A stretch of DNA of 38,757 nucleotides from Verrucomicrobiota bacterium (GTDB taxonomy: Bacteria; Verrucomicrobiota; Lentisphaeria; Victivallales; UBA1829): assembly GCA_022703965.1 (NCBI GenBank), contig JAKJHH010000012.1:1-38757 (forward strand), in the 5' to 3' direction. Position numbers and translations under genes: made by a program. Of this stretch, positions 1 through 38,757 are shown one piece after another. The notes beneath the pieces are model-generated. The model had not been told where the DNA came from. It saw only the letters and a program-made list of their open reading frames with translations, and made no database searches. Every line of letters starts with the position of its first letter. Within the stretch, counting starts at the first letter, position 1.

Positions 1-1
1 A

Positions 2-637
2 CTCGTACAGTTGCGGACCGTGTTGAAAAACAAGGTCAACAATCTGCTGGCGGCGCGTTTCATCGAGATCAAGCGTGAAGAACTGTCCAGCGAGAAAGGG
101 CTTTTGAAGGCGCTGTCTTATCATTTTGACCCGATTACCGACATCGAGATGCAGGTAATTGTCGGACAAATCCGCAGCCTGAATAAAAGCATCGCGGAAC
201 TGGACAAGGCCATCGAGGAAAACGGCAGTAAAATGAATGGCTTTGACAACTTGAAAAGCATCAAGGGAATCGGAGCGAAAGGCGCAGCGATTATGCTGTC
301 GGTGATCGGTAATATCGCGGATTTCCGCTCCGCCAAACAGTTGGCGGCGTATATCGGCATTGTGCCACGAGTGAGCAACTCGAACGACACGGTCTGTCAC
401 GGACGCATTACGAAGAAGGGTAGTAAAACCGCCCGAACGGCGTTGGTACAGTGCTCTCTGATCGCCATGCGCTACAGTCCGTATCTGCGGCAATTTCATG
501 ATTCGGTAAAAAGTCGGCGGGGAGGTGCGAAAGCCAATATCGCCTTGGCGCGCAAATTCCTCGAAATTATCTATAAAACGTTAAAAAACAACTGGGTTTT
601 CGAAGACTTCACGCAGTTTAAACTCGTGAAAAATTAA
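2..637 (+). CDS. IS110-family transposase, C-terminal part (truncated by window edge)
   Basis: The reading frame is open to the left edge, so only the C-terminal ~210 residues are seen; the true start lies outside the window. The visible part holds a coiled segment and then the Transposase_20 (IS116/IS110/IS902) region: LKSIKGIGAKGAAIMLSVIG (a helix-hairpin-helix-like motif), AAYIGIVPRVSNSN, and GRITKKGSKTARTALVQCS. These are hallmarks of IS110-type enzymes, which carry a DEDD catalytic domain upstream (not visible here) and form circular intermediates. IS110 elements lack long terminal inverted repeats, so the right boundary cannot be fixed; a small CTTCG/CGAAG hairpin at 644-657 follows the stop. 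The next gene begins only 46 bases downstream. Confidence 0.9.
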   Translation, partial: LVQLRTVLKNKVNNLLAARFIEIKREELSSEKGLLKALSYHFDPITDIEMQVIVGQIRSLNKSIAELDKAIEENGSKMNGFDNLKSIKGIGAKGAAIMLSVIGNIADFRSAKQLAAYIGIVPRVSNSNDTVCHGRITKKGSKTARTALVQCSLIAMRYSPYLRQFHDSVKSRRGGAKANIALARKFLEIIYKTLKNNWVFEDFTQFKLVKN

Positions 638-683
638 ACCTTTCTTCGATACCGAAGTGGAAAATTATCATAGGAGACGTGAA

Positions 684-1166
684 ATGAAACAGGAAATTCT
701 GCGCATTCTTACAGAAGACGCCCATATATCAGCTGCTCGGATTGCCGAAAGGCTTGATACAACAGAAAAAAAAGTTGAGAAGGTTATCAAGCAGCTCGAA
801 AAAGATAATGTAATAATAGGATATAAGGCGATAATAGACGAATCAATACTGCCTGAAAACGCGGTAAAAGCTATTATCGAAGTGAAAGTTCGTCCCGAAA
901 GGGAAGGCGGTTTCGATAAACTCGCAAAAAGATTGTCGAAATTCCCTGAAGTTTCTTCGCTCTATCTGATGTCCGGAGGCTATGATCTCCAGGTCGTCGT
1001 CAAAGGCGAAAATCTTCAGGATGTGGCTTCGTTCGTTTCAAGCAAGCTTTCGACAATGGACGGCGTCATATCGACCGCGACACATTTTCTTTTGAAAAAA
1101 TACAAGGAATCCGGAAAAATCCTGCATGAGGAGGAAGTCAATGAAAGGCTCAAAATCACCCCGTAA
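684..1166 (+). CDS. Lrp/AsnC family transcriptional regulator
   Basis: A 160-residue leucine-responsive type regulator. Residues 1-50 form the winged helix-turn-helix (ILTEDAHISAARIAERL then TTEKKVEKVIKQLEKDNVI), and residues ~60-145 the RAM/AsnC ligand-binding domain with the glycine-containing turn SGGYDLQVVV. I chose the ATG at 684 because AGGAGA lies six bases upstream; a GTG at 657 is in frame but has no such site. It overlaps the aminotransferase gene by 26 bases, so the two are co-translated. The pairing of an Lrp-type regulator with a class I aminotransferase is seen in other bacteria, for example the Bacillus subtilis alaR-alaT pair, so a role in alanine or related amino acid metabolism is likely. 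The effector is not deducible. Confidence 0.92.
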   Translation: MKQEILRILTEDAHISAARIAERLDTTEKKVEKVIKQLEKDNVIIGYKAIIDESILPENAVKAIIEVKVRPEREGGFDKLAKRLSKFPEVSSLYLMSGGYDLQVVVKGENLQDVASFVSSKLSTMDGVISTATHFLLKKYKESGKILHEEEVNERLKITP

Positions 1167-2325
1167 GAGGGTCGCTGAACATATATCAAGTCTGCCGAAA
1201 AGCGGCATAAGAGATTTTTTTGAACTCGTAAATACAATGGAAGATGTAATTTCGCTCGGAATAGGCGAGCCGGACTTCATCACGCCATGGAGAATACGCG
1301 AAAACGCAGTCTATTCTCTCGAAAAGGGTTATACGAGTTATACCTCAAATCTTGGACTCCTTTCGCTGAGAAAGGAAATCTGTAAGTATCTGAAGTCTGA
1401 TTTCGGACTCAGTTACGCGCCCGAGAAGGAATGTATTGTCACAGTCGGAGTCAGCGAAGCTCTCGACCTGGCAATACGCGCCATAATCAATCCCGGTGAA
1501 GAAGTCATTTACAACGAACCCTGCTATGTATCGTATCCCTGCGAAATCAAAATGGCTCACGGAATTCCCGTGCCTGTTAAGACAAGGGAAGAACATCAGT
1601 TCGCAATTTTTCCTAACGACCTCAGAAAAGCAATTACTCCGAAGACAAAGCTTCTCATGCTGAACTTCCCGTGCAACCCGACAGGCGCTGTACTGGATGA
1701 TAAAACGGCTGCCGAAATTGCCGAAATTGCCGTGGAAAACGATCTGCTTGTCATTACTGACGAGATTTATTCCGAACTTTCCTATGAAAAACATGCTCCG
1801 TCAATAGCCTCTTATCCGGGCATGAAGGAAAGAACTCTCTTTCTGCACGGATTCTCTAAGGCCTTTGCCATGACAGGTTTCCGTATAGGTTATGCCTGCG
1901 GTCCTGCGGATCTAATTGATGCCATGATGAAGATTCATCAGTATTCCATGCTCTGCGCTCCGATCACAGCTCAGAAAGCTGCTGAAGAAGCCCTCAAGCA
2001 CGGAAAAAAGGATATGGCAAAAATGCGTGAAGAGTACAGAGAACGCAGAAACGTCATCGTTAAAAAGCTCAATGAAGCCGGACTTAAATGTCTGATGCCG
2101 AAGGGTGCATTCTATGTATTCCCGAACATCACATCAACAGGTCTGACTTCGATGGAGTTTGCGACAAGACTTCTTCGTGAGCAGAAGGTAGCTGTAGTTC
2201 CCGGAACCGCTTTCGGCCCTTCCGGAGAAGGCTATGTACGTGCCGCCTATGCCGCTTCGATGGAGAACATTATCGAAGCCACAGAAAAAATATCTCTCTT
2301 TGTAAAATCCCTGAAGCAGGCGTAA
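1141..2325 (+). CDS. Class I/II PLP-dependent aminotransferase (AlaT/AspC-like)
   Basis: A 394-residue fold-type I aminotransferase, full length for the family. Visible motifs: SLGIGEPDF near residue 38, NFPCNPTGA with N179 for the PLP ring, ITDEIYSEL with D207 and Y210, and HGFSKAFAMTGFRIGY, where K240 should form the Schiff base with PLP. The start is ATG 1141, preceded by AGGAGG at 1129-1134 with a six-base spacer; the ATG at 1126 would place that site inside the gene. Being inside the 3' end of the Lrp-type gene argues for translational coupling. Probable reaction: amino-group transfer between an amino acid (alanine, aspartate or similar) and 2-oxoglutarate in the cytoplasm. Exact substrate unknown. 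Confidence 0.93.
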   Translation: MKGSKSPRKRVAEHISSLPKSGIRDFFELVNTMEDVISLGIGEPDFITPWRIRENAVYSLEKGYTSYTSNLGLLSLRKEICKYLKSDFGLSYAPEKECIVTVGVSEALDLAIRAIINPGEEVIYNEPCYVSYPCEIKMAHGIPVPVKTREEHQFAIFPNDLRKAITPKTKLLMLNFPCNPTGAVLDDKTAAEIAEIAVENDLLVITDEIYSELSYEKHAPSIASYPGMKERTLFLHGFSKAFAMTGFRIGYACGPADLIDAMMKIHQYSMLCAPITAQKAAEEALKHGKKDMAKMREEYRERRNVIVKKLNEAGLKCLMPKGAFYVFPNITSTGLTSMEFATRLLREQKVAVVPGTAFGPSGEGYVRAAYAASMENIIEATEKISLFVKSLKQA

Positions 2326-2386
2326 GAAGGGGTGACCCCTTCACCCTATAAGTGCGGCTCCGGCTCCGCCCGCCGCACAGGAAATG

Positions 2387-2417
2387 CCAGCTTCCTTAGA
2401 GAGGGAAGCTGGTTTCT
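2387..2417 (+). terminator. Probable intrinsic terminator of the Lrp-aminotransferase operon
   Basis: A nine-base perfect stem, CCAGCTTCC at 2387-2395 and GGAAGCTGG at 2404-2412, has an eight-base loop and is followed by TTTCT. Two weaker hairpins lie just before it (around 2329-2343 and 2352-2377). It sits 60 bases after the stop of the aminotransferase gene. The U-tract is short, so efficiency is uncertain. Confidence 0.6.
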
Positions 2418-2726
2418 ATAATCTTCAAAAGATCCGTCATTATAATCGATTTATAATAAATTAATTAACAATATGACGGATAAATGACGGAAGTTAATTT
2501 TTAAGCCCTGCAAACGAATATTTTGCTTCTCTCACGTAAAAGAAGTACTATAAGATAAGAAATACGAAGATTTGCCTTGTTCATAGACTATTTAAATCTT
2601 GAACTCTAGATCCACCAGCCATTTTATTATCAAAATCATTAAAATGGTGCCATGCATGGCATATTCTTTATTTCTAATCAATTACAAATTTATTAATGAA
2701 ACGCAATGTTACATATCCGATTAAAA
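2418..2726. other. A+T-rich intergenic spacer, no gene seen
   Basis: No coding frame with a start and ribosome site is visible. It holds several inverted repeats: ATCCGTCAT at 2432-2440 with ATGACGGAT at 2473-2481, CCATTTTA at 2619-2626 with TAAAATGG at 2640-2647, and a 12-base palindrome GCCATGCATGGC at 2649-2660. No tRNA or known riboswitch core was recognised. The region lies between two converging transcription units. Confidence 0.6.
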
Positions 2727-2756
2727 AATAAAGCCGTCAAAAATGACGGCTTTATT
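2727..2756 (-). terminator. Intrinsic terminator, minus strand (downstream of the GHL6-like gene)
   Basis: A 13-base stem (2727-2739 with 2744-2756) contains AAGCCGTCA/TGACGGCTT and has a four-base loop. On the minus strand it is followed by a run of T residues (2721-2728 read in reverse), the form of a rho-independent terminator. It lies 35 bases past the stop at 2792. Confidence 0.8.
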
Positions 2757-2791
2757 CAGAAATCTTTAAATTTCTTCTGTCTTTTGACAGA

Positions 2792-4801
2792 TCATGCCTG
2801 TTTCTTTCCATAATGGAGAACAATCATCTTATGGCATTCGAAGGTCTGATCTTCGATTTCGAGAAGATTGCGGTTGTAACGGAATTTGAGTTCCTTGCCA
2901 TCCGGCTCGGAGACAACCTTTGTAACTTTTTCGGGCAGTTTTACGGCGATATTCTTTACAGTCAAAGGCATGAGTTCTTCGATAACTTCAATGCTCTTTG
3001 TACCGCGAATCTTGTCGCCGGGCTCTGTCTGAGCGCCGCGGCAGATTGTGTTTGCGTAGAGAAGATGGAGAATATAACGTGATTCCTTCTTCTGCTGCAT
3101 GAGGCTTATACGTGCCGTAGACGGCATTGAAGTTTCGACGCTCGAGGCTCCGGCAAAGGCTTTTATCAGTTTAACCAGATAATCTTTGTAGACGACTGCG
3201 CCGTATGCGTAGTAGTTTGTGAAAACCGGATGAGCTACATAAAGGATATTGCCGTTTATAGTTCCTGCGTCATAGCCAGAAGCCTTCGGCTTGTTAGGAG
3301 CGTGCTGGTGAGAACAGAAATGCTGGATGTTTCTGTTAAAATAAGGATTGTAGATTTCGCCGATGCTTTTGCCTTTTTTAGCCTTGATTCTTGCCGAACG
3401 GAAATACATGACCATCGGGCTTTCCATGAAGGAGGAGCGGAATTCCTTTTCAGGAAGAACATAGTCGGGACGGAATTCGCTGAGACCTGAATAATCGGCT
3501 CCGATATCGAAGAGGAATTCAGTTTTCTCTTCATTCATGCCGCTTGAGCCTGTGAGCATGATTTTTCCGCCGTTTTTAAGATATTTATCCGTTTTCTTCT
3601 TGAGGTCTTTTGATACGTAGACATCATCAGGGAAGATAATCATTTTGTATTTGGAGAAATCCGCATGGGTGTCGATGACGTCGAAAAGGAAATGACCTTC
3701 GAGGAGTATGCGGCTGGCACCGGTGTCGGAATGAGTTTCGCGCGGCGGTTCCTTCTGCGTTGATGCGCTCGAAAGCAGGGCGATGTCGGCAACATTTTCA
3801 ACGTTGTCGCAAAATTTTTCCTTGGCTTCGACTTCCTTATAAGCGGCACCGATGGTGGCGTATGTTGTGGCATCAAGTTTTCCGTCGGGATGGAGCTGGT
3901 CGCCGATGCTGCATTTTGCTCCGAAAGCAAGCATGGCGGCGCATTCATAACGCAGAGCGTTAGGATGTTTGTAGCCTCCGAATTCGCCCCATGTAGTGTG
4001 GAATTTTCCTGTCATGCCGAGGAAGTCCAGACCGAGAGTCTGAGCGTATTTTGCCGAGATCGGGAAGTGGTCGTATCCCCAGCCGCCTGTAGGCAGGGAT
4101 TCCAGCTCAAGATGGCTGAAGTCCTTGAGAATATCTCGTTTGCCGGGCGTGATGTGGCCGCTGTTGTGGAATACTGGATAATCTTTCTTGTATGCACGGA
4201 CGGCGTCAGTCGTCATTCTGTAGTATCTGTCATAGCCCATCTGCGCGCATTTTTTACGGTCGGATTCGAGTTCAGGATTAAGGTTATGTTTTTTCATGAG
4301 AGCCATGCATGAAGGACAGCAGCACTGTCCCTGCCAGATGATATCGAGGAATATGCCGTTTGAGTCGGGATAGATTTTAACTACTTCTTTGATCTGTTCG
4401 CAGAGGTAGTCAAGATATGGTGAGTTGAAGCACATTTTTTTGAAGCCGGTATAAAGATCCTCTTTGCTGCCGAAATCGCGTTCTCTCCATTCGGGATGAA
4501 TTTCATAAGCGGCGTCATCGAGTCCGGCTGAAAGGTAAATAGGTGTCTTAACTCCGATTTCCTCGCAAGCTTCATACTGAGCCTTGAGCAGGTCGAAGGA
4601 AAGATGAGGATGCATTCTGCCGACCTTTGTAGGGTGGTAGCTCCATCCGTGGTGGCACTTCGAGAAAATGGTTATCGAATTGACTCTGGCATCCTTGAGT
4701 CTTTTCTGCCATTCTTTTTTGTTGAATGCTTTGCCGATTCCTGCAATATCGGGTGAGGTGTGGAAGTCGAGATGAACCTGACGAAAGGGAAGTTTATGCA
4801 T
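2792..4801 (-). CDS. GHL6/GH42M-type glycoside hydrolase, GH151-like (possible alpha-L-fucosidase), cytoplasmic
   Basis: A 669-residue protein without a signal peptide. The N-terminal ~310 residues match the hypothetical glycosyl hydrolase 6 (GHL6) TIM-barrel family: FRQVHLDFHTSP at 6-17, FSKCHHGWSYHP at 46-57, GIFLDIIWQGQ at 149-159, and FHTTWGEFGGYKHPNALRYE at 267-286, then GAKCSIGDQLHPDG. The middle (about 330-540) resembles the beta-galactosidase trimerisation domain (GH42M). The same layout occurs in GH151, which has characterised alpha-L-fucosidases; D153 (FLDI) is a candidate nucleophile by analogy. The start has AGGAA eight bases upstream. A cysteine cluster CCCPSC at 160-165 is noteworthy and could bind metal. 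The lack of an export signal suggests action on imported oligosaccharides. Substrate assignment is tentative. Confidence 0.78.
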   Translation of the reverse strand: MHKLPFRQVHLDFHTSPDIAGIGKAFNKKEWQKRLKDARVNSITIFSKCHHGWSYHPTKVGRMHPHLSFDLLKAQYEACEEIGVKTPIYLSAGLDDAAYEIHPEWRERDFGSKEDLYTGFKKMCFNSPYLDYLCEQIKEVVKIYPDSNGIFLDIIWQGQCCCPSCMALMKKHNLNPELESDRKKCAQMGYDRYYRMTTDAVRAYKKDYPVFHNSGHITPGKRDILKDFSHLELESLPTGGWGYDHFPISAKYAQTLGLDFLGMTGKFHTTWGEFGGYKHPNALRYECAAMLAFGAKCSIGDQLHPDGKLDATTYATIGAAYKEVEAKEKFCDNVENVADIALLSSASTQKEPPRETHSDTGASRILLEGHFLFDVIDTHADFSKYKMIIFPDDVYVSKDLKKKTDKYLKNGGKIMLTGSSGMNEEKTEFLFDIGADYSGLSEFRPDYVLPEKEFRSSFMESPMVMYFRSARIKAKKGKSIGEIYNPYFNRNIQHFCSHQHAPNKPKASGYDAGTINGNILYVAHPVFTNYYAYGAVVYKDYLVKLIKAFAGASSVETSMPSTARISLMQQKKESRYILHLLYANTICRGAQTEPGDKIRGTKSIEVIEELMPLTVKNIAVKLPEKVTKVVSEPDGKELKFRYNRNLLEIEDQTFECHKMIVLHYGKKQA

Positions 4802-4837
4802 TGTATTATTCCTGAATTAATTTTAAATACAATGTCT

Positions 4838-4843
4838 ATTATA
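4838..4843 (-). promoter_or_regulatory. Possible -10 element for the GHL6-like gene
   Basis: The minus strand reads a perfect TATAAT here, 36 bases before the start codon at 4801 and after the terminator of the upstream operon, which implies a separate promoter. No good -35 is seen at the right spacing. Confidence 0.35.
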
Positions 4844-4908
4844 TTCTATTGCAGTGCTTTTTAAATGTCTGAGTTATCCATTTTTGTGTACGCTGTATTC
4901 ATTTTAGC

Positions 4909-4940
4909 AAAAAAGGAACCGTAGATGGGCTACGGTTCCT
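4909..4940 (-). terminator. Strong intrinsic terminator of the LacI-pseudopilin-GH operon
   Basis: An 11-base perfect stem (4914-4924 with 4930-4940, AGGAACCGTAG/CTACGGTTCCT) and a five-base loop are followed on the minus strand by six T residues (4909-4914 reversed). It lies 15 bases after the stop at 4956. Confidence 0.9.
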
Positions 4941-4955
4941 GAAAAGAGCTTAGCA

Positions 4956-6725
4956 TTATTTGTCGCTTGTCTTTAAAGTTCCTCTGAAACTGCTGACGCT
5001 GTTCGGAGCCAGAATCAGTACATTGTCCTTGAGGGGAATATCCGTTAGTTTCCAGAACTTGCTTTCGCCTGGGACTTCCGCCTGGTAGAATTTTGCTGAG
5101 TCGCAGCTCATCTGTCTGAAGTTCTGGAGGGTATATTTATTTTTGCCTGTATCAAGGACTAGTCTGACAGGTTTATCCTGAGTATTTACTATGACGCCGC
5201 CGATTTTTGAGCGGTCTTTGTCTGTGCAGATGAACCAGTCGAGGTCTCCGGGCTTTTTGCTTTTATTCTCGAGGCTGAGGCCGTCGGCATAGATAGCCGA
5301 GCTCATGGGGCCGAGATCGGCTTTGTGCTCCAGAAGCATCGGGCAGTCTCTTATGAGATCATTGAGCATCTTGTTGACAGGGCCGAAGGGACCGATATCG
5401 AACTGAGGCTTCCCCTCCTTTGTTCTGAGCTGAGTAGTTTTACTCGGCTTTGCGTTTTCCTGATACTGGAAAACCCATTCATCACCGACTTCGTTTCCGC
5501 TTGTGTTGCCTTTGCCGGGAGACCAGTATCCGAGTCCGCTTGAGCAGAGGAATTCGTGCGCTGTGGAATAGTCGATTTTGGGATGGCTTAGGATTGTCAT
5601 GGCGAATTTTGCGTTCCAGATAGCACCCATCGCAAAAGTTCTGTGATCGCTGCCTCCGACACCTGTATAACGCCATTCGGTGGCGAGAAAGCGTAAATGA
5701 TCCGTATTAGGAAGCTTGCTGAGGTCGGTGGCAAGAGAGAGTCCGCGGTAATTTGCGTTATATATGCTTCTTGCGCCGTAGACATGGATGGTTACGTAAT
5801 CAATTTTTTTAATGTAGTCTCCGAGGGCAGGGATCATTTTCTCGTGCCATGTGAACCAGTCGGAGTTTTGTCCGCGTTTTTTGAGGCTTTCGATGAACTG
5901 TTTGATAAAAGGATCGTCAGTGTTTCTGAGTATAGTAGGAATCGAAAGTTTTATGTCGGGTTGCAGTGCCTTGGCCGCGTCCACGATTTTCTTTGTGTAT
6001 TCCGCGTAAAGCACAGGATCCCATGCGGTGAAGGATTCATTTCCGATTTCCCAGGCTACATAGAGGTCTTTATAACCGTTTTTGAGTACCCATGAAAGTT
6101 TTCTCATGTTATCCGCGACCGCACCGTCAAAATACTTGGGATTATTGCGGAAACGGACAACTTTTTTTGTTTCGGGATCGTAATACTGGTCGTCGCCGAA
6201 AGCTCCGATTATCTGAATATTGTTGCTGCGGCAGAAAGCGTGGAATTCTTCAGGCGGAAACCATGCGACATCCGGATTATGAGTTTCAATTACAATGGGA
6301 GTCGAGGGCAGCTTATATTTTTTTACCATTTCGTCATACTCGTCGACCTGAACCAAATCCCAGTCGGGCGCGTCGGCTTCCTTGTAGGCGGAAAGTCTTC
6401 GTATTTTAGCCTTGGCTTCACGCAGAGCCAGAGTTTCCTCCTTGCTGAACCATCCGAATTCCGAGCGTCCGTCCATGCGAAGAACTGGAGAACCGATATT
6501 GAGGAGGAATTTGCTGAAGATATCTTTATTATCGAGCATTTTCCTGATGCTGTAATGAGATCTAAACTGCTGCGCGTTTGCGCCAAGATATGAATGCGAA
6601 AGATCCTTTTCCACCTGCTCAGTATTGATTTTCAGAACGCGTTCATTGCTGTCGGCATTTACCTGAAAAACGCAACAGAGCAGGGCTGACAGTGTCAAAA
6701 TTTTCTTTAGTGATTTGATGTTCAT
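4956..6725 (-). CDS. Secreted clan GH-A glycoside hydrolase (GH51/GH39/GH5-like)
   Basis: A 589-residue exported enzyme. Residues 1-25 form a signal peptide (MNIKSLKKILTLSALLCCVF, then cleavage near NADS). The body is a TIM barrel of clan GH-A: the acid/base region reads LYVAWEIGNESF with E230, and the nucleophile strand reads RFLATEWRYTG with E350, a spacing typical for the clan; HVYG at 314-317 is the usual beta-6 strand. A beta-sandwich-like C-terminal part (~480-589) follows. Exact family cannot be fixed by eye; GH51 alpha-L-arabinofuranosidase or GH39-type activity are candidates. The start has AAGGA six bases upstream. It is the last gene of an operon with the pseudopilin (15 bases upstream) and the LacI regulator, and is followed by a strong terminator. 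Confidence 0.8.
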   Translation of the reverse strand: MNIKSLKKILTLSALLCCVFQVNADSNERVLKINTEQVEKDLSHSYLGANAQQFRSHYSIRKMLDNKDIFSKFLLNIGSPVLRMDGRSEFGWFSKEETLALREAKAKIRRLSAYKEADAPDWDLVQVDEYDEMVKKYKLPSTPIVIETHNPDVAWFPPEEFHAFCRSNNIQIIGAFGDDQYYDPETKKVVRFRNNPKYFDGAVADNMRKLSWVLKNGYKDLYVAWEIGNESFTAWDPVLYAEYTKKIVDAAKALQPDIKLSIPTILRNTDDPFIKQFIESLKKRGQNSDWFTWHEKMIPALGDYIKKIDYVTIHVYGARSIYNANYRGLSLATDLSKLPNTDHLRFLATEWRYTGVGGSDHRTFAMGAIWNAKFAMTILSHPKIDYSTAHEFLCSSGLGYWSPGKGNTSGNEVGDEWVFQYQENAKPSKTTQLRTKEGKPQFDIGPFGPVNKMLNDLIRDCPMLLEHKADLGPMSSAIYADGLSLENKSKKPGDLDWFICTDKDRSKIGGVIVNTQDKPVRLVLDTGKNKYTLQNFRQMSCDSAKFYQAEVPGESKFWKLTDIPLKDNVLILAPNSVSSFRGTLKTSDK

Positions 6726-6740
6726 AATTATCCTTATTTT

Positions 6741-7478
6741 TCAGCGGTTCATTCTAGTGAAAATTACCGGAATTGTGGAGGCGTAATAAAGACAGGTCAG
6801 ATTTGAAGCTTTTAAGAATGTGACGCTGCCGTCCTGATAAAGCACATCCTGTCCCGTTCCATGTACGCAGATTTCAGGTTCAAGATAAAAGCAGTCGGCC
6901 GCCATAGAGCGTGTGGGATATGTGAGCCGATAGCTTTGATCCCAGGCTGTAGTTGACTCCGTCTGTTCGGCAAGGTAAGGACGGCAGGCGTAAGAGGTAT
7001 GCAGCTGTTTTTTAGTGCCGACGGCTCCTGTTCCGCCATATGACATTTCCCAGAACTTGCCTTCGTCAGGCACAGCCTCATAGCTTCCGAATGAGCTGAA
7101 GACAAGCTTACGGGCCGGACACTGAAAGGTCTTGAGATTGTTGATGTATCCGGGCAGATACAAAGCGCTTCCGAGTCCGTAATAGCTGTTTATCCGTTTG
7201 AAGAGAGTAACGGACTTTACTCTGTCTGTGTAAGCGGTTCCTGACTCGACAGTGGGACTCCATGTGTTGGGAAAATAGTTGTTGTAATCGCCGGCATAGC
7301 CGATGATTCCGACTCCGAGCTGTTTGAGGTTGTTGACGCAGTTGATCTGCTTTGCCTTGTCGCGTACTTTATTCAGGCTAGGCAGAAGCATCGCGGCCAG
7401 AATAGCGATTATTGCTATAACCACCAGAAGCTCAATCAGTGTAAAGAAAACAGATTTGTTTTTCCGATCAGTCTTCAT
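6741..7478 (-). CDS. Pseudopilin-like secreted protein (prepilin N-methylation helix, H-X9-DG)
   Basis: A 245-residue protein. The N-terminus is [11 protein letters not shown] followed by [18 protein letters not shown], the class III prepilin helix with Glu at +5. The C-terminal part has conserved Cys/Tyr and ends with [12 protein letters not shown], an exact H-X9-DG box of the prepilin-type processing-associated family. I chose ATG 7478, which has GGAGA eight bases upstream; two further ATGs at 7493 and 7508 have weaker sites. The residue before the cleavage position is Phe rather than the usual Gly. It lies 32 bases after the LacI stop and 15 bases before the GH gene, so all three are likely co-transcribed. 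The role is unknown; it may assist export or surface attachment of the enzyme. Confidence 0.85.
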
Positions 7479-7500
7479 TTTTTCATTCTCCATAGAACTT

Positions 7501-7510
7501 GTTTGCAAAC
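7501..7510. promoter_or_regulatory. Palindrome GTTTGCAAAC between LacI gene and pseudopilin
   Basis: A perfect 10-base palindrome lies immediately after the LacI stop codon and before the pseudopilin ribosome site. It could be an internal operator, but it differs in sequence from the palindrome at the lacI promoter. Confidence 0.35.
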
Positions 7511-8563
7511 TCAGATATGCTTATTGGAACCGCATGATTCGCGCTGAATTATGACTCCTTCAAATGAGCCTTTGAGAATCTGTTGAGCAGGCATGGGAAT
7601 CTGCTTGTCCAGATAATCTGTAAGAGTTTCAACTGCACGCCCGGCTATAGCCTCAAGATCATAGTGAATTGCTGTAAGAGACGGATTTGTCAGTCCGCAT
7701 ATCTGAGTATCCGTTCCGCTCACCAGGCTGAGTTCTTCCGGACATCTGATACCGTGGCTGTGAAGCTCTCTTGTCAGTCCCGCCATTAACTGATCGCTGC
7801 CCAGAATGACTGTGGGACGTTCTGCTTCTGGACGGGAGAGCCAGTAATTCATCAACGGTTTCGCTGCGTTAAGGTCGATCAGCCCGTGCGGAGGCGTAAA
7901 GACATCCAGCGTCATATGGCGAGTTTCCGCTTCAGAGTGCAGACGTTCGCTAAAGCATTTGACCTTGAATTTTGTCGCTTCATTTTCCGCGGAACATATC
8001 AGCATTCTGCGATGTCCGAGTTCTGCGCAGTGCCGAGCCATTTTCCAATAACCTTCCACAATATCAAATGAAATAACGGGAATCGCCTCCGGCCTGAGAA
8101 TGTTGCTTCCTATCAGGACTGCGGGGATATTGGCATTTTTAAATTTTTCCACAACTGCCATGTCTGTAGGGCCGCAGAGAATTATTCCGTCGACGCTTTT
8201 TTGTCCGATGCTCTGAGGGAACACAAAATTTTCAAGGTTGGAAAGGTTGTACAGACATATATTCAGACCATAACCTTTGTTTCTGCATACATGTTCCACG
8301 CCGGAAAGAAATCCCGCAAAATACTGATTGCTCCAGCCGCCCTGTACGCTGTCTGAAAGGATGAAGCCGATATATCCTGTTTTTTTGGTTGCCAACGCTC
8401 TTGCCGCCGCATTAGGCTGATATCCCATAGTTTCTGCCATTTTGCGTACTTTTTCCACTGTCACGGGCGAAAACTTGATCGGCCCTCCCTTGTGATTGAT
8501 TATGCGGGATACTGTGGATTCCTGTACCCCTATTTCCTTGGCGATCTGTTTCAGAGTTATCAT
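7511..8563 (-). CDS. LacI family transcriptional regulator
   Basis: A 350-residue LacI/GalR repressor of normal length. Residues 1-26 are the helix-turn-helix ([20 protein letters not shown]), followed by the hinge region with [15 protein letters not shown], then a periplasmic-binding-protein-like effector domain ([44 protein letters not shown]). A few extra residues ([10 protein letters not shown]) extend the loop after the recognition helix. AAGAAGG lies seven bases before the ATG. Its promoter is a perfect sigma70 consensus with a palindromic operator over the start site, which predicts autorepression. It heads the operon with a pseudopilin and an exported GH, so it probably senses a sugar released by that enzyme. 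Confidence 0.93.
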
Positions 8564-8590
8564 TTTATTGCCTTCTTTTTATTAAGCAGG

Positions 8591-8615
8591 ACAAGCGTAG
8601 TACGACAAGCGCTTG
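8591..8615 (-). promoter_or_regulatory. LacI-type operator (CAAGCGCTTG) and repeated half-site
   Basis: A perfect palindrome CAAGCGCTTG at 8606-8615 overlaps the predicted transcription start. The seven-base unit ACAAGCG occurs at 8591-8597 and again at 8605-8611, a 14-base step. Such GC-centred palindromes are typical LacI/GalR operators, so autoregulation by the downstream regulator is likely. Confidence 0.65.
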
Positions 8616-8620
8616 CATTA

Positions 8621-8649
8621 ATTATACAACAAGCTCTTTCTATTGTCAA
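8621..8649 (-). promoter_or_regulatory. Consensus sigma70 promoter of the LacI-pseudopilin-GH operon
   Basis: The minus strand reads TTGACA (8644-8649), a 17-base spacer, and TATAAT (8621-8626): a 12 out of 12 match to the sigma70 consensus at optimal spacing. The start site should fall near 8614, within the palindromic operator, about 50 bases before the LacI start codon. Confidence 0.85.
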
Positions 8650-8728
8650 TACCATAAACAGATCAAGCTGTTAAGAAGCTTTGGCTTTAGTAATGTGACT
8701 CTCTTCTTTATATTGAGTGGAATTAAAC

Positions 8729-8755
8729 CACGAAGGGCGCGAAGGACACGAAGGA
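8729..8755. repeat. 9-bp tandem repeat, CACGAAGGN x3
   Basis: Three units CACGAAGGG, CGCGAAGGA and CACGAAGGA stand head to tail with no gaps. Confidence 0.75.
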
Positions 8756-8835
8756 TAAGCTTGGAGATTAGGAACTTACATCATGAAGTCATGTAAAATA
8801 TTATCACAAATTAAAGTTTGCTCTGATCTTGTTTT

Positions 8836-8871
8836 GTCCATTGCGTCCATATAGTCCATTCTATCCATTAA
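8836..8871. repeat. 9-bp tandem repeat, GTCCATNNN x4
   Basis: Four units: GTCCATTGC, GTCCATATA, GTCCATTCT, ATCCATTAA. The first six bases are conserved and the last three vary. Confidence 0.8.
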
Positions 8872-8956
8872 AAGAAACAGATCACAGAGTCTTTGAAGTA
8901 CAATCCACGAAAATTTTACTTCTTTAGGATCGCAGACTGCAAATGGCTGAAGGCTT

Positions 8957-8992
8957 GTCCATATCGTCTATATTGTCCATGATGTCCATAGT
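8957..8992. repeat. 9-bp tandem repeat, GTCCATNNN x4 (second cluster)
   Basis: Four units: GTCCATATC, GTCTATATT, GTCCATGAT, GTCCATAGT. It has the same core and period as the cluster at 8836-8871, 85 bases away. Confidence 0.8.
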
Positions 8993-9051
8993 TAAGCACT
9001 GCAACGAAGTGTATTAAGCGTGATCAGAAACTTTGATAAGAGATTGCTGAT

Positions 9052-9075
9052 TTTTCAGATTTCGGGGAGGGGGAA
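9052..9075. repeat. 24-bp direct repeat, left copy (duplicate of the ispH 3' end)
   Basis: This 24-base sequence is identical to 10437-10460, which encodes the last six residues and stop of IspH. Identity stops sharply on both sides. The two copies bracket a 1.4-kb A+T-rich stretch with small genes, like the attachment-site or target duplications at the ends of an inserted segment. Confidence 0.8.
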
Positions 9076-9078
9076 TCC

Positions 9079-9528
9079 TTATTTTTCCGTTCCTTTCACC
9101 GTCAATTCTCCGGCTTTTGGTGAGGCTAAAACATTTATTATGTTCAATTTTCCTTCAATGCATTGAATTTCCATGTCAACCCTGAGATCTTCATTGTTTT
9201 TGAAATTGTCATCTCCAATCATACTTACAAGTGTCGTTGTAACTCCATTAAAACTTGTGCGTAAGAAGAGAGGCTTTCCATAGGCATTAATATCTCCATC
9301 AATCCATTTGATGTTATTAGCATCTAAGGCTAGGACAGACAATGTATTAGGAAAACAAGCGTATGATTCAGCGTATAGCTTCATTCCAGTAACAACAGAC
9401 TGGAATAGAACCTTGTTTTTAAGCTGTTTAGCTGTAGCAACATCAAAAATGAAAATGGTAGAACAAAATGAATACACAATCAAAAGTATTGTAATAAGAA
9501 TGCATAACAAAAACCATTTTTTTTTCAT
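9079..9528 (-). CDS. Small membrane-anchored protein with a GspG-like C-terminal region
   Basis: A 149-residue protein with one N-terminal membrane helix (residues 5-27, WFLLCILITILLIVYSF). It lacks the FTLIE prepilin signature. The rest, NAYGKPLFLRTS followed by LVSMIGDDN, recalls the C-terminal lobe of type II secretion major pseudopilin GspG (the W/YGxP-Y...SLGxDG pattern), but the match is weak and I call it by resemblance only. The start overlaps the stop of a possible 45-codon frame upstream (ATGA) and has no clear Shine-Dalgarno. The gene is A+T-rich and lies inside the segment bracketed by the 24-bp ispH-end repeat, suggesting acquisition as part of that cassette. Confidence 0.6.
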   Translation of the reverse strand: MKKKWFLLCILITILLIVYSFCSTIFIFDVATAKQLKNKVLFQSVVTGMKLYAESYACFPNTLSVLALDANNIKWIDGDINAYGKPLFLRTSFNGVTTTLVSMIGDDNFKNNEDLRVDMEIQCIEGKLNIINVLASPKAGELTVKGTEK

Positions 9529-9662
9529 TTTTGGCTATTCCATAAATTTACAGCTTGGGAGTGAAGCAATTTGGCATCTCCATTAATATAAACATTTATA
9601 GTTCTATAGGATTTATCCTCCATCTTTTTAGCTGTAATGTTAAACATATTAAGATGTTGCAT
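9525..9662 (-). CDS. Possible small ORF, 45 residues
   Basis: A short frame starts MQHLNMFNITAKKMEDKSYR, continues INVYINGDAKLL, and ends WNSQK. It overlaps the start of the 9079-9528 gene by ATGA, which would allow coupling. No clear ribosome site is seen, and it could be the decayed end of a larger gene. No family recognised. Confidence 0.3.
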   Translation of the reverse strand: MQHLNMFNITAKKMEDKSYRTINVYINGDAKLLHSQAVNLWNSQK

Positions 9663-9755
9663 GATTTATATATTCTTTGACTCAGATCACCATATTAGTT
9701 TCTTTGTTCCAAAAGTTTTTTTATCTTATTGCACATTGATTCTGATCTAAGATTT

Positions 9756-10253
9756 TTACTTAATGATGTCCAAATACAAATAGGCAGTACTGTCTTTGGG
9801 ATCGCTCCAGATTGATTCACAAGGAATAGTTAATTTTGCTTCCATGAGATTTTTCCAAGTCTGATTTGTGCCCTCAACAACATTTTTTCGTCTAAGCATT
9901 CCATTTGGATCAGACCAATTGTTGTGATCTCGCGGAGAATATGCTTTCCAGTTTCTCATGCTTGTTGCAATCGGAGGAAGCAATGTGTCATCAAATTTTA
10001 TGATACAGGCAAAACCATAAGCTTTAGTGAAGTTCATGGCTTTGACTGTGATTTTATCCGTTTTCTTTAGAGAAACCCGTTCCTCTTTGAGCGCTTTTTT
10101 TGCGCAGTCAAGAACTTTTATTCCGTTTATGCGCATTTCAAAGGCATCGTCGCAGATTGCATAAACAGTAGCATTTGTTGGTTTTGAGTCTTCGCAAGCA
10201 GCAGTAAGTACGATCATACAGATGATTGAGAGAGATGCTATAATTCTTGTCAT
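9756..10253 (-). CDS. Putative lipoprotein, unknown function
   Basis: A 165-residue protein with a lipoprotein signal: MTRIIASLSIICMIVLTAAC, in which LTAAC is a lipobox with the modified Cys at residue 20. The mature part starts EDSKPTNATVYAICDDAFEM and then RINGIKVLDC, a pattern like small beta-sandwich carbohydrate-binding or adhesin domains (a Y/F-x-V-x-I/VNG motif), but I do not recognise the family. AAGG lies nine bases before the ATG. It is A+T-rich compared with ispH next to it and lies within the 24-bp repeat-bracketed cassette, on the same strand as the small membrane protein gene downstream. Confidence 0.6.
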   Translation of the reverse strand: MTRIIASLSIICMIVLTAACEDSKPTNATVYAICDDAFEMRINGIKVLDCAKKALKEERVSLKKTDKITVKAMNFTKAYGFACIIKFDDTLLPPIATSMRNWKAYSPRDHNNWSDPNGMLRRKNVVEGTNQTWKNLMEAKLTIPCESIWSDPKDSTAYLYLDIIK

Positions 10254-10436
10254 ATATTTAGCCTTGTTATACGCCAGAACAAGTAAAGCACTCTATGAAA
10301 CAGCTCCCCCTCTGACTGAGCAACAAATATAAATTGTTATTCGAGGAATTCAAGATTTTCCACCCGTAATAAGAAAAGCCATGAGTAAACGTATAAGTGT
10401 TTCTTATGGCAACGTATAGAGAAGAGGAAAAGGGTA

Positions 10437-10460
10437 TTTTCAGATTTCGGGGAGGGGGAA
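10437..10460. repeat. 24-bp direct repeat, right copy (ispH 3' end)
   Basis: This copy forms the last seven codons of ispH (stop included) plus three bases, and is identical to 9052-9075. It is likely the original site; an inserted segment carried or generated the left copy. Confidence 0.8.
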
Positions 10461-11369
10461 GACGGTGTTTTCTTCGGCGGCTCGGACTTCTTCGGGTTCG
10501 CAATCCCAGCCGATGGAACGCAGGAAGGCTATGGATTCTTCCAAAAGACACTCCGGTGCGGAAGCTCCGGCGGAAATTCCTATTGAGATGGAATCCGCAA
10601 AGTCCTCGGCTTTTAGAGAAGAGGCTCTGCCTGCGAGAAAAGCCTTTCGTCCGGCTTTTTCGGCAAGCTCTTTAAGACGTGTCGAATTGGAGCTTTTCGG
10701 CGATCCGGATATTATGACGGTATCACAGTATTCAAGCAGTTTTTTGACGGCATTCTGACGGTTTAATGTAGCGTAACATATGCCGTCAGATTCCGTCAGA
10801 TTCGGATAATTCTTCTTTAATTCGTCAATTATATCTTTAGTTTCTTCCACATTCAGAGTAGTTTGTGAAAGACAGGCAATTTGACGGATATCTGACGGAT
10901 ATTCATGAAAAGCTTTTGCCTCCTGAATATTTTCAATGACGGATGGTGCCGTCTTTAGACGACCTGATGTCCCTTTGATTTCCGGATGTCTGCGGTGTCC
11001 GATGAGGACTATTTTATAATCCTTTTTCTCTAGTTCCGATGCCTTGCGATGGATCTTTTTCACAAGCGGGCATGTTGCGTCAATTACGCGAAGATTCTTT
11101 TGGCAGGCCTCTTCTTCGACAGAAAGGGGAACTCCATGAGCGCTGAAAATAAGTGGGGACTTCGGCGGAACTTCATCCAGACTTTCAACAAAAATAACGC
11201 CGCGTTTTTTCAGGGATTCGACAACGAAATCATTGTGGACAATCTCATGGAGTACGTAAACAGGGGCTCCATGGACGGCAAGAGCTTTCTCAACCGTTTC
11301 AAGAGAACGTCTTACGCCGGCACAGAAACCGCGCGGATATGCAAGATATATCTTTCTGGATGACGACAT
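10440..11369 (-). CDS. ispH: 4-hydroxy-3-methylbut-2-enyl diphosphate reductase
   Basis: A 309-residue [4Fe-4S] enzyme that makes IPP and DMAPP from HMBPP in the last step of the MEP isoprenoid pathway. The three cluster cysteines are C16 (GFCAGV), C100 (DATCPLV) and C198 (DGICYATLNRQ). Substrate-site residues align with the E. coli enzyme: H45 (HEIVHND), H78 (SAHGVP), H128 and E130 (GHRRHPEIKG), and SGSPKSSNSTRL near residue 216. Full length. The gene starts 12 bases after the siroheme reductase stop, so they are probably co-transcribed. The last seven codons are duplicated at 9052-9075, marking an insertion junction just past the gene. Confidence 0.97.
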   Translation of the reverse strand: MSSSRKIYLAYPRGFCAGVRRSLETVEKALAVHGAPVYVLHEIVHNDFVVESLKKRGVIFVESLDEVPPKSPLIFSAHGVPLSVEEEACQKNLRVIDATCPLVKKIHRKASELEKKDYKIVLIGHRRHPEIKGTSGRLKTAPSVIENIQEAKAFHEYPSDIRQIACLSQTTLNVEETKDIIDELKKNYPNLTESDGICYATLNRQNAVKKLLEYCDTVIISGSPKSSNSTRLKELAEKAGRKAFLAGRASSLKAEDFADSISIGISAGASAPECLLEESIAFLRSIGWDCEPEEVRAAEENTVFPLPEI

Positions 11370-11381
11370 CAGCTTATTCTT

Positions 11382-12902
11382 TCAGGCAAAGTGAGAAGCA
11401 AGAAATTTTTCTGTGAAGTCTTCAAAGGAACTGTTCTTTTCAAGCAGTCTGGCTTTAAAGAATTCTGTCATGAAGACTCCTGTTTCCGAGGCCTTTATAA
11501 AATATTTTTCATCACTGTGTCCGAGTTTTTCGTTGCTGCCTCCGACAAAAATCTTAAAGAAAACAGCACTCTTTTCGCCATCTCTTTTGACAAAACCTTG
11601 AAAGCCAAGTCCTGAGCAATGATGAAATGCACATGAATTATGACATCCTGAAACCCTGATTTTAGAACATATCTCTTTAAAGAGGAATGCCTTGAGTTCG
11701 AAATCAGTGCCGGCCACAGAACTGGCAGCATTGAAGATATCAAGAGAGGCCGTCTGTGAATCGGCAATACCTATTTTGCAGACTTTAGCTCCGATACAGG
11801 CAACAGGCATTGATTCATCCGGAATCTCAGCAAGAAGAGGATTAATGGAAAGAATCTGTTCGAGAAGCTTTGCATCATCCTCGCCCTGAGCCGGAATAAG
11901 TATATTCTGGCGGCGCGTGATTCTGAACTTTTCAATACCGGCCGTCTTGAAAAGTTCTACAAGTCTGTCTGCTTCAAAGGATTTTAGATTACCTCCAGGC
12001 ACATGTACAACGTGATAATGGCGTATTACGCTTTTTTCCGGCACAGGAGCGTTGGCAGCTGCCGGAGCGGCGACATCCATGACTTCCTTCTTTGAATAAT
12101 ACTCGGCAAAAAGCTTTCTGAATTCTTCTTCTCCAAGTCTTTTCAGAACAAAGCGAAGGCGGGCTGAAGCTCTGTTTTTCCGGTCGCCGTGATCGTGAAA
12201 GAGTTCAGTAATAGCCGCGGCGTAGCGGAAGATGTTTTTTGCCTCTGTAAATTCCGTGATTCTGATGCCTTTCATGCTTTCGCGTCCGAGTCCGCCCGCA
12301 AGCCAGACCTCGAAACCGGCTTTACCGTCCTTGTTGACCGCAATGAAACCGAGGTCGGTAAAGGAAGCCATGTCGGAGTCCTCACGGCAGCAGGAAAAAG
12401 ATATTTTCAGTTTACGCGGAAGCTTGAACGCCTTATCATAGTCGAGCATAAAGCTGTTGAGTGCTTTGACAAAAGGAAGTACATCGAAGACTGTTTTTTC
12501 CAGACAGCCGCTATGGGGGCATGAGGTTATATTTCTGAAGGTATCTCCGCCGCCCCCGCGGAAAACAATTCCGTTTTTGAAGAGAGATTCAACAAGCGGA
12601 TAGACTCTTGTAACATCAAGGCCGTGAATCTGTATGTCCTGACGTGTGGTGAAATGCAGAAAGGCTGCACCGTGGGATTCGGAATTCGAGGCAATAATGC
12701 TGAAGTCTTTTGTAGTGATTTCGCCGCCGGGAATACGGACGCGAACCATGAAACGTCCGTCCTTCTGCTCATAAAAGCCGAACTTCGCCCCGAAAGGTTT
12801 CAGTTCGGCTCCGCTGAGTTTTTCGTCCTTGAATTCCTGAGCTTTTATGTGGAAGAGCTCAAGCTCATACGCAACTTTTTTATATATATCTTCTTTATTC
12901 AT
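11382..12902 (-). CDS. Siroheme-dependent nitrite/sulfite reductase
   Basis: A 506-residue protein with the two-fold ferredoxin-like / siroheme-Fe4S4 repeat. N-terminal half: TTRQDIQIHGL at ~85-95 and RGGGGDTFRNITSCPHSGC. C-terminal half: RQNILIPA at ~331 and the cluster ligands C369-X5-C375 (CIGAKVC) and C420-X3-C424 (SGCHNSCAFHH). These are the hallmark Cys spacings of ferredoxin- or NAD(P)H-linked nitrite and sulfite reductases. The electron donor is unknown; no flavoprotein subunit is adjacent. It is followed by ispH, another ferredoxin-dependent Fe-S enzyme. Nitrite versus sulfite specificity cannot be told from the sequence alone. Confidence 0.88.
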   Translation of the reverse strand: MNKEDIYKKVAYELELFHIKAQEFKDEKLSGAELKPFGAKFGFYEQKDGRFMVRVRIPGGEITTKDFSIIASNSESHGAAFLHFTTRQDIQIHGLDVTRVYPLVESLFKNGIVFRGGGGDTFRNITSCPHSGCLEKTVFDVLPFVKALNSFMLDYDKAFKLPRKLKISFSCCREDSDMASFTDLGFIAVNKDGKAGFEVWLAGGLGRESMKGIRITEFTEAKNIFRYAAAITELFHDHGDRKNRASARLRFVLKRLGEEEFRKLFAEYYSKKEVMDVAAPAAANAPVPEKSVIRHYHVVHVPGGNLKSFEADRLVELFKTAGIEKFRITRRQNILIPAQGEDDAKLLEQILSINPLLAEIPDESMPVACIGAKVCKIGIADSQTASLDIFNAASSVAGTDFELKAFLFKEICSKIRVSGCHNSCAFHHCSGLGFQGFVKRDGEKSAVFFKIFVGGSNEKLGHSDEKYFIKASETGVFMTEFFKARLLEKNSSFEDFTEKFLASHFA

Positions 12903-12917
12903 AATGATGACAGCTCC

Positions 12918-12946
12918 ATTTTGAGAAAATCTATCATCATTGTCAA
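12918..12946 (-). promoter_or_regulatory. Possible promoter of the siroheme reductase-ispH operon
   Basis: The minus strand reads TTGACA (12941-12946), 17 bases, then CAAAAT (12918-12923). The -35 is perfect and the -10 matches at four of six. It would give a very short leader that excludes the GGAG at 12914-12917, so the call is weak. An inverted repeat AATGATGA/TCATCATT (12903-12910, 12934-12941) overlaps it. Confidence 0.3.
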
Positions 12947-12950
12947 GAAT

Positions 12951-15900
12951 TTACCAGCGATAATATCTATATGGATCATCATCGGCGACTGGCTTCTGCA
13001 CATAGTAACTGTTGTCCCATGGAGTGTCCACTATGCTGAGAGAAGGAACGCCCTTTATGCCGCCGTTGAGATACGTATCGTTTACAAGCACGACGAGCGT
13101 ATTTTCAGCTCCGCCCATGTCCATGATATCGCGGCCGACGACATACTTGCGCTGAACGGAATAATAATCCTGCGGATTCGTGGCTTTTGTGACTTCACCA
13201 AGGAATTCTCCGTTCATCCAGACCCACGATTCATCATCGACGGCTCCGAGATTGAGCAGCAGTCTGTCGTTGTTTTTGAGCTCTTCCGGAACTCTGAATT
13301 TGAGTCTGTACCAGAACAGGCCGTCATAACCGCTGAGGTCTTTGCGCTCGACATCAAAGAGTCCCGGCACTTTGATCGGACGCCATGACGCATCATTGAA
13401 GGACGGATCAAAGAATTTCTGATCGCGTCCCTTATTGCTCTTGTCGGCTTCTCCCTTCCAGGCTGAAGGAAGTTTTGCCGTTATCACAAGCTCCTGACGC
13501 GATATATTCTTAAGCAGGCTGGAGTCGAAGGATGCTCCCATATTCGCAAGAATTCTCGACACCATGAATGTGCTTCTGCGGTATGAACTTCTGAGGTACG
13601 GTTTCTTTGCGTAATCAAGCTGCCACGGGGCGACCTGACAGAAGACAACAGTGCCTCTTCCGAGCTTCACGACCTTTATGGACGGATCGTCGGAATCTTT
13701 GATTCCGTTGAAATCCATAAGAGTTCTGCGATGGAAATCAGCGTTGGAAAGTCCACGGAAAACCGCTTCGTTGTTCCGCTCAGCCATTGAGGAAGGAACT
13801 TTCATTTTTTCGATTTTTACGAGGCCGGGCAGAATGCTGTCGGCTGAGTTTTGGTCAAGCGCCAGACAAAGCACATTCATTCCGTCCTTGACAGTATCGC
13901 TGATATCGCCCAGATTCAGGTTCGAGCCTGAAACTACAAGAACTGAACTGCTGTCCTGCTTGCCTCCAGCCACGGGCAGGAAGTCGAGAGAAAGATCCTT
14001 GAGCAGCTTTTCTCCGTTGCCGTCACCGTAGTAAAATACCTTGCGCTCTGGAGCTGCCGCAGCTTTGTTAAGATAATTTATCAGCTTGTAGATGAGAACT
14101 TTAGCCACTGGATCGACTTCCGTTCTGCCGGAGAGATCAAGCTGACAGAAAACGACTTTTCCTCTTCCCTCGCTGTATTCAATCAGCGGGCTGTACTGAA
14201 GATCGAAACCGCAGTCGAGAAGGGAAAGAAAATTGCCTTTTTCGGGCTTTTCGATGAGAACCGAGCATATATTTCCGTTGTTTCCGTTTCTCCAGACTCG
14301 TGTATTTTCGAAGCCCAGCCAATTCCATCTAGGATCGTGCTGCTCGTAAGGATCTACTACAAGCGAAGGACTTGTGAGAGTCGAGGCTCCGCGCCAGTCT
14401 CTGAGATTTTCCTGACTGAGTCCGGCAAAAACAGGATGCTTTGCGTCTCTTATAAAGACATTGCGTATTCCCTGAATGTTCATCCTGAAGCCGAATCTGC
14501 CCGCCAGCGTCTCAGGACTCTGCTCCATAATCAGAACTCTGAGTCCGTTAGGCACGGAACTGAAGTCAATCTGCATGTTTTTATCCGAGAATGCCTCGCG
14601 TCCTACTATAAGAATGCCGCTTTCCGGAATCTTTGCAATGCTGTCGAGCTTTGTATATTCAATATTTGCAGCGTCCAGTAGCGGAATTGTCAGACCTTTC
14701 GGGTCAAAAACAGAAATCTGCTCGGGCTTCGGGAAATCGTAGGAACTGAGTCCCATCGAGGCAAAGAAGCTCTTGCCCGAGGGCGTTTTTACCGGATCAA
14801 GCGTAAATTCGTCCTTGAAAACAGTTCCGTCCGGGAACTTCACCTCAGCTGAGAGAACCGAGCTCTTGGACGGCATTTCAAATTCGATTTTGACCGAGGA
14901 TGATTCCCCTGCCCTGATACTCAATTTTCCGGATTTTGTGCTTCCGTCGATGCTGTATTTATAGCTGAATTCGCCTTCGCTGCGCGAATCGTTAAGAACA
15001 AGCAGCTGTTTCGATACCTTTTCGCCGGGCTCGAAATTGTGAGCTTTATCGGTGAATTCCTTGCCGCCGCCGATGAAGGCGATGAAAGGCTTGTTCCACT
15101 TCATGAATTCGCGTCCTATGCTTGTGAAATCGTAAAGAGGCTTTTCCGAAAGATCATAAATGCTCTGATTGGACACCGGAATGAAGTCTGGAACTATGCC
15201 AGGCTTTTTCAGATTCCTGTATCTGTCCGCATAAGCGCTTATTTTCGCAGGTGTGGAATTCCTGAGCCAGAAACCTTCCTGATCCCAGGGCAGCATGGCT
15301 GAAACTCCCCAGGCTCTGTGCGAACGCCAGTTATCCTGAGAGAAGTATTCTTTCACTTCGCGATAATTGGTCTCAAGTTGCGATATATAGCGTGTGAATC
15401 TTGAGAAGAAGAAGGGCTTACCTGTTGCCCAGGCCTTTTCTTCTTCGGCCATAAGAGCAAGCTTCATCTCATCCATCTTATAGGTTTTGTCTCCGAGAAT
15501 CGAGGCTGCGAATTCTGAGTCCCAGACCTGCTGAAACGCCTCATATCTCCAGATGAACTGAGGTCCGCGATAGCTGGACCATGAGGCAATATGCGGCAGT
15601 CCCCATTCCACAAAGAAGAAGGGTTTTACGCCGTTCTGAGACCAGTTGCGCATCCACTCGCTGCGTTCCTGACGGGGAGCCCAGTTAAGATAGCAATTCA
15701 GCGTATAGATCTGTCCGAGGTTTCCGCACTGATGATGGTACACTGCGCGTGTTCTGTCGATGTCTCTTGCGATGTCCGCGGCAAGTTCAGCTTGAACTCT
15801 CTTGAAGACAAAAGAACCTTCTGAAGGGTTTTTCGTCGTTTCCCCGGCAGCCACGACAGGATCATAGACTCCATCCATCTTCAGCGGATTCTGGTCTCCA

Positions 15901-17801
15901 TGATATCCTGTGGCGTTGTGAGTCATCGCATACATTATAATTGCCGGATGATTCTGAACCCGACGTATCAGCCATTTTGACATGGCGCGGTAATTGTCAA
16001 TGTTTTCCTTTGTTTTCAACCAGTTGAAATCTTTTTCATGCGGAAGCGAAAAAGAACAGAGCATTCCTGTTTTGTCGGCGGCTTCAAAGAGAGCGTCCAT
16101 ATAACCGACCTGCCCCGGTTCAAAACCGTAGTTGCCGGTAATAAAGAAGTTGAAACCGTTATCCTTCAACTTCTTGCATGAATTGAGAGAACCTTCCAGC
16201 GAAGCCCTTTCAGCCTGCATACAAAGATTATCGAGGAGCAGAGCTCTCAGATGTATCTTCTTGCCGTTGAGGAAGAAATCTTTGCCGACTATCTGGAATT
16301 CCCTGAAGCCGAATGTAATCGGCAGGGTTTCATCCAGAATTCTGCCGTTGCTGTCTTCCAGCGATATGACGGCTCTATAGATATTTGACGGAGTATCGGT
16401 ATCCCATTTTTTCGCTTCCGGCCAGAAATCTCCGAAGCTCATTTTGCTATTTTTTAATTCAGAAGCTTTGAAGAATGAAGATCTTATAGCTTTGACGGCT
16501 GTCTCTCCGTCATAAATGACGGCATTCAGACGGAAGCTTTGTCCGGAAGGCAGATCCGTTATCGTCGTTTCAAAGTCTACCCGTCCTTTTCCGACGGATG
16601 TAACTGCAAGAACATCATCAACTTTCGTTTCTGACGGCTCCGCGACGAGATAGACGTCGCCTGTCAGTCCCTTCATCTTCAGCTCCGCTTTTTTCGTTAT
16701 TATGCGATCGGGTGCCATGAAGACTTTGCTTTCGGCCTCAAGAGGACGTGCTGTAAGAAGTACGGCGACAGTCTGTTTCTTGCCTGGAAGGACATTTTTT
16801 GTGATATCCAGCTTGCCGCCCGGGAACCAGAGTTCTCCGGCATCCGCTCCGTCAATGAAAACTTTTGCATGGGTCTGTATCATGCCGAAATCGATAAATA
16901 TCTTCTTGTCCTTCCAGTCGGCAGGGACATCGATATCGCGTTTATACCAAGCCTGTTCGTAAGTTTTTCCGCTGATTCTGTCGATGGTTTCGGGAGCATA
17001 AACTATTTCCTGAGCAAACGAAGCGCTGTTTTTCTGGAATTCCGGCCATGTGCCCGGGACTTTGAAATATCCCCAGCCGCTGTTCGGCGCAGGAATTGTT
17101 GTAGAGGTTTCAAGTTGAGGTATGAACTTCCATAAGCCGTTGAGTGATATTGAGTCGCGTGTTCTGTTCTTCTGTCTCCATGTATTTTTTAGGCTCCAGT
17201 GCTCATTAAAAGAGACAAGTTCTTCAGGGGCAGGGACATCACCCTTGTAGAATATGGCTGTAACTGTCAGTTTGAGATCATCGAACTCAACCGTTCCCGC
17301 TGTGCCGAAGTTTGCCGGAGAAAAGGAAAGAGAAACGGCTCCCGGCGGAATAATATATTCATGATCAATATTGACCCATTGTCCGTTGCTTGAGCCAGTC
17401 ACTCCGAAAACCCAGGGCCAGGGATCGACATGCTTGCCGTCTTTGTCCTTAAATTCCATTGCGATGCGTGCGGTTTCCCAAGTTTCCTTGCCCTGTACTA
17501 CCTTATCATAACGGGCTTTGCCTGTGAGTTTGAATGCTCTCCAGTCAGGATCGAGCTTGATTGATTTGCCGTTGTTTAGTTTTCCACCGTCGATTTTGAG
17601 GTAAACATTTCCGTTTTCGGCAGGATAGCTGATGCCTTTGCCCGGCGCGTTCCAGCCGTCCGGAACAGAGTTTTTGTCAGCGTCTTTCTGGAAGTCTCCG
17701 TTATCGAGCATTGAATCGCCGACAGCCGCGCCGAAAAGTGAAATGCTTCCCATAAGCAGCAGCGAAGGAAGCAGAGTCTTCAGAAATTGTTTTCCGGACA
17801 T
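12951..17801 (-). CDS. Very large secreted GH2-like glycoside hydrolase, multidomain
   Basis: A 1616-residue exported protein. Order: signal peptide 1-28 (MSGKQFLKTLLPSLLLMGSI); a CBM4/9-like domain ~30-185 beginning LDNGDFQKDADKNSVPDGW; GH2 sugar-binding domain ~215-385; an Ig-like segment; a GH2 TIM barrel ~505-860; a glutamine-amidotransferase-like region ~1060-1250 and a second similar unit ~1265-1400 (each ending in VVFCQ); and a GH2 N-like domain ~1440-1600. The nucleophile candidate is E732 (FFFVEWG). At the usual acid/base place the text is MTHNAT (H628-A630) instead of the canonical NE. AAGGAG lies eight bases before ATG 17801; the ATG at 17819 contains that site. Substrate unknown; a galactosidase- or rhamnosidase-like role is only a guess. 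Confidence 0.82.
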   Translation of the reverse strand: MSGKQFLKTLLPSLLLMGSISLFGAAVGDSMLDNGDFQKDADKNSVPDGWNAPGKGISYPAENGNVYLKIDGGKLNNGKSIKLDPDWRAFKLTGKARYDKVVQGKETWETARIAMEFKDKDGKHVDPWPWVFGVTGSSNGQWVNIDHEYIIPPGAVSLSFSPANFGTAGTVEFDDLKLTVTAIFYKGDVPAPEELVSFNEHWSLKNTWRQKNRTRDSISLNGLWKFIPQLETSTTIPAPNSGWGYFKVPGTWPEFQKNSASFAQEIVYAPETIDRISGKTYEQAWYKRDIDVPADWKDKKIFIDFGMIQTHAKVFIDGADAGELWFPGGKLDITKNVLPGKKQTVAVLLTARPLEAESKVFMAPDRIITKKAELKMKGLTGDVYLVAEPSETKVDDVLAVTSVGKGRVDFETTITDLPSGQSFRLNAVIYDGETAVKAIRSSFFKASELKNSKMSFGDFWPEAKKWDTDTPSNIYRAVISLEDSNGRILDETLPITFGFREFQIVGKDFFLNGKKIHLRALLLDNLCMQAERASLEGSLNSCKKLKDNGFNFFITGNYGFEPGQVGYMDALFEAADKTGMLCSFSLPHEKDFNWLKTKENIDNYRAMSKWLIRRVQNHPAIIMYAMTHNATGYHGDQNPLKMDGVYDPVVAAGETTKNPSEGSFVFKRVQAELAADIARDIDRTRAVYHHQCGNLGQIYTLNCYLNWAPRQERSEWMRNWSQNGVKPFFFVEWGLPHIASWSSYRGPQFIWRYEAFQQVWDSEFAASILGDKTYKMDEMKLALMAEEEKAWATGKPFFFSRFTRYISQLETNYREVKEYFSQDNWRSHRAWGVSAMLPWDQEGFWLRNSTPAKISAYADRYRNLKKPGIVPDFIPVSNQSIYDLSEKPLYDFTSIGREFMKWNKPFIAFIGGGKEFTDKAHNFEPGEKVSKQLLVLNDSRSEGEFSYKYSIDGSTKSGKLSIRAGESSSVKIEFEMPSKSSVLSAEVKFPDGTVFKDEFTLDPVKTPSGKSFFASMGLSSYDFPKPEQISVFDPKGLTIPLLDAANIEYTKLDSIAKIPESGILIVGREAFSDKNMQIDFSSVPNGLRVLIMEQSPETLAGRFGFRMNIQGIRNVFIRDAKHPVFAGLSQENLRDWRGASTLTSPSLVVDPYEQHDPRWNWLGFENTRVWRNGNNGNICSVLIEKPEKGNFLSLLDCGFDLQYSPLIEYSEGRGKVVFCQLDLSGRTEVDPVAKVLIYKLINYLNKAAAAPERKVFYYGDGNGEKLLKDLSLDFLPVAGGKQDSSSVLVVSGSNLNLGDISDTVKDGMNVLCLALDQNSADSILPGLVKIEKMKVPSSMAERNNEAVFRGLSNADFHRRTLMDFNGIKDSDDPSIKVVKLGRGTVVFCQVAPWQLDYAKKPYLRSSYRRSTFMVSRILANMGASFDSSLLKNISRQELVITAKLPSAWKGEADKSNKGRDQKFFDPSFNDASWRPIKVPGLFDVERKDLSGYDGLFWYRLKFRVPEELKNNDRLLLNLGAVDDESWVWMNGEFLGEVTKATNPQDYYSVQRKYVVGRDIMDMGGAENTLVVLVNDTYLNGGIKGVPSLSIVDTPWDNSYYVQKPVADDDPYRYYRW

Positions 17802-17851
17802 TTTTATAACTCCTTGCATTAAAAAGGATTAAATTTTGATTAATCTCAAGA

Positions 17852-17890
17852 TGAATATATTGCGGGAATAATTAGTTCTGAATATATTGC
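17852..17890. repeat. 12-bp direct repeat upstream of the GH2-like gene
   Basis: TGAATATATTGC occurs at 17852-17863 and 17879-17890, a 27-base step, in the promoter region of the large hydrolase. The upstream copy on the minus strand includes the -10 of the predicted promoter. Confidence 0.6.
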
Positions 17891-17909
17891 CTCAGCCCCA
17901 TGTTTTCAA
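17881..17909 (-). promoter_or_regulatory. Predicted promoter of the GH2-like gene
   Basis: The minus strand reads TTGAAA (17904-17909), a 17-base spacer, then TATATT (17881-17886), in the gap between recN and the hydrolase. A second TATATT in the downstream 12-bp repeat has TTCAGA 17 bases before it, so tandem promoters are possible. Confidence 0.5.
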
Positions 17910-17923
17910 TAATCCTGAAACTC

Positions 17924-19585
17924 TTATTTAGCGGCGACTTTGAGGAGTTCGGCGGCGTGTTCGGAAGCGGCTTTGGTGCCGCCAAGCATGCGGGCGATTT
18001 CGTTTTGGCGTTCCTTGCCTTCAAGTACAGTTATCGAGCTGCTGGTTCTTTTTCCGCTTACCTGCTTGCTTACAAGCATATGCCTGTCTGCGGCAGCTGC
18101 GACCTGAGGCAGATGCGAGATGCAGAGAACCTGATGAGTTGAAGATAGTTTCTTCAAGGCTTCCCCTACTTTCACAGCGGTTTCGCCGCCGATATTCACG
18201 TCGATTTCGTCGAAAAGCAGGACAGGGACGGAGTCGTTCTCCGCAATCACCGTTTTGAGCGCAAGCATTACGCGCGACATTTCACCCGAACTTGCGATTT
18301 CACGCAAAGGACGGGCGGCTTCTCCGGGATTCGGAGCAAAAATGAAGTCGATTTTATCCATACCGTCGGCAGCGGGTTCTTTGGCTTCAAAGGCAATCGA
18401 AAAATCAGCTTTAAGGAATCCGAGATTTTTCAGGGAAGCAGAAACTTCCTTTGAAAGTTTAATCGCTGCCTTTTTACGTGAATCGGAAAGCTTGGCAGCC
18501 TCGTTTTTGAGCTTCTGGACAAGAGTCTGTTCTTCGTTTTCGAGGGATTCTTTAAGTTCTGCCACATTTTCAAAGGCTTCCAGCTTTTTTCTGGCTGTTT
18601 CGAGCGAACTCAAAATGTCGTCGATAGACGGGCCGTAACGTCTTTTCAGTGTCTGAAGCTGACGGAGTCTTTCCTCAAGACTGTTGAATTCCCGCTCATC
18701 CAGTTCGACGCTTTCGGCGTAAGAAGATATGTCGGATGAAAGTTCCTTGATCTGAGCGGCGATGCTGTCGCAGGAACGCATGAATTCCGAGCCTTTGGCG
18801 CTGTCGATTCTTTCGAGCTCGTGAACTGCCCTGTAAACTTCGGCTATCATGTCCGCGGCAGAGTTCTCGGATTCAGTCAGGATTGAGCTGATTCTCGCGG
18901 CACATTCAATTACATGACGCGAATTTGCCGCAAGGGCATGTCTGGCGGAAAGTTCCGTATCCTCACCGGGACGCGGCGCTGCTTTTTCGATTTCCGCAAC
19001 CGACATTTTCAGATGTTCCGCCTCGATAGGCGAGGGGAGACCGCCGAGAAGCTCCTCGCGACGCTTTTTCACTTCTCTGATGTCCTCGCAGATTCCGGCG
19101 CATTTTTCGCGGGCAGACTCAAGCGAAGCGTAGCGGTCGAGTATCTGAAGCTGCATATTCTGACGGAAAAGCGACTGATGCTCATTGGCTCCGTGAATGT
19201 CGATAAGCAGATCGCCGAGATCCTTGATAATTTGAAGAGAAACAGGGACATCGTTGATGAAATTTCTCGCGGATGAAGCAGTTATGACTCTGCGGATCGT
19301 GAGTTCATCGTCATTTTTGAAGTCGATTCCGGCGTTTTCGAGTATCTCTTTAACATCTTTTGCCACGTGTTTTGCGATAAGAATTCCGGCCGAAACTTCA
19401 CAGCGGTCTTCTCCGCTTCTGATGCTTGATCTGTCGGCGCGCGAGCCAAGAATCATCCCGATGGAACCTATGATGACCGATTTGCCCGCTCCGGTTTCCC
19501 CTGTGACCACATTGAAAGTACTGCCGAATTCGATATCAGCCTTTTCAACAAGAGCCAGATTTTTTATGCTTATCCAGTTGATCAT
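17924..19585 (-). CDS. recN: DNA repair protein RecN
   Basis: A 553-residue SMC-like ATPase for double-strand break repair. The N-terminus is MINWISIKNLALVEKADIEF with Walker A GETGAGKS at 29-36. The middle (~150-390) is coiled coil. The C-terminal ATPase half carries the ABC signature SSGEMSRVMLALK and Walker B VPVLLFDEIDVNIGG followed by STHQVLCISHLPQVAA. Length matches the family. It is oriented away from rnr, with a 342-base gap, and ends 123 bases before the GH2-like gene. No strong Shine-Dalgarno is visible upstream of the ATG. Confidence 0.97.
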   Translation of the reverse strand: MINWISIKNLALVEKADIEFGSTFNVVTGETGAGKSVIIGSIGMILGSRADRSSIRSGEDRCEVSAGILIAKHVAKDVKEILENAGIDFKNDDELTIRRVITASSARNFINDVPVSLQIIKDLGDLLIDIHGANEHQSLFRQNMQLQILDRYASLESAREKCAGICEDIREVKKRREELLGGLPSPIEAEHLKMSVAEIEKAAPRPGEDTELSARHALAANSRHVIECAARISSILTESENSAADMIAEVYRAVHELERIDSAKGSEFMRSCDSIAAQIKELSSDISSYAESVELDEREFNSLEERLRQLQTLKRRYGPSIDDILSSLETARKKLEAFENVAELKESLENEEQTLVQKLKNEAAKLSDSRKKAAIKLSKEVSASLKNLGFLKADFSIAFEAKEPAADGMDKIDFIFAPNPGEAARPLREIASSGEMSRVMLALKTVIAENDSVPVLLFDEIDVNIGGETAVKVGEALKKLSSTHQVLCISHLPQVAAAADRHMLVSKQVSGKRTSSSITVLEGKERQNEIARMLGGTKAASEHAAELLKVAAK

Positions 19586-19927
19586 AACGCAATTATTAGC
19601 GACCCCGATGATTAATTCCCGTTATGTTTAATATAGCGTCCTTTGAATTCATTATCCAATCAAGCTATGGAGCTGTAAAGAAATTAACTTTACAAATTAC
19701 CGTGGAGATCGTGATTTGATTTTTGGGGTGACGGCGAGGCGGATATCTTCGGATATCTAACGAGTCGGCGGCACAAAAAGCATTCACGAGAACATGGCAA
19801 ATCTAAAGGTTATTTATGAACAGCTCCTATGTTCCGGCTTTGTGAAAAAGCTTGAGCAGGATTTGAATTTGACTTATATGCAAGCATATTTGCATAAACA
19901 CATTTTCAGGCGGAGCTTGAGCAGATC
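19586..19927. other. Divergent intergenic region between recN and rnr
   Basis: There is no gene I can support; a 71-codon frame at 19794-20009 overlaps rnr out of frame and looks like chance. It contains two GGATATC boxes in tandem (19740-19756) and an inverted repeat TATGCAA/TTGCATA at 19877-19896, 31 bases before the rnr start. No clear consensus promoter was found. Confidence 0.5.
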
Positions 19928-21910
19928 ATGGGTAAAAAAAGACAGAAGAAATTTTTCGAGTTCAAAAAGAACCGTGACCGTGAAGAAGCCGTTTCCGGCA
20001 GAAAAGTAAAAGGCAAAATATCGGTGTCACAGCGCGGACTCGGGTTTGTCACACCGGAGGAGGGCGGCCCCGACATTTTTATTCCTCCCCGCTACATCGG
20101 ACACGCCATGCACGGCGACACCGTCGAAGTGGCGGTCTTCAAGGACGCTCCTTCGTGGGACAGCAGCAAAGGACCGTCTGGCAAAGTTACTGCCATTATC
20201 ACCCGCGACCGCGATTTCGTAATCGGCGAACTTGTCGCTGGCTTCAAAGTTAAACCGCTCAGCAAGAATATGCCTAATGAGATCGACATCTCAGGGCCTC
20301 CCAAAGGAGCGAAAAAAGGCGACTGGGTCAAATTGAGACTCCTGCCTTCAGGCTCAAAATACACCGAAAAAGTGCGGGGTTCGGTTGAGGAAACGATTGG
20401 CAAGGCAGGAACTGTCGAGGGCGATATCAAAGCAGTCATCAAGGAATTCTCAATTCCAAGGCGCTATACCGAGGAAGAAGATAATGAGGCCTCGAAGATC
20501 AAGCCCGTTGAAGCTGACCGCAAGGATTTCAGCAGACGTTTCTGCGTAACAATCGATCCTGTTGACGCAAAGGATTTTGACGACGCAATATCGATATCTC
20601 AGGGTAAAAAGGCTACTGAGCTTGAACTTGGAGTCCATATCGCCGATGTCGCCGCCTGGATACGTCCCGGCTCAAAATGGGATAAAATGGCTCGTGAACG
20701 TTCATTTACATCATATCTGCCAGGCATGACAATGCCCATGCTGCCAAGAACTCTTACACGACTCATAAGCTTGACGGCAGACAAGAAATCCCCTGCCCAC
20801 AGCGTGATTTTTACTATCAACAAGAAAACAGGTAAAATAATCTCGTTCTACAGAACCAGAAGCTATATCAAGGTCACAGCCAGACTCAACTTCAAAGAAG
20901 TTCAGGAGTACATCGACAGCGGCAAGGCTCCTGAATCATGGGACAAAAAATTCCTCAAGAATATCGATCTCATAATCGAAACCGCAAGAAAACTCAGGAA
21001 AAACCGCAGAAAAGATGAAGTCTTTCTCGATCTGCGAACCGTTGAAACGCGAGTTCTCTGCGATGAAGCGACCAAGACTATCAAAGGTCTTGAAGTCAAG
21101 ATGCAGAAGGAAGCCGATCAGGTTGTCGAAGACTGCATGCTTGCCGCCAATACCGCTGTTGCGATGGAACTCGACCAGAAAAAGATTCCGGGAGTTTTCC
21201 GCGTACACCCCGAACCGAATCCCGACAAGATCGCAGAGTTTTCGGACTTCGTGCTTTCTGCCTTCGGAATCAGCACGGGCGACCTCACAAACCGCGTCTG
21301 CTGCAATGAATTCCTCACAGAGTTGCCGGAGGATCATAAGCGTCCTGTAATCACAAGCGCTTTCCTGCGTTCTTTGCCGAAGGCCTTCTATCAGGCTGAA
21401 CCTGCCTTGCATTTCGGACTCGGAAAGATGTTTTATTCGCACTTCACAAGCCCGATCAGACGTTATCCCGACCTGCTCGTGCATCAGCAGCTTTATGAAT
21501 ACGACCGCAAGGGTAAATTGCGCTCGAAGAAGTTCATGCAGTCAGCAGCTGAAGAATGTTCGGAGAAGGAAATCAATAACGACGAGGCCTATTATTCGGC
21601 AAATGACCGTCTTAAGCTGCATTATCTGCATCAGATCAACGAGGACGGTCCTGCTCCGATGTATGAGGCTGTTGTTGCCAGAATCACATCCGCAGGGCTC
21701 ATGGCCGATATTCCTAGTCTCGGAATATACGGCTTTGTGCCATCGTCATACCTTGGCTCGCCTGAAGGATTCACCTACAAGAAAGGAAAAGGCAAAATCA
21801 AAGCCAGACGTGATTCGCGCGAATACAAGTGCGGAGATTTTATATTCCTGAAGCTCGACAGAATCGACCTTGCCAGAGCTCAGGCAGTTTTCAGACCGAT
21901 AATAGACTAA
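19928..21910 (+). CDS. rnr: Ribonuclease R (RNase II family exoribonuclease)
   Basis: A 660-residue 3'-5' exoribonuclease. A basic N-terminus (MGKKRQKKFFEFKKNRDREE) is followed by a cold-shock/S1-like RNA-binding domain (KISVSQRGLGFVTP ... DIFIPPRYIGHAMHGDTVEV, ~30-75), a second OB region, the RNB catalytic domain (~190-520) with the metal-binding IDPVDAKDFDDAISI and GVHIADVAAWIRPGS, and TSPIRRYPDLLVHQQLYEY near its end, then a C-terminal S1 domain (~575-655). Somewhat shorter than E. coli RNase R. The ribosome site is weak (GGAG about 15 bases upstream of ATG 19928). Confidence 0.95.
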   Translation: MGKKRQKKFFEFKKNRDREEAVSGRKVKGKISVSQRGLGFVTPEEGGPDIFIPPRYIGHAMHGDTVEVAVFKDAPSWDSSKGPSGKVTAIITRDRDFVIGELVAGFKVKPLSKNMPNEIDISGPPKGAKKGDWVKLRLLPSGSKYTEKVRGSVEETIGKAGTVEGDIKAVIKEFSIPRRYTEEEDNEASKIKPVEADRKDFSRRFCVTIDPVDAKDFDDAISISQGKKATELELGVHIADVAAWIRPGSKWDKMARERSFTSYLPGMTMPMLPRTLTRLISLTADKKSPAHSVIFTINKKTGKIISFYRTRSYIKVTARLNFKEVQEYIDSGKAPESWDKKFLKNIDLIIETARKLRKNRRKDEVFLDLRTVETRVLCDEATKTIKGLEVKMQKEADQVVEDCMLAANTAVAMELDQKKIPGVFRVHPEPNPDKIAEFSDFVLSAFGISTGDLTNRVCCNEFLTELPEDHKRPVITSAFLRSLPKAFYQAEPALHFGLGKMFYSHFTSPIRRYPDLLVHQQLYEYDRKGKLRSKKFMQSAAEECSEKEINNDEAYYSANDRLKLHYLHQINEDGPAPMYEAVVARITSAGLMADIPSLGIYGFVPSSYLGSPEGFTYKKGKGKIKARRDSREYKCGDFIFLKLDRIDLARAQAVFRPIID

Positions 21911-21971
21911 AGAGAATCCGGCAGGAACCCCATATCCCCGCCTGTCGGTAAAAAAAATGGAGGATGTCACA

Positions 21972-22526
21972 ATGTACAGTGAACTTGAAAAGAAATTCAT
22001 GCTCGAATGCGCAAGGAAGACTATCGAAAGCGCTCTTCTTAAAACCAAGGAGAGAATGCCGGAGCCGCCCGAATGCGTTAAAGAAATAGCCTCATGCTTT
22101 GTAACTTTGCACAGCGCTTCAGGCAACTTGCGCGGCTGCATAGGAAACATTGTTCCTTTCGAGCCGCTTATCAATAATATTGTGAACAACGCGTACAACG
22201 CCGCATTTAAAGATCCTCGTTTTGTTCCTTTGGCAAGCAAGGAGGAACTGGATACAGTTGAAATAGAAATTTCGGTTCTAACTCCGCCGGAGGAAATCCC
22301 TTCTATCGATGATTTTGAGCTTGGAAAGCATGGAATCATCATGATAAAGGGAAATCACTCGGCAGTGTTCCTGCCTCAGGTAGCACCGGAGCAGGGATGG
22401 GATCTTGAAACGATGATGGAACATCTCGCAGCCAAGGCCGGACTTGCCCCGGACGCATGGAAAGATGAAGACGTGCGTCTCAGCACCTTCGAGGCTATTG
22501 TGTTTTCCGAAAAGGATTTTAAATGA
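21972..22526 (+). CDS. amrA: AMMECR1 domain protein (AmmeMemoRadiSam system protein A)
   Basis: A 184-residue AMMECR1-family protein with the signature LRGCIGNIVPFEPL (LRGCIG motif) and the conserved stretch VEIEISVLTPPEEI, and GNHSAVFLPQVAPEQGWD near the end. The start is ATG 21972, which has GGAGG at 21959-21963; the ATG at 21957 is inside that site. In many genomes this protein is encoded with MEMO and a radical SAM enzyme; neither is here. Instead its stop overlaps the start of the FAD dehydrogenase gene by four bases, so they are co-translated. Biochemical role unknown. Confidence 0.9.
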   Translation: MYSELEKKFMLECARKTIESALLKTKERMPEPPECVKEIASCFVTLHSASGNLRGCIGNIVPFEPLINNIVNNAYNAAFKDPRFVPLASKEELDTVEIEISVLTPPEEIPSIDDFELGKHGIIMIKGNHSAVFLPQVAPEQGWDLETMMEHLAAKAGLAPDAWKDEDVRLSTFEAIVFSEKDFK

Positions 22527-24118
22527 AAGAATATCTCCTCGACGGCTTCAAGCTCTTTATAAGCGAAGTCAGAAACAGAAAGAATCCGGATGCCGAGCTG
22601 AAGCCGTTCATAGCCTCATTTCTGCAAATTCCTGAAGCAAAAATTACAGCCTACAGGATAATCCAGAAAAGTCTGGACGCGCGTAGCGTGCGCTCAATGC
22701 ATTTCCTGTATCGTCTTGCTCTCAATCTGGATACAAAAGAAATACCAGATGCTCTTACCGAGTTCAGGAATGACGAGCCTTATATTCAGCCTGAAAATCT
22801 GTCGAAAATATCTAATCCTCTTGTGCTCGGTACAGGGCCTGCCGGACTCATGGCGGCGCTTATTCTTGCCGAAGCAGGCACAAAACCTTTTATCTTCGAT
22901 CGCGGTTTCGATGTCGAAACACGTGAGAAAGATATCGACAGACTCTACCAGCAGCGCATACTCAATTCAGAAAGTAATTTCCTTTTCGGCGAGGGTGGGG
23001 CAGGTACTTATTCCGACGGCAAACTTTACACAAGAATACGCGATCCGCGTATAAAATATATTCTGGACGTCTTTGTAAAAGGCGGAGCCGCACAGGAAAT
23101 TTCATACCTCAAACATCCGCATATAGGCTCGGATGTTTTGCCGGGAATGGTGGTGTTCATTAGGAAATATATTGAATCACTTGGTGGAAAATTCTTCTGG
23201 GGACGCAAGGCTGTCGGCATCATCCGAGAAAACGATAAATGCCGAGGTCTGAAGTTTTCGGACGGCACAAAAGTCGAGTCTGAAACGGTGATTCTGGCAC
23301 CCGGACACAGTGCTGTCGAGCTGATCCTTTCGCTGATAAATGAAGGCGTCGGATACAGCCTCAAAGACTTCCAGATCGGCAGCCGTATCGAACACAGTCA
23401 AGAATTCATAAACCAGATCAGATACGGCGAGGAAATACCTCCTTACTGCCTCGGAGCCGCGGAATATAATTTTGTCAGCCGTACAGCCGAAAACTCTGGA
23501 ATCTCCGGAGCCGCAACCTTCTGCATGTGTCCCGGAGGCGAAATTGTGCCCGGAAGCAGCGTGGAAGGACAGCTTTCCACAAACGGCATGAGCCGTTTCG
23601 CGCGCAATGGAAAATTCGCCAACTCGGCGATAATTGTCAATCAAAAAGCCTCTGATTTCAAATCCGCCCAGGATGCCTTTGCCTTCCTTGCAAAAATCGA
23701 AAAGGATGTCTTTGCAGCCGGAGGAAGCAACTACAGTTCTCCTGCTCAGGATGCGGCGGCTTTTGTGCGTGGCGAGAAAAAACTTTCGATGAAGGAAAGC
23801 AGTTACAAGCTAGGTCTTGTTCCGGCCTCGCTGGACAGCATTCTTCCCTCGAAAACCGTCAAAGCGATCCAGACGGCGCTCCAGAATTTCGAGAAAACGA
23901 GTTCCGGTTTCATGAGAAAAGGCAAACTGGTCGGAGTCGAATGTAAAGTCTCAAGTCCGGTGCGCTTTACCAGAGACTTCGAGACAATGGAATCCACGCT
24001 TAAAGGCCTGTATATCGCAGGCGAGGGAGCCGGTTTCGCAGGCGGTATCACATCCGCCGGAGTCGACGGCATGAAAGCCGCCGAAGCCGCTCTCGGCCAC
24101 AAGATATCTAAAGACTGA
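22523..24118 (+). CDS. FAD-dependent dehydrogenase (COG2509 type)
   Basis: A 531-residue flavoprotein. An N-terminal ~95-residue domain precedes the FAD-binding Rossmann motif VLGTGPAGLMAALILAEAG (~99-117). Further family marks are FGEGGAGTYSDGKLYTRIRD (~150-169) and a C-terminal FAD motif LYIAGEGAGFAGGITSAGVD (~498-517). This arrangement matches the uncharacterised NAD(FAD)-utilising dehydrogenases of COG2509. The start codon overlaps the amrA stop (ATGA). Substrate unknown; presumably cytoplasmic. No other redox partner gene is adjacent. Confidence 0.88.
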   Translation: MKEYLLDGFKLFISEVRNRKNPDAELKPFIASFLQIPEAKITAYRIIQKSLDARSVRSMHFLYRLALNLDTKEIPDALTEFRNDEPYIQPENLSKISNPLVLGTGPAGLMAALILAEAGTKPFIFDRGFDVETREKDIDRLYQQRILNSESNFLFGEGGAGTYSDGKLYTRIRDPRIKYILDVFVKGGAAQEISYLKHPHIGSDVLPGMVVFIRKYIESLGGKFFWGRKAVGIIRENDKCRGLKFSDGTKVESETVILAPGHSAVELILSLINEGVGYSLKDFQIGSRIEHSQEFINQIRYGEEIPPYCLGAAEYNFVSRTAENSGISGAATFCMCPGGEIVPGSSVEGQLSTNGMSRFARNGKFANSAIIVNQKASDFKSAQDAFAFLAKIEKDVFAAGGSNYSSPAQDAAAFVRGEKKLSMKESSYKLGLVPASLDSILPSKTVKAIQTALQNFEKTSSGFMRKGKLVGVECKVSSPVRFTRDFETMESTLKGLYIAGEGAGFAGGITSAGVDGMKAAEAALGHKISKD

Positions 24119-24288
24119 TCTGCACCATCCCTAAGCATTTTACAGATTGAAGGCGAATGCCTTCCCGCCTAGCGGCGACGGAGCGATTTATTATTTGTCA
24201 GCGATAATTAAAGCAAATATCTTGACTATACGATTTCTTTTCATTTATTGAGTCACCTCAGGACAAGGACAATTGTCTGATAAGCTTT

Positions 24289-24894
24289 TTATTGGGTTCT
24301 TATAATCGAAAGCAATAATTCGTAGCGCTCATCAAGCATTGGCGTATTTGACCGTGAATCCATAGAAAAACATTTTGCAGCAGCTCTTACCATAGGTCTT
24401 TCATCCATCTGCAATTTTTTTATTATATCTTGCTTTCCTTCGTTCGAATCTTTCAATAATGCACGTGCTGTTTCAATACACAAATATTGATTGGAAGAAT
24501 CTAAGAGTAACTTATCCGGCTGCCAATTTATACCAGTTCTAAGTGCCTCTTGTTTGTTAAGTGCAATTGTGATAAATGCAACAGACATCTCATCCAAGTT
24601 GGCTTTGTCCTTAAAAAGAATCTCTATTTTGTTACTGAATTTTTTTAGGTTCTCTTTAGTTTCTCCAATAATCCATACAGCAGCCGATAATAAGACAGGA
24701 TCTTTGCTATCTATAGCTCTGATTAAACATTCTTGATCTTTTTCTGATAAGATATAATTCTGTTTTACATTTAAATTTATGACAATTTCCCTAAGTTCGG
24801 GAATTTCTTCCGCTGTTTTTGAATCCATAGGTTTAGCGTGCAAAAACGATATTAAGCCCAAAAAAGTAATTAAAAAAGTTAGTACTTTTATCAT
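24289..24894 (-). CDS. Exported HEAT-like repeat protein, unknown function
   Basis: A 201-residue protein with a signal peptide (MIKVLTFLITFLGLISFLHA, cleavage after HA). The mature part is alpha-helical with repeated short helices, e.g. DPVLLSAAVWIIGETKENL and RPMVRAAAKCF, resembling HEAT or armadillo-type repeats. No catalytic motif was seen. It is A+T-rich relative to the flanking FAD dehydrogenase and hydrolase genes, and an imperfect inverted repeat of tandem CCGAATGTCCC units lies just upstream. I do not recognise a specific family. Confidence 0.6.
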   Translation of the reverse strand: MIKVLTFLITFLGLISFLHAKPMDSKTAEEIPELREIVINLNVKQNYILSEKDQECLIRAIDSKDPVLLSAAVWIIGETKENLKKFSNKIEILFKDKANLDEMSVAFITIALNKQEALRTGINWQPDKLLLDSSNQYLCIETARALLKDSNEGKQDIIKKLQMDERPMVRAAAKCFSMDSRSNTPMLDERYELLLSIIRTQ

Positions 24895-24921
24895 TGTGTG
24901 TATCCTTGTGTCTGATCAGAG

Positions 24922-25027
24922 CCGAATGTCCCCCGAATGTCCCCCGCATTGAGGTCTTAAAGTAGATTGCAAGGGTTTTGAAATCAAGCTTCTTTACAAT
25001 GAAAACATTCTAATGCAGGGACATTCG
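24922..25027. repeat. Tandem 11-bp units and inverted copy, possible small mobile element
   Basis: CCGAATGTCCC occurs twice in tandem (24922-24932, 24933-24943). An inverted copy of CGAATGTCCC is at 25018-25027. The segment starting at 24934 and the reverse complement of 25010-25027 share an imperfect ~18-base match, giving terminal inverted repeats ~90 bases apart. The TGTCCC core also begins the IS end at 38544. It could be a decayed IS end or MITE-like element. Confidence 0.45.
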
Positions 25028-25094
25028 AGGAGGATCATTTATTATTGACGGAATGAAGCCGTTTCCAGAGACAAGATATCGCAAGGCTGAATGT

Positions 25095-27809
25095 TTATTC
25101 CGTAATGAGCTCGAATACGCTGGACTTTGCATCCAGATTAATCTGCCAGCCGGACGGAGCTTTTTCGACCTTGAGTTCTCCGCCTTTTGCGCCGTTGCTT
25201 TCCTTCCAGAAAGCTTTGACGCTTTTGAAGGATGACGGAAGCGTGAGAATGCCGCGCAGAGGCTCGGCAAGAACCTTAGTCGAAGGAGCAACGGGATTCT
25301 TTCCGTTCTGATCGTAATAAAGATTTTCAAGCTCGATTCTGCCGCTGAAAACCAGCATCATATGAGTCGATTTCTTGAGCTCGGCTCCGTCCAGACTGCT
25401 CAGAGTGAAATCGATATATTTGCCGTTTTTCGAGCGTATTGAGATAGCATCGCCAAGCTCGAGAGAAGCTTTTTCGCCCCAGTTTCCGAATGCGAATTTA
25501 GTTTTCGAAGATTTTCCAAGCACATAAGCGTCGCGCCAGTAAAGCTCAATTTCGCCGCTTCCGCTTTTCAGAGGATATGTCGAATAATCGAAGCTCGGTT
25601 CAGCTCCCGGACGTACAATTATAGCCGAGGGATTTTCCGCCTGAACTTTCTTTATATCCGCTTCAGAAAAAACGAAGGCGCAACGCCCGAAAAACGATGC
25701 TCCGGCATATGAGGGATAGATTTCCTCGAATTTCTTTGCAAAAAGCGACTGAGGGCCTTTTCCGAAGAGAATTTCATCATCCAGAAGATAATAGTAGACT
25801 TGCGGATTCTCCTTGAAATCCCTGCGTATGAAAGCAAGATTCATCGCTGGAAGGATAAATGAACGTGCCGGATCATAGCCTATATTCAGACTGATTACAT
25901 CAGGCGAAATCAGTCCTTTTTCAAAATGATGATGCAAAGCAAAAAGCATATTCATATCATGTCCGAGAACCGTCATCATTGCCATCGAAAGTCCCATTGT
26001 CCCTGCCCTGTCAGAACCTATGGAATTCCATTCTTCGTGCATAAGAGGCTGATCGAATCTCTTAGCCAGCGATAGCGGAGCAAAATGTTTAAAGCCAGCT
26101 TTGCCGATATTCAGTTCATCCTGATTTATGAGGCCGTCTCTGTATGGATGATCTGCTGTAAAATCGGTCTTTCCGTAGGCGGCAAGAAGCTGAAGGCGCT
26201 GGGGATGAATCCATGTCGTGCCGCAGACAGGACGGACAGGATTGAGCTCCTTGAACAGATCAATCATCTGAGAAAAATACTTGCTCATAAGTTCTTTTCT
26301 GAAGATATCTTCCCTGCGGAATTTCGCTTCGTCAGCAAAAGGAATTCCTTCAGGGGAATCGCACCAGTCTTTATACATCTTTTTGTAGAGCTCGCTGAAA
26401 TGTCCCGGAAAATGATGATTCAGGCTGCCGTGAAGATAAATGTCGTTCTCATTCAGAATTGATGAGCTAACTATGGCAGGATCGTCCTTGTAAGCCAGTT
26501 TTGTATATGGATTGACATGATTCCACAGGGTCGAAATGTAATCATTCTGAACTTTCATGAGAGCTTGATCTTCATAAAGATAAGCGCTTCCTTTGAAGCC
26601 AAAACTCAATTTTTCGCCATCTTTCATCCCATCGCCCGGGAGCAGTCTTCTTGCGGTAATGCCGTCCAGATGTATGTAAATTCCTTTCTGTTTCAGGCAG
26701 AAAATCAGATAATCCATGCGGTCAATGAGCTCTGCGTCAATGCGTCCTGTTTTGCCGGATTCCATGTCTTTGCGGTCAAAAATGCCGAAGCCGGGCAGGA
26801 AGTAATCCAGATGGTGGAGACGCACAATATTACAGCCCATTCCGGCTATGCGCGAGGCAAAATCCTCCGCCACATCCTTCTCCGGGAATTTTGAGTTGTG
26901 TACAAGCGTCACGCCCGAAAGACAAACAGGAATTCCGGGACGCTTTTTGAAGAAAAAGTGTCCATTTTCAGCGTACATAAACCCGTATTTGCCAGCCGGA
27001 GCATCCAGAACGGATGAGGATATGTCCACGGGACAGATTTTATGATTCACCGCGACCTCGTACCATCCTGTCTGATCGCTGAATGAGGCAAAGCGTTTGT
27101 TATTTCCGATGAAAGGTATTTCAGCAGGATACTCTAACTTATACTTGATCGTTATAATGGAGTTGTCTTTGAATCCCAGGTCAAAAGCTCTTACGTAATT
27201 GATCTTGTCATTGCCTTGCTTGATTCTATATGAACGTTTGACGGTCGAATTTTCCAGACTGAGTTTGAACTTCATTCCCTTGATCTCAAAGTCGGCAGGA
27301 TTTGAGGAGCCGTTCTGTCCGAAAGCAGTCTCGGCAATTTTGCAATCAGGAGCAATTCTGAGAAGAAGACCGCGTGCCGTGCTGCTTTTAAGCTCAAGTT
27401 CTTCCCTTCCAGGTTTATCACTCAATCTTGCGTCAACAGTATATTCAGCCTCAATGAGTCCGGGAGCAGGATTGCTGATTTTCAGGGTGTAAGGACAAAG
27501 TCCGACGCGTCCTTTGTAAAGGAATCCATCTTTTTCCTGAATTCCTGTGGGATTTTTTGTAGGCCAGACGTCTTTGTCATAATCCTGAGAAACGGCAGGA
27601 TCCCATTTGCTGTCGGCAACTTCATGATAATATGAAAGAGAAAAAGCAATATCTTTGAGCGCAAGTTCGGATTTTTCTCCTTTCACAGCCGAGGCAAAAC
27701 AAAGCATTCCGTTGTGATTGACGGCGAGTACTTGTTCAGAGGCATATAAATTTGAGGCTGCAATCAAAGTTGCCGCACAGAAAGAGACTATAGTTCTGAA
27801 ATTGTTCAT
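25095..27809 (-). CDS. Secreted clan GH-A glycoside hydrolase with N-terminal beta domain
   Basis: A 904-residue exported enzyme. Signal peptide ~1-23 (MNNFRTIVSFCAATLIAASN, cleavage near YAS). Residues ~30-290 form a beta-rich domain, then a TIM barrel (~300-690): VTLVHNSKFPE (~300-310), NIVRLHHLDYFLPGFGIF, IYIHLDGITARRLLPGDG, acid/base SSILNENDIYLHG with E454, TADHPYRDG, and nucleophile PLMHEEWNSIG with E592 or E593. A further beta domain closes the protein. The architecture is close to GH5/cellulase-like clan GH-A proteins; family and substrate are uncertain. CGGAG lies seven bases before the ATG. It is the last gene of the ROK-pseudopilin-GH operon, 18 bases after the pseudopilin stop. 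Confidence 0.8.
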   Translation of the reverse strand: MNNFRTIVSFCAATLIAASNLYASEQVLAVNHNGMLCFASAVKGEKSELALKDIAFSLSYYHEVADSKWDPAVSQDYDKDVWPTKNPTGIQEKDGFLYKGRVGLCPYTLKISNPAPGLIEAEYTVDARLSDKPGREELELKSSTARGLLLRIAPDCKIAETAFGQNGSSNPADFEIKGMKFKLSLENSTVKRSYRIKQGNDKINYVRAFDLGFKDNSIITIKYKLEYPAEIPFIGNNKRFASFSDQTGWYEVAVNHKICPVDISSSVLDAPAGKYGFMYAENGHFFFKKRPGIPVCLSGVTLVHNSKFPEKDVAEDFASRIAGMGCNIVRLHHLDYFLPGFGIFDRKDMESGKTGRIDAELIDRMDYLIFCLKQKGIYIHLDGITARRLLPGDGMKDGEKLSFGFKGSAYLYEDQALMKVQNDYISTLWNHVNPYTKLAYKDDPAIVSSSILNENDIYLHGSLNHHFPGHFSELYKKMYKDWCDSPEGIPFADEAKFRREDIFRKELMSKYFSQMIDLFKELNPVRPVCGTTWIHPQRLQLLAAYGKTDFTADHPYRDGLINQDELNIGKAGFKHFAPLSLAKRFDQPLMHEEWNSIGSDRAGTMGLSMAMMTVLGHDMNMLFALHHHFEKGLISPDVISLNIGYDPARSFILPAMNLAFIRRDFKENPQVYYYLLDDEILFGKGPQSLFAKKFEEIYPSYAGASFFGRCAFVFSEADIKKVQAENPSAIIVRPGAEPSFDYSTYPLKSGSGEIELYWRDAYVLGKSSKTKFAFGNWGEKASLELGDAISIRSKNGKYIDFTLSSLDGAELKKSTHMMLVFSGRIELENLYYDQNGKNPVAPSTKVLAEPLRGILTLPSSFKSVKAFWKESNGAKGGELKVEKAPSGWQINLDAKSSVFELITE

Positions 27810-27827
27810 GAAGATCTCCGCTTGTAT

Positions 27828-28529
27828 TTAGTCATTAAGGCCGCTGTAAGGGCGTAGTTCCGTTTCATTGTCCAGTTTCAAGACAATTGAGGCTGCATGT
27901 CCGTCCGCAAAAACAATATTGGTACTCTTTGCCGGATGTCGCTGAAAACCGGCAATCCAGCGTTCGGGATTTCCGGAGCTCGTGTATACATATGTCTTGA
28001 GAGCGCTGGCGAGCCAGTAACAGGCAATCTGAGGAGCAGCCATATCGCTGTAAATAAATACAGAGGAAGGCTTTTTGATCCTGTAAATATTACCTTTCCA
28101 AGCTGTTTTTTCGAGGTTGTCCGGAGCGTAGCTGAGCTGATATAAAAAAGGATTAAATCCATAGCTTGTGCGCATGCTGTCCACATTATAAGTTCTGTCC
28201 GGGCAGCTCAATATTCCGAAGTTGTCGACTCTGATACCGCCTGAAAGCGTCGGATAAGGTTTTGCGTCGGGGAAGGCGGACTTGATGACGATTGAACTCG
28301 CAAAAATTCCCGGATTGGCATCCGTATTCTGAGGAAGATATCCTGAATATCCGTCCGCGTATGAGAGCACAATCTGTGAAAGCTGTCTGAGGTTACTGGA
28401 ACACGCGCTTTTCTTAGCCTGAGCTCTTGCCTGTCCAAGAGCAGGCAGCAGCATGGCGGCCAGAATCGCAATGATCGCGATTACCACCAGAAGCTCAATG
28501 AGCGTAAAAAAACTTGATTTCTTTTTCAT
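27828..28529 (-). CDS. Pseudopilin-like secreted protein (second copy of the set)
   Basis: A 233-residue protein starting MKKKSSF then [18 protein letters not shown], the prepilin helix with Glu at +5; the residue before the cleavage position is Phe, not Gly. The C-terminal part has [13 protein letters not shown], one residue longer than the usual H-X9-DG box. I chose ATG 28529: it overlaps the ROK stop as ATGA, and AAGGA lies nine bases upstream; an in-frame GTG at 28535 is too close to that site. It is followed after 18 bases by the secreted GH gene. Coupling to the regulator gene and proximity to the enzyme mirror the LacI set. Confidence 0.88.
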
Positions 28530-29737
28530 AAGCACAAATCCTTCCTTAAGTCTATGTCAGCCGTAAGCAGGGAGGCTCCGGCACCTATAGACACTGCATG
28601 GAGCATGGAAAGTTCGCCTCGGACAATGTCAGGTTTCAAGCCGAAAGACCTCAGCGGAGACTGTTCGTATTCGCTTTTTATGACCTTAAATAATTCATCA
28701 TCAAGTTCTGGCAGCGAACCGCCAAGAATGATTTTATCCGGCGAGAGCAAGGAGTATATATTGTTCAGTGCTCTTCCAAGCATTCTGAGACGCTTAAGGA
28801 GGATTTCTTTGAGTTTGCCTTCCAGTTTGTGCTGGTATCTGAAAAGCTCGACAAATTTGCCTGTCTCCAGCTCTATTCCGGCCTTTCTGAGCTCCACAAG
28901 CTCTTCCGCGCTGAGTCCGGTAGGCGGCAGCCAGTAAGTTCTGGCTTCGCGGCATAGTCCAGGTGGATTTTCCTCATAGCTGTAGGACTCAATCTGTCCC
29001 GGCGCAGCTCCGTTGCAGCCGCGATATATCCTGCCGTTGAAGTAGAACGCGAGAACCGTTCCATCCTCGTCATAATGCACATAGACGGCATTCATGCGGC
29101 GGTCTTTAACAACTCCGGACTCGATTTCTCCATGAAGCGCGGCGTTAGCCTCACTGTCCACCGCAATAGGCTTGCCAAGTTTTGAACTTAGAAAAGCAGA
29201 TATGTTCCATGAACCGGATGGAACGGAAACAGTTGAAGAATCAAAAACTATCCCGTTTTCACCGTCTGTCGAACCGCTCATCAGCAACGCATAGCCGGAA
29301 AGTTCTCCGTATTTCCTGCAAACTTCAGACTGCGATAAGTCCTTAAAACGCTTTACAAGGAGCTCTGAAAGCTCCTTTACATTCATTCTGCGTTCTTTTT
29401 CAATAGTCTCAAGTACTTCAATCTTCCAGTCAAAAGACAGCATCATAAAGCTTATTTTGTTAATTGAGACATAGGCACATATCACAGCTCTTGCATTCCG
29501 ATTCAGCTCAAGCATGACGAAAGGACGTCCCGGCGCAGTTTTGACGCGCTCTTGAGTTCCTGTCTTCATGAGCAGTCCCTTCTCTTTCAGACGTTCCGCT
29601 ATTCTACTGATCGCCGAATGTGATAAGCCACAGAATTCAGCCGCATCGCTTTGCGACATCATCCCGTTCCGCTGTAAGGCTTTAATAAGATAGGCCTCGC
29701 CCATGTCACGTTTTTCAAGATTCGATGTCTTTTTCAT
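28526..29737 (-). CDS. ROK family transcriptional regulator (NagC/XylR-like)
   Basis: A 403-residue repressor-type ROK protein. The N-terminus holds a winged helix ([20 protein letters not shown], ~28-47), then the sugar-binding ROK domain with [20 protein letters not shown] and [12 protein letters not shown], and [11 protein letters not shown] near the end. The zinc motif normally CXCGXXGCXE is degenerate here ([13 protein letters not shown]), so zinc may be absent. The start is ATG 29737, with AGGA upstream; earlier in-frame ATGs (29779, 29758) lie at or before the promoter -10 and start site. It heads the operon with the pseudopilin and the secreted GH, and its promoter has a matching inverted-repeat operator. 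Confidence 0.9.
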
Positions 29738-29746
29738 TTCAGTCCT

Positions 29747-29769
29747 ATTATTTGCCATTGTCAAATAAT
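29747..29769 (-). promoter_or_regulatory. ROK-type operator, ATTATTTG-N7-CAAATAAT
   Basis: A perfect eight-base inverted repeat with a seven-base spacer (29747-29754 and 29762-29769) overlaps the -10 of the ROK operon promoter and its start site. A-T-rich TTATTT/AAATAA arms are known for NagC/Mlc-type ROK repressors, so negative autoregulation is likely. Confidence 0.7.
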
Positions 29770-29796
29770 TATATATCAAAGCAGATTGAATGTCAA
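29768..29796 (-). promoter_or_regulatory. Consensus sigma70 promoter of the ROK-pseudopilin-GH operon
   Basis: The minus strand reads TTGACA (29791-29796), 17 bases, TATAAT (29768-29773): all twelve consensus bases at optimal spacing. The start site should be near 29761, inside the operator at 29747-29769, about 24 bases before the ROK start codon at 29737. Confidence 0.85.
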
Positions 29797-29842
29797 TAAG
29801 GCATTTCTGAAAGAACGATAATATGAAGATGAGAGCTTTGCT

Positions 29843-30304
29843 ATGAAGCTGAAAATGAATTATATTAAAGCTCTGACAGTAAAGGAAATCATGGATCAGG
29901 AAGATACACAGAAATTGGAAGCACCAGAACTAAAGGTGTCTGAAGATAAGCCGGAAATGAACCGTGAATTCCGTGAATTCGCCATTATGTGCAATCTTCT
30001 GCCGCTCTGTCAGCTTATACTCTGGTTTTTTCCAGGAGTCAACGTGCTGGCACCTCTCATATTCTGGAGAATGAAACGCAAAGATCATCCCGAATTTGAT
30101 GAAACAGCAAAAGAGATAATAAACCTTCAGATAATCTTTTTCATCTGCAAACTGATTGCAATTGGACTCTGCTTTGTCGTTGTAGGCTTTTTCATGATTC
30201 CCCTGCTCTTCATTGTATGGATCTTTTTCATAATACTGCCTGTCAACAAGATCGTGCACGGAGAACGCTTCAAGTATCCGTTCATGATACGCTTTATCAA
30301 ATAG
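29843..30304 (+). CDS. DUF4870-like membrane protein
   Basis: A 153-residue protein. After a ~50-residue polar N-terminus it reads EFAIMCNLLPLCQLILWFFP, APLIFWRMKRKDHPEFDETA, and NLQIIFFICKLIAIG, followed by long hydrophobic helices, which is the DUF4870 pattern of three to four membrane segments. The start ATG at 29843 has only a weak GA-rich ribosome site. It points away from the ROK operon and converges on the third pseudopilin gene, 16 bases beyond its stop. Function unknown; probably in the inner membrane. Confidence 0.78.
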   Translation: MKLKMNYIKALTVKEIMDQEDTQKLEAPELKVSEDKPEMNREFREFAIMCNLLPLCQLILWFFPGVNVLAPLIFWRMKRKDHPEFDETAKEIINLQIIFFICKLIAIGLCFVVVGFFMIPLLFIVWIFFIILPVNKIVHGERFKYPFMIRFIK

Positions 30305-30320
30305 AAGTTATTCATCAGAA

Positions 30321-31172
30321 CTATTTGAGCCACCATGGCGAATCATCTGTTACGGTCCATGAAAATGAATAAAGCTGAGGCTGGCTTCGAGTCCATTCTA
30401 AAAACGGAATATGGGCAGAGGTCGGTCCCTTAAATCCTGAAATATGACCATCGAAGAAAACTACATTTGCTGTCTGAGCGTGCCAGCCGAAAGGACCGCA
30501 CCCCAAGAGATTATATGGGCCTATGGCGTTGCTTCCACAAGGCTTATCATCAACATCATTGGTCATTCGGCAATCTCCAACAGCGACTTTTTTGGATGGG
30601 TTGCGGATTCCTCCAAGTCTTACTCGAGTATAACTGATGTTGGCTGCCGCATTATGAAATTCAACAGAGTAATTCAATCCATATCCTCCATATTCTGCAT
30701 GCCATAGGACATTGTTGGAGATCAAATACTTGTTTAAGGAGTCAGTATTACTTCGATATGCGGTCTCTATCTGATATGCGTTCTGCGAACGCGCTCCGGG
30801 ACAAGTTAATATTGCACCGGAATTCAAAAATCCTGTGTAGATTAAAAGTGATGCCCATGGAGAACTTTTTCCGCTCGGCAATGGATTTTGCGATGCATTT
30901 ACACCTGGAACAAATGCTCCATATGAGTCGGCGTAAAAAACGAGGCCAGTGTAAATATTTTTCAAATTGTTAGCACAGTAAATAGACTGAGCTTTAGCTC
31001 GCGTTTGATGCAAGGTTGGCAGTAGCAGTGCTGCCAAAATCGCAATAATAGCGATGACTACCAGTAATTCAATGAGCGTAAAGCGAGCTGAAAGGAAGGC
31101 ACGGCAGCTTCTTGTCCATGTTTTTCCCTGTAATGAGATCAAGGGAAAATCATCTATAATAGACATTTTCAT
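30321..31172 (-). CDS. Pseudopilin-like secreted protein (third copy of the set)
   Basis: A 283-residue protein. An unusually long ~30-residue cytoplasmic leader ([20 protein letters not shown] ... LSAR) precedes [18 protein letters not shown]; the residue before Phe is Arg, not Gly. The body has Cys in [10 protein letters not shown] and an exact H-X9-DG box, [12 protein letters not shown], near residue 249. The start ATG 31172 is preceded by AGGAAG. It lies 37 bases downstream of the GH39-like gene on the same strand, so here the enzyme comes first and the pseudopilin second, unlike the other two sets. It converges with the DUF4870 gene. Confidence 0.85.
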
Positions 31173-31209
31173 ATATTGTTCTTCCTTTCAGCGTTTGGAG
31201 GAAATGTGT

Positions 31210-33054
31210 TCATTTTTCCAGGAGATATATTATTCCTTCACTGGCATTGATTCTGTTATCTTTTACTTCTACCTTGCGTCCTAGGTAATCGTAAGCTTCG
31301 CTAATGGCAAAAGGAATCTTAACAGATTGTTCTCCATATACTGTCCAATAAGCGTGAACATTAAGTGAATCAGGACGTTTCCAAGTGGCGAAATATAGAT
31401 CGCCATCTTTCTTCATCAGCGGACGGCTTGAGCTTTCCGGCAGCATTTTTATAAGGAACTTGTATGCGGTGAATGCGTCTCTGGGCGAATAGTCGCGATG
31501 GACGATGCCGAAGTGATGTCCTATGTTTGACGGGAAATATTCTTCGGCCCTGAACTTGTACCAGAATACTTTGTCGATTCCGGCTGAAAAGAAGTACAGA
31601 TAGGCTCGCGGCAGAAACTTGCCCTGAACTTCCTGTGAAACGCCGCTTTTTATAAACGTAACATCCAGCAGCATAGCTCCTTTCAAGTCGCTGTCGAACT
31701 TATAGAGACCGACAACCGGAGCGGAAAAGTCTTTGTTTTCCTGAAGATAGAAGGGAATTAATTTGTCATTACCTTGGAGATTTGCATCTGAAATATAACG
31801 TCCTCCTCCTTCCATATTATTAAATTCAGGTAGCCCGCTTCCTGGAGCTGCTTTGATTTTACCATTTTTTGGAACCTTATCCCGCCACTCTGAGAGCCAT
31901 TTGATATGAAGTTCCTTAATCATAGCTTCGTTGTTTGGACGCGGCTCATTAATCTGCCTCCAGCGTCCGCTTTCATCTTGGACAGCATCGCAATATAAAG
32001 GAAGTCCATGGCTGTGAATGATAAAACCACCTCGTCTGACATAATCGACAATCTCATTGAAATATTTATGCGGAAAAGCCTGAGTCAGAGATGGAACAAG
32101 AACAGGATATTTTTCCACATCAAGTCCTTTTAAATCTGCATAGGATATTTCTCTTCGATTTGGAAATATATTGACGGTATAATCCTTGGGGGCAAAAGCA
32201 ATTCCTTTGCCCTCTTCCAGATCTTTATTGCGAATTATTGCCAGAGTAATGTTTTCAGGGGTGATATTAAGGATTTTCAGTGCTTTTTTCAAAACATCCG
32301 CGCTCATTGGTTGCTGAGGAGAATGAGTTGGCCAACTGAATTCAGTTACCCAGATCGGTTTGTTTATCTCATGTTTTTTGAACAGCGCAAGTAGAGGGTC
32401 GACCTGTACTGCGGTTTTTTCCGGGTATGTATCCATGGCATAGGGATGGATATTCATAATATCGAAATATTTGGTAGCTCCAGCATTCAAACATGATTCA
32501 ATATAAGGTACAGGAACTCCGGCTGTCCCGGTAAAAAGAACTTGAATTTCCGGATCAATTTTCTTTATCTCTTCATATGCAGCACGCAGGATTTTGGTAT
32601 AGTCCTCAGGGGACAGTAGAGAATCTCGGATTCTGGATTCGGATATATTTGCTTCATTCCAGACTTCCCAATAACGAAATTGCTTACTGTAACGTGAAAC
32701 AGTGAGTCGTACATATTCGCGCCACTGGTCGAGGTGCTGGTGCGCGGGGTGCGCCCAAGGGACATCGTAGGCTAAAATCGGCAGAATGTCAATATCATAT
32801 TTTTTTGCCGTTTCGGCTACAATATCAAGTTTTGAGTAATCCCAATGTCCCTCTTCAGGTTCAGCCTGAGCCCAAGTGAATCCATTGCGAACCCAGCGGA
32901 TTCCACCGGCTTTCAATACCTGAAATTTCGGCTCGGCAAGCTTCCATTGCTCTTCCTTGCAAATATGCGCGCAAACCCCATATGGAGATTTTGCTGTATC
33001 GGCAAGGAGAGAGAGCGACATTATACCCATTATAAGTGTAGACAGGATTTTCAT
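31210..33054 (-). CDS. Secreted GH39-like clan GH-A glycoside hydrolase
   Basis: A 614-residue exported enzyme. Signal peptide ~1-19 (MKILSTLIMGIMSLSLLADT). The TIM barrel occupies ~25-245: GIRWVRNGFTWAQAEPEEG (~51-69), ILAYDVPWAHPA, acid/base RYWEVWNEANIS with E134, and nucleophile PIWVTEFSWPT with E238; HPYAMDTY near 203. The rest (~260-614) is beta-rich and of unassigned function; it carries a GGFIIHSHG strand that looks amidotransferase-like. The pattern fits GH39 (beta-xylosidase-type) or a GH5/GH39-related family. AAAGGG lies a few bases before the ATG. It is transcribed away from a divergent AraC regulator and is followed by a pseudopilin. Confidence 0.8.
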   Translation of the reverse strand: MKILSTLIMGIMSLSLLADTAKSPYGVCAHICKEEQWKLAEPKFQVLKAGGIRWVRNGFTWAQAEPEEGHWDYSKLDIVAETAKKYDIDILPILAYDVPWAHPAHQHLDQWREYVRLTVSRYSKQFRYWEVWNEANISESRIRDSLLSPEDYTKILRAAYEEIKKIDPEIQVLFTGTAGVPVPYIESCLNAGATKYFDIMNIHPYAMDTYPEKTAVQVDPLLALFKKHEINKPIWVTEFSWPTHSPQQPMSADVLKKALKILNITPENITLAIIRNKDLEEGKGIAFAPKDYTVNIFPNRREISYADLKGLDVEKYPVLVPSLTQAFPHKYFNEIVDYVRRGGFIIHSHGLPLYCDAVQDESGRWRQINEPRPNNEAMIKELHIKWLSEWRDKVPKNGKIKAAPGSGLPEFNNMEGGGRYISDANLQGNDKLIPFYLQENKDFSAPVVGLYKFDSDLKGAMLLDVTFIKSGVSQEVQGKFLPRAYLYFFSAGIDKVFWYKFRAEEYFPSNIGHHFGIVHRDYSPRDAFTAYKFLIKMLPESSSRPLMKKDGDLYFATWKRPDSLNVHAYWTVYGEQSVKIPFAISEAYDYLGRKVEVKDNRINASEGIIYLLEK

Positions 33055-33086
33055 AATTCCCTTTCTTTAGGATTATCTGATGCAAC

Positions 33087-33113
33087 TCATGAATTTTTAT
33101 GGATAGACCACAT
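33087..33113 (-). CDS. Possible 8-codon leader ORF upstream of the GH39-like gene
   Basis: A short frame MWSIHKNS and stop lies 32 bases before the GH39-like start. It has a strong AAGGAG (33122-33127) eight bases upstream, better than the site of the hydrolase itself. It could be a leader peptide or chance. Confidence 0.3.
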   Translation of the reverse strand: MWSIHKNS

Positions 33114-33138
33114 CTTGTGATCTCCTTCATACTATCTA

Positions 33139-33144
33139 ATTATA
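33139..33144 (-). promoter_or_regulatory. -10 element for the GH39-pseudopilin operon, with weak -35
   Basis: The minus strand reads a perfect TATAAT here, but the sequence at -35 (AGTTTT at 33162-33167) is poor, as expected for an activator-dependent promoter. The nine-base repeat TGAAAAACT at 33159-33167 overlaps that position and recurs at 33210-33218. Confidence 0.45.
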
Positions 33145-33158
33145 TCAAAATATCTTTT

Positions 33159-33218
33159 TGAAAAACTGTTTTTTTCAGCTATTTTTATATTAAAAGTTAA
33201 GAATATATATGAAAAACT
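33159..33218. repeat. Direct repeats TGAAAAACT in the divergent AraC/GH39 region
   Basis: Copies at 33159-33167 and 33210-33218 are 51 bases apart and in the same orientation. The first covers the -35 position of the hydrolase promoter. They are candidate half-sites for the AraC-type regulator. Confidence 0.4.
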
Positions 33219-33224
33219 ATCATT

Positions 33225-34157
33225 ATGAAACAATTAAGTGATTTGTCTATTTTTGACAGTGACTATCTGCCGGTCATTGAAAGTGAGCAGGATGGCGGAG
33301 GGTATTCTTATCGACAAAACAATCGTTATGTTAAAGCGTTTTATCTTACTTATTCTTTGAATGAGTTGTTTTGCAGTATTACGCTTTTTGAAATGAATTC
33401 ATTGGGAGGAACGCATTATCGTCGCACAGGAGCTCAGTTTTTTTCTCTCGAATATATTCGCGAGGGAAAACTTTATGTACGTCAGAAGGAGCGTGGTTAC
33501 TTGCTTGAAGCCGGTGAGTTGTTTTTAATGCAGCCTGGAGTTCAAACAGAATATCTTGTTGGCAGGAATGATTTTTGCGTCAAAACATCCATTGCAATTT
33601 CTGGTTTGCTTGTGTCGGCTTTTTTGGAAAAGAGTGGACTCAGAAACTTGGATGTTCTTGAAAATGTTGATGAGCTAAGATTACTTGAGATATTTTCACA
33701 GTTTAAGACATTGTCAGCAAAAGAAACAGGTGATTTATCCGGAGAAAACAGTCGCCAGACTTATCAGCTCTTACAGTTTTTATGCAATCCTGCTCCTGTA
33801 CCTGTGGCAAGCGATAGAATTCGAACTGTCTTTGAATATATGAAAAAAAATATTGATAAAGCTCTTAGTATTAAAATCCTCGCTGAGGTTGGAGGATACT
33901 CCCCTCCCCATTTTATGAGAATTTTTCGGGGGGTCTATGGAAGTTCGCCTCACCAGATCCTGCTTCAAATGCGAATGAAACAAGCCTCTCTGCTTTTGCT
34001 GAATGAGCCTGAACTTACTATAAAAGAGATTGCGGAGAGAGTAGGATACAGCAGACCATTAAATTTTTCCGCTGAATTTCGTCACCGCTATGGTCTATCT
34101 CCATTGCAATATAGGCGCCATTATTGCATGCCTATTGATATACATGCTTCTTTTTGA
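33225..34157 (+). CDS. AraC family transcriptional regulator
   Basis: A 310-residue activator-type regulator. The N-terminal ~165 residues form a cupin-like sensing domain (LEYIREGKLYVRQKERGYLL then GELFLMQPGVQTEY). The C-terminal ~100 residues are the double helix-turn-helix: ALSIKILAEVGGYSPPHFMR followed by IFRGVYGSSPHQIL and EPELTIKEIAERVGYSRPLN with the terminal FRHRYGLSPLQYRR. It is divergent from the GH39-like operon, with a 170-base shared control region holding nine-base direct repeats. No strong Shine-Dalgarno is seen before ATG 33225. Likely activates the hydrolase operon in response to a sugar. Confidence 0.92.
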   Translation: MKQLSDLSIFDSDYLPVIESEQDGGGYSYRQNNRYVKAFYLTYSLNELFCSITLFEMNSLGGTHYRRTGAQFFSLEYIREGKLYVRQKERGYLLEAGELFLMQPGVQTEYLVGRNDFCVKTSIAISGLLVSAFLEKSGLRNLDVLENVDELRLLEIFSQFKTLSAKETGDLSGENSRQTYQLLQFLCNPAPVPVASDRIRTVFEYMKKNIDKALSIKILAEVGGYSPPHFMRIFRGVYGSSPHQILLQMRMKQASLLLLNEPELTIKEIAERVGYSRPLNFSAEFRHRYGLSPLQYRRHYCMPIDIHASF

Positions 34158-34182
34158 AGCCTATATATCATAGAGCTAATTG

Positions 34183-34213
34183 CAAAAGTACTTCTGGACT
34201 TTTGTGATTGCAT
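34183..34213 (+). terminator. Possible terminator after the AraC gene
   Basis: CAAAAGT (34183-34189) pairs with ACTTTTG (34198-34204) over an eight-base loop, and ATTTTTATTT follows at 34212. It lies in the convergent gap with the PAS gene. The stem is A+T-rich and the T-tract is not adjacent, so it is weak. Confidence 0.3.
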
Positions 34214-34215
34214 TT

Positions 34216-35934
34216 TTATTTGCATTCAGGTGTTTTACGATCTGTAATATCAAGAATCACCGCAAGAAAATACTCTTTTCCATGACTGCCGATTGTCTCC
34301 ATGGAGAAGAGGGCGACCAATCTTCTGCCGTCTTTGCAGAATATCGGCAGTTCAAGATCGGTAAAGTGTCCATCTTTTTCGAGCATTTCGTTCACAAGCT
34401 GATCCTGCTTGTCTTCCCGGAATATTTCCAGCTCGCGGAATTTTTTGCCGATAAGTTCATCTCTGGTATATCCGGTCGCTTTGATAAAGGAATTATTGAC
34501 GTCAACAATGTTTTTGCCTGGCTTTGTAAAGAGTACAAGAAGTGAAGGATTATTCTGGAAGAGATGCTCAAAACTTTGTTGTGCCTCCTGTTCATGGCTG
34601 AGATTTTTAGATGTGGCGAAAATACACCTTTCTCCATTCCATTTTCCAGGCCAGACACGCGTTTCCACAGGAATCAGACTGCCGCTTTTATGGCGCATCG
34701 GCAATGAAGTTTGGTCTTTTTCTTTTCGCAGCATGGATGAAAAAGTTTCCATGGCCTCCGTGTGTTTGTCGTACGGATAAAGATCCACCAGACGCATATT
34801 GAGCAGTTCTTCTTTGCTGTAGCCCATTGCTTTCAGGGCGGCTGAATTGACGAAGATGATATTGCTGTCGTTGGATGCGACAAAACTCATGTCTGCCATA
34901 GACTCGAAGAACGTATGAAAATTCATCTCATTTTCGCGTAGAGACTTTTCTATGGAACGTCTGATTTTAATTTCCTCTTTCAGCTTCTCATTGAATGCGT
35001 TGGCCTCTTCTTCCCTCAAGGATGTCGCATCAAGTTGTGTCTTGAGAATTTTTGATTGCAGATTCATGTGAAGCATTACAAGCATAAGCGAGAAGAGGAA
35101 TATCCCCACCGCCGCAAAGCCGCTAAGAATGTAGAGAGGATGTACCGAGCCGTAAATGTGTTTTGCGTCTTCCAGATGCTCAAGCACAAAAGGAGTCCCA
35201 TTGACAGGAGCCGTCAGGCGAACTTGACCACGCGGAGTTTCGAGATTTTTTATTGATGACGCATCCAGCAGCTTAAAGGAATTGCAGTGAATTCCTTTTT
35301 CCTTTATCAGCTTGTCTATGGACTCCTTATTGATCCAGGCTATGATCAACGCTTCATATTTGCCCTTGAAGAAATATGGTTCCGTTATTATCAGTTCACC
35401 GTTAAGCCTGCGCGGGCCTGTGTAGGGGGCTCCTTTTTTCAGATCGAGTTCATTTTTATTGAATGTGCCGTAAAATCCGGATTCAGGAATCCTGTCTTCC
35501 TTGCTGGCTGAGTCGGCAAGAATCTTCTCGTCCTCGGCTGTTACAAGAATAATCCTGTCATAAACAGGGCTTCCGTTTATGAGGCGTGAGACGCTGGTTT
35601 TTGAGAACAAGTCTTTTATAGGAATCAAACTTTGTCTCAATCCGTAGCGCATGCTCATTCCAAGCGCCTGATTTTCAAAGAAAACAGACACGTCGCGTGA
35701 ATTTGCAAGAGCTTTCAGATCATCACCGCAGCCGGTGAAGAAAAACGCGACGGTATCCGCCCTTTTTTCCGCATCCAGCTGAAGATGCTTGAGCATTGTC
35801 GCCCTGATCTGTTGAGATGAACTGTAGTTGACCCAGATCAAGCCCGCGACAAATAAAAGAACCAGCAAAGATACCGCAATTAAGGCGATATCACGGCTCT
35901 GAAGACTGCTTTTTTTTACGTTTTCCTGTTCCAT
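34216..35934 (-). CDS. Membrane sensor protein with two PAS domains and no output domain
   Basis: A 572-residue protein. Membrane helix ~17-35 (LIAVSLLVLLFVAGLIW), a periplasmic Cache-like region ~37-265, second helix ~267-289 (LYILSGFAAVGIFLFSLMLV), a coiled coil ~300-335, PAS domain 1 ~336-445 (HTFFESMADMSFVAS; FVNSAALKAMGYSKEEL) and PAS domain 2 ~455-566 (HLFQNNPSLLVLF; DVNNSFIKATGYTRDELIG). Such proteins usually continue into a histidine kinase or GGDEF module, but this one stops after the second PAS, with only 58 bases before the converging AraC gene. Its ATG overlaps the stop of the solute-binding protein gene (TAATG), so they are co-translated and probably work together. Confidence 0.82.
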   Translation of the reverse strand: MEQENVKKSSLQSRDIALIAVSLLVLLFVAGLIWVNYSSSQQIRATMLKHLQLDAEKRADTVAFFFTGCGDDLKALANSRDVSVFFENQALGMSMRYGLRQSLIPIKDLFSKTSVSRLINGSPVYDRIILVTAEDEKILADSASKEDRIPESGFYGTFNKNELDLKKGAPYTGPRRLNGELIITEPYFFKGKYEALIIAWINKESIDKLIKEKGIHCNSFKLLDASSIKNLETPRGQVRLTAPVNGTPFVLEHLEDAKHIYGSVHPLYILSGFAAVGIFLFSLMLVMLHMNLQSKILKTQLDATSLREEEANAFNEKLKEEIKIRRSIEKSLRENEMNFHTFFESMADMSFVASNDSNIIFVNSAALKAMGYSKEELLNMRLVDLYPYDKHTEAMETFSSMLRKEKDQTSLPMRHKSGSLIPVETRVWPGKWNGERCIFATSKNLSHEQEAQQSFEHLFQNNPSLLVLFTKPGKNIVDVNNSFIKATGYTRDELIGKKFRELEIFREDKQDQLVNEMLEKDGHFTDLELPIFCKDGRRLVALFSMETIGSHGKEYFLAVILDITDRKTPECK

Positions 35935-36809
35935 TACTTCATTTCTTTGAAAAATTCAGGATGATAGTCATAAACATACGGAAAGTATTTCTTGACCAGT
36001 GAAAGATAGCGTCCGTCATGGCTTATTATCTGGAAGAACTTATTGAATTCTTCTCTGAGTGCAGGACTGCTTTTCGCGAAAATCGGTCCCATATACTGTT
36101 TATCGCTCACGGGACCGAGAATTTTGATCTTGCCCGGCCATTTCTGAAGAGCTACAAGCGCATCGGGTACATCGAGCAAGGCAAGTTCGGCTTCTCCTTC
36201 TATCATTGCAGGGGCTACATCATTAAGTCCGCCCTCGAAAAATTTGATTTTGTCTGTTACGGTTTCCAGCTTGTACAGTGACGGATCTATACAAGTTTTC
36301 GCTTTGCCGAGGAGAGAACGGCCTTTTATCAGTTCTTTTACCGCGGCAATATCTTTTGACAGGTCTCCTGTCGGAACTACAGGTTTAACTGCCGAGTCTG
36401 CTCTGGCTATCAGCCAGATCTGATTCGGAAAAGTCGGAGTTCCGAAATCGACAAGTTTCTGGCGATACGGCAGAATTGTTATGCCGTTTGCTCCGAGATC
36501 TCCTTTTACGGTTGTATTTCCAAGAATTTCAACAGTATCACCGCTGACTTTGACTTTCTGTCCGCTTACGTCCTCAAACAGTGTAGACCAGTCAGTCTTT
36601 ACAAATTCATATTTTACTCCGAGATAATCGGCGAACATCTTCATCATTTCGACATCCATTCCATCCCCGGCTCCGCTCACAAAGTTCGCGTAGGGGATTC
36701 CAAGATGTTTTAATACGCCGGCTTTTTTTACATCGGCAAGATCTCCGGCAAATCCGGACACGGAAAGCAATACGGCCAACATAAATCCTGTAAAAAAGTG
36801 CAGCTTCAT
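35934..36809 (-). CDS. Periplasmic solute-binding protein (SBP_bac_3 family)
   Basis: A 291-residue family 3 solute-binding protein. Signal peptide MKLHFFTGFMLAVLLSVSGF with cleavage near AGD, then VLKHLGIPYANFVSGAGDGM and VEMMKMFADYLGVKYEFVKT, GANGITILPYRQKLVDFGTP, and a C-terminal DKQYMGPIFAKSSPALREEF. I chose ATG 36809, which has AGGGGA seven bases upstream and starts the signal peptide; an in-frame ATG at 36875 also has AAGGAG but would add 22 residues before the signal. No permease or ATPase gene follows. Instead the next gene encodes the PAS sensor, so this protein may present a ligand to that sensor. Confidence 0.85.
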   Translation of the reverse strand: MKLHFFTGFMLAVLLSVSGFAGDLADVKKAGVLKHLGIPYANFVSGAGDGMDVEMMKMFADYLGVKYEFVKTDWSTLFEDVSGQKVKVSGDTVEILGNTTVKGDLGANGITILPYRQKLVDFGTPTFPNQIWLIARADSAVKPVVPTGDLSKDIAAVKELIKGRSLLGKAKTCIDPSLYKLETVTDKIKFFEGGLNDVAPAMIEGEAELALLDVPDALVALQKWPGKIKILGPVSDKQYMGPIFAKSSPALREEFNKFFQIISHDGRYLSLVKKYFPYVYDYHPEFFKEMK

Positions 36810-36875
36810 AGTAAGTTCCCCTAGTTTAACTTTTTGTGCTGCGTGAGGATGCCCCTTGCCCCCTCCTTGCGGCAT

Positions 36876-37032
36876 AAATCTAATACTCCTTTCCTCTGAG
36901 TCAAGAGTTTTTATAGAATCATAAAATAATATTTCCCTTGACTTTTTTAAACCACGGGATATCCTAGGACATCAGGCTGACGCGGCGGCATAGAGCTGTT
37001 TTGCGGATATTGCCGAGGATTTTGGATGCTTG
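36876..37032. other. Intergenic region upstream of the structured leader
   Basis: There is no gene. A possible plus-strand promoter, TTGACT (36938-36943) with a 17-base spacer and ATCCTA, is weak. GGATATCC at 36957-36964 is a short palindrome. Confidence 0.35.
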
Positions 37033-37115
37033 CTTAAGAAAAATGAGTGATGAAGAGTCACTCTCCGCGCACCGGACAAAAGACGTCCGGAGGCGATTTT
37101 ATTGTTTTTCTTAAG
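37033..37115 (+). ncRNA. Structured leader RNA with a three-way junction, possible riboswitch or attenuator
   Basis: An 11-base perfect closing stem, CTTAAGAAAAA (37033-37043) with TTTTTCTTAAG (37105-37115), encloses two hairpins: GAGTGA (37045-37050)/TCACTC (37058-37063) with a seven-base loop, and CGC...CCGGAC (37066-37077)/GTCCGG...GCG (37085-37095) with an internal loop and a seven-base loop. The second hairpin is GC-rich and runs into ATTTTATTGTTTTT, so it could act as a terminator whose U-tract is alternatively paired in the closing stem. It lies 23 bases before the methyltransferase start. It does not match purine, TPP, glycine or c-di-GMP cores that I could compare by eye. Class unknown; a MITE-like inverted repeat is the alternative. 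Confidence 0.5.
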
Positions 37116-37138
37116 AACTACAGCAAACAGGATTCATC

Positions 37139-37876
37139 ATGAATAATACATGGAAAAAATTCTACGATTTCAACGCACCACATTACGATAACGAAATTTT
37201 CACCTCCAACACAGATTTCGAGCTCGATTTTCTGATCAGAGAAATGCCCCTGCATCCGGGAATGAAAGTACTCGACTTAGGATGCGGCACAGGACGTCAC
37301 TCCATCGGCCTGGCTGCAAGAGGTATGAAAATGACCAGTCTGGACATCTCGTCCGGACAGCTTGCCGAGGCAAAGAAAAAAGCGGAAAAAGCCGGACTCG
37401 ATATCAATTTTATTCAGGCTGACGCTTCCGATTTTTCGCTGAATGAGAAATTTGATGCGGCAATCTGCATCTGCGAAGGCTCCTTCGGACTGCTTTCGGT
37501 AGATGACGATCCGTTGACTCACGAGAGAGCGATTCTGCGGAATCTGGCGGCAGTGCTGAAACCCGGCGCTCCGTTTCTCATGACCGTCCGCAATGCCCTT
37601 GAAATCATCCGTCACTACAACGATAAGGATATAGCCGAGGACAGATTTGATCCTTATACCCTGACTCGCACGGTGAAACTTGGAGAATGGTATCCGGGCT
37701 TTGATCCCGAGGTCAAAGTGAAGGAAAAAGCCTATACTCCGATGGAATTGCGTCTGATTCTGGAAAATGCCGGATTCGAGCTTGATCTGCTTTGCGGCGG
37801 AACTGCCGGCTCCTGGGATTTCCATACCCTTTCCATGGATGAAATCGAGCTGATGGCCAAATCCCATCTGCGCTGA
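37139..37876 (+). CDS. Class I SAM-dependent methyltransferase
   Basis: A 245-residue methyltransferase. Motif I is VLDLGCGTGRHSIGLAARG (~44-62), followed by SLDIS (acidic residue at the end of beta-2), then NFIQADASDF and DAAICICEGSFGLLS for the catalytic face. The fold is complete, length normal. AGGA lies six bases before ATG 37139. The substrate is unknown. The gene stands alone, between a structured leader and a strong terminator. Confidence 0.9.
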   Translation: MNNTWKKFYDFNAPHYDNEIFTSNTDFELDFLIREMPLHPGMKVLDLGCGTGRHSIGLAARGMKMTSLDISSGQLAEAKKKAEKAGLDINFIQADASDFSLNEKFDAAICICEGSFGLLSVDDDPLTHERAILRNLAAVLKPGAPFLMTVRNALEIIRHYNDKDIAEDRFDPYTLTRTVKLGEWYPGFDPEVKVKEKAYTPMELRLILENAGFELDLLCGGTAGSWDFHTLSMDEIELMAKSHLR

Positions 37877-37888
37877 TCTCCGATCCCC

Positions 37889-37924
37889 CCTGCCGCCGCC
37901 TTCTCGCGCGGCGGCAGGTTTTTC
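37889..37924 (+). terminator. Intrinsic terminator of the methyltransferase gene
   Basis: A ten-base GC-rich stem, CCTGCCGCCG (37889-37898) with CGGCGGCAGG (37909-37918), and a ten-base loop, followed by TTTTTCT. It starts 13 bases after the stop. Confidence 0.93.
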
Positions 37925-38019
37925 TATTGACATTATATTCAAACGATGTATCTGTAAATACTTTAAACAGCTTATGAACTTAGGGGGATGATATTAATAT
38001 ACATTTTTATAAAACTATT

Positions 38020-38556
38020 TTGCTGTCTTTGCTTAAGGTATTGCCATGTAAAATCTTAAACATAACAGCTCTTCTTGTGCTGCCTGTGAGCTTCTTGCTT
38101 GGTCAGGGATCTCCATATGGAGAGTCTATATGTGTGTATGAAACAGATCGCTGGAAGCTTATCAATGTTTTTGACTGGACGGCAATGAAAACATTACGCA
38201 TGGATTTGATACTCGATCATTTTTCATCAGAGACAAATACATATGGTTCTCTTACGTGTATTGAGAAAAAGACAGGTGTCGCCAAATTTGTGATCCCATC
38301 AGGTCCCTTTACTGATTTATGGATATCGCCAGATTCAAAATATATTGTTGCTCTTTCCGATGAGGCATATATCAATCCTGTACAAATATTGATTATAGAT
38401 AATGACGATGGGAAAAGATTATACAAGAAAACTTTTGCAAACGCGTATATAAAGCTTTCATCTACATTGTATTATGAGTTTATACAGAGGTTTCAGGATC
38501 TGAAAATACCTGCAATGTATATATCACGTCAAGATAATTATATTGTCCCCCGATAA
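38020..38556 (+). pseudogene. Exported protein gene truncated by an IS insertion
   Basis: A 178-residue frame with a hydrophobic N-terminus (LNITALLVLPVSFLLGQGSP) and later GPFTDLWISPDSKYIVALSD, a WD40/beta-propeller-like strand pattern. No ATG is available near the 5' end; the frame opens with a TTG at 38020 that has no Shine-Dalgarno. An ATG at 37988 behind AGGGGG is in another frame, which suggests either a frameshift or an unusual start. The stop (38554-38556) lies inside the left end of the IS3-like element, so the natural C-terminus is probably lost. A+T-rich. Function unknown. Confidence 0.5.
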
Positions 38557-38757
38557 GAAGGCGTGCTAAATTTAGGAGAAAATCGGAGGATGAAAGATGT
38601 CAAACAGGACTTGGTCAGCGAAAGAAAAATTGTCGATCGTTTTAGAAGGTTTAAGGGGTACGGCGAATATATCGGAGCTCTGCAATCGTCATGGGATATC
38701 GCAAACCCAATATTACCAGTGGAGAGATCGCCTGTTGTCGGACGGCGAGAAGCTTTT
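38544..38757 (+). mobile_element. IS3-like insertion sequence, left end (continues past window)
   Basis: The element seems to begin near TGTCCCCCGATAAGAAGG at 38544, which interrupts the preceding frame and is followed by orfA. The right end is outside the window, so the terminal inverted repeat cannot be confirmed. Confidence 0.6.
38597..38757 (+). CDS. IS3-family transposase OrfA, N-terminal part
   Basis: The reading frame starts at ATG 38597, with GGAGG at 38585-38589 seven bases upstream, and runs to the window edge (53 codons). The text MSNRTWSAKEKLSIVLEGLR, ISELCNRHGIS and QTQYYQWRDRLL is the helix-turn-helix of Transposase_8 (OrfA), which in IS3 elements is fused to OrfB by frameshifting. 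Partial; OrfB lies outside. Confidence 0.85.
   Translation, partial: MSNRTWSAKEKLSIVLEGLRGTANISELCNRHGISQTQYYQWRDRLLSDGEKL

Follow-up and report, generated by a model that had tools for sequence, protein, structure and literature searches.

The question raised by this locus is what the structured RNA immediately upstream of a gene for a class I SAM-dependent methyltransferase responds to, and by what route it acts. The gene lies in a stretch of DNA from a Verrucomicrobiota bacterium of the order Victivallales (contig JAKJHH010000012.1; 38,757 nucleotides, hereafter the window). An earlier note on this DNA described an 83-base three-way junction before the gene and proposed a link to SAM, SAH or the methylated product. 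As argued below, the leader is more probably a ribosome-sensing translational attenuator of the methyltransferase gene, found in a few uncultured Lentisphaerota, in which translation of a three-codon upstream open reading frame (uORF) would control access to the ribosome-binding site (RBS) of the gene. The core of the element and the gene itself are as follows.

37033 to 37043, + strand: P1, 5' strand of the closing stem; holds the uORF stop codon; window sequence CUUAAGAAAAA
37045 to 37063, + strand: P3 hairpin, present in the fold
37072 to 37090, + strand: P4, GC hairpin, terminator-like in 2 of the 4 homologous leaders
37096 to 37104, + strand: conserved junction strand AUUUUAUUG between P4 and P1; UUUUAUUG is invariant in all four leaders
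37105 to 37115, + strand: P1, 3' strand, UUUUUCUUAAG
37139 to 37876, + strand: regulated gene; encodes a class I SAM-dependent methyltransferase of 245 aa (Pfam Methyltransf_25, 3e-19)

Most of the geometry given in the earlier note holds. P1 is a perfect 11-bp stem (37033-37043/37105-37115), the element that it closes spans 83 bases, and the distance to the methyltransferase ATG at 37139 is the claimed 23 bases. Both inner hairpins exist; the 7-base loop ascribed to each is found in P4 (6 bp, 7-nt loop), whereas P3 has 7 bp and a 5-nt loop in the fold, and 6 bp with a 7-nt loop only by the count of the note. The U-rich tract lies 3' of P4 and ends in five U that belong to P1, as described. 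The segment 37020-37145 folds at -40.3 kcal/mol compared to a mean of -24.7 for shuffled sequences (z -4.39, none of 200 shuffles equal). The junction is therefore real but is only the core of a larger leader that starts at about 36973 and extends to the start codon. This full leader of ~165 nt, from the predicted promoter to the methyltransferase AUG, has three further parts, namely a hairpin domain at its 5' end, a mini-ORF and the outer helix P5.

The same leader is located immediately upstream of all three close orthologues found for the methyltransferase, which come from genomes named Lentisphaerae/Victivallales and belonging to genera other than that of the window: GWF2_44_16 (L032, 78% amino acid identity), SZUA-371 (L033, 73%) and STD2_269 (L034, 71%). 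The neighbouring genes, identified by reading their translations by eye, differ at each locus, with a folate synthase-like protein, an FRG domain, a LarB-like protein and a solute-binding protein encoded upstream, and thus the leader belongs to the methyltransferase gene. When a covariance model is built on the three homologous leaders alone, it recovers the window with 94 bits (E 5e-23). Pairwise identity is 64-75% in the leader and drops to 24-50% in its 5' flank; fourfold-degenerate codon positions give 32-52%. In the six-helix structure, 89.9% of the cells are paired, as against 32-46% when the partners are slid by 1-3 columns; two alignment faults lower the former score, namely a re-registered P1 in the window and a P3 loop one base shorter in L032. 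The P1 of the homologues is CGUAAAGA/UCUUUAC(G), and the re-registration replaces their CGUAAAGA/UCUUUACG by CUUAAGAAAAA/UUUUUCUUAAG in the window. Covariation among homologues, the absence of which the earlier note had named as grounds for rejection, is present: five pairs are changed on both sides, including GC to CG and AU to CG in P3, and none of 500 shuffles reaches that number, the counts being small given only four sequences.

These observations also bear on the possibility that the element is a mobile DNA repeat, i.e., a MITE or an integron-like recombination site lying before the gene by chance. It is a long-stem inverted repeat, and an IS3-like fragment is located ~1.5 kb downstream. 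However, besides the covariation of its helices, the element occurs once in its genome (a metagenome assembly of 4.2 Mb, 78% complete, in which the window is a whole contig), and strong matches of the covariance model are confined to these four loci, always before this gene, among 137 genomes of the order, 198 of the class and 388 of the phylum. Copy number and context refute the MITE reading, and a mobile repeat of any kind is extremely improbable. The earlier note's description of a structured cis-regulatory leader of the methyltransferase gene is borne out by the same single-copy, covarying element.

The distribution is narrow. The leader is absent upstream of the more distant methyltransferase homologues with 33-48% identity (L035, L057, L058, L059), and a search of phages, plasmids and viral contigs yielded no relative. 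A 28.8-bit match in one genome (G109) is antisense within a coding ORF and was taken as chance; four other weak matches (G114, G133, G252, G271; 23-25 bits) were set aside, with little of the structure kept in the two that were aligned (G114, G133). The leader-methyltransferase unit is sparse: 4 of the 137 genomes of the order have it (G041, G055, G043, G000), and these represent three families. This distribution, together with protein identities of 71-78% and the lack of common neighbours, suggests horizontal transfer as one cassette or, alternatively, repeated loss.

The portion of the leader upstream of the junction has two parts, a promoter and a folded 5' domain.

36938 to 36965, + strand: sigma-70-like promoter TTGACT-16-TATCCT, predicted transcription start at about 36971-36975
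36975 to 37014, + strand: 5' domain, consisting of P0 (GGC/GCC, 36975-36977 with 37012-37014) and hairpin P2 (36984-37000), kept in all four leaders

Each of the four leaders contains a single promoter-like match in the scanned region, and this sole match ends 10-15 nt 5' of the conserved GGCUGA, which would place the start of transcription at the 5' domain. Since chance would give ~0.5-1.2 matches per region, such that any one match alone is within chance, the support for the promoter comes from the shared position. Across the four leaders, 91.7% of the cells of P0 and 92.9% of those of P2 are paired.

Between the 5' domain and the closing stem lies the most conserved stretch of the leader, a Shine-Dalgarno sequence followed by a three-codon ORF, AUG-NUU-GCN-UAA, present in all four leaders and overlooked in the earlier note.

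37015 to 37018, + strand: uORF Shine-Dalgarno GAGG, invariant in the four leaders, 7 nt before the AUG (6 nt in L032 and L034)
37026 to 37037, + strand: three-codon uORF AUG CUU GCU UAA (Met-Leu-Ala-stop); AUG CUU/AUU GCG UAA in the homologues

This stretch, GAGGAUYUU(G)GAUG-NUU-GCN-UAA, runs just before and into the closing stem and varies only by one spacer indel, a Y in the spacer, Leu or Ile at codon 2 and synonymous GCG or GCU at codon 3. Pairwise identity in this segment is 79-96%, well above the values given above for the 5' flank and for the fourfold-degenerate sites of the gene. The stop codon stays in place despite the changed P1 pairs that surround it in the window. The pattern is restricted to the same four loci among the 137 genomes of the order. 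Among single leaders that were shuffled, 10-17% also contain a Shine-Dalgarno with a short ORF; hence the case for the mini-ORF rests on its conservation and position. A conserved short uORF with its own GAGG 6-7 nt upstream in every leader is what an attenuator of this kind calls for, and we infer that the mini-ORF is translated. Also discarded was a longer overlapping ORF that begins within P3 in the window (ATG 37043), as it is not kept in L033 and L034.

The second element overlooked in the earlier note is the outer helix, in which the uORF Shine-Dalgarno and spacer pair with the bases just 5' of the methyltransferase AUG.

37015 to 37025, + strand: P5, 5' strand, uORF Shine-Dalgarno and spacer; the pairing extends to 37027 in some homologues
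37126 to 37138, + strand: P5, 3' strand, methyltransferase ribosome-binding region, positions -13 to -1 (from alignment and folds)

P5 has one fixed register in the four leaders, with 41 of the 44 cells paired (10, 11, 9 and 11 out of 11). This sum was not reached in any of 20,000 independent shuffles, nor in any of 20,000 common column permutations, which preserve relatedness (mean 18.4). At one position of the helix, two leaders have C-G, a third U-A and the fourth U-G. The helix is present in the unconstrained MFE structure of all four leaders, with a mean pairing of 0.83-0.92 and a duplex energy of -8 to -13 kcal/mol. On the 3' side, the unpaired spacer that separates P1 from P5 is far less conserved (38-58%), its 5' counterpart being the segment that holds the mini-ORF. 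The fixed register superseded an initial idea of linker pairing with AGGA motifs at varying distances. As predicted from alignment and folding, then, P5 closes over the junction and buries the methyltransferase RBS, and it would thereby repress translation of the gene.

When a ribosome footprint on the uORF is masked in folding, P1 is abolished and the cost of opening the methyltransferase RBS falls in all four leaders (10.3 to 4.0, 7.0 to 4.7, 13.6 to 9.2 and 8.8 to 6.3-7.0 kcal/mol), although in the masked folds the RBS is still partly paired, by other partners. In these computed folds, the structure that masks the RBS would thus be opened by a ribosome on the uORF, which makes ribosome-mediated translational attenuation the simplest model.

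Could the leader instead be an undescribed metabolite riboswitch, with the 5' domain and the conserved linker forming an aptamer for a ligand such as SAM, SAH or the methylated product, which would shift P5 and expose or hide the RBS? The conserved 5' domain (GGCUGA, P2, AUA, GCC) has invariant unpaired bases, an RBS-masking P5 would serve as a standard translational expression platform, and the regulated gene is SAM-dependent, so that the leader resembles the SAM and SAH riboswitches of Rfam in being structured and located 5' of a SAM-using gene. The earlier note had recognised no known class, and the Rfam covariance search agrees, with no match at the gathering threshold in the window and none at E <=10 in 36900-37200; the only overlapping match in the homologous leaders, an archaeal snoRNA at 15.3 bits (gathering score 45), is attributable to chance. 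Moreover, the most conserved linker, where the core of the element lies, is a correctly spaced Shine-Dalgarno with a mini-ORF, and the element precedes one gene only rather than being spread over a SAM regulon. Together with the masking of the RBS by the outer helix, these features do not favour the proposed SAM/SAH link, and we consider a riboswitch rather unlikely. Nevertheless, conservation of the mini-ORF stretch could serve P5 and P1, or an aptamer, instead of translation, which is a point against the attenuator.

A further possibility is a transcription attenuator, in which P4 and the U-tract act as an intrinsic terminator whose activity depends on uORF translation or on a ligand, with P5 and P1 being secondary. 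P4 and the U-tract are terminator-like in L032 and L034 according to the terminator scan, P4 forms in all four transcripts truncated at the U-tract, and both layers are employed by the vmlR and cplR leaders (PMC9226507, PMC10201436). The scan is, however, negative on this strand in the window and in L033, and, in the window and L034, the U run lies 5-6 bases away from the core stem. The earlier note envisaged mutually exclusive terminator and closed forms, but the closing stem and P4 form together as parts of a single three-way junction, and the two forms are therefore not exclusive; because, in addition, the 3' strand of P1 emerges after the U-tract, P1 cannot act as an antiterminator against P4. 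Control primarily by termination is accordingly improbable, whereas a terminator layer on top of translational control is possible.

Under the translational attenuator model that we prefer, transcription would begin at the 5' domain. In the resting mRNA, the uORF Shine-Dalgarno and spacer would pair, as P5, with the 13 bases that directly precede the methyltransferase AUG, and the P1/P3/P4 junction would serve as a compact clamp joining the two distant P5 strands, such that the methyltransferase would be poorly translated. A point against the model is that the Shine-Dalgarno of the uORF is itself inside P5, so that initiation on the uORF faces competition. A ribosome on the uORF would have to melt P5 and, given that the stop codon is inside P1, P1 as well. 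With fast uORF translation, the leader would be open only briefly; a ribosome dwelling at AUG-NUU-GCN-UAA, owing to an antibiotic or to stress at initiation, early elongation or termination, would keep P5 open and allow the methyltransferase to be made. A simpler scheme would be static or temperature-sensitive masking of the RBS (an RNA thermometer), or termination-reinitiation coupling, with the uORF merely setting the basal level of the methyltransferase. P5 is a helix of moderate stability directly over the RBS, and L033 has no good Shine-Dalgarno beside the methyltransferase AUG. Yet a thermometer does not need conserved start and stop codons, a three-way junction or a 5' domain, and reinitiation across ~100 nt would be unusual; we regard such a scheme as having a low probability.

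Three-codon uORF sensors have been reported for resistance genes of Bacillota (PMC9226507, PMC10201436). In Bacillus subtilis, lincomycin stalls ribosomes on the three-codon uORF (MIN) of vmlR and induces the gene (PMC9226507). The vmlR leader shares with the one described here a three-codon, UAA-ending uORF with its own Shine-Dalgarno, a structured leader and a separate structure that masks the Shine-Dalgarno of the gene, but vmlR encodes an ABCF ribosome-protection factor and is controlled mainly at transcription termination, by means of antiterminator hairpins (PMC9226507). Here, by contrast, the regulated gene codes for a SAM methyltransferase, its RBS is paired across the three-way junction with the very Shine-Dalgarno of the uORF, and there is no convincing terminator switch. 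In Clostridioides difficile, a three-codon uORF, MR[I/M], controls cplR (PMC10201436); a hairpin over the uORF and a masked Shine-Dalgarno of the gene in the repressed state are further common features, whereas the gene is again an ABCF gene, the masking is by an intrinsic terminator (PMC10201436), and no sequence or fold in common with the present leader was found. Membership in the ARE-ABCF leader family (vmlR, cplR, lsaA) is not supported: the gene that follows encodes a class I SAM methyltransferase, no shared sequence was found and, as regards the terminator/antiterminator feature, P4 is terminator-like in two of the four leaders and no exclusive antiterminator was detected. In the toiL-topAI system of Escherichia coli, pairing of the uORF region with the RBS represses downstream translation, and stalled ribosomes relieve the repression (PMC12121999). 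The likeness to our leader is this very pairing; toiL-topAI differs in its uORF, in lacking a three-way junction, in being a toxin-antitoxin operon and in a second, Rho-dependent layer (PMC12121999). In a literature search of incomplete coverage, we found no precedent for such a leader in this phylum or on this type of gene.

The methyltransferase gene is followed, at 37884-37920, by a GC-rich inverted repeat (CTGCCGCCGCC...GGCGGCAGG) and then by T-rich DNA. This repeat is likely a terminator, in which case the methyltransferase would be a single-gene transcript. The protein is a generic class I methyltransferase with a confident AlphaFold model (pLDDT 83), and its best solved match in both sequence and fold is the bacillithiol methyltransferase NmbA (9ri2), followed by peptide N-methyltransferases (CypM), the lincosamide-pathway enzyme CcbJ and other small-molecule enzymes. 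The matches to NmbA, CypM and CcbJ suggest a small substrate.

Beyond this gene, 38020-38556 is a 178-aa ORF without a Pfam match, located between the methyltransferase and the IS fragment; the latter (38594-38757) is the start of an ORF which, as read by eye, resembles an IS3-family transposase helper and is cut by the contig end. Elsewhere in the window, a 1622-aa ORF (12951-17819) has only a weak match to a glycosyl hydrolase family 2 sugar-binding domain.

If vmlR, cplR and toiL are a guide, the methyltransferase might be a stress- or drug-response gene, which is a weak inference; the enzyme belongs to no known resistance family, and this counts against the attenuator. A more specific and speculative version, which we put forward tentatively, is that the Met-Leu/Ile-Ala uORF belongs to an attenuator specific to Lentisphaerota, which responds to translation stress or to a natural product that targets the ribosome. 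The methyltransferase that it induces would then be a resistance enzyme not recognised as such before, with the drug, the ribosome or a translation factor as its target.

The leader is outside Rfam and short enough for testing in a laboratory host. If the attenuator model is correct, it would extend three-codon uORF control to an uncultured phylum and to a SAM methyltransferase, the connection being a helix formed directly between the uORF Shine-Dalgarno and the RBS of the gene. It would also provide a handle on an orphan methyltransferase, since whatever stalls the uORF would tell what the enzyme responds to.
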